Translations under genes and position numbers: made by a program
Shown here: positions 1 to 64,000 of the stretch, in pieces
Numbering within the stretch: position 1 is the stretch's first letter
Layout of the letters: every line of letters starts with the position of its first letter
Assembly: GCF_000236585.1 (NCBI RefSeq)
Contig: NC_017278.1
Coordinates: forward strand, 930,001-994,000
Direction of reading: 5' to 3'
Length of the DNA stretch: 64,000 nucleotides
DNA from: Thermus sp. CCB_US3_UF1
GTDB taxonomy: Bacteria; Deinococcota; Deinococci; Deinococcales; Thermaceae
Notes under the pieces: model-generated
The model's database searches: none
What the model saw: the letters and a program-made list of their open reading frames with translations, nothing else
Told to the model about the DNA's origin: nothing

Positions 1-152
1 AGGAGGGCCTCTAGGGTTTCCCCCGAGACCGGACCGGCCACCTCCACCTCGAGGGGCAGCCCCTCGGGCAGCCGCAGGGCGCGGATCTCCTCCGGGGTTT
101 CCCCGCCGTCTAGGCGCAGGGCCAGGGCCTTGGGGGTGGCGCGGAGGCGCAT
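1..152 (-). CDS. minC: Septum-site protein MinC, N-terminal part (runs off the window)
   Basis: Only the first 50 residues are visible, beginning MRLRATPKALALRLDGG; the rest lies beyond base 1. The segment looks like the MinC N-terminal domain, which inhibits FtsZ polymerisation together with MinD. The position fits: it follows mreC, mreD and PBP2 with 9 bases to spare, and mre genes next to minCD are common in bacteria. A TAGAAT box (164-159) lies 6 bases before the ATG, and its TAG is also the stop codon of the upstream PBP2 gene, so minC may have a leaderless internal promoter. The identification rests on a short fragment plus context. Confidence 0.6.
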   Translation of the reverse strand, partial: MRLRATPKALALRLDGGETPEEIRALRLPEGLPLEVEVAGPVSGETLEAL

Positions 153-161
153 GGGCTTATT

Positions 162-1913
162 CTACCGGTCCTGTGCCTCTTCCTTGGAGATGCCCCAGTA
201 GGCGGCCATCACCTTGCGCACCGCGGGCAGGGCCACGCGGCTGCCCTCCCCGCCGTTTTCAAAAAAGGCCACCACCACCAAAGGGGGGTAGGGGGCGCCG
301 GGTTCCGCGGGGCCGTAGCCCATGTACCAGGCGTGTTCCAGGCCCGCCCGTTTGCCGGGGGTTTCCGCGGTGCCCGTCTTGCCCCCGGTGGGCACGGGGA
401 AGCTTCCCAGCACGTGGCGGGCGGTGCCCTCCTTCACCGTTTTTCGCAAGCCTTCCTGTAGGGTTTGCCAAAAGCGCCCAGGAACCGGGGCCAGGCGGGG
501 GCGGAGGGTTTTCTGGCCCACCTGCTTCACCAGGTGGAGGCTGGGTTTTTGCCCCCCGTTGGCGAGGGTGGCCAGCATCCGGGCCACCTGGGCCGGGGTG
601 GCCAGGACGGGCCCTTGGCCGATGGCCACGGAAAGGGTTTCCCCAGGGTACCAGGGTTCGCCAAAGGTTTCCCGCTTCCAGGCCCGGGTGGGCAGGAGGC
701 CCGCGCGCTCGGCGATCTCCAGCCCCGTGGCCTCCCCTAGGCCCAAAAGGCGGGCCCGGGCTGCTAGGCGGTCCACCACCCCTAGGGGGTCCTGGGCCAC
801 CGCCTGGTAGTACCAGGTGTTGCAACTCCAGGCGATGGCCTCCTTCACCGTCATGGGGCCCATGTCGTAGCCGGCCCAGTTGCGCCGCACCTGGCCCCCG
901 TAGACCAGGTAGGGGCTGCAGCGGAAGGAGGTGGAGGGGTTCACGTACCCCTCTTCCAGAAGGGCGTAGCTGGTGGCCAACTTGAAGGTGGAGCCTGGGG
1001 TGTAGGGCTGGACCGCCCGGTTGAGGAGGGGGAAGTCCTTGTCCTGCAAAAGGGTCTGGACCTCCTGGGGTACGGGGCGGCGGGCGAAGAGGTTGGGGTC
1101 AAAGGAAGGGGCGCTGGCCATGGCCAGAACCTCCCCGGTCCTGGGGTCCAGGGCCACGATGGCCCCCTTGACCCGGGTGGCCGGGGGCAGGCCCTTTTGC
1201 CGCCGCCCGGCGTTGATGTCGGCTAGGGCCTCCTCCAGGGCCTTTTCCGCCGCCCGTTGCAGGTCCAGGTCCAGGGTCAAGACCACGTCCTGCCCCGGGG
1301 TTGGCTCCTCCAGGATGCTTTCCCGGAGCCTTTCCCCCCGGACGTTCACCTCCACCGCCCTTACCCCCCGCTTGCCCCGGAGGTAGGTTTCCAGGGCGGC
1401 CTCGAGGCCCGCCTGGCCCACCTGCTCGTCCGGGCTGTACCCCTGCTTCACCTGCTCCGCGTTGGCCTGGAGCACGTACCCCAGCACGGGGCCGGAGATG
1501 GGGTTAGGGTAGTGGCGCTCAATCCGCTCCACCAGCTTCAGGTTCTTCTGCCCCGCGGTGAGCTCGGCCAGGGTGGGGAGAAGGTGCTCGGGGACCCCGG
1601 CCTTGAGGACCGTGGGGCCCTTGACGGGGGGTAGCGCGCTAAGGCCCAGGAGGGGGAGGAGGCGCTCCTGGAAAGGGACCTCCCCCCCCTCGTACACCAG
1701 GTCCACCACCAGCCGGTCCTGGGCGATCACCCGGCCCTTGCGGTCCAGGATCCGGCCCCGGGGGGCGGGGATGCCCTCGGTCTTGAGGTAGTTGCCCTGG
1801 CTCCTTAGGGCGTACTTCTCATGCTCCAGCACCTGGAGCTGCCAGGTGCGCAAGGCCAGGAGGCCAAAGGCCACCAGGAAAAAGAGGATGAGGGCGTAAA
1901 GCCGGCCGGTCAT
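162..1913 (-). CDS. mrdA: Penicillin-binding protein 2 (elongasome transpeptidase)
   Basis: A 583-residue class B penicillin-binding protein that cross-links peptidoglycan during cell elongation. It has an N-terminal membrane anchor at about residues 5-23, then a dimerisation domain, then a transpeptidase domain with all three active-site motifs: S308-T-F-K311, S363-C-N365 and K512-T-G-T. An in-frame extension further upstream is possible, but ATG 1913 is preferred because it forms ATGA with the mreD stop and begins right at the anchor (MTGRLYALILFF). Fourth gene of the maf-mreC-mreD-mrdA run, so it probably works with MreC and MreD in rod-shape maintenance. Confidence 0.94.
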   Translation of the reverse strand: MTGRLYALILFFLVAFGLLALRTWQLQVLEHEKYALRSQGNYLKTEGIPAPRGRILDRKGRVIAQDRLVVDLVYEGGEVPFQERLLPLLGLSALPPVKGPTVLKAGVPEHLLPTLAELTAGQKNLKLVERIERHYPNPISGPVLGYVLQANAEQVKQGYSPDEQVGQAGLEAALETYLRGKRGVRAVEVNVRGERLRESILEEPTPGQDVVLTLDLDLQRAAEKALEEALADINAGRRQKGLPPATRVKGAIVALDPRTGEVLAMASAPSFDPNLFARRPVPQEVQTLLQDKDFPLLNRAVQPYTPGSTFKLATSYALLEEGYVNPSTSFRCSPYLVYGGQVRRNWAGYDMGPMTVKEAIAWSCNTWYYQAVAQDPLGVVDRLAARARLLGLGEATGLEIAERAGLLPTRAWKRETFGEPWYPGETLSVAIGQGPVLATPAQVARMLATLANGGQKPSLHLVKQVGQKTLRPRLAPVPGRFWQTLQEGLRKTVKEGTARHVLGSFPVPTGGKTGTAETPGKRAGLEHAWYMGYGPAEPGAPYPPLVVVAFFENGGEGSRVALPAVRKVMAAYWGISKEEAQDR

Positions 1914-2365
1914 CGCTTGGAGGGGAGGAAGCGGAGGGCGAGAAGGAAGAGGGGAAAGGTCAGGAGGCCCTCCAGCAGGAGGTCCAGGGGGGCAAGGGGG
2001 GGAAGCTCCAGCCTGAGCCAGTAGGCCACCAGGAAGTACCCCGTCCATTTGGCCAAAAAGGCCCAAAGGAAGGCGAGGAAGGCCCCCGGGGCCTCCCCCG
2101 CCACCAGGCGGCGGCTGGCCGCGTAGTGGGCGTAGGCGGCGCTCAGTAGGCCCACCCCGTGCAGGCCCAGAAGCCCAAAGCCCAGGAGGTCCTGCAGAAG
2201 CCCCAAGGCGAAGGCGGCGGGCAGGCCCAGGTAGTAGGGGGCGCTACGGGCGTAAAGGAGGGCCAGGACTAGGAAAAGATCGGGGGCCGGGAGACCTTGA
2301 GGCCAGAGCCCTCCCAAAAGGCCAGCGAGGAAGAGGGTGGCGAGGAGGCCGAGGAGGGGCTTCAT
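1910..2365 (-). CDS. mreD: Rod shape-determining protein MreD
   Basis: A 151-residue, very hydrophobic protein with about five predicted membrane segments, the usual size of MreD. MreD belongs to the elongasome that positions peptidoglycan synthesis. Its ATG forms ATGA with the mreC stop, and its stop overlaps the PBP2 start in the same way, so the genes are probably translationally coupled. Sequence motifs alone are weak, as is normal for MreD; the position between mreC and a class B PBP makes the call safe. Confidence 0.88.
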   Translation of the reverse strand: MKPLLGLLATLFLAGLLGGLWPQGLPAPDLFLVLALLYARSAPYYLGLPAAFALGLLQDLLGFGLLGLHGVGLLSAAYAHYAASRRLVAGEAPGAFLAFLWAFLAKWTGYFLVAYWLRLELPPLAPLDLLLEGLLTFPLFLLALRFLPSKR

Positions 2366-3150
2366 AGGGGCCTGAGCACCATCACCTCCTCCAGAAGGGA
2401 AAGCTGGACCAAAGGCCGTACCCAGGCCCGCTGCTTCAGGCCCCCTTGGACCCGCTCCACCCGCTCCACCCGGCCCACGGGGATGCCGTCGGGGAAGAGG
2501 CCCAAGGGGGTGCCGGTAAGGAGGAGGTCCCCCGGGGCCACCTTGACCGTGGGGGGGAACTCGGCCACCAGGTGGTCAGGGGGGGCGCCCCGGGCGATGC
2601 CCCGGCCCGGGGCCTTTTCCGGGCGCACCCCTACTTGGCTTTCCGGGTCCAGGAGGGTGCGCACCAGGGCCCGCCGCGCCTCCACCTCCACCACCAGGCC
2701 CACCAGGCCCTCGGGGGCGGTTACGGGCATGCCGGGCCTGAGGCCGTCCTGTTCCCCTAGGCCCAGGAGGAGACGGCGGTAGAGGCCGGAGAGGTCCTCC
2801 CCCACCACCGGGGCCACCGCCACCACCCCGGGGGCCTGGGCCTTGCGCACCTCCAGGGCCCGGGAGAGGCGCTCCACCTCCAGGCGCAGCTGGCGGTTTT
2901 CCATCTCCAGGGCGCTTACCTGATCCCTTAGCCCCCGCACCTCCTGGTAGAGGTCCCGCCGCTCCAGGAGGGCGCTCAGGCCAGCCCTGAGGTTTTGCCC
3001 CAGGCGGTGGCCCAGGGTGGGCAAGGGGGCGGTGAGGGGGGAGAGGGCGAGGGCCACCCGGGGGGCCAGGGGCCGGGTGAGGGCGGCCAGGCCGAGCCCC
3101 AAGGCCAGGAGGAGGAGGAAAAGGATGCGGCGCAGGGCCACCTCGCTCAT
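2362..3150 (-). CDS. mreC: Rod shape-determining protein MreC
   Basis: A 262-residue protein with one N-terminal membrane segment (about residues 6-25), a coiled-coil stretch (about 60-95, rich in Leu, Glu and Arg) and a beta-rich C-terminal region. That is the MreC architecture, in which the periplasmic part scaffolds PBP2 and the elongasome. ATG 3150 ([11 protein letters not shown]) is chosen over an upstream in-frame start because it overlaps the maf stop as ATGA. No mreB is seen in the window. Confidence 0.92.
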
Positions 3151-3716
3151 GGCCGGAACCCCCTTGCCCAAAGCAGGGCGAAGACCCGGGCCACGGGCAG
3201 GCCCACCACGGTGTAGAAATCCCCCTCCACCCCCTCCAGGAGGGCCATGCCCAGGCCCTGGGCCCCGTACCCGCCCGCCTTGTCCAGGCCCTCCCCGCTG
3301 GCCACGTACCAGGCGATCTCCTCCTCGGAGAGGGGGCGGAAGCGCACCTTGGCGGTGTGCACCTCCAGCACGGTGTCCTGGGGGGTGCGCAGGTAGAGGC
3401 CGGTGTGCACCCGGTGCTCCCGGCCCGAAAGGCGGCGCAAAAAGGCCCGGTTTTCCTCGGGGTCTTTGGGCTTACCCAAGGCCTCCCCCTCCAGGTCCAC
3501 CACGGTGTCCGCCGCCAGCACCCACGCCCCGGCCACGCTCTCCCCCTTGCGCCAGGCCAGGGCCAGGGCCAGCTCCCAAGGGGGCAGGGCAAGCCCCTCC
3601 TCCGCCACCCGCGGGGGCACCACCCGCAAGGGGTAGCCCAGGGCCTCCAGCAGGGCCCTCCGGCGAGGGCTTCCCGAGGCCAGGGTGAGGACTAAAGGGG
3701 CTCCCCCGCCTCCCAT
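3147..3716 (-). CDS. maf: Maf-family nucleotide pyrophosphatase
   Basis: A 189-residue Maf/YceF protein. These hydrolyse non-canonical or modified nucleoside triphosphates (such as dTTP/UTP or m7GTP) to the monophosphate. The family signature SGSPRRR is near the N terminus and the conserved AADTVV motif lies in the middle. Maf next to mreBCD is a widespread arrangement. The frame stays open far upstream, inside the phospholipase D gene, but that part is a GC-driven shadow; ATG 3716 leaves only a 25-base overlap with that gene and puts the signature at the expected distance. Confidence 0.9.
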
Positions 3717-4804
3717 AACCGCAGGACCTCCTCCCGGTAGCGTTCCGCCAGGGCCGGGCTCTTGAGGACCAGGAGGTTTTCGTTGTTCACCTGCCAGGCC
3801 CGGAGGGAGAAGTTGTAGCTGCCCGTGACCACCCAGGTCCGGTCCAGGACCATCACCTTGTGGTGCAGGGTGTAGGGGTTGGCGTCCTGGCGCACCTCGA
3901 GGCCCCCCTCCAGGAGGGCCTCTTCCCGGCTGTCCTTGAGGTTGCGCCGCTCCAGGAGGACCAGGACCCTCACCCCCCGCGCCTGGGCCTCCCGCAAGGC
4001 GGCCACCACCTGGGGGTCGGTGAGGACGAAGGCCGCCACCAAGACCTCCTCCCTGGCCTGGCGGAGGCGTTCCAGGAGGGCCTCCCGGGCCTTTTCCCCG
4101 CCCTTGGGGCTGAAGTAGGCCACCCCTTCCACCCCGTCTAGGGCGAAGGCCACGGGTTCTCCACGGCCTTCCTTTTCCCCGGCCAAGAGGGCGGCCAACT
4201 CCCGGGCGTACCCCTGGGCCAGGGTGGGGGAGGGGAGGAGGAGGCTGTTTTCGTTGTTGCGGGCAAAGGCGTTCCAGGTCATGTTGGTGCTCCCCGTCCA
4301 GACGGCCTTTCCGTCCACCACCAGGAACTTGTGGTGCATGAAGCCCTCCCGTTCGTCGTAGCAGACGGAGATCCCCACCAGGGCCTCGCAGCCTGGGGAG
4401 AGGGCCTTCACCCCTTCCTCCAGGGCCCGCCGCGGCACCCTGGGGGGCTCTTCCCTCTGCCCCAGGGAGGCCGCCACCAGGTAGCGGCGGAAGTCCTCCC
4501 GGTAGTCGCTCTCCCCGTAAAGGCGCACCCGCACCCCCCGCCGGTGGGCCTCGAGGAGGCCTTGGGCCACTTCCAGATCGCGGAACTCGTAAAAGGCCCC
4601 TTCCAGGCTTTCCTGAGCCCCGGCCATCAGGGCCAGGAGCCGGGTCTTGGCCTCTTTCCCCCCCTCGGGCATGAAGTAGACCTCGGCCCCCCCTTCCTCC
4701 ACCGCCGGGGGAGCGGGGGCGCGCAGCTCCTGGTAGGCCCAAAGCAGGAGGAGGACGAGGAGGACCACGTACCCAGGAAGCCCGGCCAGGGTTCTAGTAC
4801 CCAT
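3692..4804 (-). CDS. Phospholipase D-like protein, membrane-anchored
   Basis: A 370-residue protein with an N-terminal hydrophobic anchor or signal ([15 protein letters not shown]) followed by two phospholipase D catalytic repeats. Both HKD motifs are intact: HHKFLVVDG followed by GSTNMTWN, and HHKVMVLDR followed by GSYNFS. Two HKD motifs in one chain usually form one active site that cleaves phosphodiesters through a phospho-histidine. Lipid hydrolase, cardiolipin synthase-like or secreted nuclease activity cannot be separated by eye. The start overlaps the deoC end by 11 bases and the stop overlaps maf by 25, so it is probably cotranscribed. Confidence 0.85.
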
Positions 4805-5465
4805 GCCCCTCCGCACCCCGTACCTCATCCCGTACCAGGGCCACGCCGCTGGAGGTGCCAAGCCTCGAGGCCCCCGCCTCCAGGAGGCGCAGGGCGGTCT
4901 CCCGGTCGCGGATCCCCCCTGCCGCCTTCACCTGGGCCCGTTCCTGGGCCAGGCTTGCCAAAAGGACCACGTCCTCCAGGCTGGCCCCCCGGGGGCCAAA
5001 CCCCGTGGAGGTCTTGAGGTAGTCGGCCCCGCCCCTCAGGGCGGCTTCGGCCACGCCCCGGAGGGCCTCCGGGGTGAAATACCCGGTTTCCAGGATGACC
5101 TTGAGCACGGCCTTGGGCACGGCCTGGCGCACCGCCCGCACCTCTTCCTCCACGTAGGCCAGGTCCCCGGCCAGGGCCCGGCCCAGGTGGATGACCATGT
5201 CCACCTCGTCCGCCCCCTGGGCCAAGGCCCAGGCGGCCTCCAGGGCCTTGACCTCCTTGGCTTGGTACCCCAGGGGGAAGCCCACCACGGTCACCAGGCG
5301 GAAGGGGGCGTGGGGGTAGCGTTCCCGCACCCACCCCACGTAGCTGGGGGGGATGCATAGGCCGTAGAAGCCATAGGCCAAAGCCTCCTCCGCCACCTTG
5401 CCGATCTCCTGGGGGGTGGCGGTGGGCTTGAGGAGGGTGTGGTCGATGTGGGCGGCCAGGTCCAT
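4794..5465 (-). CDS. deoC: Deoxyribose-phosphate aldolase
   Basis: A 223-residue class I aldolase that cleaves 2-deoxyribose 5-phosphate into glyceraldehyde 3-phosphate and acetaldehyde, in deoxynucleoside breakdown. It begins with the DeoC signature IDHTLLKP, and the expected lysines are present in LKVILETGYF (Schiff base), DYLKTSTGFG and KAAGGIRD. Length is normal. A TATGAT box (5479-5474) 8 bases before the ATG suggests a leaderless or near-leaderless minus-strand promoter. First gene of the leftward run that includes the mre genes. Confidence 0.95.
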   Translation of the reverse strand: MDLAAHIDHTLLKPTATPQEIGKVAEEALAYGFYGLCIPPSYVGWVRERYPHAPFRLVTVVGFPLGYQAKEVKALEAAWALAQGADEVDMVIHLGRALAGDLAYVEEEVRAVRQAVPKAVLKVILETGYFTPEALRGVAEAALRGGADYLKTSTGFGPRGASLEDVVLLASLAQERAQVKAAGGIRDRETALRLLEAGASRLGTSSGVALVRDEVRGAEGHGY

Positions 5466-5504
5466 ACCCTGCCATCATACGCAAAGGCCGTGATAGGATG
5501 GAAA

Positions 5505-5530
5505 GAGGCCCCTTCTTTGGGGCTTTTTTT
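5505..5530 (+). promoter_or_regulatory. Terminator-like hairpin in the ychF leader
   Basis: AGGCCCC (5506-5512) can pair with GGGGCTT (5519-5525), one G-U pair included, over a 6-base loop, and a run of seven T follows (5524-5530). The ychF ribosome-binding site begins right after the run and the ATG is at 5540. A TAGGAT -10 candidate at 5494-5499 would start RNA about where the stem begins. The element has the shape of an intrinsic terminator placed inside a 5' leader, so it may act as an attenuator; that role is inference. Confidence 0.55.
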
Positions 5531-5539
5531 GAGGTCAAG

Positions 5540-6646
5540 ATGCTGGCAGTCGGAATCGTCGGTCTACCCAATGTGGGCAAGTCCACCCTCTTCAACGCCC
5601 TCACCCGGGCTGGGGCCTTGGCGGCCAACTACCCCTTCGCCACCATCGACAAGAACGTGGGGGTGGTGCCCCTGGAGGACCCGCGGCTTTACGCCCTGCA
5701 AAGGGTCTTCGCCAAGGGGGAGAGGGTGCCTCCCGTGGTCCCCACCCACGTGGAGTTCGTGGACATCGCCGGCCTGGTGAAGGGGGCCCATAAGGGCGAG
5801 GGCTTGGGCAACCAGTTCCTGGCCCACATCCGCGAGGTGGCGGCCATCGCCCACGTGCTCCGCTGCTTCCCCGATCCCGATGTGGTCCACGTCATGGGCC
5901 GCCTGGACCCCTTGGAGGACGCCGAGGTGGTGGAAACCGAGCTGCTCCTGGCGGACCTGGCTACCCTGGAGAGGCGTCTGGAACGCCTGCGCAAGGAGGC
6001 CCGGGCCAACCGGGAGATGGCGCCCCTCCTGGAGGCCGCGGAAGGGCTTTACGCCCACCTGCAGGAAGGGCGGCCCGCCCGCACCTTCCCCCCTTCGGAG
6101 GAGGTCCGCCGCCTCCTCAAGGAAACCCCCCTCCTCACCGCCAAGCCGGTGATCTACGTGGCCAACGTGGCCGAGGAGGACCTCCCCGATGGGGCCAGTA
6201 GCCCCCAGGTGCAGGCCGTGCGGGCGAAGGCCCAGGCGGAAGGGGCGGAGGTGGTGGTGGTCTCCGCCCGGCTGGAGGCGGAGCTGGCCGAGCTTGCCCC
6301 GGAAGAAGCCCAGGAGCTTCTTTCGGCTTACGGCCTTAGGGAAAGCGGCTTACAGCGCCTGGCCCGGGTGGGGTACAAGGCCCTTTCCCTCCTCACCTTC
6401 TTCACCGCTGGGGAGAAGGAGGTGCGGGCCTGGACGGTCCGTCAAGGGGCCAAGGCCCCGGAGGCGGCGGGGGAGATCCACTCCGACATGGAGCGGGGGT
6501 TTATCCGGGCCGAGGTGATCCCCTGGGACAGGCTGGTGGAGGCCGGGGGGTGGGCTAGGGCCAAGGAGCGGGGCTGGGTGCGCCTCGAGGGCAAGGACTA
6601 TGTGGTCCAGGACGGGGATGTCCTGTACATCCTCTTCAACGCCTAA
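5540..6646 (+). CDS. ychF: Redox-regulated ATPase YchF
   Basis: A 368-residue member of the Obg-related YchF/OLA1 family, a ribosome-associated ATPase linked to translation and stress responses. Visible features are the P-loop GLPNVGKST at residues 8-16, the switch motif [17 protein letters not shown], and the C-terminal TGS-type domain ending [15 protein letters not shown] 5540 is chosen because GAGGTC (5531-5536) precedes it and the P-loop then has the usual offset; an upstream in-frame ATG at 5498 lies in the leader hairpin region. Divergent from deoC. Confidence 0.95.
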
Positions 6647-6652
6647 GGGGGT

Positions 6653-6681
6653 TTGACGCCGCTTGCCTTTTGTCCTACAAT
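6653..6681 (+). promoter_or_regulatory. Sigma-A promoter of tRNA-Gln
   Basis: TTGACG (6653-6658), a 17-base spacer and TACAAT (6676-6681), ending 12 bases before the first tRNA base. This is among the best -35/-10 pairs in the window, as expected for a stable RNA gene. Confidence 0.85.
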
Positions 6682-6693
6682 CCCCTTGGACGC

Positions 6694-6767
6694 TGGGGCG
6701 TCGTCTAATGGCAGGACAGCGGACTTTGGATCCGCCGGTCGTGGTTCGAGTCCACGCGCCCCAGCCA
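6694..6767 (+). tRNA. tRNA-Gln (anticodon TTG)
   Basis: A full cloverleaf can be drawn. The acceptor stem TGGGGCG pairs with CGCCCCA (6757-6763); the D arm follows; the anticodon arm GCGGA-CTTTGGA-TCCGC has loop bases giving TTG; the T arm is CGTGG-TTCGAGT-CCACG (6740-6756). Discriminator G and an encoded CCA end it at 6767. It stands alone, with its own promoter and a short T-run (6773-6777) after it. Confidence 0.95.
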
Positions 6768-6812
6768 CCTCTTTTTCATAGGACTTTCGCATCCCTTGGC
6801 TAAACTGGCCGC

Positions 6813-7175
6813 GTGGCGGCGGAGTATCCAGGCCTTCTCCTATTAAGCCGCAGCCCGGCCCTGCGGGCTTACGTGGAACTGGTCCTCTCCGAGGCCCAGG
6901 TTCCCGTGGCGTACTTTGATTCGGCCCGGGAGGGGCTTTTTTGGCTCCTGGACCATACCCCCCGCCACATCCTCCTGGACGAGGACCTGGACGTGGACCC
7001 CTTTGCCGCCGCCATCCGGATCAAGCACGTCAAGCGCCTAAAGGATATTCCCCTGGCCATCCTGATCTCCCCGTCGGAAAAGCTCCGCACCACCGCCGAG
7101 GTGGTGCGGGTGGTGCCCGTGGAGAAGCCCCTCACCCGGGAGAAGCTTTACCGCTTCCTGGGGATCGCCCCCTAG
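6813..7175 (+). CDS. Degenerate receiver-domain protein
   Basis: A 120-residue protein with the length and strand-helix pattern of a stand-alone response-regulator receiver domain. An Asp cluster (LLDEDLD) lies where the phospho-accepting Asp is expected, a Ser follows the fourth strand (AILISPS), and the Lys-Pro of the last strand is present (PVEKPL). The acidic pair usually found after strand 1 is missing: the segment reads LLLLSRSP. It may therefore be a pseudo-receiver unable to bind Mg2+ normally. The GTG start at 6813 follows a TAAACT box (6801-6806) by 6 bases, so the mRNA is probably leaderless. Confidence 0.6.
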   Translation: MAAEYPGLLLLSRSPALRAYVELVLSEAQVPVAYFDSAREGLFWLLDHTPRHILLDEDLDVDPFAAAIRIKHVKRLKDIPLAILISPSEKLRTTAEVVRVVPVEKPLTREKLYRFLGIAP

Positions 7176-7202
7176 GGGGAGGGCTTGGGTAAACTGGTGG
7201 GC

Positions 7203-9329
7203 GTGCGGGCCGTGCGCCTGGTCCTTCTCCTTTTGGCGGGCCTGGTGGCGGGGGCGGTCCTGGCCCTGGGCTACCTGGCCTACGCCTACACCCGGGGCCT
7301 GCCCGACCTTTCCCAGTTGGACCGCTTGCGCCTCACCGCCACCTCTACCCTGTACGCCCGGGACGGCAGCCTCCTGGCCCAGATCGCCAGCGTGGAGGAG
7401 GGGCGGGCCATCCACCGTAGCCTGGTCCGCCTGAAGGAGGTTTCCCCCGCCGCCCTGGCCGCTTTGGTCTTCTCCGAGGACCGCCGCTACTACCAGCACT
7501 ACGGGGTGGACCCGGTGCGCCTCCTGGGGGCCCTCTACGCCATCCTGCGGGGGGATCTCCAGGGGGGGAGCACCATCACCACCCAGGTCATCAAGAACAC
7601 CCTCCTCAAGGAGCTGGCCCAGGCCCGCTCCCTGGAGCGCAAGCTCAAGGAGTGGGCCCTGGCCCTGGAGCTGGAGCGGCGCTACACCAAGGCGGAGATC
7701 CTGGAGATGTACCTGAACGTGGTCCCCTGGGGAGGGAACGCCGTGGGCCTCAAGGGGGCGGCGGAGGCCTACTTCGGCAAGGACCCCGCCGCCTTGAGCC
7801 TGGCCGAGGGCCTCTACCTGGCCTCCTTGGTCCCGGCCCCCAACGCCCGGTATGGCGACCTCAAGGGGGTGCGGGCGCGGATGCGCCTTCTCCTGGACCA
7901 GATGGTGGCCGAGGGGTGGGTGAGCCGGGAGGTGGCGGAGGCGGCCTGGCGGGAACCCTTGGTGCCCAGGGGGTGGGAGGCCCGTTACGACGGGGAGGGG
8001 AACCTCCTGGAGGCCCGGCTGGTGGACCCCGAGGCCCGGCTTTTGGGGGAGATGGAGGTAAGCCTGGCCCCCCACTTTGTCCTGGAGGTGCGCCGCTTCC
8101 TCGAGGCCCGCTTTGGCCGGGAAAAGGTCTACGGGGAGGGGGGGCTTAGGGTCTACACCACCCTGGACCCGGCCATGCAGCGGGCGGCGGAGGCGGCGGC
8201 CAGGGGGGCCCGCCTGCCCGAGGGGGCGGATCTGGCCCTGGTGGGCCTGGACCCGGAAACGGGGGAGGTGCTGGCCCTGGTGGGGGGGGTGCGGCGGGAG
8301 GGGGATGAGTACAACCGGGCCACCCGGGCCCTGAGAAACCCGGGAAGCGCGGTCAAGCCCTTCGTCTACGCCACCGCCTTTGAGGAGGGCTGGACCCAGG
8401 CCACCCTGGTTCCCGACCGCCCCCTGGAGTTCCCCGACCCCAGCCAAAAGGACGGGGTCTGGCGGCCCAAGAACTTCTCCGGCACCTTCCTCAACCGGGA
8501 GATCAGCGTGCGCTACGCCCTGGACCTTTCCCTGAACCTTCCCGCCGTCTACACCGCCCAGGCCATCGGGGTGGAAAAGGTGGCCAGGAAGCTTTCCCAG
8601 GCGGGCTTTGCCGTGCGCTACCCCACCTTGGCCATCGCCATCGGGGGGGCCTCCATCACCCCCGTGGATCTGGCCGCGGCCTACGCCGCCTTTGCCAACG
8701 GCGGCTACCGGGTGACGCCCCTATACGTGCTCCGGGTGGAGGATGCCCGGGGCCAGGTCCTCTACCAGGGGGTACCGGAGCGGCGTCCCCTCTTCAGCCC
8801 CCAGGCCGCCTACCAGGCCTGGGACCTCCTCAAGGGATATGTCTACGACCTGGGGGAGCGGGGCCTGGCCAAGGGGGCCCGCATCCCTGGCCGGGTGGTG
8901 GGGGGCAAGACCGGGACCACCAACGAGGCCCGGGACCTCTGGTTTGCCGGGGTAACCCGGGGGCTTGCCGCGGTGGTCTGGGTGGGGCGGGACGACAACC
9001 AGCCCCTGCGCATGGGGGGGAGGGAGCCCAGCAGTTCCGTGGTCAACCCCCCCATCTGGCGGGCCTTCGTGGCCGAGGCCCTCAGGGGCCGGCCCACGGG
9101 GGACTTTCCCCCGCCTTCGGGCCTGGTCAAGGCGCGGATGGACCTCCTCTCTGGACTGGCCTCGGCCCAGGGGGTGGAGGCCTGGTTCCCCCAGGACAGG
9201 CTTCCCTTGGCCCCTGCCCCTCCCGAAAGCGTGGCCCCGCCCCCGCCCACCCCGGCTTCCCCGGGCCTCGAGGCCCCGCCCGTCCAACCCTCCCCCGAAC
9301 CTCCCACCCCGCCGGAGGAAACCCCATGA
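7203..9329 (+). CDS. Penicillin-binding protein 1A (glycosyltransferase/transpeptidase)
   Basis: A bifunctional class A PBP of about 708 residues that polymerises and cross-links peptidoglycan outside the membrane. After an N-terminal anchor comes a GT51 domain with E92 in SEDRRYYQHYG and the GGSTITTQ motif. The transpeptidase domain has S382-A-V-K385, SLN in DLSLNLPA, and K569-T-G-T. The last 50 or so residues are Pro-rich and probably flexible. The start is uncertain: TTG 7185, GTG 7197 and GTG 7203 are in frame. GTG 7203 is chosen because TAAACT (7190-7195) ends 7 bases before it, as at the preceding gene. Confidence 0.93.
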   Translation: MRAVRLVLLLLAGLVAGAVLALGYLAYAYTRGLPDLSQLDRLRLTATSTLYARDGSLLAQIASVEEGRAIHRSLVRLKEVSPAALAALVFSEDRRYYQHYGVDPVRLLGALYAILRGDLQGGSTITTQVIKNTLLKELAQARSLERKLKEWALALELERRYTKAEILEMYLNVVPWGGNAVGLKGAAEAYFGKDPAALSLAEGLYLASLVPAPNARYGDLKGVRARMRLLLDQMVAEGWVSREVAEAAWREPLVPRGWEARYDGEGNLLEARLVDPEARLLGEMEVSLAPHFVLEVRRFLEARFGREKVYGEGGLRVYTTLDPAMQRAAEAAARGARLPEGADLALVGLDPETGEVLALVGGVRREGDEYNRATRALRNPGSAVKPFVYATAFEEGWTQATLVPDRPLEFPDPSQKDGVWRPKNFSGTFLNREISVRYALDLSLNLPAVYTAQAIGVEKVARKLSQAGFAVRYPTLAIAIGGASITPVDLAAAYAAFANGGYRVTPLYVLRVEDARGQVLYQGVPERRPLFSPQAAYQAWDLLKGYVYDLGERGLAKGARIPGRVVGGKTGTTNEARDLWFAGVTRGLAAVVWVGRDDNQPLRMGGREPSSSVVNPPIWRAFVAEALRGRPTGDFPPPSGLVKARMDLLSGLASAQGVEAWFPQDRLPLAPAPPESVAPPPPTPASPGLEAPPVQPSPEPPTPPEETP

Positions 9330-10066
9330 GCGAGCCCCTTTTGGAGCGCGTGCGCATCGTCTTGGTGGAACCCCAGGAGCCCATGAACGTGGGGGCGGTG
9401 GCCCGGGCCATGAAGAACTTCGGCCTCTCCCAGCTCTACCTGGTGAACCCCCACCCGCGGGTGGGCCCCCCCTGGGCCCGGGAGGCCTACTGGCTCGCCG
9501 TGCACGCCGAGGACCTCCTGGACCGGGCCCAGGCGGTGGGAAGCCTGCGGGAGGCCCTGGAGGGGGTGCACCTGGTGGTGGCCACCACGGGGAGGCCCCG
9601 GGAGCTCTACCCGGCCCCCCTGGTCCCGGCCTGGGAGGTTCCCGGGCGGGTCCTAACCGTGGCCGGGCCGGTGGCCCTGGTCTTTGGCCGGGAGACCTTC
9701 GGCCTCACCAACGAGGAGCTGGACCTGGCCCACCTCATCGGCACCATCCCCACCGCCCCCGAGCAGCCCTCCTTGAACCTGGCCCAGGCGGTGGTGGTCT
9801 TCGCCTACGAGCTGTACAAGGCCGCCCTAGGGGGGAGTGTGGAGGCGCGGGAGGAGCTGGCCGAGGTGGCCGCCCTGGAGGCGCTCTTTGACGACCTGGG
9901 CCGCTACATCCTGGAGATCGGCTTTACCGACGCCCACCGCCACCCCTACGCCATGCGCCGTCTGCGGCGCATCCTGCACAAGGCCCGGCTCTCCCCGGGG
10001 GAGGTGCAGCTCCTAAGGGGACTCCTCCACCAGAGCCGCTTCGCCATGGGGAAGAAGCATGGCTAG
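9326..10066 (+). CDS. trmJ: TrmJ-like tRNA 2'-O-methyltransferase (SPOUT family)
   Basis: A 246-residue SpoU/TrmJ-type methyltransferase. The N-terminal motif EPMNVGAVARAMKNFG and the knot motifs GPVALVFGRETFGLTNEEL and PSLNLAQAVVVFAYEL match tRNA ribose methylases acting at position 32, using S-adenosylmethionine. The C-terminal extension (about residues 170-246) is also typical of TrmJ. Its ATG overlaps the PBP1A stop as ATGA and its end overlaps the histidine-kinase start. Exact target nucleotide specificity cannot be read from sequence alone. Confidence 0.85.
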   Translation: MSEPLLERVRIVLVEPQEPMNVGAVARAMKNFGLSQLYLVNPHPRVGPPWAREAYWLAVHAEDLLDRAQAVGSLREALEGVHLVVATTGRPRELYPAPLVPAWEVPGRVLTVAGPVALVFGRETFGLTNEELDLAHLIGTIPTAPEQPSLNLAQAVVVFAYELYKAALGGSVEAREELAEVAALEALFDDLGRYILEIGFTDAHRHPYAMRRLRRILHKARLSPGEVQLLRGLLHQSRFAMGKKHG

Positions 10067-11606
10067 CCAAGGCCTGTACCGCCTCGTCCGCCTGGCCCAG
10101 CGCCTCCTCCCCCCCCTGATCGCCTCCGTGGTGGTGCTCTTTGAGCTGGCCCTCCTGCCCTACCGCCACGCCGACGGGGTGCTCTGGCTCCGCCTAGGGT
10201 TTTACGGCCTGGTGGGGCCCTTGGTCACCTATGCCGTGCTGGAGTGGATCGCCCAGGAGGTCCTGGAGAAGCTGCGGGCGGAAAAGGCCCTGGAGGAGGC
10301 CAACCGCCGCCTTATGGCCGCGGGCCTGGTGTTCCGGGAGGCCTTGGAGAGCGAGAACCTGGAGGAGGCGGTGCAGCGCATGGCCCAGGCCCTGCAGCAG
10401 ACCCTGGGCTACCCCGTGGCCCTCGAGGCCGAAGGGGTGCGGGCGGGGGAGGAGTGCGGGGGGGTGCGGGTGGAGTTGCCGGGCCTGAAGGGCTTTCTGG
10501 AGGCCTGCCCCCCGGCTCCCGAGCGGGCCTTCCTCGAGGTCCTGGCCCACGAGGTGGCGGGGGCCTTGCAGTCGGTGGTGGCCCGGAGCCGCGACCGCCT
10601 CACCCTGTTTGAGGTGGACCAGGCCCTGAAGGCCGAGGCCAACCTGGACCGCCTCCTGGAAGGGCTTCTGGACCGCATCCAGGCCTGGGCTGAGGCCCAG
10701 GGGGCGGGGGTCCTCCTCCTGGATGAGGAAGGCTTCCTCGTGCCCCGGGTGGTGCGGGGGCTGGCCCTCCCCCCCCACCCCTTCCTGCCCGAGGGGGCCT
10801 GGAAGGGGGCCCTGGAGGGGCCGGTCTTCGTGGCCCCTGAGCTTCTGGCCCTTCCCCTCAAGGCCCGGGAGACCGTGGGCGTGCTGGCGGTGAAGGGCAA
10901 GGACCTCTCCCGCCGCATCCCCTTCCTCTCCTTCCTGGCCTCCCAGGTGGCCCTGGCGGTGCGGAACGCCCAGGCCTACCTGCGGGCCGAGGAGCTGGCC
11001 ATCAACGAGGAGCGCACCCGTATCGCCCGGGAGATCCACGACGGCATCGCCCAGAGCCTGGCCTTCATGGCCCTGAAGCTGGACCTGGCCGAGCGCCTCC
11101 TGGACAAGGACCGGGAGGCGGCCCTAAGGGCCTTGGCCGAGGTCAAGGAAACCCTCAGGGCCCAGATCCGGGAGGTGCGGCGGAGCATCTTCGCCCTACG
11201 GCCCATTGACCTGGAGCGCTACGGCTTTCTGGAGTCCGTGCGCCGCTACGCCCAGGCCTTTGCCGAGCAGGCGGGGTTTCGGGTCCACCTTTCCCTGCCC
11301 GAGGCGGTGGGCCTCTCCCAGGCCAGCGAGCTGGTCCTCTTCCGCGTGCTGCAGGAAGCCCTCACCAACGCCGCCAAGCACGGCAAGCCCACCCGGGTGG
11401 AGGTGGAGCTCCGCCCCCTAGGGGAGCGGGGGGCGCGGCTTTGCGTGCGGGACAACGGCCGGGGCTTCCACAGCCCCGAGGCCCAGGGCCTGGGGGGGTT
11501 TGGCCTCACCCAGATGCGGGAGCGGGTGGAGGCCCGGGGGGGTCGGTTCGCCGTGCGCTCCGAGCCGGGAAAGGGCACGGAGGTGGTGGCGGAGGTGCCC
11601 TACTAG
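10059..11606 (+). CDS. Sensor histidine kinase (NarL-type, GAF domain)
   Basis: A 515-residue kinase. Two hydrophobic segments fall in residues 12-65, a short coiled coil follows, then one or two GAF-like regions (about 90-310), then a HisKA_3 dimerisation helix with phospho-acceptor H327 (REIHDGIAQSLAFMALKL). The C-terminal HATPase has the N box EALTNAAKHG and the G boxes DNGRGF and GGFGLTQMRERV. This class usually phosphorylates LuxR/NarL-type regulators, but none is adjacent, so the kinase is an orphan in this window. The signal is unknown; the GAF region suggests a small cytosolic ligand or redox cue. Confidence 0.88.
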   Translation: MASQGLYRLVRLAQRLLPPLIASVVVLFELALLPYRHADGVLWLRLGFYGLVGPLVTYAVLEWIAQEVLEKLRAEKALEEANRRLMAAGLVFREALESENLEEAVQRMAQALQQTLGYPVALEAEGVRAGEECGGVRVELPGLKGFLEACPPAPERAFLEVLAHEVAGALQSVVARSRDRLTLFEVDQALKAEANLDRLLEGLLDRIQAWAEAQGAGVLLLDEEGFLVPRVVRGLALPPHPFLPEGAWKGALEGPVFVAPELLALPLKARETVGVLAVKGKDLSRRIPFLSFLASQVALAVRNAQAYLRAEELAINEERTRIAREIHDGIAQSLAFMALKLDLAERLLDKDREAALRALAEVKETLRAQIREVRRSIFALRPIDLERYGFLESVRRYAQAFAEQAGFRVHLSLPEAVGLSQASELVLFRVLQEALTNAAKHGKPTRVEVELRPLGERGARLCVRDNGRGFHSPEAQGLGGFGLTQMRERVEARGGRFAVRSEPGKGTEVVAEVPY

Positions 11607-11624
11607 GCCCGTATCATGGGAGGC

Positions 11625-12119
11625 ATGGAGGGCCCTATCCGGGTGCTTTTCGTCTGTCTGGGCAACATCTGCCGCAGCCCCCTGGCCGAGGGGGCCTTTC
11701 GCAAGCTCTTGAGGGAGCGGGGCCTGGAGGGACGGTTTGAGGTGGACTCCGCGGGCACCGGGGCCTGGCACGCCGGGGAGCCCATGGACCCCAGGGCCCG
11801 GAAGGTCTTGGAGGCCCAAGGAGCCTATTTCCCCCACGTGGCCCGGGCCATGACCCGGGAGGACGCCCTTTCCTTCCACCACATCCTGGTCATGGACCGG
11901 GAGAACCTAAAGGAGGTCCTCGCCCGCTTCCCCGAGGCCAGGGGAAAGGTGCGCCTCCTCCTGGACTACCTGGGGGGAGGGGAGGTGGCCGACCCCTACT
12001 ACGGGGACCTGCAGGACTGCCTCGAGGCCTACTGGACCGTGGAGGCCGCCTGCCGGGCCTTCCTGGACCGCCTGGAGGAGGATGGAACCCTTGGCCCTGC
12101 TAGGGCGGGCGGGGCTTGA
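11625..12119 (+). CDS. Low-molecular-weight phosphotyrosine-type phosphatase
   Basis: A 164-residue LMW-PTP fold enzyme. The P-loop CLGNICRS places the nucleophile at C11 and the binding Arg at R17, and the general acid lies in D123-P-Y-Y. Its 3' end overlaps the next gene, a fructosamine-kinase homologue, by 38 bases. Homologues paired this way have been proposed, and in some species shown, to dephosphorylate ribulosamine 5-phosphates on proteins rather than phosphotyrosine, so a role in protein deglycation is plausible. ATG 11625 is used because TATCAT (11612-11617) ends 7 bases before it; an earlier ATG (11616) lies inside that box. Confidence 0.88.
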   Translation: MEGPIRVLFVCLGNICRSPLAEGAFRKLLRERGLEGRFEVDSAGTGAWHAGEPMDPRARKVLEAQGAYFPHVARAMTREDALSFHHILVMDRENLKEVLARFPEARGKVRLLLDYLGGGEVADPYYGDLQDCLEAYWTVEAACRAFLDRLEEDGTLGPARAGGA

Positions 12120-12870
12120 GGCCCAGGGCCCGCCCCTTCCCCTCCACGGGGGGGAGATGGCCCAGGTCTACCGCCTGGGGCCCTATGTGGTCAAGCTGGC
12201 CCGGGGGGCCCCGCCGGGGTTTTTCCCCGCCGAGGCCCGGGGGCTGGCTGCCCTTGGGGCCTACGGGGTCCGGGTCCCCCGGGTCTACTGGGTGGGGGAG
12301 GAGGGGCTGGTGCTGGAGTTTTTGCCGGAGGGCCCAGAGGACTGGGAGGCCCTGGCGGGGATGCTGGCCCGGCTCCACCGCCGGCGGGAAGCGGCCTACC
12401 GGGCCGAGCCGGGGTTTTTGGGCACCTTTCCCCTGCCCGGGCGGGAGGGTGGGGATTGGACGGAGTTTTTCTTTCTCCGCTGTATAGAACCCCTCCTCGC
12501 CGCCACCTGGAGCCGCCTGGAGGGGCTTGGCCCCAGGGTGGAGGCCCTTTTCCGCACCCCTTTGCCCGCCGAGGGGCCTTCCCCCCTGCATGGGGACCTT
12601 TGGCGGGGGAACCTCCGCTTTACCCCTGAGGGCCCGGCCCTCCTGGACCCCTCCTTCTTCGTGGGCGAGCGGGGGGTGGACCTGGCCATGATGCGCCTGT
12701 TTGGCGGATTTCCCCAGGCCTTCTGGCGCGCCTACCGCGCCCTTTACCCCATCCCGGAGGCGGTGGAGCGGGCCCTGCCCCGTTACCAGGTCTACTACCT
12801 CCTGGCCCACGTCCACTTCTTCGGCCCGGGGTACCTGGGGGGCTTATGGAAGGCGATTTCCGCCTCTTAG
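12082..12870 (+). CDS. Fructosamine/ribulosamine kinase family protein
   Basis: A 262-residue kinase of the fructosamine-3-kinase family, related to aminoglycoside phosphotransferases. It carries the catalytic loop HGDLWRGN, the metal-binding segment LLDPSFFVGERGVDLAMM, and an N-terminal nucleotide lobe (MAQVYRLGPYVVKLAR). Bacterial members phosphorylate ribulosamines or erythrulosamines formed by glycation of proteins, so that the sugar falls off. The gene starts inside the preceding phosphatase gene, indicating a two-gene unit; it overlaps the next gene by 25 bases. Confidence 0.85.
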   Translation: MEPLALLGRAGLEAQGPPLPLHGGEMAQVYRLGPYVVKLARGAPPGFFPAEARGLAALGAYGVRVPRVYWVGEEGLVLEFLPEGPEDWEALAGMLARLHRRREAAYRAEPGFLGTFPLPGREGGDWTEFFFLRCIEPLLAATWSRLEGLGPRVEALFRTPLPAEGPSPLHGDLWRGNLRFTPEGPALLDPSFFVGERGVDLAMMRLFGGFPQAFWRAYRALYPIPEAVERALPRYQVYYLLAHVHFFGPGYLGGLWKAISAS

Positions 12871-13607
12871 GCCCCATTGACCTCCTGCAGCTTCTGGCCC
12901 AGGGGGGCAGGACGGGGCTTTTCGCCGTGGAGGTGGCCGAGGGGGTGGGGGAGGTCTACCTGGAGCGGGGCCGCCCCGTCCACGCCGTCTTCCGCGACAA
13001 GGTGGGCCGGGAAGCCCTCCTCGAGGTCCTGGCCCTGAAGGCGGGCCGCTTCCGCTTTCTTCTAGGCCAGCGGCCACCCCGGGGCTCCCTGGAAGGGCCC
13101 TTGGAGGCCTACCTGCTCCAGGCCATCCGCCTCCTGGACGAGCGGGTGGAGGTGGGGCCTTTTGACCTGGTGCGCCCTGCCCCCAAGGCCGAGGCCCTCC
13201 AGGCCACCTTGGACCCCGAGGAGCTTTCCTTGCTCCTGGCTCTGGGGGAGGGGAAAAGCCCCCTGGACCTGGTGGCGGGGCTGGGCCGGCCTTTGGCCGA
13301 GGTCCTCCGCCGCCTGGGCCACCTGGCCCGGCTCCGCCTGGTGGCGGTCTCCCCCCGGGTGCCCCGCACGGCCCGGCTCCGGCTGGCCCTGGGCCGCAAG
13401 GGGGCCCAGGTGGAAGCCCTCCTCCTCCGGGCCTGGCGGGAGCACTACGGGGCCTTCCGCCGGGTGCGGGTGAAGGGGGCTAAGGAGCTCCTCCTGGAGG
13501 TGGAGGGGGCGGAAGGGCTGGGGGTGGAGCTCTGGCTTTCCCCCGAGCTCCTCCTCTTCCACGGGCTCAAGGTGGGGGAGGAGGTTCTGGTCTGGCCAGA
13601 GGTTTAG
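12846..13607 (+). CDS. DUF4388 (PATAN-type) protein
   Basis: A 253-residue protein whose first 110 residues look like a DUF4388/PATAN domain: FRLLGPIDLLQLLAQGGRTGLF, then GEVYLERGRPVHAVF and REALLEVLALKAGRFRF. Such domains occur in bacterial signalling and gliding or twitching regulators. Residues 125-175 may form a winged-helix-like region, and the C terminus is not recognised. No catalytic motif is visible. It overlaps the kinase gene by 25 bases, so it is probably cotranscribed, but no functional link is evident. Confidence 0.6.
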   Translation: MEGDFRLLGPIDLLQLLAQGGRTGLFAVEVAEGVGEVYLERGRPVHAVFRDKVGREALLEVLALKAGRFRFLLGQRPPRGSLEGPLEAYLLQAIRLLDERVEVGPFDLVRPAPKAEALQATLDPEELSLLLALGEGKSPLDLVAGLGRPLAEVLRRLGHLARLRLVAVSPRVPRTARLRLALGRKGAQVEALLLRAWREHYGAFRRVRVKGAKELLLEVEGAEGLGVELWLSPELLLFHGLKVGEEVLVWPEV

Positions 13608-13613
13608 TATAGT
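13608..13613 (+). promoter_or_regulatory. Leaderless -10 box for psuG
   Basis: TATAGT lies exactly 6 bases before the psuG ATG (13620), so RNA should begin at or next to the start codon. A weak -35 (TTCTGG, 13585-13590) is 17 bases upstream, inside the end of the preceding gene. Confidence 0.6.
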
Positions 13614-13619
13614 GCCCCC

Positions 13620-14465
13620 ATGCCGGAGCCCCTGGTGGCCTTGGAGTCGGCGGTCCTTACCCACGGACTGCCTTACCCCTTGAACCTGGAGACGGCGGAA
13701 GCCCTGGAGGCCGCGGTGGCCCAGGAGGGGGCCATCCCCAAGACCATCGCCCTGGTGGAGGGAAAGGTGCGGGTGGGCCTTTCCCGGGAGGAGAAGGAGG
13801 CCCTGGCCCGGGGAGGGGCGGAGAAGGCCAGCCTGTGGAACCTGCCCGCCCTCCTGGCCCAAGGGAAAAGCGCCGGCACCACGGTGGCCGCCACCATTCA
13901 CCTGGCCCACCGCCACGGCATCCGGGTCTTCGCCACGGGGGGGATCGGCGGGGTGCACCCCGAGCCCTACGACGAGAGCGCCGACCTCCTGGCCTTGGCC
14001 CGCACCCCCCTCCTGGTGGTGGCCTCCGGCCCCAAGGCCATCCTGGACCTACGGGCCACCCTGGAGCGGCTGGAAACCCTGGGGGTGGTCCTGGTGGGGT
14101 ACCGCACGGACCGCCTACCGGCCTTTTTCTCCCCCTCCTCCCCCTTCCCGGTGCCCGCCCGGGTGGAAACCCCCCTCGAGGCCGCCCGGGTATACCTGGA
14201 GGCCCGGGAGCTGGGCCTGGGGGCCGTTCTCCTGGTGAACCCCGTCTCCCAGGGGCTGCCCTTTGAGCGGGTGGCGGCCTGGGTGGAGGAGGCGAGCCAC
14301 CAGGCGGCCCGGGAAGGGATCTACGGCAAGGCCCTGACCCCCTACCTCCTGCGGCGGCTTTCCGAGCTTTCCCGGGGGGAGACGGACCGGGTCAATGGCC
14401 TTCTCCTGCGGGAGAACGCCCGCCTGGCGGCCCAGGTGGCCTTGGCCCTTTCCGGGCTAGAATAG
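13620..14465 (+). CDS. psuG: Pseudouridine-5'-phosphate glycosidase
   Basis: A 281-residue PsuG/YeiN-family enzyme that splits pseudouridine 5'-phosphate into uracil and ribose 5-phosphate. Recognised by ALESAVLTHGLPYP, GKSAGTTVAATI, FATGGIGGVHPE and DLLALARTPLLVVASGPKAILD, close to full family length. The partner pseudouridine kinase PsuK is not adjacent, so substrate may come from a kinase elsewhere. Starts 6 bases after a TATAGT box, so probably transcribed on its own as a leaderless mRNA. Confidence 0.92.
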   Translation: MPEPLVALESAVLTHGLPYPLNLETAEALEAAVAQEGAIPKTIALVEGKVRVGLSREEKEALARGGAEKASLWNLPALLAQGKSAGTTVAATIHLAHRHGIRVFATGGIGGVHPEPYDESADLLALARTPLLVVASGPKAILDLRATLERLETLGVVLVGYRTDRLPAFFSPSSPFPVPARVETPLEAARVYLEARELGLGAVLLVNPVSQGLPFERVAAWVEEASHQAAREGIYGKALTPYLLRRLSELSRGETDRVNGLLLRENARLAAQVALALSGLE

Positions 14466-14469
14466 CCTT

Positions 14470-15336
14470 GTGTGCGAGCTGGGGGAAAGGTTGCGCCGGG
14501 CGCGGGAGGAGAAGGGGCTCTCCCTAAGGGAGGCCGCGGAAAGGCTTTCCCTGAAGGCCAGGGTGTTGGAGGCCCTCGAGGAATGCCGCTTCGCCGAGCT
14601 GCCCGAGCCGGCCCTGGCCCGGGGTTACCTGCGCCGCTACGCCCTCCTCCTGGGCCTGGACCCCGAGCCCCTCTTGGCCCTCTACCCCCGTGGTCCCGAA
14701 CCCTCCTTTTCCCCCGCCCCCCCCGCCCGCAGGCCCCAGAGGGTATGGCTTCTCCTTCTCCTCCCCCTCCTCCTGGGCCTGGGCTATGGGGCCTACCGGC
14801 TCCTGCGCCCTGAGCCTGCCCAGGTGGTCCAGATCCCCTCGGAGCCCCTTCCCCACGCGCCCCAGCGTCACCCTCTCCGGGTGGTGAGCGACCCCCCGGG
14901 GGCCAGGGTCTACCTGGACGGTTTCTACCTGGGCCAGACCCCCTTGGAAACCCCTCCCCTGGAGGGGGGAAGGCGGGTCCTGCGCCTGGAGCTTCCCGGC
15001 TACCAAAGGCTGGAGGAGGTCCTGCTCCTGGACCGGCCCCTTTCCCTCAACTACCGCCTTCTCCCCGCGCCCGCGCAAGCCCCGGCCCCGCCCGCTGCCA
15101 CCCCAGTCCCTTCGGGCAAGCTGGTGCTGAGGCTGGAAGGGCGGAGCTGGCTCCGGATCACCCAGGGGGAGAAACGGGTCTACGAGGGCATCCCCCAGGT
15201 GGGGACGGAGCTGGCCTTTGACCTGCCGGTGGAGGTGCGGGCGGGCAACCCAGGTGCGGTGCGGGTCTTTTTGGAGGGGCAGGACCTGGGCCTTTTGGGG
15301 GAGCCGGGGAAGCCCCTCACCCGCCGCTTCCCCTAG
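14470..15336 (+). CDS. RodZ-like HTH membrane protein with PEGA domain
   Basis: A 288-residue protein. Residues 1-75 form a RodZ-type helix-turn-helix ([20 protein letters not shown], ending [19 protein letters not shown]). A Pro-rich linker and one membrane segment (about 95-115) follow, then a PEGA domain ([27 protein letters not shown]) and a DUF4115-like C-terminal domain. RodZ links MreB to the membrane. A PEGA insertion between membrane segment and C-terminal domain is not part of the standard E. coli layout. The GTG start is 6 bases after TAGAAT (14458-14463), a box that overlaps the psuG stop. Confidence 0.75.
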
Positions 15337-15350
15337 GGGCGTGGGAAGGC

Positions 15351-15390
15351 TATACTTTTCCCTTGTTGGGGCCACGGGCCCTCAGGAGGC
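15351..15390 (+). promoter_or_regulatory. rimO promoter and ribosome-binding site
   Basis: TATACT (15351-15356) is followed about 30 bases later by AGGAGGC (15384-15390), 2 bases before the ATG. Unlike many genes here, rimO therefore seems to have a short untranslated leader with a strong Shine-Dalgarno site. No clear -35 is seen. Confidence 0.55.
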
Positions 15391-15392
15391 GT

Positions 15393-16697
15393 ATGGCGAA
15401 GATTGGCTTCGTGAGCCTTGGTTGCCCCAAGGCCCTGGTGGACTCCGAGCAGATCCTCTCCCGGCTCAAGGCCTTAGGCTACGAGACCAGCCCCACCTAC
15501 GAGGAGGCGGAGCTGGTGGTGGTGAACACCTGCGGCTTCATCACCCCGGCGGTGGAGGAGAGCCTCGAGGCCATTGGGGAAGCCTTACGGGAAAACGGCC
15601 GGGTGGTGGTCACGGGGTGCCTGGGGGCCAGGCCCGAGGTCATCCGCGCCCGCTACCCCCAGGTCCTGGAGGTCACGGGCCCCGGGGAGGTGGAGCGGGT
15701 TCTAGAGGCCGTGCAACAGGCCTTGCCCGCGCCCCGGGATCCCTTGCTGGACCTCATCCCGCCCCAGGTGAAGCTCACCCCACGGCACTACGCCTACCTC
15801 AAGCTGAGCGAGGGCTGCAACCACCGCTGCAGCTTCTGCATCATCCCTAGCCTCCGGGGCCCCTTGCGCTCAAGGGATGCGGCGGAGGTGCTGGCGGAGG
15901 CCGCCCGCCTGGTGGCCACCGGCACCCGGGAACTCCTCCTCATCGCCCAGGACCTCTCCGCCTACGGGGTGGACCTGGGCCACCGGGAGAGTTTCTGGGG
16001 GGACCGGCTGGTGCGGGCGGAGCTTAGGGACCTTCTGGCCCACATGGCCGAGCTTGGGGCCTGGATCCGCCTCCACTACGTCTACCCCTACCCCCACGTG
16101 CGGGACCTTCTCCCCCTCATGGCCGAGGGCAAGGTCCTGCCCTACCTGGACGTGCCCTTGCAGCACGCCTCCGAGCGCATCCTCCGGCTCATGCGCCGTC
16201 CTGGGGGGTACGAGAGCCACCTCAAGACCCTCAGGGCCTGGCGGGAGGTGGTCCCGGAGCTGGCCGTGCGCAGCAGCTTCATCGTGGGCTTCCCCGGGGA
16301 AACGGAGGAGGACTTCAGGCTCCTTTTGGACTTCCTGGAGGAGGCGGAGCTGGACCGGGTGGGGGTCTTCACCTACTCCCCGGTGGAAGGCGCCTCGGCC
16401 AATGCCCTGCCGGGGCAGGTGCCGGAGGAGGTGAAGGAGGAGAGGAAGGCCCGCCTCCTGGAGGTCCAGGCCCGGATCAGCCTGCGGAAAAACCAGGGCT
16501 GGGTGGGCAAGACCCTGGAGGTCCTGGTGGACGAGCTTCCCGAGCCCGGCTTGGCTGTGGGCCGCAGCTACCGCGACTCCCCGGGCATCGACGGCCTGGT
16601 CTATGTGGAAACGGACGGCACGGTCCGGGTGGGGGAGAGGGTGCGGGCGCGCATCACCCGGGCGGAGACCTACGACCTTTACGGGGTTCAGGTTTAG
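15393..16697 (+). CDS. rimO: Ribosomal protein S12 methylthiotransferase RimO
   Basis: A 434-residue radical-SAM enzyme that adds a methylthio group to an Asp of ribosomal protein S12. Domains run UPF0004 (starts [18 protein letters not shown], with NTCGFI and TGCLGARP supplying further Cys), radical SAM with C142-x3-C146-x2-C149 (CNHRCSFC), and a C-terminal TRAM domain. [12 protein letters not shown] at the N terminus is characteristic of RimO rather than MiaB. ATG 15393 is favoured over an upstream in-frame start because of the AGGAGGC site. Confidence 0.95.
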
Positions 16698-16709
16698 GAT
16701 AGGGGCGGT

Positions 16710-18047
16710 ATGTACATCGTCATCGCCGGGGGCGGGGAAGTGGGCGGAGAGGTGGCCCGCACCCTGGAGAAGGCCCATGAGGTGGTGGTCATTGACCGCA
16801 ACCCCCAGGCCAAGGAGCGCTTTGCCCACCTGGACGTGAAGGTGGTGGTGGGGGGGGCCACGGACCCCGACACCCTGAGGGAGGCGGGGGTGGACCGGGC
16901 CGACCTTTTCATCGCCAGCACCGACTCCGACGAGATCAACCTCCTGGCCTCCCTGCTGGCCAAGGGCCTGGGGGCCAGGCAGACCCTGTGCTTCGTGGGC
17001 AAGGGGGGGTATGTGGAGGTGCTCACCGACCCCCGGACCGCGGAGATCCTGGGCACCCGCATCGACAAGGTGCTCTGGCCCCAGCGGGCCATGGCCCGGG
17101 AGATCGTGGAGGTGATCCTGGTCCCCGGGGCGGTGGACACCGAGGTGCTGGCCGGGGGGCGGCTCCGCTTCGTGGAGTACCGGGTGACGGAGGGGGGGCC
17201 TTACGACCACCGCCTCTTCGCGGGGGAAACCTGGCCTGAGGGGGTGCTGGTGGTGGGGGTGGTGCGGGACGGTACCTTTCTGAGCTTCGCCCACCCCGAC
17301 TTCCCCGAGCTGGTCCTGGAGCCGGGGGATAAGCTGCTTTTCGTCACTACCCTGCGGGCTTTCCCGGAGCTCGAGGCCTGCTTCGCCACGGGTCGGGAGG
17401 TGCGGCGGGTGATGGTGATCGGCGGGGGGAATGTGGGCTTCATGGTGGCCCAGGAGCTCCTCAGGAGGCGGCGGGAGGTGGTGATCATTGAGCCCAACCG
17501 GGAGCGGTGCGAATGGCTTTCCCAGGAGCTTTCCGGGGCCCTCATCATCCAGGGGGATGGCACCGACCTGGAGCTTTTGGAGGCCGAGGGATTGCAGGAG
17601 GCGGACGCGGTGGTGGCGGTGACCGACAACGACGAGAAGAACCTCCTGGCCTCCCTCCTCGCCAAACAGCTGGGGGTGAGCAAGGTGATCACCCGGGTTT
17701 CCCGCTCGGAAACCCGGCGGCTTTTTGAGCAGGTGGGCATTGACCTGCCCCTCACCCCCCGGCAGGCGGCGGTGCGGGCGGTCTTGGACTTCCTGGGGCC
17801 GGAGAACGTGGAGCACGTTTCCACCATGGACGAGAACATTGAGCTTTTGGAGGTGGAGTTGCCCGAGGGCTTCCGGCCCCGGGCCCTGGGGGTCTTGGCC
17901 GCGCCCCAGGTGGCCCCGGTGGCCTTGGAGCGGGACCACCGGGTGATGCTCTACCGCAAGGACCTCGAGGCCCTCCCCGGGGATCGGCTCTTCCTGGTGG
18001 CGGCGCGGGAGGTGGCGGATGAGGCCGTGGCCCGCATCGTCGGCTAG
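16710..18047 (+). CDS. trkA: Trk potassium uptake regulatory subunit TrkA
   Basis: A 445-residue cytosolic protein made of two RCK halves. Each half has an NAD-binding TrkA-N domain (MYIVIAGGGEVGGEVARTL and VMVIGGGNVGFMVAQELL) followed by a TrkA-C domain. It binds nucleotides and gates the TrkH channel. The next gene is trkH, overlapping by 29 bases, so the two subunits are made together. Starts 12 bases after the rimO stop; TAGGAT (16695-16700) may be a weak -10. Confidence 0.94.
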   Translation: MYIVIAGGGEVGGEVARTLEKAHEVVVIDRNPQAKERFAHLDVKVVVGGATDPDTLREAGVDRADLFIASTDSDEINLLASLLAKGLGARQTLCFVGKGGYVEVLTDPRTAEILGTRIDKVLWPQRAMAREIVEVILVPGAVDTEVLAGGRLRFVEYRVTEGGPYDHRLFAGETWPEGVLVVGVVRDGTFLSFAHPDFPELVLEPGDKLLFVTTLRAFPELEACFATGREVRRVMVIGGGNVGFMVAQELLRRRREVVIIEPNRERCEWLSQELSGALIIQGDGTDLELLEAEGLQEADAVVAVTDNDEKNLLASLLAKQLGVSKVITRVSRSETRRLFEQVGIDLPLTPRQAAVRAVLDFLGPENVEHVSTMDENIELLEVELPEGFRPRALGVLAAPQVAPVALERDHRVMLYRKDLEALPGDRLFLVAAREVADEAVARIVG

Positions 18048-19491
18048 GCCAGGGTTCCGCTCCAGCCTTTACCTTCTAGGCCTCACCTACCAGGGGTTCG
18101 GCCTCCTCCTGGCCGCCTTTACCCTTCTGGCCTTCTTCCTGGGGGAGGATGCCCGGGGCTTTGCCCTGGGGGCGATCCTGGGCCTGGGGGTGGGCCGGGG
18201 GCTCCAGCTTCTAGGCCATCCCCAGGCCCAGCCCAAGCGGGCCGAGGTCTTCGCCACCGTGGCCCTCCTCTGGATCCTGGTGCCTGCCCTGGGGGCCGTG
18301 CCCTACTGGGTCTCGGGGGGGATGCCCTACCTGGATGCCCTTTTTGAGGCCGTGTCCGGGTTTACCACCACCGGGGCCACCGCCCTCCAGGACTTTAGCC
18401 TTTTTGGGGAAAGCCTTTTCCTCTGGCGGAGCCTTACCCAGTGGATGGGGGGGATCGGGATCGTGGTGCTCTTTTTGGTGATCTTCCCCCAGCTCCAGGT
18501 GGCGGGCCGCCAGGCCTTTTTTGCCGAGAGCACCGGGGTGGAGAAGGAGCGGCTCACCCCCAGGCTTCGCCACACCGCCCAGGCGGTGCTCCGGGTCTAC
18601 GTGGCCCTTACGGGGATGGCCCTTCTGGCTTACTGGCTTGCGGGGATGCCGCCCTTTGAGGCCCTGGCCAACGCCCTCACCACCATCCCCGCCGGCGGGT
18701 TTAGCCCCAACCCCCAGAGCTTCGCCACCTACGCACCCCTGGCCCAGTGGCTGGGCACGCTTTTCATGTTCCTGGCCGGGGCGAACTTCCTCCTCCAATA
18801 CCGCCTCCTCTTTGGCCGGGAGGTGGGACCCCTCCTGCGGGACGCGGAGTTTAGGGCCTACGGGGTCCTGGTGCTCTTGGCTGGCCTTCTCCTTGCCCTT
18901 TACCTTTACACCCATCACCTCTATGGCCTCGAGGCCAGCCTGCGCCACGCCTTTTTCCAGGTGGTCTCCATCCTCACCACCACCGGCTTCGCCAGCGTGG
19001 ACTTCGCCCAGTGGGTGGTGCCGGCCCAGGCCATCCTGGTCCTCCTCATGTTCGTGGGGGGGAGTGCGGGCTCGGGGGCGGGGGGGATCAAGGTGGTGCG
19101 CTGGCTCCTCCTCTTCGGCCTCCTGCGCCGGGAGATCACCCGCACCCTCCACCCCCAGGCGGTCTTGCCCTTGCGCCTGGGGCAACGGGTGGTTTCTGAG
19201 GAGGCCCTGCGCCAGGTTTCCGTCTTCGTCTTTCTCTACACCGTCCTCTTCGGCTTCGGCACCCTGGCCGTGGCCCTCCTGGAGGGGGATTTCGTGGTGG
19301 CCTTCACCGCCAGTGCCCAAGCCATCGGCAACATCGGGCCGGGCCTGGGCCCCATCGGCCCCATGGGCTCCTATGCTGGGTTGCACCCCCTTTCCAAGCT
19401 GGTCCTCATCCTGCAGATGTGGGCCGGCCGGATCGAGATCCTGCCCGTGGTCCTCCTCTTCAGTCCCGAGCTTTGGCGCAGGCTCCGGTAG
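18019..19491 (+). CDS. trkH: Potassium transporter membrane subunit TrkH
   Basis: A 490-residue membrane protein of the Trk/Ktr superfamily. The four pore-loop filter segments are visible: SGFTTTGATAL, TIPAGGFSPNP, LTTTGFASVDF and QAIGNIGPGLG, the glycines being the K+ selectivity residues. About ten membrane segments can be counted. ATG 18019 lies inside the end of trkA; no better start is seen before the first membrane helix. Confidence 0.93.
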   Translation: MRPWPASSARPGFRSSLYLLGLTYQGFGLLLAAFTLLAFFLGEDARGFALGAILGLGVGRGLQLLGHPQAQPKRAEVFATVALLWILVPALGAVPYWVSGGMPYLDALFEAVSGFTTTGATALQDFSLFGESLFLWRSLTQWMGGIGIVVLFLVIFPQLQVAGRQAFFAESTGVEKERLTPRLRHTAQAVLRVYVALTGMALLAYWLAGMPPFEALANALTTIPAGGFSPNPQSFATYAPLAQWLGTLFMFLAGANFLLQYRLLFGREVGPLLRDAEFRAYGVLVLLAGLLLALYLYTHHLYGLEASLRHAFFQVVSILTTTGFASVDFAQWVVPAQAILVLLMFVGGSAGSGAGGIKVVRWLLLFGLLRREITRTLHPQAVLPLRLGQRVVSEEALRQVSVFVFLYTVLFGFGTLAVALLEGDFVVAFTASAQAIGNIGPGLGPIGPMGSYAGLHPLSKLVLILQMWAGRIEILPVVLLFSPELWRRLR

Positions 19492-19501
19492 CCCCAAGGG
19501 G

Positions 19502-19507
19502 TATAAT
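19502..19507 (+). promoter_or_regulatory. Leaderless -10 box for glucan phosphorylase
   Basis: A perfect TATAAT ends 8 bases before the GTG start at 19516, directly after the trkH stop. No convincing -35 is seen. Confidence 0.6.
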
Positions 19508-19515
19508 CCTCTCTC

Positions 19516-21972
19516 GTGAGGACCTTGGGACACATCACGGCCATGCCTCTCCTGCCCGAGCCCCTTTCCGGGCTCAAGGAGCTGGCCTACAACCTTTGGT
19601 GGAGCTGGAATCCGGAGGCAGCGGAGCTCTTTCAGGAGATAGACCCTTCGTTGTGGAAGCGCTTCCGGGGCAACCCGGTGAAGCTGCTCCTGGAAGCGGA
19701 CCCGGGCCGCCTCGAGGGGCTGGCCGCCACCAGCTACCCTGCCCGGGTGGGGGCGGTGGTGGAGGCCCTGCGGGCCTACCTCAGGGAAAGGGAGGAGAAG
19801 CAGGGGCCCTTGGTGGCCTACTTCTCGGCGGAATACGGCTTCCACAGCTCCTTGCCCATCTACTCCGGCGGGCTTGGCGTGCTGGCCGGGGACCACGTGA
19901 AGGCGGCCAGCGACCTCGGCCTCAACCTGGTGGGGGTGGGAATCTTTTACCACGAGGGCTACTTCCACCAGCGCTTAAGCCCGGAAGGGGTCCAGGTGGA
20001 GGTCTACGAAACCCTGCACCCCGAGGAGCTCCCCCTGTACCCCGTGCAGGACCGGGAAGGGCGGCCCTTGCGGGTGGGGGTGGAGTTCCCCGGGCGCACC
20101 CTCTGGCTTTCCGCCTACCGGGTCCAGGTGGGGGCGGTGCCCGTCTACCTCCTCACCGCCAACCTGCCGGAAAACACCCCCGAGGACCGGGCCATCACGG
20201 CCAGGCTCTACGCCCCGGGCCTGGAGATGCGCATCCAACAGGAGTTGGTCTTGGGCCTTGGGGGGGTGCGCCTCCTGAGGGCCTTGGGACTAGCCCCCGA
20301 GGTCTTCCACATGAACGAGGGCCACTCCGCCTTCCTAGGCCTGGAGCGGGTGCGGGAGCTGGTGGCCGAGGGGCATCCTTTCCCTGTGGCCCTGGAGCTG
20401 GCCCGGGCCGGGGCCCTCTTCACCACTCACACCCCTGTTCCCGCCGGGCACGACGCCTTTCCCCTGGAGCTGGTGGAGCGCTACCTGGGGGGATTCTGGG
20501 AGCGGATGGGTACCGACCGGGAGACCTTCCTCTCCCTGGGCCTGGAGGAGAAGCCCTGGGGGAAGGTCTTCTCCATGTCCAACCTGGCCCTCAGGACCAG
20601 CGCCCAGGCCAACGGGGTGTCCCGGCTCCACGGGGAGGTTTCCCGGGAGATGTTCCACCACCTGTGGCCGGGCTTCCTGCGGGAGGAGGTGCCCATCGGC
20701 CACGTGACCAACGGGGTGCACACCTGGACCTTCCTCCACCCCAGGCTGCGCCGCCACTACGCCGAGGTCTTTGGCCCCGAGTGGCGCAAGCGCCCCGAGG
20801 ACCCCGAGACCTGGAAGGTGGAGGCTTTGGGCGAGGAGTTCTGGCAGATCCACAAGGACCTGCGGGCCGAGCTGGTGCGGGAGGTGCGCACCCGGCTTTA
20901 TGAGCAGCGCCGCCGCAACGGGGAAAGCCCAAGCCGCCTGCGGGAGGCGGAAAAGGTCCTGGACCCCGAGGCCCTCACCATCGGCTTTGCCCGGCGCTTC
21001 GCCACCTACAAGCGGGCGGTCTTGCTCTTCAAGGATCCCGAGCGCCTTCGCAGGCTCCTCCATGGCCACTACCCCATCCAGTTCGTTTTCGCTGGCAAGG
21101 CCCACCCCAAGGACGAGCCGGGAAAGGCCTACCTTCAGGAGCTCTTCGCCAAGATCCGCGAGTACGGCCTGGAGGACCGGATGGTGGTCCTGGAGGATTA
21201 CGACATGTACCTGGCCCGGGTCCTGGTCCACGGCTCCGATGTCTGGCTCAACACCCCCCGCCGCCCCATGGAGGCCTCGGGCACAAGCGGCATGAAGGCC
21301 GCCCTGAACGGGGCCTTGAACCTAAGCGTCCTGGACGGCTGGTGGGCCGAGGCCTACAACGGTAAAAACGGCTTCGCCATCGGGGACGAGCGGGTCTACG
21401 AGAGCGAAGAGGCCCAGGACATGGCTGATGCCCAGGCCCTGTACGACGTGCTGGAGTTTGAGGTCCTGCCCCTTTTCTACGCCAAGGGCCCCGAGGGCTA
21501 CTCCTCGGGCTGGCTCTCCATGGTCCACGAGAGCCTGCGCACCGTGGGGCCCCGGTACAGCGCCGCCCGCATGGTGGGGGATTACCTGGAGATATACCGC
21601 CGGGGCGGGGCCTGGGCCGAAGCGGCCCGGGCGGGACAGGAGGCCCTGGCCGCCTTTCACCAGGCCCTTCCCGCCCTGCAGGGGGTGACCCTCCGGGCCC
21701 AGGTCCCTGGGGACCTGACCCTGAACGGGGTTCCCATGCGGGTCCGGGCCTTCCTGGAGGGGGAGGTGCCGGAGGCCCTGCGGCCCTTCCTCGAGGTCCA
21801 GCTGGTGGTGCGCCGCTCCAGCGGCCACCTGGAGGTGGTGCCCATGCGGCCAGGGCCCGATGGGTACGAGGTGGCCTACCGCCCTTCCCGTCCCGGGAGC
21901 TACGCCTACGGGGTGCGGCTTGCCCTCCGTCACCCCATCACCGGCCACGTGGCTTGGGTGCGCTGGGCCTAG
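19516..21972 (+). CDS. glgP: Alpha-glucan phosphorylase
   Basis: An 818-residue GT35 enzyme that releases glucose 1-phosphate from glycogen or maltodextrins. The N-terminal segment (LKELAYNLWWSWNPEAAELF) is the DUF3417 type of the short bacterial and archaeal glucan phosphorylases. The PLP site EASGTSGMKAALNG places the cofactor lysine at K594, and the active-site segment GHVTNGVHTWTF is present. A beta-rich tail (about 715-818) follows the catalytic part. GTG 19516 is used because of the preceding TATAAT. It may feed glycolysis together with the glucose transporter further along. Confidence 0.92.
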   Translation: MRTLGHITAMPLLPEPLSGLKELAYNLWWSWNPEAAELFQEIDPSLWKRFRGNPVKLLLEADPGRLEGLAATSYPARVGAVVEALRAYLREREEKQGPLVAYFSAEYGFHSSLPIYSGGLGVLAGDHVKAASDLGLNLVGVGIFYHEGYFHQRLSPEGVQVEVYETLHPEELPLYPVQDREGRPLRVGVEFPGRTLWLSAYRVQVGAVPVYLLTANLPENTPEDRAITARLYAPGLEMRIQQELVLGLGGVRLLRALGLAPEVFHMNEGHSAFLGLERVRELVAEGHPFPVALELARAGALFTTHTPVPAGHDAFPLELVERYLGGFWERMGTDRETFLSLGLEEKPWGKVFSMSNLALRTSAQANGVSRLHGEVSREMFHHLWPGFLREEVPIGHVTNGVHTWTFLHPRLRRHYAEVFGPEWRKRPEDPETWKVEALGEEFWQIHKDLRAELVREVRTRLYEQRRRNGESPSRLREAEKVLDPEALTIGFARRFATYKRAVLLFKDPERLRRLLHGHYPIQFVFAGKAHPKDEPGKAYLQELFAKIREYGLEDRMVVLEDYDMYLARVLVHGSDVWLNTPRRPMEASGTSGMKAALNGALNLSVLDGWWAEAYNGKNGFAIGDERVYESEEAQDMADAQALYDVLEFEVLPLFYAKGPEGYSSGWLSMVHESLRTVGPRYSAARMVGDYLEIYRRGGAWAEAARAGQEALAAFHQALPALQGVTLRAQVPGDLTLNGVPMRVRAFLEGEVPEALRPFLEVQLVVRRSSGHLEVVPMRPGPDGYEVAYRPSRPGSYAYGVRLALRHPITGHVAWVRWA

Positions 21973-22030
21973 GGCGTATAAGCTTGGCCCTGGCCCCTAG
22001 CCTTTGCCCTTTCCCATGGGGGGTAGCATG

Positions 22031-22060
22031 TATAATCTCCCCGTGCACCTTTGGAGGTGA
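22031..22060 (+). promoter_or_regulatory. Promoter and strong RBS of the amino-acid ABC binding protein
   Basis: TATAAT (22031-22036) precedes an unusually complete Shine-Dalgarno site GGAGGTGA (22053-22060), 3 bases before ATG 22064. This is consistent with high expression of a binding protein. No clear -35 is found at the right distance. Confidence 0.6.
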
Positions 22061-22063
22061 GGC

Positions 22064-22828
22064 ATGAAGAAGTGGCTCCTTTTCCTAAGTCTGCTGGCGC
22101 TTCCCCTGGGCCTGGCCCAGGTGCGCACCTTTGAGCAGGTCCAGCGTGCGGGGGAGATCCGCATCGGCACCGAAGGGGCCTTTCCCCCCTTCAACTACTT
22201 TGATGCCAAAAACCAGCTCACCGGCTTTGAGATTGACCTGGGCAACGCCCTGGCCAAGAAGCTGGGCCTGAAGGCCACCTGGATCACCCAGGCCTTTGAC
22301 ACCCTCCTCATCCAGCTCAACCAGGGCCGCTTTGACTTCGTCATCGCCTCCCACGGCATCACCGAGGAGCGGGCCAAGGCCGTGGACTTCACCAACCCCC
22401 ACTACTGCACCGGCGGGGTCATCGTGGCCAAGAAGGGCGGGCCCAAGACCGCCAAGGACCTCCAGGGTAAGGTGGTGGGGGTGCAGCTAGGCACCACGTA
22501 CATGGAAGCTGCCCAGAAGATCCCTGGGGTCAAGGGGGTTCGCACCTACCAGAAGGACCCCGATGCCCTCCAGGACCTTCTGGCGGGCCGCCTGGATGCC
22601 TGGATCACCGACCGCTTCGTGGCCAAGGAGGCCATCAAGGAGCGCAAGCTGGAAGGGACCCTGCAGCTTGGCGAGCTGGTCTTCCAGGAGAAGGTGGCCA
22701 TGGCGGTGGCCAAGGGGAACAAGAGCGTTTTGGAAGCCCTCAACCGCGCCCTGGCCGACTTGATGAAAGACGGCACCTACGCACAAGTATCCAAGAAGTG
22801 GTTCGGCGAGGACGTCCGGTGCCGGTAA
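22064..22828 (+). CDS. Amino-acid ABC transporter substrate-binding protein
   Basis: A 254-residue periplasmic binding protein of the polar amino-acid family (SBP_bac_3). A signal peptide (MKKWLLFLSLLALPLGLAQ) is followed by EIRIGTEGAFPPFNYFD, GFEIDLGNALAKKLG and FDFVIASHGITEERAKAVDFTNPHY, the usual ligand-binding lobes. It works with the permease that follows; the ATPase of the set is separated by two TRAP genes and lies at 26708. The ligand cannot be fixed from sequence; glutamate, glutamine or a related amino acid is likely. Confidence 0.9.
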   Translation: MKKWLLFLSLLALPLGLAQVRTFEQVQRAGEIRIGTEGAFPPFNYFDAKNQLTGFEIDLGNALAKKLGLKATWITQAFDTLLIQLNQGRFDFVIASHGITEERAKAVDFTNPHYCTGGVIVAKKGGPKTAKDLQGKVVGVQLGTTYMEAAQKIPGVKGVRTYQKDPDALQDLLAGRLDAWITDRFVAKEAIKERKLEGTLQLGELVFQEKVAMAVAKGNKSVLEALNRALADLMKDGTYAQVSKKWFGEDVRCR

Positions 22829-22837
22829 ACCCCTCCT

Positions 22838-22868
22838 GGGCCCGGGGCGCCTAAGCCCTGGGCCTTTT
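22838..22868 (+). terminator. Hairpin with T-run between binding protein and permease
   Basis: GGCCCGGGGC (22839-22848) pairs with GCCCTGGGCC (22855-22864), with one G-U pair and a 6-base loop, followed by TTTT. It probably ends most transcripts after the binding protein gene, or stabilises their 3' end, giving more binding protein than permease. Confidence 0.65.
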
Positions 22869-22879
22869 CCCTGCCAAAT

Positions 22880-23668
22880 ATGCCCGCTTGGTTCCGCATC
22901 CCCCTTCTCCTCGCCCTCCTGGTGGGGGGGTATTTTCTCCTCTTCGCCCTTCTGGGCCTAGCCCTGGAACGCTACTTCCTCCTTGCGGGCTTCGGTCCCG
23001 AGCGGGCGGCCTCCGCTGGAGAGGCGTTGGCCGTGGGCGCGGAGATCACCTTGAAGCTCACCCTGATCTCCGGCCTGGCTGGCCTTTTCATCGGCATCTT
23101 TGCCGGGATGTTCCGCCTTTCCGCCCGGCCCTGGGTGCGCCTTCCCGCCACCTTCTACATCTGGGTGACCCGGGGGACGCCTCTTTTGGTGCAGATCCTC
23201 TTCGCCTACAACGCCCTTCCCCTCCTCCTCCAGCCCCTCTGGCCCGAGGCCCAGCAGGCCCTTACCCCCTACTGGGCGGCCTTTATCGCCCTTTCCTTCA
23301 ACGTGGGGGCTTACAACGCCGAGGTGGTGCGGGCCGGGATCCAGGCTATTCCCAAGGGGCAGTGGGAGGCTGCCTGGTCCTTGGGCCTTTCCCCTGCGGA
23401 CACCATGCGCTTCGTCATCCTGCCCCAGGCCCTGCGCATCGTGGTGCCGCCCTTGGTCAACAACGTGGTGGCCCTTCTCAAGGACTCCTCCCTGGCCAGC
23501 GTCATCGCCCTGACCGAGCTGGCCCTTTCCGGGCAGCGCATCATCTCCGCCACCTTCCGCCCGGTGGAGGTGTACCTGGCGGTGGCCGCCCTATACCTTC
23601 TCCTGACCACGGTCCTCACCCTCTTCACCAACCGCCTGGAGGGGCGGCTCAGGGTGGCCGGGCGCTAG
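22880..23668 (+). CDS. Amino-acid ABC transporter permease
   Basis: A 262-residue inner-membrane permease of the HisM/GlnP family with about five membrane segments. Recognised by WVTRGTPLLVQILF and the cytosolic coupling motif EAAWSLGLSPADTMRFVILPQALRIVVPPL. It contacts the ATPase encoded at 26708. An N-terminal hydrophobic stretch begins at residue 5. Follows a hairpin terminator, so it depends on read-through or a weak local promoter. Confidence 0.9.
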   Translation: MPAWFRIPLLLALLVGGYFLLFALLGLALERYFLLAGFGPERAASAGEALAVGAEITLKLTLISGLAGLFIGIFAGMFRLSARPWVRLPATFYIWVTRGTPLLVQILFAYNALPLLLQPLWPEAQQALTPYWAAFIALSFNVGAYNAEVVRAGIQAIPKGQWEAAWSLGLSPADTMRFVILPQALRIVVPPLVNNVVALLKDSSLASVIALTELALSGQRIISATFRPVEVYLAVAALYLLLTTVLTLFTNRLEGRLRVAGR

Positions 23669-23671
23669 GGC

Positions 23672-23700
23672 TTGTGTAGGAAAGGGGCAAGGGGTATACT
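23672..23700 (+). promoter_or_regulatory. Promoter of the TRAP-TAXI genes
   Basis: TTGTGT (23672-23677), 17 bases, TATACT (23695-23700). RNA would begin near 23707, leaving a leader of about 26 bases with AAGGGGGTG before ATG 23733. This shows that the TRAP genes can be transcribed independently of the ABC genes around them. Confidence 0.7.
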
Positions 23701-23732
23701 ACTTGATGGTGCTAAGGGGGTGTAACTTTATT

Positions 23733-24683
23733 ATGAGGATCAGGAGCTGGCTTGTTTTGGGAGTGGCCTTCCTAGGGCTTTCGCTAGCTCAAGAGTTTAT
23801 CACGATTGGTTCGGGATCTACCACGGGAGTCTACTTTTTTGTAGCTACTGGCATGGCCAAGCTAGTGAATGATGCCAACGTTGGTTTGCGGGCCAACGCT
23901 CGATCTACGGGAGGTAGCATCGCTAACATCAACGCCATCGCTGCTGGAGAGTTTGAGATGGCTTTGGCTCAAAATGACATCGTTTCCTACGCCTACCAAG
24001 GTTGTTGCATCACCGCTTTTGATGGCAAGCCGATAAAGGGAATTCGGGCTCTAGCTAACCTATATCCGGAAGTTATTCATATCGTGGCCCGTGCGGACGC
24101 TGGCATCCGCACCGTGGCCGACCTGAAAGGGAAGCGGGTGGTGGTGGGGGATGTGGGCTCGGGCACGGAGCAGAACGCCCGGCAGATCCTGGAGGCCTAC
24201 GGCCTGCGCTTTGAGGACCTGGGCCAAGTTATCCGGGTGAGTCCTAACCAAGGGTCTCAGCTCTTGCAGGAGAGGCGGGCAGATGCTTTCTTCTTCACCG
24301 CTGGTCTAGGGGCAAGCGCTATTCAGCAAGCTGCCCTTACCACGCCCATTGCCCTGGTGGCGGTGGACCTGGGCAAGGTGCAGGCCATCGCCAAGAAGTA
24401 CCCCTTCTACGTGGGCTTTAACATTCCTGGGGGGACGTACAAGGGGGTGGACGTGACCACGCCCACGGTGGCGGTGCAGGCCATGCTGATCGCTGCGGAG
24501 AAGCTTTCCCCTGACACCGTCTACCGCTTCATGAAGGCGGTTTTTGCTGACCAGGCGGCTTTCAAGAAGATCCACCCCAACCTGGAGCGTTTCTTTGACC
24601 TTTCCCGGGCCGCCCGGGGCCTGCCCATCCCCCTGCACCCCGGGGCGGAGCGCTTCTACAAGGAAATCGGGGTCTTGAAGTAG
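23733..24683 (+). CDS. TRAP transporter substrate-binding protein, TAXI family
   Basis: A 316-residue periplasmic receptor with a signal peptide (MRIRSWLVLGVAFLGLSLAQ) and TAXI-family blocks: TIGSGSTTGVYFFVATGMAKLVN, STGGSIANINAIAAGEFEMA and GDVGSGTEQNARQIL. It delivers ligand to the fused TRAP permease that follows. A T. thermophilus TAXI protein has been crystallised with glutamate or glutamine, so an acidic amino-acid ligand is possible. The first 400 bases use many codons ending in A or T and differ sharply from all neighbours. Upstream in-frame ATG 23706 is possible as a leaderless start; 23733 is preferred for the RBS and signal peptide. Confidence 0.9.
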   Translation: MRIRSWLVLGVAFLGLSLAQEFITIGSGSTTGVYFFVATGMAKLVNDANVGLRANARSTGGSIANINAIAAGEFEMALAQNDIVSYAYQGCCITAFDGKPIKGIRALANLYPEVIHIVARADAGIRTVADLKGKRVVVGDVGSGTEQNARQILEAYGLRFEDLGQVIRVSPNQGSQLLQERRADAFFFTAGLGASAIQQAALTTPIALVAVDLGKVQAIAKKYPFYVGFNIPGGTYKGVDVTTPTVAVQAMLIAAEKLSPDTVYRFMKAVFADQAAFKKIHPNLERFFDLSRAARGLPIPLHPGAERFYKEIGVLK

Positions 24684-24699
24684 GCTTAGGAGCAAGCCC

Positions 24700-24725
24700 G
24701 GGGGCCCCGCCTGGGGCCCCCTTTT
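24700..24725 (+). terminator. Intrinsic terminator or attenuator after the TAXI gene
   Basis: GGGGGCCCC (24700-24708) pairs perfectly with GGGGCCCCC (24713-24721) around a 4-base loop, followed by TTTT. Like the hairpin at 22838, it sits between a binding-protein gene and its permease gene. Confidence 0.75.
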
Positions 24726-24737
24726 CCTGGAGGAAGC

Positions 24738-26707
<1,970 letters not shown>

Positions 26708-26711
<4 letters not shown>

Positions 26712-27451
26712 AGGCGGTGGAGCCCATCATCCGCATCCGGAACCTGCACAAGTGGTTTGGCCCCTTGCACGTGCTCAAGGGGATCCATCTGGAGGTGGCC
26801 CCGGGGGAGAAGCTGGTGATCATCGGCCCCTCGGGTTCGGGGAAGAGCACCCTGATCCGCTGCATCAACCGCCTGGAGGATTTCCAGGAGGGGGAGGTGG
26901 TGGTGGATGGCCTGAACGTGAAGGACGAGCGGGCCCTGCGGGAGGTGCGGCGGGAGGTGGGGATGGTGTTCCAGGGGTTCAACCTCTTTCCCCACATGAC
27001 GGTGCTGGAGAACATCACCCTGGCCCCCATGCGGGTGCGGGGGTGGAGCCGGGAGCGGGCGGAGGCCAAGGCCCTGGAGCTTTTGGCCCGGGTGGGGATT
27101 GTGGACCAGGCGCGGAAGTACCCGGGGCAGCTTTCCGGGGGTCAGCAGCAGCGGGTGGCCATCGCCCGGGCCCTGGCCATGGAGCCCAAGGTGATGCTGT
27201 TTGACGAGCCCACCAGCGCCCTGGACCCGGAGATGGTGGGGGAGGTGTTGGACGTGATGCGGGACCTGGCCCGGGGGGGGATGACCATGGTGGTGGTGAC
27301 CCACGAGATGGGGTTTGCCCGGGAAGTGGCGGACCGGGTGGTCTTCATGGACGGGGGTCAGGTGGTGGAGGAGGGGAGGCCGGAGGCCATCTTCACCGCG
27401 CCCAAGGAGGAGCGGACCCGAGGCTTCCTCCAGCGGGTCCTGCACCATTAG
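26708..27451 (+). CDS. Amino-acid ABC transporter ATP-binding protein
   Basis: A 247-residue ATPase of the GlnQ/HisP type. Walker A is GPSGSGKST, the Q loop [12 protein letters not shown], the signature [15 protein letters not shown], Walker [13 protein letters not shown] and the switch His is in VTHEMG. The frame is open far upstream inside the TRAP permease gene, but ATG 26708 is the first sensible start, giving a normal family length and an ATGA overlap. It is the missing motor of the ABC binding protein and permease at 22064 and 22880, split off by the TRAP genes. Confidence 0.93.
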
Positions 27452-27454
27452 GCC

Positions 27455-27877
27455 ATGGGCGAGAGGACTCCCTGGCGGGAGCTTAGGGCCCTCCTGGACC
27501 CCAAGGCGGCGCTGGCCCTGCGCCGGCGGGGCTTATGGCTTTACGCTGCCTTTCTCCTCTTCCTGCATGGAGCCTTCCTGCTGCTGCTGGGCCTGGTTCT
27601 GCCCCCGGCGGCCCACCCAGCCCTCCTGGCCCTGGCCCTGGCCGGAGCGGGGTGGCTTTTCCACCTGGCCCGGGGGGCCCTAAGGGAGGAAGGCCCCCTG
27701 GCCCCCTTGGTGGCGGTGGGGTTGGGGGCTGGCCTCGTCTTCTTCCTGGGGGTGATGGGCCTTCTCCTCAGGCCCTTGGGCCTCCTCCTCCTGCCCTTGG
27801 GGGCCTTGGGCTTTGCCCACCTCCTCCTGCGGGCCGAGAAGGCCCTCAGCGCCTCAGGGCCCAGGCCAGGTCCTTGA
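27455..27877 (+). CDS. Small membrane protein of unknown function
   Basis: A 140-residue protein with about four hydrophobic helices (roughly residues 25-50, 52-72, 84-105 and 106-125) and charged ends. I do not recognise a family. It starts 3 bases after the ABC ATPase stop and so probably belongs to that transcript. Its 3' end overlaps the convergent patatin-like gene by 32 bases. Confidence 0.55.
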   Translation: MGERTPWRELRALLDPKAALALRRRGLWLYAAFLLFLHGAFLLLLGLVLPPAAHPALLALALAGAGWLFHLARGALREEGPLAPLVAVGLGAGLVFFLGVMGLLLRPLGLLLLPLGALGFAHLLLRAEKALSASGPRPGP

Positions 27878-28679
27878 GGCGCACCCGGGCCAGGGCCTGG
27901 ATCTCCCCCAGGCGTTCCCGGGCCCGTTTCTGTCCCAGCTCGTAGACCAAGGGCAGGTGCCGGTGGTCAAAGGTGTCGATGGGGAAGGGGGGTTCCAGGG
28001 GGAGGACCAGGTCGGCCTCCCGGAGGGCCAGGGCCTTCAGCCGCCTGCGGCTGGCCTCTCCGGCCAGGAGGGCGGCCTCCAGGGCCGTCTTGGGAGCCTC
28101 CTGGGGCGGGGGGTTGGACACGTCCACCGCCACCACCTTGGGGAAGAGGGCCTTGGCGGCCCGCACCGGCACCTTCTCCGCCACGTCCCCGTCCACCAGG
28201 AGCCGCCCTTCCCAGGGGACGGGAGGGAAGAGGCCGGGGATGGCGACGCTGGCCAGTACCGCCTGCCATACCGGCCCTTCCCGCAGGACCACGGCCTCCC
28301 CTGTGAGGAGGTCGGCGGCCTGGATGGCCAGGGGGATGGGGCTGGCCTCGAGGCGGGCCTCACCGAAAAGGCGCTTTAGGCCTTCGGCCACCCGGGCGGC
28401 CTCCACCAGGGCAGGCCGGCGCAGGGCGGCGAAGAGGCGGGCCAGGGTGCGCAGGTTGCCCGTGCGCCTTAGCTCGGCCACCTCCCGGTCAAAGACCGCT
28501 TCGTGCACCTTCCAGGGGTCTTTGTGCCCGAAGGCCCAGGCGGCTGCTGCCAGGGCCCCGGCGGAGCTACCCGCCAGGCCCCGTATGGGGATGCCGGCCT
28601 CCTCCAGGACCCGGAGGACCCCCAGGTGGGCGTACCCCCGCACGCCCCCTCCGCCTAGGGCCAGGGCCACGCCGCGCAT
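27846..28679 (-). CDS. Patatin-like phospholipase family protein
   Basis: A 277-residue hydrolase of the RssA/patatin family. Present are the oxyanion-hole glycines GGGGVRGYAHLGVL, the nucleophile elbow G37-S-S39-A-G41, and the second member of the dyad, D163 in LLVDGDV. Members hydrolyse acyl ester bonds of lipids; the exact substrate is unknown. No signal peptide is seen. Downstream of the HTH and PIN genes by 3 bases, possibly on their transcript. Confidence 0.85.
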   Translation of the reverse strand: MRGVALALGGGGVRGYAHLGVLRVLEEAGIPIRGLAGSSAGALAAAAWAFGHKDPWKVHEAVFDREVAELRRTGNLRTLARLFAALRRPALVEAARVAEGLKRLFGEARLEASPIPLAIQAADLLTGEAVVLREGPVWQAVLASVAIPGLFPPVPWEGRLLVDGDVAEKVPVRAAKALFPKVVAVDVSNPPPQEAPKTALEAALLAGEASRRRLKALALREADLVLPLEPPFPIDTFDHRHLPLVYELGQKRARERLGEIQALARVRLKDLAWALRR

Positions 28680-28682
28680 GGC

Positions 28683-29096
28683 TCAGTAGCCTAAGCTCAG
28701 TTCTTGGCTCTCCCTGACCAGCTCATCCAAAAGGGCCTGCCCGCGCTTCTTGGCCGCTTCCCGGTAGGCGAGCAAGTCTTGGACCTTCACTCGGCGGTGG
28801 CTTCCCACCTTGTGGTAGGGAATCTTTCCCTCTTCCAGAAGGCGGATGAGGTAGGGGCGGGATACACCCAAAAGCTCCGCCGCCTGCTGCGTGGTGAGCT
28901 CTGCCTCCAAGGAAACGACGCGCACGGGTTCCCCCTTCAGCAAGAGTTCAAAAAGTTGGCGCAGTGCCTTGGCCAGTTCCGGGGTAAGGGTAAGGGAAGC
29001 TGCGCCCAGGCGCAGCACCCGGCCGGGGATAAGCTCCTCCAAGAAGGACCGGAGCTCTTCGGGGGGTAATGCCTTGGGCAAGACCGAGATGGCCAT
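28683..29096 (-). CDS. Excisionase-type HTH protein, likely antitoxin
   Basis: A 137-residue protein with an excisionase/MerR-like DNA-binding domain at about residues 67-115 (TTQQAAELLGVSRPYLIRLLEEGKIPYHKVGSHRRVKVQDLL, quoted here only in part by position). The N-terminal part is unrecognised. Proteins with this HTH are often the antitoxin partner of PIN-domain toxins; the neighbour at 29135-29708 is a PIN protein. It has its own promoter, so antitoxin could be made without toxin. The gene order (toxin first) is the reverse of the common order. Confidence 0.7.
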   Translation of the reverse strand: MAISVLPKALPPEELRSFLEELIPGRVLRLGAASLTLTPELAKALRQLFELLLKGEPVRVVSLEAELTTQQAAELLGVSRPYLIRLLEEGKIPYHKVGSHRRVKVQDLLAYREAAKKRGQALLDELVRESQELSLGY

Positions 29097-29100
29097 AGCC

Positions 29101-29134
29101 CCCTTAGCCTAGCAGACAAACGAAATAAACGCAA
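29101..29134 (-). promoter_or_regulatory. Promoter of the HTH antitoxin gene
   Basis: Read on the minus strand: TTGCGT, a 17-base AT-rich spacer, and TAGGCT, followed by 9 bases including AAGGGGG before the ATG at 29096. The -35 begins immediately after the restored stop codon of the PIN gene. Confidence 0.55.
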
Positions 29135-29708
29135 CTAGAATTTTCCCGGGTAGGCCGCCATGGCCTTGGCGAAGTTTTTGAGGCCAGCCCCTTCCAGGCT
29201 TTGCAAGAAGGCCTTGGGCTCCAGGGTTGACCAGGCGTCGCCGTGGGCGCCGCAGGGCCTGGAGGAGGGGGCTAGGCAGGAAGGGGTTGCGCACCAGCCT
29301 CTCGGTTAGCTCCAGCAGATAGGTGTCGGGATGCATGGCCACGAGTTCCCACGGTTCCAGCTTCTTTTGGGGAAAGTCCTTGGTGTTGAAGGTGAGGATG
29401 GCCTCGGCGCCTCCCCAGAAGGCGGCGGCCACCACGTGGCGGTCCTTTTCGTCGGGGAGATCCACGTGCTCCACCAGGGGCTCTTGCCAGGCCAGGGCTT
29501 CCTGCATTCGTAGGGGAATGGTCCGGATGCGCTCCCTGTCAAGTTCAGGGCGGGCTTGGAGAAGGTTGCTCATCCACTCCTCGTGCACCCGCTCGCTCCA
29601 TTTGAGCCGGACCAGGTCGTTTAGGGCTAGCTCCATGAAGAGATCGCGGGTTGGTGCGGGGTAGAGCACGCACGCGTCCACAAAGAGCACCCTCGGCAGA
29701 GGGCTCAT
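29109..29708 (-). pseudogene. PIN-domain ribonuclease-like toxin, C terminus apparently frameshifted
   Basis: The continuous frame codes 199 residues. The PIN core is intact: D11 in [10 protein letters not shown], the DEKDRHVVAAAF block and FNTKDF. After RRRLVNP (about base 29225) the sequence turns basic and unlike a folded protein. One base out of frame it reads EPKAFLQSLEGAGLKNF then AKAMAAYPGKF and stops at 29135, with normal Thermus codon use. An extra G in the CCTGGAGCC stretch (minus strand) would explain this. The restored gene would be 29135-29708. The catalytic core may still work, so pseudogene is a best guess; a sequencing error is the alternative. Confidence 0.6.
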
Positions 29709-29716
29709 GGCGGCAT

Positions 29717-29724
29717 TTTATAAT
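29717..29724. promoter_or_regulatory. Shared -10 box of divergent PIN and trpC genes
   Basis: TATAAT (29719-29724, plus strand) ends 6 bases before the trpC ATG. On the minus strand TATAAA (29722-29717) ends 8 bases before the PIN ATG. The two boxes share four base pairs in a 22-base intergenic region, so RNA polymerase can occupy only one direction at a time, and both messages would be leaderless. Confidence 0.65.
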
Positions 29725-29730
29725 GCGCCT

Positions 29731-30504
29731 ATGCGTTTGCGGCCCTGCCTGGACCAGGTTCCCGGGGTCTTGGGGGAGATCGCCCGTCGGCGGGCCCTCG
29801 AGGTGGCCCCTTACCCTTTGCCTGAAGCCCCCCCTAGGCCCCCCTCCTTCCGGGAGGCCCTCCTGGCCCCCGGGCTTTCCCTCATCGCCGAGGTGAAGCG
29901 GCAGAGCCCTTCCGAGGGGCAAATCCGCTCCATAGACCCCGCGGAGGCCGCCCTGGCCTACGCCCGGGGTGGGGCCCGGGCCATCAGCGTCCTCACCGAG
30001 CCCCACCGCTTTGGCGGCAGCCTGGAAGACCTCAAGCGGATATGGGGGGCGGTGGACCTTCCCCTCCTGCGCAAGGACTTCGTGGTGGACCCCTTCATGC
30101 TGGCCGAGGCCCGCGCCTTTGGGGCCAGCGCCGCCCTCCTCATCGTGGCCCTTCTGGGGGAGCTCACCGCGGCCTACCTGGAGGAGGCCGGGCGGCTGGG
30201 CCTCGAGGCCCTGGTGGAGGTGCACACGGAAAGGGAGCTGGAGGTGGCCCTGGAGGCGGGGGCCCAGATGATCGGGATCAACAACCGCGACCTCGCCACC
30301 TTGCGCATCGATCTTGCCACCGCGCCCCGTCTGGGCCGCCTGGCCCGAGAGCGGGGCTTCGCTGGGGTCTTGGTGGCGGAGTCCGGCTACGCCCAAAAGG
30401 AAGAGCTCAGGCCCTTGGAGGGGCTTTTTGACGCGGTTCTGGTGGGGACCAGCCTCATGCGCCAACCCGACCTGGAAGCCGCCGTTCGGGAGCTTGTAGG
30501 ATAG
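29731..30504 (+). CDS. trpC: Indole-3-glycerol-phosphate synthase
   Basis: A 257-residue (beta/alpha)8 enzyme forming indole-3-glycerol phosphate in tryptophan synthesis. Family blocks are [57 protein letters not shown] and GVLVAESGY, with the catalytic Lys and Glu in them. ATG 29731 (MRLRPCLDQ) is chosen over an in-frame ATG at 29707 because TATAAT sits between the two. No other trp genes are adjacent; hisA follows. Confidence 0.94.
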
Positions 30505-30508
30505 CCCC

Positions 30509-31219
30509 ATGTGGGTCATCCCGGCGGTGGACCTCAAAGGGGGGAGGGCGGTGCGGCTCCGGGAGGGCCGGCCCGAGGCCGAAACCCAGTATGGCGACCC
30601 GGTGGAGGCGGCCTTGCGCTGGCAGGCGGAAGGGGCCAGGCTCCTCCACCTGGTGGACCTGGACCGGGCCCTGGGCCTAGGGGACAACCGGGAGGCCCTC
30701 CTGCGGGTGGCAGAAGCCCTACAGATCCCCTTCCAGGTGGGCGGGGGGGTGCGCTCCCTTGCGGCCTTGCGGGAGGTCCTCTCCTTTGGGGCCGTGCGGG
30801 CGGTGGTGGGCACGGTGGCGGTGAAGGATAGGGCCCTATTGGCCGCCATGCTGGGGGAGGTGGGCCCTGAGCGTCTGGCCGTGGCCCTGGATGCTCGGGG
30901 CCTCGAGGTGGTGGTATCGGGCTGGCAGGAGGCCACCCCCCTCTCGGCTTTGGACCTCCTTCGGGAATGGGCGGAGATGGGGGTGCGCACGGTGATCTAC
31001 ACCGATGTCCGCCGGGATGGGACCCTGGAGGGCCTGGACCTGGAGGCGGTGGCCCGGGTGCGGGGGGCCTGGCCCCACGAGCTCATCGCCGGGGGCGGCA
31101 TCGCCGGACCCGAGGACCTCAGGGGCCTGGCCCGGCTGGGGGTGGAAGGGGCCCTGGTGGGCAAGGCCCTTTACGAGGGGCGGGTGCGCCTTCGGGACTT
31201 CCTCCAAGGGGTATCCTGA
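30509..31219 (+). CDS. hisA: ProFAR isomerase HisA
   Basis: A 236-residue (beta/alpha)8 enzyme isomerising ProFAR to PRFAR in histidine synthesis. The catalytic aspartates are in IPAVDLKGGRAVRL and YTDVRRDGTLEG, with the phosphate-binding blocks QVGGGVRS and IAGGGIAGPEDL. TAGGAT (30497-30502), which overlaps the trpC end, stands 6 bases before the ATG, so a second, leaderless start of transcription is likely. It is alone among his genes here. Confidence 0.94.
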   Translation: MWVIPAVDLKGGRAVRLREGRPEAETQYGDPVEAALRWQAEGARLLHLVDLDRALGLGDNREALLRVAEALQIPFQVGGGVRSLAALREVLSFGAVRAVVGTVAVKDRALLAAMLGEVGPERLAVALDARGLEVVVSGWQEATPLSALDLLREWAEMGVRTVIYTDVRRDGTLEGLDLEAVARVRGAWPHELIAGGGIAGPEDLRGLARLGVEGALVGKALYEGRVRLRDFLQGVS

Positions 31220-31225
31220 GGGCGT

Positions 31226-31540
31226 ATGAAGCTCGCGGGCTGGGTCTTCCTCCTGGTCAGCCTCGGGGTAGGGGGGGCGGGGCTTTACCTTTACCTGGCC
31301 TTTCCCTTTTTGGCCCTACCCACCCCGTGGGGGCTCTGGCCCCTTTACCTGGTCCTACCCGGCGCCTACGCCTTGGGCCTATCCGTGGGGGGGCTTTACG
31401 CCTTGGCCCTGGGCCTGGGGGGGGTCCTGGGCCGGCGGGCCCTCCTCCGGGAGATCCGGCGGCTTCAAGGGGAGCTTAGCGCCTTGAAGCGGGAGCGGAT
31501 AGAGGAGATCCCCAGGATCCCTGACCGGGAAGAGGCATGA
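31226..31540 (+). CDS. Small membrane protein with C-terminal coiled coil
   Basis: A 104-residue protein with two or three hydrophobic helices (about residues 4-30, 35-50 and 52-70) and a charged tail (RRALLREIRRLQGELSALKRER) likely to form a coiled coil. The layout recalls LapA/DUF1049-type proteins, but I cannot confirm the family. It lies between hisA and recJ, overlapping recJ by 4 bases. Confidence 0.6.
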   Translation: MKLAGWVFLLVSLGVGGAGLYLYLAFPFLALPTPWGLWPLYLVLPGAYALGLSVGGLYALALGLGGVLGRRALLREIRRLQGELSALKRERIEEIPRIPDREEA

Positions 31541-33537
31541 GGGACCGGGTGCGCTGGCGGGTCCTGCCCCTGCCGCCCCTCTCCGAGTGGCGGGGGCTCA
31601 TGGAGGCCTTCGGGATCGGCCCCGAGGCCGCTTTGGCCTACTGGCACCGGGGGGTGCGGCGGCGGGAGGAGCTGGAGCCCGTCTTGAAGCCCCTACCCCT
31701 GCAGGGCCTGGAAGGGGCGGTGGACCTCCTCCTTAGGGCCATCCGGGAGGGGAAGCGCATCCGCATCCACGGGGACTACGACGCCGACGGCCTGACCGGC
31801 ACGGCCCTGCTCCTAAGGGGCCTGAGGGCCTTGGGGGCCGAGGTCCACCCCTTCATCCCCCACCGCCTGGAAGAGGGGTACGGGATCCTCATGGAGCGCG
31901 TCCCCGAGCACCTCGAGGCCGCCGAGGTCTTCCTCACCGTGGACTGCGGCATCGCCAACCACGCGGAGCTCAAGGAGCTGGTGGAAAACGGGGTGGAGGT
32001 GCTGGTCACCGACCACCACACCCCCAAGGATACCCCGCCCCCGGGCCTGGTCCTCCACCCCGCCTACACCCCAGGCCTAGGGGAGCACCCCACGGGGGCC
32101 GGGGTGGCCTTTACCCTCCTTTGGGCCCTCCACGAGCGCCTGGGGCTTCCCCCGCCCCTGGAGTACGCGGATCTGGCGGCGGTGGGCACCATCGCCGACG
32201 TGGCCCCCCTTTGGGGCTGGAACCGGGCCCTGGTGCGGGAGGGCCTGGCCCGCATCCCCACCTCCCCCTGGGTGGGGCTCAGGCTCCTGGCCCAGGCGGT
32301 GGGGTACACGGGCAAGGCCGTGGAGGTGGCCTTCCGCATTGCCCCCCGGATCAACGCCGCAAGCCGCCTGGGGGAGGCGGAAAAAGCCCTAAGGCTCCTC
32401 CTTACGGATAGCGAGGCCGAGGCCCAGGCCCTGGTGGAGGAGCTTTCCCGCCTGAACGCCCGCCGCCAGGCCATAGAGGAGGCCATGCTGAAGCGCCTCC
32501 TGCCCCAGGCTGACCCCGAGGCCAAGGCCATCGTTCTCCTGGACGAGGAGGGCCACCCCGGGGTGATGGGCATCGTGGCCAGCCGCATCCTGGAGGCCAC
32601 CTTGCGTCCGGTCTTCCTGGTGGCCCAGGGCAAGGGGACGGTGCGGAGCCTGTCCCCGGTGAGCGCGGTGGAGGCCTTGAGGAACGCAGAAGACCTCCTT
32701 CTGCGCTATGGGGGCCACCGCGAGGCGGCGGGCTTTGCCTTGGATGAGGCCCTTTTCCCGGCCTTCCGGCGGCGCATAGAGGCCTTTGCCGCCCGTTTCC
32801 CCGACCCGGTGCTGGAGGTTCCCCTTTTGGGGCTTTTCCCCCCTCCTTCCCAGCTCCCCGAGGTCTATGGGGCCCTCCAGGCCCTGGAGCCCTTCGGCGC
32901 GGGGAACCCCGAGCCCCTTTTCCTCCTGGCGGGGCCTCCCGAGGAGGTGCGCACCCTGGGGGAGGGCAAGCACCTGGCCTTCCGCCTGGAAGGGGTGCGG
33001 GTGGTGGCCTGGCGCATGGGGGAGAGGCCTCTCCCCCAGGAGGTGGAGGCGGCGGTCCTCCTCACGGAGAACCGCTGGAACGGCACCGTGAGCTACGAGG
33101 CCCAGGCCCAGGACTTCCGCGAGCCCGGGGAGCTCCTTGGGGGGGTGGAGCCCTTTGCCTTCCCCCTGCCCCTGGGGGAGGCCCTGGCCCGGGCCCGCCT
33201 GGGGGAGGGGGTGTACGTGCCGGAGGACAACCCTGAAGGGCTGGCCTACGCCCAGAGGGCAGGGTTCCGCCTCCTGCCCCCGGAGGAGGCCTCCTTGTGG
33301 CTTGGCCTGCCGCCCTCCCCCGTGCGGGTGGCGCGGGTGGGGGTGGCCCTGGGCCCGGCTGCCCGGGAAAGGCTTAGGGCTCTTCCTCCCCTGTACACCC
33401 CCGAGGAGCGGCTCAAGGCCCTCCTCCGGCGCCGCCTTCTCTTCGCCTACGAGCGGGGGCATGCGGGTATTTTCAGCGAGGCCCTTTGGGCCTACTGGGA
33501 GGTAAGCCGTGTACAAGCAGCCGCGGGAAGCCCATGA
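31537..33537 (+). CDS. recJ: Single-strand-specific exonuclease RecJ
   Basis: A 666-residue 5'-3' exonuclease acting in recombination and repair. The DHH core has motifs HGDYDADGLTGTALL, VDCGIANHAE and VTDHHT (metal-binding Asp and His). DHHA1 carries RYGGHREAAGFALD. An OB-like domain and a C-terminal extension follow. T. thermophilus RecJ has the same general size and layout. Its end overlaps the next gene by 29 bases. Confidence 0.95.
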   Translation: MRDRVRWRVLPLPPLSEWRGLMEAFGIGPEAALAYWHRGVRRREELEPVLKPLPLQGLEGAVDLLLRAIREGKRIRIHGDYDADGLTGTALLLRGLRALGAEVHPFIPHRLEEGYGILMERVPEHLEAAEVFLTVDCGIANHAELKELVENGVEVLVTDHHTPKDTPPPGLVLHPAYTPGLGEHPTGAGVAFTLLWALHERLGLPPPLEYADLAAVGTIADVAPLWGWNRALVREGLARIPTSPWVGLRLLAQAVGYTGKAVEVAFRIAPRINAASRLGEAEKALRLLLTDSEAEAQALVEELSRLNARRQAIEEAMLKRLLPQADPEAKAIVLLDEEGHPGVMGIVASRILEATLRPVFLVAQGKGTVRSLSPVSAVEALRNAEDLLLRYGGHREAAGFALDEALFPAFRRRIEAFAARFPDPVLEVPLLGLFPPPSQLPEVYGALQALEPFGAGNPEPLFLLAGPPEEVRTLGEGKHLAFRLEGVRVVAWRMGERPLPQEVEAAVLLTENRWNGTVSYEAQAQDFREPGELLGGVEPFAFPLPLGEALARARLGEGVYVPEDNPEGLAYAQRAGFRLLPPEEASLWLGLPPSPVRVARVGVALGPAARERLRALPPLYTPEERLKALLRRRLLFAYERGHAGIFSEALWAYWEVSRVQAAAGSP

Positions 33538-34072
33538 GGCGCGGATCTACACCCAGGCCTACCGGGTCTACGGCCTGATCCACCTGGTGCCCGGCTCAGG
33601 CACCGCCGACCTCCTGAACCAGGAGCGGCCCTACCTGCCGGTGACGGGGGCCTTGCTCTACACCCCCGGGTACCGCCACCCCCCAGAGGCCAAGGAGCTC
33701 AAGGCCAGCACCGGCTTCCTGGCCCTACGCAAGGAGCGGATCCAGTGGGCGGTAGGGGGGAGGCCCGCCGAGCCCCGTACCAGCCCCACCCTCCTGGAGA
33801 GGCGCCGCCTGGCCTTCCTCTTCGGGGAGTACCTGGTGGCGGGGGAGCTCCTCCTTCCCCGGGGGGTGCGGCTTTCCGACCACCTCTCCCAGGCCAAGCC
33901 CTTCCAGACCCTCCTCGAGGCCCGCCTGTACACCCTTTCCCCCGACAAGGCCATCGTGGAGCTCTCCCCGGTGGAAAGCTTCCCCTTCGTCACGGTGAAC
34001 CTCCGCCAGGCCGAGGCGGTGGCCGAGGCCCCCGGGGAGGCCCATGATCTCCGGCTCACCCTATTTGGCTGA
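33509..34072 (+). CDS. Conserved-looking protein of unknown function
   Basis: A 187-residue protein, GTG start inside the end of recJ, so probably translated from the recJ transcript. No motif or membrane segment is recognised. The sequence (for example RIYTQAYRVYGLIHLVPGSG and DLLNQERPYLPVTGALLY) has the mixed alpha/beta look of a folded cytosolic protein. The end overlaps the convergent valS by 17 bases. Function unknown. Confidence 0.6.
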   Translation: MYKQPREAHEARIYTQAYRVYGLIHLVPGSGTADLLNQERPYLPVTGALLYTPGYRHPPEAKELKASTGFLALRKERIQWAVGGRPAEPRTSPTLLERRRLAFLFGEYLVAGELLLPRGVRLSDHLSQAKPFQTLLEARLYTLSPDKAIVELSPVESFPFVTVNLRQAEAVAEAPGEAHDLRLTLFG

Positions 34073-36647
34073 GGGCCTCGCGGATCCGGGCGGCCTGGTC
34101 CAGGTTTTCCCTTAGCCGTGCTTCCTCCGCCTCCACCACCTCCTTGGGGGCCTTCTCCCGGAACCCGGGGGCGGAGAGCTTCCTTTGGCTTCGTTCCGCC
34201 AGGTCCAAGAGCTCCTTCAGGCGCTTTTCCTGGCGGCGCTTCCACGCCTCCACGTCCAGAAGGCCCTCCAAGGGCATGCGCACCGTCACCTTGGGCATGG
34301 CCTTGACCAGGGCCTTGGCCGGTGCTTCTTGCAGGAGCTCGGCCCGGGCCAGGAAGCGGAAGACCTCCAGTTCCGCCATCACGGCCTGGGTCTCCCCCTC
34401 CAGGAAGACCCGGACCTCCTGGCCTGGGGGCAGGCCGGCCTCGGCCCGCAAGGCCCGCACCGCGGACACCGCCTGCTTTAGGGCCTCAAACCGGGCCTCG
34501 GCTTCCGGGTCCTCCTCCCCTTGGACCTCCGGCCAGGCCTCCAGGGCCAGCTCCTCCACCCCCCTAAGGGCCTGGTAGAGCTCGCTGGTGAGGAAGGGCA
34601 TGATGGGGTGGAGGAGCTTGAGCAGGGTGGCCAGGCTCTCCTCCAGGGTCCTTAGGGTGTAGGCGTTCCCCGCCTTGAGGGCCGGTTTGCTGGCCTCGAG
34701 GTACCAGTCGCAGAACTCGCTCCAGACCAGCTCGTAGACCTCCCGGGCGGCCTGGGCCAGGTCCAGGGCCTCGTAAAGGGCGGTGATCTCCCGCACCCCC
34801 CTTTGCAGGCGGGAGCGCATCCAGCGGTCGGCCAGGCTGGGCTCTTCCGTGCGGGGCTGGAAGCCTTCCCGGGCCAGGAGGACGAAGCGGGCGGCGTTGT
34901 AGAGCTTGTTGGCGAAGTTTTTGGCCATCTCCAGCCAGCGCAGGTCCAGCCGGATGTCCTGCCCCCCCGTGGCCAGGTAGGTGAGGGCGAAGCGGAGAGC
35001 GTCCGCCCCGTAGCGGGCCACCATCTCCAGGGGGTCAATGACGTTCCCCTTGGACTTGGACATCTTCTGGCCCTTCTCGTCCAGGACCAGGCCGTGGAGG
35101 AGCACGGTCTTGAAGGGCCTCTCCCCGCGGAAATGGTAGCCGGAGACCTCCATGCGGGAAACCCAGAGGAAGAGGATGTCGTAGCCGCTGACTAGGACAT
35201 CCCCGGGGTAAAAGGCCTTCAGGTCCTCCGTCTCCTCGGGCCAGCCCAGGGTGGCAAGGGGCCAGAGGGCCGAGGAGAACCAGGTGTCAAAGACGTCCTC
35301 GTCTCGCTTGAGCCTCGCGCTTCCGCAGGCTTGGCAGGCGCTGGGGTCTTCCAGGTAGCGTTCCGGGGGAGGGACGTTCACCTGGCCGCAGTCCTCGCAG
35401 TACCAGGCGGGGATCTGGTGCCCCCACCAGAGCTGGCGGGAGATGTTCCAGTCCCGCACCCCTTTGAGCCACTCCAGGTTGACCCGTTTCCAGCGCTCGG
35501 GCACGAAGGCGATCTCGTCCCCCTCCAGGCCCCGGATCACCTTTTCCGCCAGGGGCTTCATGGAAAGCCACCACTGGGGGAAGATGGCGTACTCCAGGGG
35601 GGTGCCGCAGCGGGAGCAGGTGGCCATCTGGATGGTGTAGTCCTCCTCGGCCAGGAGGTGGCCCGCCTCCCGAAAGAGCTCCACCGCCTTCTTGCGGGCG
35701 GCGAAGCGCTCGAGGCCCCTCAGGACCTCGGGCACCCTCTCCCCCTCCATCCGCCCTTGGAGGTTGATGACGGAAACCGGCTCCAGGCCGTGGCGCTCCC
35801 CGATCTCGTAGTCCAGGGGGTCGTGGGCCGGGGTCACCTTGAGGGCCCCGGTGCCGAACTCCCGCTCCACCGCCGGGTCGGCCAGGATGGGGATGGGGAT
35901 CCCCGTGAGGGGGATGCGGGCCTTGCGGCCGATGAGGTGCTGGTAACGCTCGTCCTCGGGGTGGACGGCGATGGCCTGGTCGGCGAAGACCGTCTCCGGG
36001 CGCACGGTGGCGATGGCGATCTGGCCGCCCCCCTCCACCTCGTAGGCCAGGGTGTAGAGCTTGCCGGGGGTGGGCTCGGTCTCCACCTCCAGGTCGGAGA
36101 GGGTGGTTTCGCACCGGGGGCACCAGTTGACCAGCCTGGGGGCGCGGTAGGCCAGGCCCTCGTGGTAGTAGCGGCTAAAGGCGTAGCGCACCGCCCGGGA
36201 ACGCTTCTCGTCCATGGTGAAGGCTTCCCGGCTCCAGTCGGCGCTGGCCCCCAGGCGCTTCAGCTGCCGCAGGATAGTCCCCCCGGACTCCTCCTTCCAG
36301 CGCCAGACCCGCTCCAAGAAGGCCTCCCGGCCCAGGTCGTGCCGGGTCTTGCCCTCTTGGCGGAGGAGCCTTTCCACCACCACCTGGGTGGCGATGCCCG
36401 CGTGGTCGGTGCCGGGGAGCCAGACCGCTTCAAACCCCCGCATGCGCTTGTAGCGGATGAGGGCGTCCTGTAGGGCGTTGTCCAGGGCATGGCCCATGTG
36501 CAGGCTTCCCGTCACGTTGGGTGGGGGCATGAAGATGACGAAGGGCTTTTTGCCGCTATGGGGGTTGGCGACAAAGGGGCGGTTCGCCCACTTCTCCGCC
36601 CACTTGGGCTCCACGGATTGGGGGTCGTAGGCCTTGGGTAGGTCCAT
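34056..36647 (-). CDS. valS: Valyl-tRNA synthetase
   Basis: An 863-residue class I synthetase, almost the same length as the T. thermophilus enzyme and highly similar where I can recall it. The HIGH motif is HMGHA (in PPPNVTGSLHMGHALDN) and the KMSKS motif is intact (GQKMSKSKGN). The editing domain has IATVRPETVFADQAIAV, zinc-type Cys pairs (NWCPRC; CEDC and CQAC) are visible, and a C-terminal coiled coil contacts tRNA. ATG 36647 (MDLPKAYDP) is used; an upstream in-frame start only adds four residues. Confidence 0.97.
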   Translation of the reverse strand: MDLPKAYDPQSVEPKWAEKWANRPFVANPHSGKKPFVIFMPPPNVTGSLHMGHALDNALQDALIRYKRMRGFEAVWLPGTDHAGIATQVVVERLLRQEGKTRHDLGREAFLERVWRWKEESGGTILRQLKRLGASADWSREAFTMDEKRSRAVRYAFSRYYHEGLAYRAPRLVNWCPRCETTLSDLEVETEPTPGKLYTLAYEVEGGGQIAIATVRPETVFADQAIAVHPEDERYQHLIGRKARIPLTGIPIPILADPAVEREFGTGALKVTPAHDPLDYEIGERHGLEPVSVINLQGRMEGERVPEVLRGLERFAARKKAVELFREAGHLLAEEDYTIQMATCSRCGTPLEYAIFPQWWLSMKPLAEKVIRGLEGDEIAFVPERWKRVNLEWLKGVRDWNISRQLWWGHQIPAWYCEDCGQVNVPPPERYLEDPSACQACGSARLKRDEDVFDTWFSSALWPLATLGWPEETEDLKAFYPGDVLVSGYDILFLWVSRMEVSGYHFRGERPFKTVLLHGLVLDEKGQKMSKSKGNVIDPLEMVARYGADALRFALTYLATGGQDIRLDLRWLEMAKNFANKLYNAARFVLLAREGFQPRTEEPSLADRWMRSRLQRGVREITALYEALDLAQAAREVYELVWSEFCDWYLEASKPALKAGNAYTLRTLEESLATLLKLLHPIMPFLTSELYQALRGVEELALEAWPEVQGEEDPEAEARFEALKQAVSAVRALRAEAGLPPGQEVRVFLEGETQAVMAELEVFRFLARAELLQEAPAKALVKAMPKVTVRMPLEGLLDVEAWKRRQEKRLKELLDLAERSQRKLSAPGFREKAPKEVVEAEEARLRENLDQAARIREALSQIG

Positions 36648-36679
36648 GCTACCCACCACTTTACCCGGGAGGAGGCCCT

Positions 36680-37279
36680 TTAGGCGGGAGGTTCTTCCAG
36701 GGCGTAGAGGTAATACCGCCCCTCCCCCAGGGTGAAGAAGGCGTCCTCGTAGGCCAGGCCCTCTATGGGGGTCTCAGGGGGGAGGGAGAGGGCGGTCTCC
36801 CCCACCTGGAGGCCTTGGGGCAGGACCCGGAGCACCCCCCGGGCCACTTCCACCCCCTCGGCCTCGGGGTCGTTGAGGGGGGTGTAGAGGAGGCGGACGG
36901 GGAGGCCCTGGAGGCTATGGAGGACGTTGCTGGGGTCCTGGAAGGGGGCCCGGTGGAGGAGGCGCTCGGCCACCTGGGCCACCTCCCCCAGGAGGGCGTA
37001 GCGGTCCAGGGGCAGGAGGGCCTTGCCGCTTTGCAGGAGGATGAGGAAGCGCTCCTTCTCCTCGGGGGTGAGGCGGAGGGGGGCCTTGTGGTTCCCCACC
37101 CGGGGGTCTTGGTCCAGATCCCCTTCCAAGAGGGCCCTGGCCGCCTGCAGGGCCTCTTCCTGGGTGGGGTAGAGGCTATAGGGGTTCACCTTGAAGAGGA
37201 GCTCGTGGCCCCTGGGCCCTTGCACCAGCCAGGCCAGGTGGAGTTCAAAGAAGGGCTTTTTCTGCCACTCGGGGTGCAC
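36680..37279 (-). CDS. Protein of unknown function, 199 residues
   Basis: A soluble, mostly mixed alpha/beta protein without recognised motifs; no signal peptide. GTG 37279 follows TATACT (37291-37286 on the minus strand) by 6 bases, so the transcript is probably leaderless. The IS element inserted about 70 bases upstream adds a possible outward promoter (see findings). Downstream valS is 32 bases away and may be cotranscribed. Confidence 0.6.
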   Translation of the reverse strand: MHPEWQKKPFFELHLAWLVQGPRGHELLFKVNPYSLYPTQEEALQAARALLEGDLDQDPRVGNHKAPLRLTPEEKERFLILLQSGKALLPLDRYALLGEVAQVAERLLHRAPFQDPSNVLHSLQGLPVRLLYTPLNDPEAEGVEVARGVLRVLPQGLQVGETALSLPPETPIEGLAYEDAFFTLGEGRYYLYALEEPPA

Positions 37280-37343
37280 GGGAAGAGTATAGGGGAAGGG
37301 GAGGGGGTAGGTCCTCTCATTGTGCCTTCACCTCTTGCCCAAA

Positions 37344-37372
37344 GCTATATCCGGGTACTATGTACACGTCAA
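37344..37372 (-). promoter_or_regulatory. Possible outward promoter at the left IS end
   Basis: On the minus strand TTGACG (37372-37367), inside the terminal inverted repeat, is 17 bases from TATAGC (37349-37344) in the flanking chromosome. It points out of the IS towards the gene starting at 37279. Confidence 0.45.
37349..37357 (+). repeat. 9-bp target-site duplication, left copy
   Basis: ATCCGGGTA stands directly outside the left inverted repeat and is repeated exactly at 38537-38545, directly outside the right inverted repeat. Confidence 0.9.
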
Positions 37373-37375
37373 AAC
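37358..37375 (+). repeat. Left terminal inverted repeat of the IS
   Basis: CTATGTACACGTCAAAAC matches the complement of the right end in 16 of 18 positions, with the inner 14 bases perfect. The first three bases supply the TAG stop of the transposase. Confidence 0.88.
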
Positions 37376-38449
37376 CTCCATAGGGCATAACCCCAAGGGA
37401 CTTCCGCGCCTTCCTCCCCCTGCACCCCAGAGGGCAAGCGCCCAAAGGGTGAGCAGGTCCAGCCCCGCCCGGAAGAGGCTCTGTCCCAGCCTCCCGTGCT
37501 TCTTGGGCCTCACCGGACGCACCCGGTGCAGCACAAGCCCCGTCCGAAACGCCCACACGAAGGCCAGGCTCAAGGGGACCAAAAGCCGCGAAAGCCTCTC
37601 CCCCCGCGTCACGTGCGTGGCCTCCAGGTCAAATCCCCGCCCCTTCAGGGCCCCAAAGAGCCGCTCTATCCCCCACCTGAGCCCGTACACCTCCAGCACC
37701 CGGTGAGGGTCCAGGTCCGTAGCCACAATCAGCCACTCCCGGACCCCAAGGCGCAACCCCACCACCCACATGCGCCGCCCGTAGACCCAGTACCGCCGCC
37801 TGGGCACCCGGCTCTCTCCCACCTTCAGGGAGGCAAAGAGCTCCCAGGCCCGAGGGCCCGAGCCCAACCGCCACATCCGGGTGTTGGCCTTGATTCGGAT
37901 GCACCGGGGGATGCCCTTCTCCTCCAGGTACCGGAACCACGCCTCCCCTATGAACTCCCGATCCGCCAGGAACCCCTCCACCCGGAGGTGGGGGAAGTGG
38001 GCCCTCAGGAAAGCCAAGGCCCTCTCCATCAGGGCGATGCGTTCGGGGGTGGAGGAGTTGCCGTCGTGGGGAAGGAAGCTCCAGAACAGGGGGACGGCCA
38101 GGCCTTGGTACAGGAAGGCCAGCATCAGGAGGTTGACCTTGCTCTTCCCCAGCTCCCACTCGGTCCGGTCCATGACCAGGAGGAGCCCTTGGGGTCGGAG
38201 GAGGGCGAAGATGAAGCGGGCATAGCCCTCCCCGTCCAGCCCCGGCCAGGCCAAGAACCGCTGGAACCTTCGGTAGGCGGAGCGGGGGTCAGGGCTGGCT
38301 ATGGAGCCGAGGGAAAGAGCGAGTCTGGGGCCGCTTGTGGTGCGGGCGGTGACCAGAGCCATCACCAGGGCGGCCAGGAAGGTGAGGCGCCTGAGGTCGG
38401 CCTTCCAGTATCGCTTCAAGGCGTTGATGAGTGGGGTAAGCTGTTCCAT
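37358..38449 (-). CDS. IS4-family transposase
   Basis: A 363-residue DDE transposase. The catalytic triad is visible: D94 in LVMDRTEWEL, D163 in FLADREF and E262 in YGLRWGIERLFGALK. The last carries the IS4-family Y(2)R(3)E(6)K signature exactly (Y255, R258, E262, K269). The start at ATG 38449 follows AGGAGGTGG; an in-frame GTG three codons earlier overlaps that site and is less likely. The stop codon TAG is formed by the outermost bases of the IS. The gene is intact. Confidence 0.92.
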   Translation of the reverse strand: MEQLTPLINALKRYWKADLRRLTFLAALVMALVTARTTSGPRLALSLGSIASPDPRSAYRRFQRFLAWPGLDGEGYARFIFALLRPQGLLLVMDRTEWELGKSKVNLLMLAFLYQGLAVPLFWSFLPHDGNSSTPERIALMERALAFLRAHFPHLRVEGFLADREFIGEAWFRYLEEKGIPRCIRIKANTRMWRLGSGPRAWELFASLKVGESRVPRRRYWVYGRRMWVVGLRLGVREWLIVATDLDPHRVLEVYGLRWGIERLFGALKGRGFDLEATHVTRGERLSRLLVPLSLAFVWAFRTGLVLHRVRPVRPKKHGRLGQSLFRAGLDLLTLWALALWGAGGGRRGSPLGLCPMEVLTCT

Positions 38450-38518
38450 GGGGACCACCTCCTATGGGTACCTGCCCATCCACGTGGGCGCAGGTCCATC
38501 CTAAAGGGGTGGTCCCAC

Positions 38519-38536
38519 GTTTTGACGTGTACTGAG
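38519..38536 (+). repeat. Right terminal inverted repeat of the IS
   Basis: GTTTTGACGTGTACTGAG, the inverted partner of 37358-37375. It contains TTGACG (38522-38527), which faces outward to mrp. Confidence 0.88.
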
Positions 38537-38551
38537 ATCCGGGTATACCCT
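38522..38551 (+). promoter_or_regulatory. Hybrid mrp promoter: IS -35 with native -10
   Basis: TTGACG (38522-38527) in the IS end, an 18-base spacer that includes the target duplication, and the chromosomal TACCCT (38546-38551), 9 bases before the mrp ATG. Before insertion, TTGCCC (now 37335-37340) would have been exactly 17 bases from the same TACCCT. Confidence 0.6.
38537..38545 (+). repeat. 9-bp target-site duplication, right copy
   Basis: ATCCGGGTA, identical to 37349-37357, directly outside the right end of the IS. Confidence 0.9.
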
Positions 38552-38560
38552 AAGCCCGGT

Positions 38561-39613
38561 ATGGCGCTATCGGAAGAGCGGGTCCTCGAGGCCCTGCGCA
38601 CGGTGATGGACCCCGAGCTGGGCAAGGATCTGGTCTCCCTGGGCATGGTGGGGGAGATCCGGCTGGAGGGGGGCAGGGTGGACCTCCTCATCCAGCTCAC
38701 CACCCCCGCCTGCCCCCTCAAGGGCCAGATTGAGGCGGAGATCCGGCGGGCCTTGGCCCCTTTGGGCCTCGAGGAGGTCCGGGTGCGCTTCGGCGGCGGG
38801 GTGCGCCCCCCCGAGCAGTATCCCCTCCCCGGGGTAAAGCACGTGGTGGCGGTGGCCTCGGGCAAGGGGGGGGTGGGGAAGAGCACCGTGGCCGCCAACC
38901 TGGCCCTGGCCCTGGCCCGGGAGGGGGCGGCGGTGGGCCTTCTGGACGCCGACCTCTACGGCCCGAGCCAGGCCAAGATGTTCGGCCTGGAGGGGGAGCG
39001 GCTCAAGGTGGACCCCCAGCGCCGCATCCTGCCCCTGGAGGCCTATGGCCTCAAGGTCCTCTCCATCGCCAACATCGTGCCCCCCGGCCAGGCCATGATC
39101 TGGCGGGGGCCCATCCTCCACGGCACCCTCAAGCAGTTCCTGGAGGAGGTGAACTGGGGGGAGCTGGACTACCTGGTGGTGGACCTCCCCCCGGGCACGG
39201 GGGACGTGCAGCTTTCCCTCACCCAGCTCACCCGGGTTTCCGGGGGGGTGATCGTCACCACGCCCCAGGAGGTGGCCCTGATCGACGCGGAAAGGGCCGC
39301 GGACATGTTCAAGAAGGTGCAGGTGCCCATCCTGGGGGTGGTGGAGAACATGAGCCACTTCCTCTGCCCCCATTGCGGGCAGCCCACCCCCATCTTCGGC
39401 CAAGGGGGGGGACGCCGGTTGGCGGAAAGACTTAAGACCCGCTTCCTGGGGGAGATCCCCCTTACCCTTGCCGTGCGGGAAAGCGGGGACCAGGGGCGGC
39501 CCATCCTGGTGGCGGCCCCGGAAAGCCCCGAGGCCGAGGCCTTCCAGAAGGCGGCCCGGGAGCTGGCCGGCGCCCTGAGCGTGCAGAGCTTCATCGCCCT
39601 GCCCATGGCCTGA
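38561..39613 (+). CDS. mrp: Mrp/ApbC-type Fe-S cluster carrier ATPase
   Basis: A 350-residue P-loop protein that carries and transfers Fe-S clusters. The N-terminal MIP18-like domain (ALSEERVLEALRTVMDPELGKDLVSLGMV) is followed by the deviant Walker A ASGKGGVGKST, DADLYGPSQ and VDLPPGTGD; the cluster-binding C-x-x-C is in FLCPHCGQ. The frame is open far upstream through the IS on the opposite side of the transposase, but that is a shadow; ATG 38561 begins the conserved domain. The following gene codes a SufR-like Fe-S regulator. Confidence 0.94.
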   Translation: MALSEERVLEALRTVMDPELGKDLVSLGMVGEIRLEGGRVDLLIQLTTPACPLKGQIEAEIRRALAPLGLEEVRVRFGGGVRPPEQYPLPGVKHVVAVASGKGGVGKSTVAANLALALAREGAAVGLLDADLYGPSQAKMFGLEGERLKVDPQRRILPLEAYGLKVLSIANIVPPGQAMIWRGPILHGTLKQFLEEVNWGELDYLVVDLPPGTGDVQLSLTQLTRVSGGVIVTTPQEVALIDAERAADMFKKVQVPILGVVENMSHFLCPHCGQPTPIFGQGGGRRLAERLKTRFLGEIPLTLAVRESGDQGRPILVAAPESPEAEAFQKAARELAGALSVQSFIALPMA

Positions 39614-39614
39614 T

Positions 39615-40211
39615 ATGGCGCTTCTCCTGGAGGGCACCAAAGAGCGGGTTCTGGACCTCCTAAGGCTCCGCCCCCGCACGGCCAAGGAGGTGGCCGAGGC
39701 CCTTGGGGTGAGCCGGGCCGCGGCCCAGCGGCACCTTCAGGACCTCGAGGCCCGGGGCCTGGTGCGCTCCGAGGTGCGGCGGTGCCCGGGCCGGGGGCGG
39801 CCCCACCGGGTCTACCGGGCCCAGGACCAGGGGGCCCCCTACGCTGCCCTGTGCGGGGATGTCCTGAAGGGCTTGGAGCGGGCCCTGGGGCGGGAGGCGG
39901 TGGTGGCCTTGCTCCTGGAGCGGAACCGGGCCCTCTTCGCCCCCCTTCGCCTGGAGGCCCTGCCCCTTAAGGAAAGGCTCCTTCGCCTGGCCCTCTTCCT
40001 CAAGGAGCAGGGCTACGAGGCGGAGGTGGTGGAGGAGGGGGGGCGCCTTTACCTCTGCCAGCGGCGCTGCCCCAAGCTGGCCCTCTCCCGGGAGCACGCC
40101 GCCCTTTGCGAAAGCGAACTCCTGGCCTACCAGGAGCTTTTGGGCCTCCCTTTGGTGCGGGAGGAGCGCCTGGCCGAGGGGGGGAGCTGTTGCCGCTACC
40201 GGATAGAATGA
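39615..40211 (+). CDS. SufR-like Fe-S sensing transcriptional regulator
   Basis: A 198-residue regulator. The N-terminal winged helix (TAKEVAEALGVSRAAAQRHLQDLEARGLV, residues about 22-50) is DeoR/ArsR-like. The C-terminal part has a Cys pattern typical of SufR-type sensors: CQRRCPKLALSREHAALCESE, then CCRYRI at the end. Such proteins bind a [4Fe-4S] or [2Fe-2S] cluster and repress Fe-S assembly genes. It starts 1 base after the mrp stop, so it is made with an Fe-S carrier and may autoregulate that unit. Ligand and targets are inferred. Confidence 0.75.
   Translation: MALLLEGTKERVLDLLRLRPRTAKEVAEALGVSRAAAQRHLQDLEARGLVRSEVRRCPGRGRPHRVYRAQDQGAPYAALCGDVLKGLERALGREAVVALLLERNRALFAPLRLEALPLKERLLRLALFLKEQGYEAEVVEEGGRLYLCQRRCPKLALSREHAALCESELLAYQELLGLPLVREERLAEGGSCCRYRIE
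40204..40209 (+). promoter_or_regulatory. Leaderless -10 box for prmA
   Basis: TAGAAT ends 6 bases before the GTG start at 40216 and overlaps the end of the preceding gene, so prmA probably also has its own start of transcription. Confidence 0.55.
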
Positions 40212-40215
40212 CGGG

Positions 40216-40980
40216 GTGTGGGTTTACCGTCTGAAGGGCACCCCAGCCGACTGGGAACCCTGGATCCCCGAGCTCTTCCAGCGGGGGGCCCGGGGGCTTT
40301 GGGAGCGGGAGGGGGAGGTCCTGGCCTACTTCCCTGCCCCCTTGGACCTTCCCTTTGGTGGGGCGTGGGAGGAGGTTCCCGACGAGGATTGGCTCGAGGC
40401 CTGGCGGCGGGACCTCAAGCCCGCCCTGGCCCCGCCCTTCGTGGTCCTGGCCCCGTGGCACGCCTGGGAGGGGCCGGAGATCCCCCTGGTCATTGAGCCG
40501 GGGATGGCCTTCGGCACCGGCCACCACGAGACCACCCGTCTGGCCCTTAGGGCCCTGGCCCGGCACTTGCGCCCCGGGGAGCGGGTTTTGGACCTGGGCA
40601 CGGGCTCGGGCATCCTGGCCATCGCCGCCGCCAAGCTGGGGGCCGAGGCCTTAGGCGTGGACATCGACGAGGCCGTCCTTCCCCTGGCTGAGGCCAACGC
40701 CCGGGGGAACGGGGTGGCCGTGGGCTTCCAGAAGGGGAGCCTGGAGGAGGCCTTGCCCCAGGGGCCTTTCGGCCTGGTGGTGGCCAACCTCTTCGCCGAA
40801 CTCCACCAGGCCTTCGCCCCCCTTTACCCCCAGGCCCTGGCCCCGGGGGGGCGGCTCCTGCTCACGGGCATCCTACGGGAAAAGCTTCCCTTGGTGCGGG
40901 AGGCCTTGGCGGGCAGGGGACTCAGCCTTCTGGAAGAGGAGGCGGAAGGGGAGTGGGCCCTTCTGGCCTACCGGAGGTGA
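40216..40980 (+). CDS. prmA: Ribosomal protein L11 methyltransferase
   Basis: A 254-residue SAM-dependent enzyme, the same length as T. thermophilus PrmA. An N-terminal L11-recognition domain (about 1-60) is followed by the Rossmann methyltransferase domain with PGMAFGTGHHETTRLAL, VLDLGTGSGILAIAAAKLG and VVANLFAEL (motif IV). It trimethylates L11. GTG 40216 gives the expected start MWVYRLKG. Confidence 0.95.
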   Translation: MWVYRLKGTPADWEPWIPELFQRGARGLWEREGEVLAYFPAPLDLPFGGAWEEVPDEDWLEAWRRDLKPALAPPFVVLAPWHAWEGPEIPLVIEPGMAFGTGHHETTRLALRALARHLRPGERVLDLGTGSGILAIAAAKLGAEALGVDIDEAVLPLAEANARGNGVAVGFQKGSLEEALPQGPFGLVVANLFAELHQAFAPLYPQALAPGGRLLLTGILREKLPLVREALAGRGLSLLEEEAEGEWALLAYRR

Positions 40981-40983
40981 GGG

Positions 40984-41670
40984 ATGCGCCCCCACCGCGC
41001 CTACAGCCCCGGGCTTACCGGGGTCCTCTCCTTGCGGGAAAGCCGCCACCTCTTGGAGGTCCTGCGGGCCCAGGTGGGGGACCGGTTCACGGTGTTCGAC
41101 GCCGAGCGGGAGGCCTTGGCCGAGGTGGTGGACCTGGGCCCCCCTGTGCGCTACCGCCTCCTGGAGGAGCGCCGCCCCGAGCGGGAGGTGGGGGTGGAGG
41201 TGGTCCTCTACATGGCCCTCCTCAAGGGAGACAAGCTGGCGGAGGTGGTGCGGGGGGCCACCGAACTCGGGGTGACCCGGGTGCAGCCCCTCATCACCCG
41301 CCACACCGTGCCCAAGGAGATGGGGGAGGGGAAGCTGAGGCGGCTTGAGGCCATCGCCGTGGAGGCGGCCAAGCAGTCGGGGCGGCTTAGGGTCCCTGAG
41401 GTCCTTCCCCCCATCCCCTTAAGGGCCGTGCCCCCCGTGGCCCATGGCCTCCTAGCCCACGTGGGGGCAGGCCGCCGGGTGGGGGAGGTCCTGGATCCTG
41501 GGAAGCCCCTGGCCCTGGCCGTGGGCCCGGAGGGGGGGTTTGCCGAGGATGAAGTGGAGTTTCTCCAGGAAAGAGGCTTCGTCCCCGTGACCCTGGGCCG
41601 GAGGATCCTGCGGGCAGAAACCGCCGCCCTGGCCCTTCTGGCCCTCTGCACCGCGGGGGAGGGGCGATGA
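40984..41670 (+). CDS. rsmE: 16S rRNA m3U1498 methyltransferase RsmE
   Basis: A 228-residue SPOUT enzyme. It has an N-terminal PUA-like domain and the C-terminal knot motifs ALAVGPEGGFAEDEVEF and LGRRILRAETAALALL. It methylates U1498 of 16S rRNA. Starts 3 bases after prmA; its stop overlaps the next gene as ATGA. Together with PrmA it forms a small ribosome-modification unit. Confidence 0.94.
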   Translation: MRPHRAYSPGLTGVLSLRESRHLLEVLRAQVGDRFTVFDAEREALAEVVDLGPPVRYRLLEERRPEREVGVEVVLYMALLKGDKLAEVVRGATELGVTRVQPLITRHTVPKEMGEGKLRRLEAIAVEAAKQSGRLRVPEVLPPIPLRAVPPVAHGLLAHVGAGRRVGEVLDPGKPLALAVGPEGGFAEDEVEFLQERGFVPVTLGRRILRAETAALALLALCTAGEGR

Positions 41671-42059
41671 GGTTCCCTTTGGCCCTTTTCCTCCTGGTGG
41701 TTCTCTCCGCCTGCCGCTACACCTTCTTGCCCCTAGACCCCGGCCGGCCCCCCGCCCCGGAAAGGCCCTTCGCCGTGGCCAGGCTCCAGCCTATGGGCCA
41801 GGAGGCCCTTCTCCTCCTCCAGGTGGAGCGCTGGCCCCTACCCGGCTACCTCCACCTCCGCTGGTTCCGGGAGGAGACCCTGGTCTTGGAACGGGCCCTT
41901 TTCCTGGAAGGCCCCGGGGCCTACCGGCTGGCCTTTCCCCTGGCCCCGGGGTACCACCGCCTGGTGGGGCTCTATGGGGGTGGGGTCCTCTTTCAGCTGG
42001 ACCTGGGGGCCCCGGCCCTACCGGACCCCGATGAGGAGGAGAAAGAGGGGAATCGTTAG
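41667..42059 (+). CDS. Putative lipoprotein of unknown function
   Basis: A 130-residue protein with a signal peptide ending in a lipobox (VVLSAC, lipidated C16). The mature part is short, beta-rich and unrecognised, and ends with an acidic tail (DPDEEEKEGNR). Probably anchored to a membrane on its outer face. Its last 42 bases overlap the convergent AEC transporter gene. Confidence 0.65.
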   Translation: MRFPLALFLLVVLSACRYTFLPLDPGRPPAPERPFAVARLQPMGQEALLLLQVERWPLPGYLHLRWFREETLVLERALFLEGPGAYRLAFPLAPGYHRLVGLYGGGVLFQLDLGAPALPDPDEEEKEGNR

Positions 42060-42911
42060 GAAGGCCAAGAAGGTGGAGACCACCACGCTCCGGGCTACCC
42101 TTAGGGCATCCCCACCGAACTCCTTGGTCATGAGGAAGGCGTTCACCGCCACCGGGGTGGCGGACTGGAGGACCAGGACCTGGTGCTCCAGCCGGGGCAG
42201 GTCCAGGAGGAACCCCACCCCATAGGCCAGAAGGGGGGCCAGGAGGAGCCTGAGGCCGCTCGCCACCCCTTCAAAGGCCCCCACCTGGAAGCGGGTCTGG
42301 CCCATCTGCATCCCCAGGGTGAGGAGGAGGACGGGGATGGCCGCCTGGCCCATGAGGCGTATCCCTTCGTCCAGCCGGAAGGGAAGGGTTATCCCCAAGG
42401 CCTTGAGGAGGAGGCCCAGGAAGAGGGCATAGAAAAGGGGGAGGCGCAGGGTGAAGCGGAGGCCCTCCTGAAGCCCGCCGCCCCGGATGAAGGCCGGGCC
42501 CAGGCCGAACATGACCACGCTGGAGAGGATGAAGTAGACCACGGCCCGCCTCAGCCCCTCCTCCCCCAGGGCGAAGAAGGTGAGGGAGAGGCCCATGTTG
42601 CCGGAGTTGGGGAAGAGGCTGCAGACCAAAAGCCCCTTGGTGGCCTCAGGGGAGAGGCGCAAAAGCCTCCCCCCTCCCCAGATGGCCAGGAAGAGGAGGG
42701 CGTAGGTGAGGGAGAAGCCCAGGGCCAGGCCCAAAAGCCCTTCCCGCGAGTACTCCGCCCGGTACATGGCGTCAAAGATGAGGGCGGGCACCAGGAGGTA
42801 GAGGGTGAGGCGGCTCAGGGTGGTGAGGTCCATGGGCACGCGCCTTCCCAGAAGGTAGCCGGCCAGGACCACCAGGGCCACGGGGACCACGGTGTTGAGG
42901 AGGGCCTGCAT
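42018..42911 (-). CDS. AEC-family transporter (auxin efflux carrier-like)
   Basis: A 297-residue membrane protein with about ten hydrophobic segments. Recognised by LVPALIFDAMYR, LFPNSGNMGLSLTFFALG and QSATPVAVNAFLMTKEFGGD, conserved in the AEC/mdcF family. Bacterial members move organic acids or amino acids. ATG 42911 is chosen because TAGAAT (42924-42919) ends 7 bases before it; the ATG at 42920 lies within that box. Confidence 0.85.
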   Translation of the reverse strand: MQALLNTVVPVALVVLAGYLLGRRVPMDLTTLSRLTLYLLVPALIFDAMYRAEYSREGLLGLALGFSLTYALLFLAIWGGGRLLRLSPEATKGLLVCSLFPNSGNMGLSLTFFALGEEGLRRAVVYFILSSVVMFGLGPAFIRGGGLQEGLRFTLRLPLFYALFLGLLLKALGITLPFRLDEGIRLMGQAAIPVLLLTLGMQMGQTRFQVGAFEGVASGLRLLLAPLLAYGVGFLLDLPRLEHQVLVLQSATPVAVNAFLMTKEFGGDALRVARSVVVSTFLAFLTIPLFLLLIGVR

Positions 42912-42929
42912 GTGGGGCATTCTAAGGGC

Positions 42930-43754
42930 ATGGGGGAATACCTGGCCCTGGCCGAGGCCATCCGGGGGGTGCTCCTGAGGGGGGCCGAGGCCCCGCCCAG
43001 GCAGGTCCTACCCATCCCTGGGGGGCAGTTTCTGGTGATGCCCGCCGCCGATGCCGAGGTGGCCCTGTGCAAGCTGGTGACCGTGGAGGTGGGGAAAAGC
43101 CCCAGCGTGCGGGCCGAGGTCTGGGTGAGGCGGCTTGGAAGCGAGGAGGTGCTCCACCTGCCGGGGGAGGAGCTCACCCAGAAGCGCACCGCGGCCCTCT
43201 CCCTCCTGGCGGCCCGGCTTCTTGCCCCCAGGCGGACGGGGGCCTTGCTGGTGGTGGGGCCGGGGGCCCAGGGGGTGGCCCACCTCGAGGCCTTCGCCGA
43301 AGGCTTCCCCCTCACCCGGGTCCTGGTGCGGGGGAGGGGGCGGGAGAGGGTCCTGGCCTTTCTGCAAAGGGCCCAGGAGCTTGGGCTTGCGGCGGAGGAG
43401 TGGACGGGGGAGGAGGTCCCGGAGGACGTGGCCTTCGTGGTCACCGCCACCCCAAGCCCCACCCCCGTCCTGCCCGAGCGGGTGCCGGAAGGGGCCTTCA
43501 TCGCCGCGGTGGGAAGCTACCGCCCGGGGATGCGGGAGGTGCCCGCGCCCCTGGTGGCCCGGGCCGCCCTTTACGCCGACACTGAGGCGGCCCTTAGGGA
43601 AGCAGGAGAACTGGTGGGCCTAGGGAAACCGGTGGTGACCCTTAAGGAAGCCCTTTTGGGCCAGAGGGCCGAAGGGGAGCCCGTGCTCTTCAAGAGCGTG
43701 GGCCACGCCCTCTTTGACCTGGCGGCGGTGCGCCACCTTCTGGGCTTGGACTAA
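42930..43754 (+). CDS. Ornithine cyclodeaminase / mu-crystallin family protein
   Basis: A 274-residue NAD(P)-binding protein. Visible blocks are PGGQFLVMPAADAEVALCKLVTVEVG, the Rossmann motif LLVVGPGAQGVAHLEAF, and FIAAVGSYRPGMREVP with the usual catalytic region. Members act as ornithine cyclodeaminase, alanine dehydrogenase or ketimine reductase. It is about 40-50 residues shorter than most, mainly at the N terminus and centre, so activity should not be assumed. The frame is open upstream but that stretch is antisense to the AEC gene. Confidence 0.8.
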   Translation: MGEYLALAEAIRGVLLRGAEAPPRQVLPIPGGQFLVMPAADAEVALCKLVTVEVGKSPSVRAEVWVRRLGSEEVLHLPGEELTQKRTAALSLLAARLLAPRRTGALLVVGPGAQGVAHLEAFAEGFPLTRVLVRGRGRERVLAFLQRAQELGLAAEEWTGEEVPEDVAFVVTATPSPTPVLPERVPEGAFIAAVGSYRPGMREVPAPLVARAALYADTEAALREAGELVGLGKPVVTLKEALLGQRAEGEPVLFKSVGHALFDLAAVRHLLGLD

Positions 43755-44659
43755 AGCCGCACCACGATCTTGCCGGTATGCCCCCGGTCCAGGAGGGCCT
43801 GGAAGGCCCTTTCCGCCTCGAGGAAGGGGAAGACCGCCCCCACCACGGGCCTAAGCTCCTTCCCCAAACGGGGGAGGAGGAAGGCCAAGGCCTCTTCCAC
43901 AAGGGGCCTTTCCCGCAACAGGGGGGCCAGCCAGAAGCCCAGGACGGCCAGGTTCTTCCGCATGAGGCGCAAGGGGTTGAGGGGGGCCACCTCCCCCTCG
44001 GCGGCCCCGATGTAGACCAGCCGCCCCCCGGGCCTGAGGAGGGAGAGGCTTTCCTCCAGGTCCTTTCCCCGCACCTCCAGGACCAGGTCCACCCCGCCCA
44101 GCTCCTTGGCCACCTGGGGGAGGGCCTCGTAGGGGGCCACGGCCTCCGCCCCCAGGGCCTGGGGCAGGGGGAGTTTCTCCGGCCTCGAGGCCGCCGCCAG
44201 GACCCGAAGCCCCAAGGCCTTGGCCACCTGAACCGCCGCCGTGCCCAAGGCCCCAGCCGCCGCCTGGACCAGGACCCACTCCCCGGGCCTGGCCCCCGCC
44301 TGCCGCAGGGCCAGGTAGGCGGTGAGGAAGGAAACCGGGTAGGCGGCGGCCTCCTCGGGGGAAAGCCCTTCGGGCACGGGCAGGAGGGCTTCTTCCGGCA
44401 CCGCCACCCGCTCGGCCAAGGCCCCGTGGCCCATGAGGGCGGCGTACCGCCTTTCCCCCACCTTCCCCACCGCCTCCATGCCGGGCACGAAGGGAGGGTG
44501 GAGGCGGGTCAGGTAGCCGCCTAGGCGCAGGAGGTGGTCGGCGAAGTTGAGCCCCACCGCCTCCACCTCCAGCACCACCTCCCCCGCCTTGGGGGAGGGT
44601 TCGGCCACCTCCTTGAGCGCCAAGGGAGCCCCCAGCTTTTCCTGGATCCAGGCCTTCAT
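43751..44659 (-). CDS. Zinc-independent quinone/NADPH oxidoreductase (MDR family)
   Basis: A 302-residue medium-chain reductase. An N-terminal GroES-like domain (VGLNFADHLLRLGGY) is followed by the nucleotide-binding Rossmann fold VLVQAAAGALGTAAVQVAKALG. No zinc-ligand pattern is seen, which places it with quinone oxidoreductases (QOR). A TAAACT box (44671-44666) ends 6 bases before the ATG. It converges on the ornithine cyclodeaminase-like gene with a 4-base overlap. Confidence 0.87.
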   Translation of the reverse strand: MKAWIQEKLGAPLALKEVAEPSPKAGEVVLEVEAVGLNFADHLLRLGGYLTRLHPPFVPGMEAVGKVGERRYAALMGHGALAERVAVPEEALLPVPEGLSPEEAAAYPVSFLTAYLALRQAGARPGEWVLVQAAAGALGTAAVQVAKALGLRVLAAASRPEKLPLPQALGAEAVAPYEALPQVAKELGGVDLVLEVRGKDLEESLSLLRPGGRLVYIGAAEGEVAPLNPLRLMRKNLAVLGFWLAPLLRERPLVEEALAFLLPRLGKELRPVVGAVFPFLEAERAFQALLDRGHTGKIVVRL

Positions 44660-44665
44660 GGGGGA

Positions 44666-44696
44666 AGTTTACCCCCTTCTGACCTTTTGCTATCCT
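44666..44696. promoter_or_regulatory. Overlapping divergent promoters (oxidoreductase / protoglobin)
   Basis: Plus strand: TTTACC (44668-44673), 17 bases, TATCCT (44691-44696), 7 bases before GTG 44704. Minus strand: TAAACT (44671-44666), 6 bases before ATG 44659. The minus-strand -10 occupies the plus-strand -35, so the two genes may compete for polymerase. Confidence 0.6.
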
Positions 44697-44703
44697 CGGG
44701 GAT

Positions 44704-45303
44704 GTGACGGAGAAGAACCTCGCCCGCTTCTATCAGGCCGCCCAGGAAACCTGGAGCCAGCTCCCTCCCCAGGCCCGCTTCCGCCCCCTTGAGGACGGCA
44801 AGGTCCTGGCCCGCTACGCCTCCTTGATGGAGGGCTGGACCGAGGAGGTGGTCCAGGGGTTTTACGACACCCTCTTCGCCCACCCCGCCACCAAAAGGGT
44901 CTTCCGGGAAGGGGAGCGCCCGGAGCGGGAGAAGACCTTGAGGGACTGGTACCTGCGCACCCTAAGGGGCCCCTTCAACGGCCAGTACTTTGCCTGGCAG
45001 GCCCTGGTGGGCCTGGTGCACGTGCGCCGGGGGGTGACCAACGGCATGATGGCCGCCATGTGGAACTGGCTGACGGGGACCGTGGCCCAGAAGGCCCGGG
45101 AAACCCTCCCGGCGGAGGAGGCCCGGGCCCTGGAGGACGCCTGGCGCCGCCTGGCCTTCACCGTCATGGCCCTCATCGCTGAGGAGTACCTGGAGGCCTA
45201 CCTCGAGGCCCTGGCCCTCACCTGGGGGGAGGACCCCCGGGTCTTCCTGGAAAGGGCCCAGGAGGCCGCGGCCCGGCTTCTGGCCCAGCTTACCCCCTCC
45301 TAG
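44704..45303 (+). CDS. Protoglobin-like haem protein
   Basis: A 199-residue, all-helical globin with protoglobin/globin-sensor features: an N-terminal extension before helix [28 protein letters not shown], and a probable proximal His in [14 protein letters not shown]. No signalling domain is attached, as in archaeal protoglobins. It could bind O2, NO or CO, as carrier, detoxifier or sensor. The GTG start is supported by a good leaderless promoter. Divergent from a quinone oxidoreductase with overlapping promoters, which hints at shared redox control. Confidence 0.75.
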
Positions 45304-46106
45304 CCCTTCACCGACCCCGCCAGGAGCCCCCGCAGGAAGTACCGCCCCAGGAAGATGTAGACCAAAAGGGTGGGCAGGGCGGCCAGGATGGCCCCGGCCA
45401 TGGGCAGGTTCCACTTCACCGCCTCCCCTCCCGCCAGCTGGGCCAGGGCCACGGTGATGGGCTGGCTTTCGGGACGGGTAAGGGTGACGGCGAAGAGGAA
45501 CTCGTTCCAGATCTGCGTGAACTGCCAGATGGCCACCACCACGAAGGCGGGGGCGGAAAGGGGCAGGATCACGTGGCGGAAAACCCCAAAGAACCCGGCC
45601 CCATCCATGCGGGCGGCCTCCACCAGCTCGTCGGGGATTTCCGAGTAGTAGTTCTTGAAAATCAGGGTCACGATGGGGATGCCGTAGACCACGTGCACCA
45701 GGACCAGCCCCCCCAGGGTTCCGTAGAGGCCGATGGCCTTCACGAACTGGAAAAGGGGGATGAGGACGCTCTGGTAGGGGATGAACATCCCGAAGAGCAT
45801 GAAGGCGAAGAGGAGGTCCGAACCGCGGAAGGGCCACTTGGCCAGCACATAGCCGTTTAGGGCCCCCACCAGGGCGGAAAGCAGGGTGGCGGAGAGGGCC
45901 AGCACCAAGGAGTTTTGGAACTTGGGCCGGAAGGCTTCCCAGGCGATGCGGAAGCTCTCCCAGTAGACGGGGTCAGGCCAGCGCCAGACGGTATCCAGGG
46001 TGATCTTGGCGGGCTCCTTGAGGGCGGTGAGGACCACCAGGTAGACGGGCAGGAGGAAGAAGCCCGTCATGAGGAGCAAAAAGGCGTAGAGGAAAATCCG
46101 TCCCAT
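45300..46106 (-). CDS. Sugar ABC transporter permease (MalG type)
   Basis: A 268-residue inner-membrane permease with six membrane segments and the coupling motif [26 protein letters not shown]. It is the second permease of the glucose-type transporter formed with 46106-47215 and the binding protein at 47270. Starts as ATGA overlap with the other permease. The ATPase of the system is not in the window, as is usual where one shared MsmK/UgpC-like ATPase serves several sugar importers. Confidence 0.92.
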
Positions 46107-47215
46107 CAGCGCCGCACCTCCTTCCTCAGCTGGCTCGCCAGGTAGGGGATGACCACCCCCGCCACCAGGAGGAGGAGGAGGATGCCGATGGCGGCCCCCT
46201 TGGCGAACTGGTTCCCCCGGAAGGCCAGGAGGTACATGTAGATGGCCGGAACGTCGGTGGGGGCATAGTCCAGCCCGGCCATGGCGAAGATGAGGTCAAA
46301 GATCTTCAGGGCAATGTGCCCCAAGACGATCATGGCCGAGAGGGTGATGGGGGCCAAGAGGGGGAGGATCACATGGCGGTAGGTCTGCCAGGGGCTGGCC
46401 CCGTCTACCTTGGCCGCCTCCAAGACCTCCACCGGGATCCCCCTGAGCCCCGCCAGGTAAAGGGCCATGGTGTACCCGGACATCTGCCACACCGCCGCCA
46501 GGATCACCCCCACCAGGGCCAGGCTGAACCCGTGGGGCTCGGGGTAGGGGAGGAGGTGGACGCGGCTGCCCACGGTCAGGGCCCAGAGGAGGAGGACCCC
46601 TCCGGAAAGGAGGGCCCAGAAGCGCCGCCTTTTTTCCCCTTCCCGGTGGGCCCGCCAGGCCACGTAGAGGAGGACAAGCCCCACCACCCAAGCGGTGTAG
46701 AGGGGCAGGCGGTTCCAGTCAAAGACCAGGACCTGCTCCCGGGTGGTGAGCCAGGGGAAGGCCAGGGGGGGTAGGCCCAAAAGGGTGGGAAGGACGTTCA
46801 CCCCTCCTTGGGGCTGGAGGAGCCAGCGCCAGATGGTGCCCGTGACGACGAAGGAGAGAGCCATGGGGAAGAGGAAGACCGTGCGGAAAAACCCCTCCCC
46901 CCTGGGGCCTTGGTCCAGGGCCACCGCCAGGAGGAGGCCTAGGCCCAGGCTTCCCGCCATGAAGAAGAGGGTGAAGAAGACCAGGTTGATGACGCTTTGG
47001 CGGAAGCGGGTCTCCACGAAGCCGGTGAAGAGCTCCCGGTAGTTTTCCAAGCCCACAAACTGGAGTTCCGGCCTAAGGGCTAAGGCCTGGGCGGGATTTT
47101 TCCCCCAGTCGGTAAAGGAGACCCAAAGGTTCTGCCCGATGAACCCGTAGACGAAGATCCCCACCGCCACCAAGGAGGGGAGGAGGACCAAAAGGGCCGT
47201 GATGCGGTCGCGCAT
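46106..47215 (-). CDS. Sugar ABC transporter permease (MalF type)
   Basis: A 369-residue permease with about seven or eight membrane segments; longer than most MalF-type permeases because of a soluble/membrane insertion around residues 150-230. Coupling motif: [31 protein letters not shown] 47215 ([15 protein letters not shown]) is preferred to an upstream in-frame start. Cotranscribed with the glucose-binding protein and MalG-type permease. Confidence 0.91.
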
Positions 47216-47220
47216 GCTGC

Positions 47221-47262
47221 CTCGGGGAAAACCCCGTGGGGGTAAAGCCCCCACGGGGCCGA
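47221..47262 (-). terminator. Hairpin between binding protein and permease genes
   Basis: CCCCGTGGGGGTAAAGCCCC CACGGGG (47231-47258 region) forms a strong stem: CCCCGTGGGG pairs with CCCCACGGGG. It lies just after the binding-protein stop. No T-run follows on the minus strand, so it is more likely an mRNA 3'-end stabiliser or processing stop than a terminator. Confidence 0.5.
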
Positions 47263-47269
47263 AGGGGCC

Positions 47270-48505
47270 TTACCGGCCCAGGCCCACCTGGTTGGCGATG
47301 GCCTGGGCGGCGTTGGCCGCCGCCTGCGGGTTTTTGCTCTGCAGGAAGATTTCCATCACCGTGCCGAACTGGCTCATGAAGCTCTCGGGGGCCACCGCCC
47401 CGTGGACCAGGGAGCCCACGATGCGGTTGGACTTCCAGTCCTTCATGGCCGACTGGCCGTAGGCGTTGTACTTGGCCGGGTCGGAGTCCAGCCGGGCGGC
47501 GATGGAACCCTTGAGGGGGTTGAAGGTGTCCTGCCCCTCCTTGGAGCCCACCAGCCGGAGCCAGTTGAGGGTGTTCTGGCGGTTCTTGGCCCCCTTGGGC
47601 AGGCCGAAGGAGTCGGAGAGCATCATGAAGATCCCCGAGGTGCCGGGGGAGGGAGCCCAGGCGAAGTCGGTGCCGGGGCGGAGCTTCAGGGTGGTGGCCA
47701 TGTAGCCCGCGGCCCAGTCCCCCATGATGTTGAAGGCCGCCTGGCCCTGGACCACCCGGTCCACGGCCTGCTGCCAGGAGAGGCCAGCGGCGTCCTTATT
47801 GGCGCAGTCCAGCACCTTGCCGAAGGTTTCCCACACCGCCACCGCCTTGGGGTCGGTGAACTTCAGCTTCCCGTTCCAGAGGTTGTTCCAGCCGTCCGCC
47901 CCCAGGAGGGCCAGGGCCACGCTCTCCCAGAGGTGCTGCTGGGTCCAGTTCTCCCCTAGGGCCAAGGGGGCCTGCAGGCCCTTGCGCTTGAGGGTTTCGC
48001 AGGTGGAGAGGAACTCGGCCCAGGTGCGGGGCGGGTTCACCCCCCATTCCCGCAGCTTGGCGGGGATGTACCACATGACGTTGGAGCGGTGGATGTTCAC
48101 CGGCACGCTCCAGATCCCGCCCTTGTAGGAGATCAGGTCAATGAGCCCCTTGGGGAAGGCCTGGAGCCACCCCTCCTGGCGGAAGAGGCCCGTGAGGTCC
48201 TCCATCCTGTCGGCCACCACCCAGGTACCGATGAGCTCCATGCCCGCATGCACCTGGAAGCTATCGGGGGGGTCACCGCCCAGCATCCTGGTCTTGAGCA
48301 CCGCCTTGGCGTTCACCCCGGCGCCCCCGGTGACCGTGGCGTTGATGACCTCCACGTTGGGGTAGCGTTGCTTGTAGAGCCGGATGAGGGCCTCGAGGGC
48401 CGGCCCCTCGTCCCCCGCCCACCAGGAGAAGATCTCCAGCTTGCCCGTCTGGGCCAGGGCGCTAAGCCCCAATACCATGCCGATCGCCCAAAGCCACTTC
48501 CTCAT
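47270..48505 (-). CDS. Glucose/mannose-type ABC substrate-binding protein
   Basis: A 411-residue periplasmic sugar-binding protein with a signal peptide ([19 protein letters not shown]). The mature sequence, from [21 protein letters not shown] through [16 protein letters not shown] to the end [10 protein letters not shown], is very close to what I recall of the T. thermophilus glucose-binding protein of known structure. It binds glucose or related sugars and feeds the MalF/G-type permeases that follow. GGAGGT precedes the ATG. Its start lies inside the end of the ROK regulator gene. Confidence 0.93.
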
Positions 48506-49655
48506 ACCTACCTCCATTGCGACGTGGGCTTTCCGCCCACAGGCCGCCCAGCTCAAAGAAGCGGGCCAGAAACAGGCTGGCCCCTCCTACCGCCGCCGCC
48601 AGATGCCCGTAGGCCGAGGGGTGCACCGGGAGGGAGCGGTGGGTGGGCAAAAAGGCGTGGGCCTCGAGGGCCTGGCGTAGGGGTTCTTCCAAGAGGGGGA
48701 AGAGCTCTGCGGCCTTCCCCCCCACCACCACCCGGGCCGGGTCGTAGGCCACGGCCAGGTTGGCCACGAACCGCCCCAGGGCCTCGCCCAGTTGGCGGAT
48801 GACCTGTAGGGCCAAGGGGTCGCCCTCCCGGGCCAGGGCGTGCAGGGCGTCCCAGTCCCCTGCCTTCCCCCCCAGGGCCTGGTAGCGGGCCAGGAGGGAC
48901 CCCAGGCCCAGCTCCCGCTCCAGGCACCCCCGGCGCCCGCAGGCGCAAAGGGTTTCCCCGCTCCCCAGCCAGTGGCCCACCTCCCCCGCCGCCCCCCCGG
49001 TTCCCCGCAGGAGGCGGCCTTCGGCCACCACCCCCACCCCCAGGCCCGTGCTGAGAACCAGGTAGGCCAGGTTGGCCTCACCGTGGAAGAACACCTCGGA
49101 GAGGGCCGAGGCCTTGGCGTCGTTTTCCGGCAGGACGGGGAAGGGCAGGGGGGCAAGGAAGGGCTTTAGGTCCAGGTCCTCCCAGCCCAGATTGGGGGCC
49201 TTGAGCAGGCGTAGCCCCACCACCACCCCGGGCAGGGTGAAGCCCAGCCCCAAGGCCCCTTGGGCCCGGGGGAGGACCTCCTGCCAAAGCCGTTCCAGGC
49301 GCTCCTTGGGCCCGGCTTGGGGGGCGTGGCGCCACTCCAGGGTCCAAAGCACCTCCCCCCGCCAGTCCAGGGCCAGGAGGACCGTACCCTCCACCCCCAC
49401 CTCGGCCCCCAGGGCGAAGCGGGCTCGAGGGCGCAGGTGGAGGAGGGTGCCGGGGCGGCCCACAGGGGGTGAGGTGAAGGCCCCCTCTTCCAGGAGGCCT
49501 TCCTGCAAAAGCTCGTCCACCAGGCGGCTCACCGCGCTCTTGGCCAGGCCGGTAAGGCGGGAAAGCTCCGCCCGGGTGAGGGGGCCCCGCCGCAGGTGGC
49601 CCAGGATGGCCCGGCGGTTGAGCCTGCGGATTTCCTGCGTATCCCCCTTGCGCAC
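48462..49655 (-). CDS. ROK-family transcriptional regulator
   Basis: A 397-residue repressor-type ROK protein. An N-terminal winged helix ([27 protein letters not shown], about residues 24-50) is followed by a sugar-kinase-like domain with the ROK zinc cluster [10 protein letters not shown] and [28 protein letters not shown]. It probably senses glucose or a derivative and controls the downstream ABC genes. The last 15 codons overlap the binding-protein gene by 44 bases, unusually far; a frameshift near the 3' end cannot be excluded. GTG 49655 has GGAGGTG immediately before it. Confidence 0.88.
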
Positions 49656-49663
49656 CCCACCTC

Positions 49664-49686
49664 CTTAGTTCGTTCTCAGGACTAAG
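49664..49686. promoter_or_regulatory. Inverted-repeat operator at the ROK promoter
   Basis: CTTAGT (49664-49669) and ACTAAG (49681-49686) are perfect inverted arms around 11 bases. The repeat covers the end of the -10 box and the expected transcription start of the ROK gene, so binding there would block transcription. The TTAGT/ACTAA half-sites resemble ROK-type operators, suggesting autoregulation of the whole sugar operon. Confidence 0.65.
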
Positions 49687-49713
49687 TAAATCACCCACCG
49701 GGTTTCCCGTCAA
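49685..49713 (-). promoter_or_regulatory. Promoter of the ROK and glucose ABC operon
   Basis: Minus strand: TTGACG (49713-49708), 17 bases, TTTACT (49690-49685), then the operator and an RBS (GGAGGTG) next to GTG 49655. Confidence 0.65.
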
Positions 49714-49717
49714 GCCC

Positions 49718-49746
49718 TTGCCTTTTGCCAAGCTTGGCCTTAGCCT
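49718..49746 (+). promoter_or_regulatory. Promoter of the vitamin B12 import operon
   Basis: TTGCCT (49718-49723), 17 bases, TAGCCT (49741-49746). RNA would start near 49753, about 35 bases before the riboswitch. It is back to back with the ROK promoter, only 4 bases separating the two -35 boxes. Confidence 0.6.
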
Positions 49747-49786
49747 CCTCTTAAGGCCCGCTAGGGCCCTAAAGCCAGGTCCCGTT

Positions 49787-49920
49787 GCCCTGGTGCCTGG
49801 GCGCGTAGTCCAGGCTTAAAGTGGGGAAGTCCGGTGCAAGTCCGGCGCTGTCCCGCAACGGTAACCGGCCCCGCACCATGCCTTCCGCCGCAGGCCGGAA
49901 GCCCGAATACCTGCCAGGGC
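49787..49920 (+). ncRNA. Cobalamin riboswitch
   Basis: The closing stem P1 is GCCCTGG (49787-49793) with CCAGGGC (49914-49920). The conserved core lies at 49818-49865 and includes AAAGTGGGGAAGTCCGGTG and GTCCCGCAACGGTAA. The B12 box AAGCCCGAATACCTGCC is at 49899-49915. It controls btuFCD, the vitamin B12 importer directly downstream. Adenosylcobalamin or another cobalamin binding should reduce expression. Confidence 0.94.
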
Positions 49921-49992
49921 CGCCCGCCATGCCCCATGGGCGGGCACCTCACGCGGATGGGGGGAGCGATGGGGGTGCACCCGCGGTATGCG

Positions 49993-50020
49993 CCCCTGCC
50001 GTTTTCCCGGCAGGGGTTTT
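49993..50020 (+). terminator. Terminator of the cobalamin riboswitch
   Basis: CCCCTGCCG (49993-50001) pairs perfectly with CGGCAGGGG (50008-50016), loop of 6, followed by TTTT. It stands between the aptamer and the btuF RBS (AGGGAGGT, 50055-50062), which suggests transcriptional control. A second hairpin (GCCCGCC/GGCGGGC, about 49922-49945) may be the competing structure. The whole 411-base gap from 49656 to 50066 is thus regulatory. Confidence 0.75.
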
Positions 50021-50066
50021 CCCTACCTCCCCCGGGCCTGGCCCTAGCGGCCTTAGGGAGGTAGGC

Positions 50067-50921
50067 ATGAAAAGGGTACTGGCTCTCTTGGCGGTTTTCT
50101 TGGCCTTGGCTTGGGCTTTCCCCCTTACCCTCACCGACGACCTGGGGCGCACGGTGACCCTGAAGGCCCCCCCCAAGCGGGTGGTTTCCATGCTCCCCTC
50201 GGTGACGGAAACCCTTTGCGCCCTGGGGGCTTGCGACCGCCTGGTGGCCACCGACGACTACTCCGACTGGCCCGAAAGGGTGAAGGCCCTGCCCAAGGCC
50301 GGGGGGCTTTACAACCCCAACCCCGAGCTCATCGTTTCCTTGAAGCCCGATCTGGTGCTGGTTTCCAAGTATGGCCGCCTCTACGAGACCCTGGAGCGGG
50401 CGGGGCTTGCGGTCTACGCGGTGCGCACCGAGACCTACGAGGACATCTTCCGCACCACCCGCACCCTGGGCCGGCTCCTGGGGATGGAGGCCCAGGCGGA
50501 GCGCCTGGTGGCCCAGATCCAGCGGGAGGTCTACGGGGAGGAGTCCCGGGCCGCCCAGGCCAAGGCCCGTCCCCGGGTGTACTACGAGATCGATCCCACC
50601 CCCTACACCGTGGGGCCGGAGAGCTTCATCGGGGTGCTCATCGCCAAGGCCCGGGGGGTGAACATCGTTCCCAAGGAGCTGGGCCTTTTCCCCAAGATCG
50701 CCCCCGAGTTCGTGGTGGAGAAGAACCCCGAGGTCATCGTGGCCACCTACCCCAACGCCCAGGAAACCCTCCGCACCCGCCCGGGCTGGAGCCGGGTGAG
50801 CGCGGTGCAAAGGGGGCGGATCTGCGTCTTCACCGGAGGCCAGGACAGCCTCCTCTCCCGCCCCGGCCCCCGGGTGGCCCAGGGGCTTAGGCTTCTGGTG
50901 GACTGCTTCCACGGACGGTAG
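50067..50921 (+). CDS. btuF: Vitamin B12 ABC transporter binding protein
   Basis: A 284-residue BtuF/FepB-type binding protein with signal peptide (MKRVLALLAVFLALAWA). Recognised by LTDDLGRTVTLKAPPKRVVSMLPSVTETLCALG and DLVLVSKYGRLYETLERAGL. This class binds cobalamin or siderophores; the cobalamin riboswitch in front makes B12 the likely ligand. The frame extends upstream into the riboswitch but ATG 50067 has a good RBS and starts the signal peptide. Confidence 0.92.
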   Translation: MKRVLALLAVFLALAWAFPLTLTDDLGRTVTLKAPPKRVVSMLPSVTETLCALGACDRLVATDDYSDWPERVKALPKAGGLYNPNPELIVSLKPDLVLVSKYGRLYETLERAGLAVYAVRTETYEDIFRTTRTLGRLLGMEAQAERLVAQIQREVYGEESRAAQAKARPRVYYEIDPTPYTVGPESFIGVLIAKARGVNIVPKELGLFPKIAPEFVVEKNPEVIVATYPNAQETLRTRPGWSRVSAVQRGRICVFTGGQDSLLSRPGPRVAQGLRLLVDCFHGR

Positions 50922-50924
50922 GCC

Positions 50925-51953
50925 ATGACCCAGGCCCTTCCCCTGGCCCTGAGGCGGAGCCTGGTCTTCGCCTGGCTCCTCCTCCTCCTGGGCCTGGCCC
51001 TGGTCCTAGGGGTGGCCTTGGGGGCGGTGAGCCTCCCCCCCCAGGAGGTGCTCCGGGCCCTTCTGGGCCAGGGGGAAAACCCCATCGTCACCGAGATGCG
51101 CCTGCCCCGGGTCCTGGGGGGGATGCTGGTGGGGGCGGCCTTGGGGGTGGCGGGGGCGGCTTTCCAGGGCCTCTTCCGCAACCCCCTGGCCGACCCTTAC
51201 CTCATGGGTTCGGCCGCAGGGGCGGCCTTCGCCGTGGCCCTCCTGGCGGCCCTCCTGGGTGGGCTTTCCCCCGCTTTTGCCCAGCACGCCGTCTTCCAGT
51301 CCCTGCCCCTTTCCGCCACCCTTTTCGGTTTCCTTGGGGCCCTTCTGGCCACGCTTCTCACCCTCCTCCTGGCTGGGGGTGTGGCCAGGACGGGGGAGCT
51401 GGTCCTGGCGGGGGTGGTGGTGGGGAGCGTTCTCACCGGGGCCACCACCTACCTGATGCTGCAGGACGCGGACCGGGTGCGGGCCGTCTTCGCCTACACC
51501 CTGGGCAACCTGGCCTTCGTGGGCTGGCCGGGGGTCAAGGCCTTGGCCTTCTTCCTGGCCTTGGCCCTGCCTTGCCTTTTCCTCCTGGGCCGGGTCCTCA
51601 ACGCCCTCCAGCTGGGGGAGGAGACGGCCAAGAGCCTGGGGCTTCCCCTGGAGGCCCTGAAGCTTCTGCTCCTCATGGCCTCGAGCCTCCTCACCGCGGC
51701 GGCCGTGGCCCAGGCGGGGATCATCGGCTTCGTGGGCCTGGTCACCCCCCACGTCCTGAGGCGGCTTCTGGGGGAGGACTACCGCCTCCTCCTGCCCGCC
51801 AGCGCCCTGGGGGGGGCGGTCCTCCTCTCCCTGGCCGACCTCCTGGCCCGCACCCTCACCCGGCCCGCGGAGCTCCCCGTGGGGGTGGTGACCACCCTGC
51901 TGGGCGGGCCCTTCTTCCTCTACCTGATGTGGAGGCGGCGTGGCCGGGCTTGA
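50925..51953 (+). CDS. btuC: Vitamin B12 ABC transporter permease
   Basis: A 342-residue FecCD-family permease with about ten membrane helices. Recognised by RLPRVLGGMLVGAALGVAGAAFQGLFRNPLADPYLMGSAAGA and IIGFVGLVTPHVLRRLLGEDYRLLLP, the standard BtuC/FecC blocks. Lies 3 bases after btuF and overlaps the ATPase gene by 14 bases. Confidence 0.94.
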   Translation: MTQALPLALRRSLVFAWLLLLLGLALVLGVALGAVSLPPQEVLRALLGQGENPIVTEMRLPRVLGGMLVGAALGVAGAAFQGLFRNPLADPYLMGSAAGAAFAVALLAALLGGLSPAFAQHAVFQSLPLSATLFGFLGALLATLLTLLLAGGVARTGELVLAGVVVGSVLTGATTYLMLQDADRVRAVFAYTLGNLAFVGWPGVKALAFFLALALPCLFLLGRVLNALQLGEETAKSLGLPLEALKLLLLMASSLLTAAAVAQAGIIGFVGLVTPHVLRRLLGEDYRLLLPASALGGAVLLSLADLLARTLTRPAELPVGVVTTLLGGPFFLYLMWRRRGRA

Positions 51954-52692
51954 GGCCAAGGGCATCTGGGGCCCCTTCGCCCTCTTGGGGGTGGACCTGG
52001 CCCTAAGGCCAGGGGAGTGGCTGGCCCTCCTTGGCCCCAACGGCTCGGGCAAGAGCACCCTGCTTCGGGTGATGGCGGGCCTCCTCCGGCCCAAGGCGGG
52101 GGAGGTCTTCCTGGAGGGCCGTACCCTTCGGGCCTACGGGAGCTACCGCCGGGGCCAGCTTCTCGCCTACCTGCCCCAAAGCGGCCCCTACCCGGAAGGC
52201 CTCCTGGTGGAGGAGGTGGTGCGCCTAGGCCGGCTTCCCCACCTAGGGCTTTGGGGGCGGGAGACCCGGGAGGACCGGGAGGCCGTGGCCTGGGCCCTGG
52301 AGGTGACGGGGACCCTTTCCTTCCGCCACCGCCCCCTCGGCACCCTTTCCGGGGGGGAGCGCCAACGGGTCCTCCTGGCCCGGGCCCTGGCGGCCAGGCC
52401 CCGCTACCTCCTCCTGGACGAGCCCACCACCTTCTTGGACCTCGAGCACCAAGGGGAGGTGGTGGCCCTGCTCCAGGGCCTGGCCCGGCTGGGGGTGGGG
52501 GTGCTCTCCGTCCTCCACGACCCCAACCAGGCGGCCCTGGCCCACCGGGTGGCGGTCCTGAAAGGGGGAAGGCTTCTTGCCGAGGGGGGGCCTGGGGAGG
52601 TGCTCAGCGAGGCCTTTTTGAAAAGCCTCTACGGCCCCCGGGTTCGGGTGGCCCACCTGGAGGGGAGGCCCCATGTCTACCTGGACGGATAG
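51940..52692 (+). CDS. btuD: Vitamin B12 ABC transporter ATPase
   Basis: A 250-residue ATPase of the FepC/BtuD type: Walker A GPNGSGKST, LPQSGPYPEG (Q loop), signature LSGGERQRVLLARAL, Walker B YLLLDEPTTFLD, and switch His in VLHDPNQA. The GTG start at 51940 overlaps the permease gene. Completes the B12 importer. Confidence 0.93.
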   Translation: MAGLEAKGIWGPFALLGVDLALRPGEWLALLGPNGSGKSTLLRVMAGLLRPKAGEVFLEGRTLRAYGSYRRGQLLAYLPQSGPYPEGLLVEEVVRLGRLPHLGLWGRETREDREAVAWALEVTGTLSFRHRPLGTLSGGERQRVLLARALAARPRYLLLDEPTTFLDLEHQGEVVALLQGLARLGVGVLSVLHDPNQAALAHRVAVLKGGRLLAEGGPGEVLSEAFLKSLYGPRVRVAHLEGRPHVYLDG

Positions 52693-53014
52693 GGCCCGGC
52701 TTTACGTGCGGGGCCGGGCCTTTTTGCTGGACTTGGGGGAAGAGGTGGAGTTCTACACGGAAAGCGGCCCAAGGCGGGCCCGCTACTTCCTGGTGGGGCG
52801 GATCTCCCCCCCGGAGCGCCTCCGCCTGGGCCTTCCCCGGGAGGGGGTGCTCCACTACCCCCTGGCGGTGGACCCCTTGGCCTTTGAGTGGGAGGGGGAG
52901 ACCCTGGTCCTGCCAGGCTTGCGGGTCTACCTGGGGGGGCCGCCCCCCTTTGTGGAAACCCCCTATTACGCCTGGCGCTGGCCCCGCTTGACGGAGGGGG
53001 GGGCGGAGGGGTAG
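52673..53014 (+). CDS. Small protein of unknown function downstream of btuD
   Basis: A 113-residue soluble protein beginning within btuD (20-base overlap), so probably the fourth gene of the riboswitch-controlled operon. It is rich in beta-type segments (RARLYVRGRAFLLDLGEEVEFYTES) and aromatic residues near the end. No family recognised. Its place in the operon makes a role in cobalamin uptake or use worth testing but the sequence itself does not show one. Confidence 0.55.
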   Translation: MSTWTDRARLYVRGRAFLLDLGEEVEFYTESGPRRARYFLVGRISPPERLRLGLPREGVLHYPLAVDPLAFEWEGETLVLPGLRVYLGGPPPFVETPYYAWRWPRLTEGGAEG

Positions 53015-53017
53015 GGT
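52988..53017 (+). promoter_or_regulatory. Promoter of the SDR gene
   Basis: TTGACG (52988-52993), 18 bases, TAGGGT (53012-53017), within and just after the end of the preceding gene. The start point falls in the palindrome that follows. Confidence 0.6.
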
Positions 53018-53022
53018 GCCCT

Positions 53023-53039
53023 TACCGACCGTTCGGTCG
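53023..53039. promoter_or_regulatory. TetR-type palindromic operator
   Basis: CGACCG-TT-CGGTCG (53026-53039) is a perfect 6-bp inverted repeat. Read from 53023 the site is TACCGACCGTTCGGTC, which agrees with the binding consensus I remember for the T. thermophilus TetR regulator PfmR of phenylacetate and fatty-acid metabolism. It covers the expected transcription start of the SDR gene, so it should repress it. Confidence 0.65.
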
Positions 53040-53053
53040 TGAGGAGGTGCGCG

Positions 53054-53791
53054 GTGCGGCTCAAGGACAAGGTGATCCTCATCACCGGGGCGGCCCACGG
53101 GATTGGCCGGGCCACCCTGGAGCTTTTTGCCCGGGAGGGGGCGAGGCTCATCGCCTGCGACCTGGAGGAAGGCCCCCTGGGGGAGGCGGCCTCGGCCACG
53201 GGGGCCATGCCCCTGGTGATGGACGTGGCCGATCCCACCTCGGTGGAGGGGGGCTTCCGGGAGGCCCTGGCCGCCTTTGGCCGCCTGGACGGGGTGGTGC
53301 ACTATGCGGGCATCACCCGGGACAACTTCCACTGGAAGATGCCCCTGGAGGACTGGGAGGCGGTCCTCCGGGTGAACCTCACGGGGAGTTTTCTGGTGGC
53401 CCGGGCGGCGAGCGAGGCCATGCGGGAGCGGAACCCGGGGAGCATCGTGCTCACGGCGAGCCGGGTGTACCTGGGGAACCTGGGGCAGGCCAACTACGCG
53501 GCCTCCAAGGCGGGGGTGGTGGGGCTTATGCGGACCCTGGCCCTGGAGCTTGGGCGGTGGGGGATCCGGGTGAACGCCCTGGCCCCGGGGTTTATTGAGA
53601 CGCGGATGACGGCCAAGGTGCCGGAGAAGGTGCGGGAGAAGGCCATTGCGGCCACGCCCTTGGGGCGGGCGGGGAAGCCTTTGGAGGTGGCCTATGCCGC
53701 CCTGTTCCTGGTTTCCGAGGAGTCCAGCTTCATCACCGGCCAGGTCCTCTTCGTGGATGGGGGGCGGTCCATCGGGGCCGCCCCGGCCTAG
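53054..53791 (+). CDS. Short-chain dehydrogenase/reductase (FabG-like)
   Basis: A 245-residue SDR. NAD(P)-binding motif TGAAHGIGRAT (residues about 11-21), the catalytic Tyr and Lys in YAASK, the Ser in TASRVYLG, and the C-terminal FITGQVLFVDGG are all present. It resembles 3-oxoacyl-ACP or 3-hydroxyacyl-CoA dehydrogenases. GTG 53054 is chosen since GAGGAGGTG lies 4 bases upstream; an in-frame GTG at 53039 is in the operator. The TetR-type operator suggests regulation with fatty-acid genes. Confidence 0.87.
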   Translation: MRLKDKVILITGAAHGIGRATLELFAREGARLIACDLEEGPLGEAASATGAMPLVMDVADPTSVEGGFREALAAFGRLDGVVHYAGITRDNFHWKMPLEDWEAVLRVNLTGSFLVARAASEAMRERNPGSIVLTASRVYLGNLGQANYAASKAGVVGLMRTLALELGRWGIRVNALAPGFIETRMTAKVPEKVREKAIAATPLGRAGKPLEVAYAALFLVSEESSFITGQVLFVDGGRSIGAAPA

Positions 53792-53795
53792 GGCC

Positions 53796-54962
53796 ATGGG
53801 CTTTGCCAGGCTGGACGCCTACCTGCGGGGCCTGGTGGCTGAGGGCTTGCTGCCCGGCTTCGTGGCCCTGGTGGCCCGGGAAGGGGAGGTGGCCTACCTG
53901 GGGGTAGGGGGGTACCTGGACCCGGAGAAGGGCCTTCCCATGCGGGAGGATGCCCTTTTTCGCCTCTACTCCATGACCAAGCCCTGGGTTTCCGCCCTGG
54001 CCCTCACCTTTGTGGAGGAGGGGGTCCTTTCCCTCCAGGACCCGGTGGAGAAGTACCTGCCGGAGCTGGCCGGGCTTAGGGTGGGGCGGGAGGTGGGGGA
54101 GGAGGTGGTTTGGGAGCCCTTGCGCCGCCCCCTTACCCTTTACGAGCTCCTGCGCCACACCGCCGGCCTCCCCTACGGGGTCTTTTTCCCCTCCCCGGTG
54201 CGGCGGCTTTACCTGGAAGCGGGGGTGGAGCGCTTTGACCTCTCGCGGGAGGCTTTTTTGGCGGGCCTTTCCCGGCTTCCCCTCCGCTTCCAGCCGGGGG
54301 AGGCCTTTGAGTACGGCTTGGCCACCGATGTCCTGGGCCACCTCCTCGAGGCCCTTTCCGGCAAGAGCCTGGAGGCCCTTTTGCGGGAGCGGGTCTTCGG
54401 CCCCTTGGGCATGGAGGATGCGGGCTTCTGGGCCAAGGACCCGGCCCGCCTGGCCCAACCCTTCCCTCAGGACCCGGAAACGGGCAAGCGCATCCGCCTC
54501 ATCCCCGTGGAAGCCCCTCCCCCCCGGTACGCCGGGGGCCTAGGGGGGGTGGGGACGGCGGGGGACTACTTCCGCTTCCTCGAGGCCCTGCGCCGGGGCC
54601 AGGGCCTCCTCCACCCCCGCCTGGCCCGGCTGATGACCGCAGACCACCTGGGCCCCCTCTATGGGGAGGGGCTCCGCCGCGGCCCCGAGTACCTGCCCGG
54701 CCCCGGCTACGGTTTCGGCCTGGGGGTGGCGGTGCGCCTGGGGGAGGGGGGTCTGGCCCCGGGAAGCCCGGGGGACTGGTACTGGTGGGGGTTTGGCGGC
54801 ACCCACTTCCTGGTGGACCCCAGCCTGGGCCTCACCGCCCTCCTCCTCACCCAGGCCCCCAACCTCCTTTCCCTCGCCCGCCCCGAAAAAGCCCTCCACT
54901 CCCGCCTGGGCCAGCGGCTGGGCCTGGCCTTCCGCACCCTGGTCTACGGGGCTTTGGCCTGA
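53796..54962 (+). CDS. Serine hydrolase, beta-lactamase family (class C fold)
   Basis: A 388-residue protein with a penicillin-binding/esterase fold. The SxxK motif is in [16 protein letters not shown], the Tyr motif appears as [11 protein letters not shown], and the C-terminal motif region is [13 protein letters not shown]. Such proteins are carboxylesterases, peptidases or beta-lactamase-like. No signal peptide, so it is probably cytosolic. Starts 4 bases after the SDR stop, so it may share its TetR-regulated promoter. Confidence 0.85.
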
Positions 54963-55966
54963 AGGGCCGCCTCCACCCGCCTTAGGGCCTCGGGGATCTC
55001 CTCGTCCCTCAGGTCGCGGTGGGTGACGAAGCGTACCCTTCCCCCCACGGCCCCGGCCAGGACCCCGTGGGCCCGGAGCCTTGCCAGGAAGCCTTGGGGG
55101 TCTTTGACCCGGGCGTAGACCATGTTGGTCTGCACCGCCTGGGGGTCCACCTCGAGGCCCAGGCGGAGGAGGCCCTGGGCCAGGGCCCGGGCCAGGGCGT
55201 GGTCCCGCTCCAGGTGCTTGGGCCCCTCGTTCAGGGCCAACAGGCCCGCCGCCGCCAACACCCCCGCCTGCCGCCACCCCCCGCCCAGGAGCCTGCGGTA
55301 GCGGCGGGCCTCGGGGAGGAGGGCCTTGGGCAGGAGGAGGAGGCTCCCCACCGGGGCCCCCAGGCCCTTGGAGAGGGAGACCGTCACCGTGGCGAAGCCT
55401 CGGGCCAGGCGGGCGGCCTCCACCCCGAGGAAGGTGGCGGCGTTGAAGAGGCGGGCCCCGTCCAGGTGGGTGGGGAGGCGGTGGGCCTGGGCCAGGCGGA
55501 GGAAGGCTTCCTGGACCTCTAGGGGCACCACGGTACCCCCGGCCAGGTTGTGGGTGTTCTCCAGGGCCAGAAGCCCCGTGGGGGCCTGGAAGGGGCCCGG
55601 GCGCAGGGCGCCCTGCAGGGCCTCCAGGTCGGGAACCCCGTAAGGGGCGGGCACGGGGCGGACCAGGGCCCCGGCCAGGAGGGCCGGGGCCCCGAGCTCG
55701 TACTCGTAGAGGTGGGCCCCTTCGGGGACCACCACCTCCGCCCCCCGGGGGAGGTGGAGGAGGAGGGCCACCTGGTTGGCCATGGTGCCCGTGGGCAGGA
55801 AGAGGGCGCTTTCCAGGCCCAGCATCTCCGCCGCTAGGGCCTCCAGGCGGTTCACCGTGGGGTCTTCCCCGTAGACGTCGTCCCCCACCTCCGCCTCGGC
55901 CATGGCCCGGCGCATGGCCGGGGTGGGCCGGGTGAGGGTGTCGCTCCGCAGGTCTATGGGCCGCAT
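54944..55966 (-). CDS. Low-specificity L-threonine aldolase
   Basis: A 340-residue PLP enzyme of the threonine aldolase/beta-eliminating lyase family. It splits threonine or allo-threonine into glycine and acetaldehyde. Seen are [48 protein letters not shown] and the PLP lysine in [13 protein letters not shown]. Overlaps the upstream DtxR-type gene by 13 bases, so they are cotranscribed. Confidence 0.92.
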
Positions 55967-56619
55967 GCTGCCTCCACCCCCACGGCCTGGGCCAGCTCTA
56001 GGGGCAGGAGGAGGACCTCCCCTTTGAGCTCAATCCGCACCCCTCCCGCCTTCTCCAGCACCCGCAAGGGGGTACCCGGGACCAGGCCCAGCCGGGAAAG
56101 GAGGTTCAGGGTGCCCTGGTCCTGGGCCAGGGCCCGCACCACCCGCACCTCCGCCAGGGGGGCCTCGGCCAGGGGCAGGGTGGATTGGGGGGGGAGGGCC
56201 AGATCCTTGGTGGGGATGGGGTCCCCGTGGGGGTCAAAGGGGGGGTGGCCGAGAAGCTCGGCGATCCGCTCCTCAAAGGCCTCGCTGATCACGTGCTCCA
56301 GGCGTTCGGCCTCCTGGTGTACCTCCTCCCAGCCGTACCCCAGGGCCCGGTGGAGGTAGGCCTCCAGGAGGCGGTGGTGGCGCAGGACCTCGAGGGCCAC
56401 CCGCTGCCCGGCCTCCGTGAGCCGGGCTCCCCGGTAGGGGAGGTGTTCCACCAGGCCCAAGGCGGCCAGCTTCTTCAGCATCCCCGTGGCCGAGGGGGGC
56501 CGGACCCCAAGCCGTTCCGCCAGGGCCTGGGTGGGGACGGCCCCTCCCAGGGCTTCCTGGAGGAGGAAAAGCTGCTTGAGGTAGTCCTCCTGGGCTTCGG
56601 AAAGGGGCGGACGGGCCAT
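55954..56619 (-). CDS. DtxR/MntR-family metal-dependent regulator
   Basis: A 221-residue regulator. The winged helix ([17 protein letters not shown], then [31 protein letters not shown]) is followed by the dimerisation and metal-binding part ([31 protein letters not shown]) with His/Glu ligands and a C-terminal SH3-like FeoA domain. It probably senses Mn2+ or Fe2+. ATG 56619 is used because TACCTT (56632-56627) ends 7 bases before it. Confidence 0.9.
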
Positions 56620-56626
56620 CCCCCTC

Positions 56627-56636
56627 AAGGTAGCAT
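56627..56636. promoter_or_regulatory. Abutting -10 boxes of divergent DtxR and GGT genes
   Basis: Plus strand TAGCAT (56631-56636) ends 6 bases before ATG 56643. Minus strand TACCTT (56632-56627) ends 7 bases before ATG 56619. The boxes share two base pairs in a 23-base intergenic region; both transcripts would be leaderless. Confidence 0.6.
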
Positions 56637-56642
56637 GGGGGC

Positions 56643-58229
56643 ATGGACCTCACCCACTACCCCTACCCTTCCCGCCGCTTCGTGGTCCTGGGGCGGCGGG
56701 GGGTGGTGGCCACGAGCCAGCCCCTGGCGGCCCTGGCGGGGATGGAGATGCTCCTCAAGGGGGGAAGCGCGGTGGACGCGGCCATCGCCATGGCCGCCTG
56801 CCTCACGGTGGTGGAGCCCACCGCCAACGGGATCGGGGGGGACCTCTTTGCCCAGGTGTGGGACGGGAAGCTCCATGGCCTGAACGCTTCGGGGAAAAGC
56901 CCCCTGGCCCTTTCCCCGGAGCGGCTTCCCCAGGGCAGGATGCCCGAGAGGGGCTGGCTTCCCGTGACCGTGCCGGGGGCGATTTCGGGGTGGCGGGCCC
57001 TGCACGGGCGCTGGGGCCGGCTTCCCTTTGCCGAGGTCCTGGCCCCGGCCATCCGCTACGCGGAGGAGGGCTTCCCCGTGGGGCCGGAGACGGCCCGGGC
57101 CTGGCGGCGGGCGGAAGGGGTGTACCTGCCCCTTAGGGGCCCCGAGTTTGCCGCCTTCCAGGAGGTTTTTTTCCCCGGGGGGCGGGCGCCTAGGGCGGGG
57201 GAGGTGTGGCGGAGCCCCCTGCACGCCAAGACCCTGAAGGAGATCGCGGAGAGCCACGGGGAAAGCCTCTACCGGGGGGCTTTGGCCGAGGCCCTGGCCC
57301 GGTTCAGCGAGGCCACGGGGGGCCTCCTCACCCTGGAAGACCTGAAGGCCCACACCCCGGAATGGGTGGAACCCCTTTCCCTGGAGTACAAGGGCCTCAC
57401 GGTGCACGAGCTGCCCCCCAATGGCCAGGGGGTGGCGGTCCTTTTGGCCCTGGCCATCCTGGAGGGGTTCAGCCTCAAGCCCGAGGACCCCTGGAGCTAC
57501 CACCTGCAGGTGGAGGCCATGCGCCTGGCCTTGGCCGATGCCTTCCGGCACGTGGCCGACCCCCGGTACGCGGAGGTTCCTCCCCAGGCCTTTCTCTCCC
57601 GGGCCTACGCGGCGGAGAGGCGGCGGCTCATAGGGGAGGGGGCCCTGCCCTCGGTGCTTCCTGGTCTTAGGCCGGAGGGGACGGTCTACCTGGCGGCGGC
57701 GGACGGGGAGGTGATGGTTTCCCTGATCCAGTCCAACTACCAGGGGTTTGGGGCGGGGGTGCTGGTGCCGGGGACGGGGATCGCCCTGCACAACCGGGGG
57801 CTGGGGTTCAGCCTGGAGCCAGGGCACCCCAACCGGGTAGGGCCGGGGAAACGGCCCTACCACACCATCATCCCCGGGTTTCTCACCCGGGAGGGGAAGC
57901 CCTTGGGCCCCTTCGGGGTCATGGGGGGGTTTATGCAGCCCCAGGGGCACGTGCAGGTGGTGGTGGGCCTGGCGGACTTTGGGCTCAACCCGCAGGCGGC
58001 CCTGGACCGGCCCCGGTGGCAGGTGGTGCCGGGGCGGGAGGGGGACGAGGTGGCCCTGGAGCCGGGGGTGGCGCAGGCGGTGGCCCTGTTCCTGAAGGAC
58101 CTGGGGCACCGGGTGCGGTACGAGGCGGAGCCGGGGTTTTTTGGCCGGGGCCAGGCCATTCTGCGCCAGGGGGAGGCCCTGGTGGGGGCCAGCGACCCCC
58201 GGGCCGAGGGGCTGGCCTTGGCCCTCTAG
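56643..58229 (+). CDS. ggt: Gamma-glutamyltransferase family protein
   Basis: A 528-residue Ntn-hydrolase precursor. Family blocks are GVVATSQPLAALAGMEMLLKGG, VVEPTANGIGGDLFAQVW, and the region where the chain self-cleaves, with the likely nucleophile Thr in PEGTVYLAAADGEVMVSLIQSNYQGFG. The TVYL context matches YwrD-type rather than classical GGT (TTHFS). Acts on glutathione-like gamma-glutamyl compounds or, in some family members, cephalosporin acyl groups. No signal peptide is seen, so cytosolic location is likely. Confidence 0.87.
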   Translation: MDLTHYPYPSRRFVVLGRRGVVATSQPLAALAGMEMLLKGGSAVDAAIAMAACLTVVEPTANGIGGDLFAQVWDGKLHGLNASGKSPLALSPERLPQGRMPERGWLPVTVPGAISGWRALHGRWGRLPFAEVLAPAIRYAEEGFPVGPETARAWRRAEGVYLPLRGPEFAAFQEVFFPGGRAPRAGEVWRSPLHAKTLKEIAESHGESLYRGALAEALARFSEATGGLLTLEDLKAHTPEWVEPLSLEYKGLTVHELPPNGQGVAVLLALAILEGFSLKPEDPWSYHLQVEAMRLALADAFRHVADPRYAEVPPQAFLSRAYAAERRRLIGEGALPSVLPGLRPEGTVYLAAADGEVMVSLIQSNYQGFGAGVLVPGTGIALHNRGLGFSLEPGHPNRVGPGKRPYHTIIPGFLTREGKPLGPFGVMGGFMQPQGHVQVVVGLADFGLNPQAALDRPRWQVVPGREGDEVALEPGVAQAVALFLKDLGHRVRYEAEPGFFGRGQAILRQGEALVGASDPRAEGLALAL

Positions 58230-59131
58230 AGGAGGCTCCCCGCCCAGGGGGGTGGTCCCAGGCCCAGGAGGCGCTTGAGGCCCAAGGCCGCCTCCACCCC
58301 TTGGGTGCCGTAGTTGTTGTTGAAGGTGACGTAGACGGTTTCCGCCCGCGCCGCCAGGGTACGGGTGGCCTCGGCCAGGTCTTCCAGCTCCTCCTCCGAG
58401 TAGCGCCAGTTGAAGCGCTCGTAGGCTTTGCGGTGGGGGCCCTTCCAGGCTTCGGCGTTGCGGCCATGGCAGCGGAGGACGGCCACGGGGTGGGTGGGTT
58501 CCAGCACCCGGGGCGGGGCCTCGGGGTGGGGTGGGGCGTCCACGCTCACGTGGACCAGGCCCAGCCGCTCCAGCTCCCGCTTCACGAAGCCCCAGGCCAC
58601 GTACCACCTAGGGTTGCGGAACTCCACGGCCACCAGGTAGCCCTGGGTTCTTTCCGCCAGGCGTTCCAGGTACTGGAAGCTGCGGGGTTTGGGTTCGGTC
58701 CACGGAGGGAGGCCAAAGTGCAGGTAGCCCAGTTTGCCCGCCTCCCGCAAGGGGGTGAGGGCGGCGAAGAAGCGCCGCCAGGCCTCCTCCACCACCTCCT
58801 CGGGCACCTCCCGCTGGGGGAGGTGGCCCTCCTTCGTGGGGAGGAGGGCCCTCAGGTCCTTGGGAAGGGTTTGGGCCTCGAGGCCGTGGCCGGTGAAGGC
58901 GGAGTAGGCCTTCACGTGGAAGAGGAAGCCCTCCGGGGTCCTCGCCGCCCACTTGGCCACCACCTCGAGGCGGGGCAGGGCGTAAAAGGTGCTGTCCACC
59001 TCCACGGTGTCCAGGTGTTCCGCGTAGTAGCGGAGGCGCCTTTCCGGGTGGTGGCGCACCGCGGGCGGGTACCAGCCAGAGGCCAGGAGGGTCTCGTCCG
59101 TCCAGCTGGCGGTGCCCACGCGGATGGGCAT
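58226..59131 (-). CDS. DUF72 family protein
   Basis: A 301-residue TIM-barrel-like DUF72 (YecE) protein: MPIRVGTASWTDETLL, RLRYYAEHLDTVEVDSTFY, VAVEFRNPRWY and TVYVTFNNNYGTQGV are the family blocks. Function is unknown. ATG 59131 starts at the conserved block; TACACT (59146-59141) may be its -10. Converges on the GGT gene with a 4-base overlap. Confidence 0.87.
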   Translation of the reverse strand: MPIRVGTASWTDETLLASGWYPPAVRHHPERRLRYYAEHLDTVEVDSTFYALPRLEVVAKWAARTPEGFLFHVKAYSAFTGHGLEAQTLPKDLRALLPTKEGHLPQREVPEEVVEEAWRRFFAALTPLREAGKLGYLHFGLPPWTEPKPRSFQYLERLAERTQGYLVAVEFRNPRWYVAWGFVKRELERLGLVHVSVDAPPHPEAPPRVLEPTHPVAVLRCHGRNAEAWKGPHRKAYERFNWRYSEEELEDLAEATRTLAARAETVYVTFNNNYGTQGVEAALGLKRLLGLGPPPWAGSLL

Positions 59132-59172
59132 GGTGCCCTTAGTGTACGGGCGGCCCGGGTAGGATGGAAAAC

Positions 59173-62671
<3,499 letters not shown>

Positions 62672-62722
62672 GCCTAGGAGTCTACCAGCCTCACCCGCGG
62701 CGGAAGTTGGGCGGGGCCCACA

Positions 62723-63751
62723 CTAGAGGGCGCGCCCCTTCCAACGCTTTCCCGGCAGGAGGGCCCGGAGGTAGGCGGGGAGGAGGAGGAGGGGGGCCAG
62801 GGGGGCGAGGAGGCCGGGCCAGAGGGGCCCCCCTAGGGCCTTTTGCACCCAAGTCCTTTCCAAAACGCCCAAAAGGCCCAGGTCCAGCCGGCCACAAAGC
62901 CAGGGAAGGGTGTAAAGGGCCAGGTGGTAGAAGGCCGAGCCCAGGAGGACCAGGGGATTATGCAGGTGGATCTCCAGGAAGTTCTTGCCAAACCCCTCCA
63001 CCACCTCCCCGTAGCCCCGGTACATGCGGGTGCGGAAAAGGGGGTGGCCTAGGGCCAGGCGGTAGCGCCGCACCCGCTTGGCCAGGGCCACGTCCTCCAG
63101 CACCTCCCCCCGCACGGCCTGGTGCCCCCCCATGGCCAAGTAGGCCTCCCGGCGGAAGGCCAACACCTGGCCATTGGCCACCCGCAGTTCCTCCAGGAAA
63201 GGGTGGGGTAGGAAGGAGAAAAGCCCCCCCATGACGAAGGGCACCGTGGCCCCCACCAGGGGGTTTTCCCCCACCTCCTGCCGGGGGAGGGCGGAGAGGA
63301 GGTCTTGGCCTTCCAGGGCCTCCAGGAGGCCGCCCAAGGCCCCTTCCTCCCAAAGGACGTCGGCGTCGGTGAAGATCAGGACCTCCCCCCGGGCGGCCTG
63401 GGCCAGCTGCCAGCAGGCCCAGTTCTTTCCCGTCCACCCTGGGGGAAGGGGCTGGCCCCGCAGGAGGCGGAAGCCGGGGTGTCCCCCGCCCAGGGCCTCG
63501 GCCACCTGGGGGGTACCGTCCTCCGAGGCGTCGTCCAGGACCAGGACCTCCAGGGCTCCCTGGCGCAGGAGGGCGGGGAGGGTTTGGGAAAGGTTGGCCG
63601 CCTCGTTCCGGGCCGGCACCAGGAGGGAGGCCGTGGGGCGGGAAGGGGTGGGGGCGGGTCGGAGACGGGGGAAGCGGAGGAGGTTATAGAGGAGGGCCAG
63701 GAGGCGGAGGAGGAGGAAGAGGAAGACCCCAAAGAAGAAGTCCCCGCTCAT
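62723..63751 (-). CDS. Glycosyltransferase family 2, probably for carotenoid glycosylation
   Basis: A 342-residue membrane-associated GT2 enzyme. An N-terminal hydrophobic helix is followed by [43 protein letters not shown] (DxD metal site) and [13 protein letters not shown]; two or three C-terminal membrane segments follow. This layout resembles CruC/CrtQ-type transferases that put glucose on hydroxylated carotenoids. Thermus makes carotenoid glucoside esters (thermozeaxanthins), and the neighbours are crtI and a PlsC-like acyltransferase, so the assignment is likely but inferred. Confidence 0.75.
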
Positions 63752-64000
63752 AGCCGCTTCAAGGCCGCCACCAGGGGCCTGACCCGCTCCTCCAGGCTCC
63801 GCCGCCCCTTAAGGACCTCCTGGAAACCCTCGGGCACCTCCCGGGGATGGGTGGCCCTCAGGAGGGCGTCTAGGGCCTCCAGGAGGCCGCCCATGGCCCC
63901 TGGCAGGTCCCCTTCCGGGGGAAGGGGCTCCCCCACCCAGAGGAAGGCCTCGGGGTGCTCAAAGCCCCGCACCGCCACCCGTAGGGCCACGGGGAGGAGG
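63748..64000 (-). CDS. PlsC-like acyltransferase, C-terminal part (runs off the window)
   Basis: The visible 84 or so residues include [24 protein letters not shown], which resembles the C-terminal part of 1-acylglycerol-3-phosphate acyltransferases. The frame is still open at base 64000, so the start and the catalytic HxxxxD motif are beyond the window; a GTG at 63990 is not a convincing start. The stop overlaps the glycosyltransferase start as ATGA. By position it may acylate a carotenoid glucoside. Confidence 0.5.

Follow-up and report, generated by a model that had tools for sequence, protein, structure and literature searches.

The gene for a TAXI-family TRAP transporter solute-binding protein in Thermus sp. 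CCB_US3_UF1 is a mosaic, and the explanation that best fits our data, to which we give a probability of about 0.88, is that a resident Thermus TAXI gene received two tracts from a diverged, lower-GC homologue through homeologous recombination. The strain was isolated from Ulu Slim, Malaysia, and its genome consists of a chromosome of 2,243,772 bp and a plasmid of 19,716 bp (PMC4599208). We analyzed a window of 64,000 nucleotides of the chromosome, in which the gene occupies positions 23733..24683 of the forward strand (chromosome 953733-954683). The composition of the gene is mosaic, its divergence is confined to tracts, the pattern is specific to the strain, the flanks are ordinary and the open reading frame is intact and encodes a conserved protein. 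Composition and divergence that are limited to the same tracts and are absent from the orthologues are the pattern by which recombination is recognized, and the exchange between a resident gene and a diverged allele that was put forward in the original prediction is well supported. Such mosaics of bacterial genes are a well-known type of event, and the mechanism is well known likewise.

The encoded protein has 316 amino acids and scores 332.5 bits against the curated family model TIGR02122 (cut-off 84.35), which places it in the family and confirms that it remains a full-length TAXI receptor. It matches PDB 1US4 with E=1.8e-168 and is an orthologue of the T. thermophilus receptor TtGluBP (TTHA1157, PDB 1US4/1US5); TAXI orthologues are present in most of the same-genus genomes searched. 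The downstream gene (24738..26711, forward strand) encodes a TRAP transporter fused permease, the partner of the TAXI receptor, with 665.9 bits against TIGR02123 (cut-off 320.65), so the TAXI gene is linked to a TRAP fused permease. The upstream gene (22880..23668, forward strand) is, by family match, an amino-acid ABC transporter permease, which is kept at this place in most Thermus loci. The genes for the TAXI receptor and the TRAP permease separate the permease gene of an amino-acid ABC transporter from its ATPase gene, and window positions 22064-27451 can be described as an interleaved transporter cluster in the order binding protein, permease, TAXI, TRAP permease and ATPase. In another Thermus genome (G009) the 5' end of TAXI is found twice, at the end of contig C2 and at the start of contig C13, one copy following directly on a gamma-glutamyltransferase gene; each contig breaks off at about codon 60 of TAXI, as if an identical remainder had been collapsed in the assembly. 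The orthologue of T. scotoductus DSM 8553 is divided over two contigs, each fused at about the same codon to IS-looking DNA, and probably carries an IS insertion.

Segmentation by GC3 places breaks at 24101/24102, 24224/24225 and 24338/24339, with values of 0.52, 0.93, 0.53 and 0.87 for the four segments. When the gene is divided into fixed blocks by codon, A (1-121), B (122-166), C (167-203) and D (204-316), GC3 is 0.52, 0.87, 0.57 and 0.87. Block A (23690..24101, with an approximate left edge) is the donor-like 5' part and was delimited by the segmentation, the comparison with orthologues, an upstream alignment and the identity profile. It is followed on the same strand by block B (24102..24224), a resident-type island of 123 bp that the segmentation sets off, with GC3 of 0.87-0.93 and nucleotide identity to Thermus orthologues of up to 94%. 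Block C (24225..24340) is again donor-like, with GC3 of 0.53-0.57 and nucleotide identity of 67-77%, as seen in the segmentation, the orthologue comparison, the trees and the private bases, while block D (24341..24683), the 3' part, is of the resident type by segmentation, orthologue comparison and trees, with GC3 of 0.87 and 91% nucleotide identity to T. igniterrae. The BIC of the GC3 segmentation does not separate a two-segment model (373.0) from a four-segment model (373.7), and block C is supported independently of it by the comparison with orthologues. The low-GC3 blocks of the original prediction are real, and the breaks given there (24095, 24231 and 24340) lie within 2-3 codons of those of the segmentation. 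Their start, which had been put at 23733, needs a slight correction; the sliding identity profile and the upstream alignment place the left edge of the anomaly at ~23690-23730, slightly upstream of the ATG, so that it takes in the Shine-Dalgarno and its spacer. In this alignment the Shine-Dalgarno is AAGGGGGTG here and AAGGAGGTG in the relatives, and the spacer exceeds that of the nearest relative by about 3 nt. Block A includes this altered Shine-Dalgarno as well as the signal peptide.

Low-GC3 blocks were found in none of the 23 orthologues compared (22 from the same genus and one from a sister genus), in which GC3 is 0.79-0.95 in A and 0.81-1.00 in C, and a sharing of the blocks across Thermus, which would speak against an exchange, is not seen. 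Relative to the 22 same-genus orthologues the GC3 of the gene differs by -0.35 in A, -0.06 in B, -0.36 in C and -0.06 in D, and past codon 122 its worst 30-codon deficit is -0.38, compared with -0.01 to -0.21 in the other 22 Thermus. Third bases that are private to the strain among the Thermus orthologues make up 28/108 in A, 3/44 in B, 5/27 in C and 2/104 in D (each of the other 22 orthologues has 0-9 such bases in A and 0-2 in C), and a permutation test of their clustering gives p = 5e-5 over the full gene, and p = 0.02 when block A is set aside.

On the scale of the genome, when the 2,007 chromosomal genes with 100 or more codons are ranked for a low-GC3 block, the TAXI gene comes 4th. Over 320 kb of the genome of one relative and the TAXI locus itself, 277 orthologue pairs were compared, and the TAXI pair shows the largest deficit in GC3. 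By eye, ranks 1 and 3 look like an intein-type insert and an SLH surface-protein region. The strongest block of the genome lies at chromosome 234960-237728 (codons 243-639, GC3 0.64 vs 0.92), and this stretch of ~396 codons in a ribonucleotide-reductase-like protein looks, by eye, like an intein. The description of the TAXI gene as unlike any other in the window is too strong, as a gene for a PIN-like protein (window 29109-29690, reverse strand) is also low, with GC3 of 0.73 and a lowest 40-codon window of 0.45. Its neighbour (window 28683-29096, reverse strand) has GC3 of 0.76, and by eye the two are probably a horizontally acquired toxin-antitoxin pair.

The nucleotide identity to T. igniterrae, the nearest sampled species, is 88% in the 5' flank, 75% in A, 94% in B, 76% in C, 91% in D and 87% in the 3' flank, and the sliding identity profile shows the same steps. 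Within the genus the identity of the flanks is ordinary, with 83-88% for the upstream permease and 79-87% for the downstream TRAP permease. The protein encoded by A is 74-87% identical to Thermus, only slightly below normal, and the third-position identity at its conserved residues is 0.41-0.51, compared with 0.66-0.86 (5th-95th percentile) in other Thermus pairs; for B and D this measure is mostly inside the normal range. The case for block A is therefore mainly one of synonymous sites, since its protein is nearly as Thermus-like as that of other orthologues. In block C the protein itself is changed, with an identity to Thermus of 68-76% (by codon blocks) against a median of 97% in other Thermus pairs. 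It has six private amino acids (S175, E180, F186, F188, A190 and A200), with V166 in addition at the edge, and in the alignment another genus of the family also has P171, N172, F186, F188 and A200.

Protein trees were built for each segment with 45 sequences. In the tree of B and D together the gene joins T. igniterrae (100/97), in the tree of A it lies inside the Thermus group (99/97) and not with T. igniterrae, and in the tree of C it falls outside Thermus and groups with 14 genomes that belong to another genus of the family (96/95). The separate phylogenies that had been proposed as a check thus do not give one common tree, but no AU test on these short segments reaches significance, whether for A with T. 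igniterrae (p=0.063 for protein and 0.281 for DNA), for the 37 residues of C with Thermus (p=0.2-0.5) or for B and D with the other genus (p=0.234). Nucleotide trees are unsafe because of the base composition bias in A. Given the short segments, these AU tests and the disturbance of the DNA trees by A, we take the phylogenetic argument as supporting and not as decisive.

One option that these trees suggest is a variant of the best explanation, in which there were two independent recombinations with different donors, a Thermus-like allele for A and, for C, a homologue that is closer to another genus of the family. We regard this variant as possible but the less likely one, since A and C share an unusual GC3, from which the sampled members of that genus differ (0.76-0.92 in C), and C is short, and its Thermus placement is not rejected.

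It is improbable that the whole gene was replaced by a low-GC homologue and that B and D were then converted back, which would give the same pattern in more steps, or that A/T-rich codons were selected in the start region to open the mRNA. In most orthologues, too, GC3 is slightly lower over codons 1-121 (0.79-0.95) than over the remainder of the gene, yet selection at the start cannot account for block C or for a stretch of 120 codons.

Less probable again is local hypermutation or AT-biased mutation in situ, by which a targeted mutator, such as a deaminase or an error-prone synthesis of tracts, would have struck A and C while selection kept the protein. The well conserved protein of A with synonymous sites near saturation would fit such a process, as would the predominance of C>T (28) and G>A (13) among its third-position changes from the Thermus consensus and the outcome of the donor searches described below. 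However, 19 third-position changes in A are transversions (G>T, C>A or C>G), and this mixture of transitions and transversions is not explained by a single deaminase. Furthermore, C has several amino-acid replacements at positions that are fixed in the genus, some of which are shared with another genus of the family, and the sharp edges and the untouched 123-bp island are hard to produce by mutation. The substitutions of A and the clustered replacements of C are both explained if the gene recombined with a diverged homologue. That a mixed culture gave rise to an artefact of the assembly or of the consensus is hardly credible: the donor allele is known from this record only, but the genome is finished at 21x 454 and 115x Illumina coverage with errors checked between the platforms (PMC4599208), the reading frame is intact, the differences are mostly synonymous and both sides are ordinary.

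For block A, a DNA search of 111 Deinococcota genomes found no allele above 79% identity. An exact-peptide search of 84,980 species genomes gave Thermus matches only; its patterns included YFFVATGM and ADAFFFTA, each with residues that are private to this gene among Thermus, so a donor allele in a searched species genome should have shown up. No donor was found in plasmids by protein or DNA search, in phages by protein search or in IMG/VR by peptide search. This does not exclude recombination because the donor may be unsampled, and we infer that it was an unsampled thermophile with GC3 near 0.5. Gene conversion from a paralogue within the genome was also considered and rejected, as the other TAXI genes of the genome are just 32-35% identical and neither A nor C has a second DNA match.

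Under homeologous recombination, the first tract would span ~400 bp from just before the start codon and the second ~115 bp in the middle of the gene. The probable route is natural transformation, in which single-stranded donor DNA would enter through the Thermus DNA-uptake machinery and then pair with the resident gene through RecA; the genome paper of the strain lists comEA, comEC, pilD, pilF, pilC, pilQ and other competence genes (PMC4599208). If the donor strand was kept in patches, the 123-bp resident island B would be left inside, and a single event seems to us more plausible than two. The A-B-C-D order could stem from one event because in B. subtilis a single round of natural transformation yields several close, discontinuous donor segments, some of them shorter than 100 bp (PMC13344027).

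The gene resembles the mosaics made by transformation with divergent DNA, as in B. subtilis x B. vallismortis and in Campylobacter and Neisseria alleles, in its alternating donor and recipient tracts, in tracts as short as ~100 bp, in the intact reading frame and in the resident-type flanks. It differs from them in the strongly different base composition of its unsampled donor, and its tract divergence is ~22-33%, compared with ~10% in B. subtilis x B. vallismortis (PMC13344027). Thermus was reported to acquire genes from Meiothermus and from unknown sources, and the recipient genus, the uptake system and the often unknown donors are the same as in our case; the part of that study considered here deals with whole genes and islands, whereas the TAXI case is an intragenic exchange (Kumwenda et al. 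2014, PMC4180962).

A second, smaller patch that is similar in kind to the TAXI mosaic is found in a gene for a DctP-type TRAP receptor (chromosome 1511381-1512463). In its codons 162-198 GC3 is 0.53, against 0.81-0.92 in four orthologues, and nucleotide identity is 0.78, against 0.85-0.92 outside the patch, with the protein identity nearly unchanged. A third candidate, codons 126-168 of a proC-like gene (chromosome 1541131-1541916), was rejected, as its GC3 is low but its identity to orthologues is not below that of its flanks; as a control it indicates that low GC3 alone, without local divergence, is not enough. As both the TAXI and the DctP-type receptor genes of the strain carry such patches, one can speculate that an unsampled thermophile with GC3 near 0.5, Thermus-like transport proteins and a shared habitat is a recurrent source of short tracts for Thermus TRAP receptor genes, though we consider this rather unlikely.

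Another question that is raised by the mosaic is whether the ligand changed, as the original prediction had thought possible. Ligand residues were read by eye from alignments with VcGluP and TtGluBP, with the VcGluP numbering from PMC11574862. Seven of the eight positions of the ligand shell are kept (Y34, S62, Q80, Y111, E113, T189 and G191), among them the key residues of the glutamate-binding TAXI type (Tyr34 and Gln80, and also Ser62, Glu113 and Thr189), and the eighth, the aromatic clamp, has the conservative change Y188F. In VcGluP the equivalents of Y34 and Q80 mattered most, and binding was affected only negligibly in an alanine mutant at the equivalent of Y188 (PMC11574862). This makes a change of ligand unlikely, and judging from the sequence the mosaic protein most likely continues to bind glutamate or glutamine and to work with the TRAP permease encoded next to it. 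It is like TtGluBP (PDB 1US4/1US5) in its full-length orthology and its conserved ligand residues, and unlike it in the private replacements of block C (among them Y188F, and V190A beside T189) and in P36F near Y34. With P36F and V190A so near, the affinity or the closure of the receptor could differ.

The gene offers a clean natural case of intragenic homeologous recombination in a thermophile, with tracts that differ by ~22-33% from all Thermus alleles sampled, a high divergence for a RecA-mediated exchange. Exchanges of 100-400 bp can escape or mislead phylogenies of whole genes and gene finding by composition; a simple gene caller based on codon usage began the TAXI gene at 24084 and lost nearly all of block A. 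The main interest of the mosaic lies in the unsampled, lower-GC donor lineage that it predicts.
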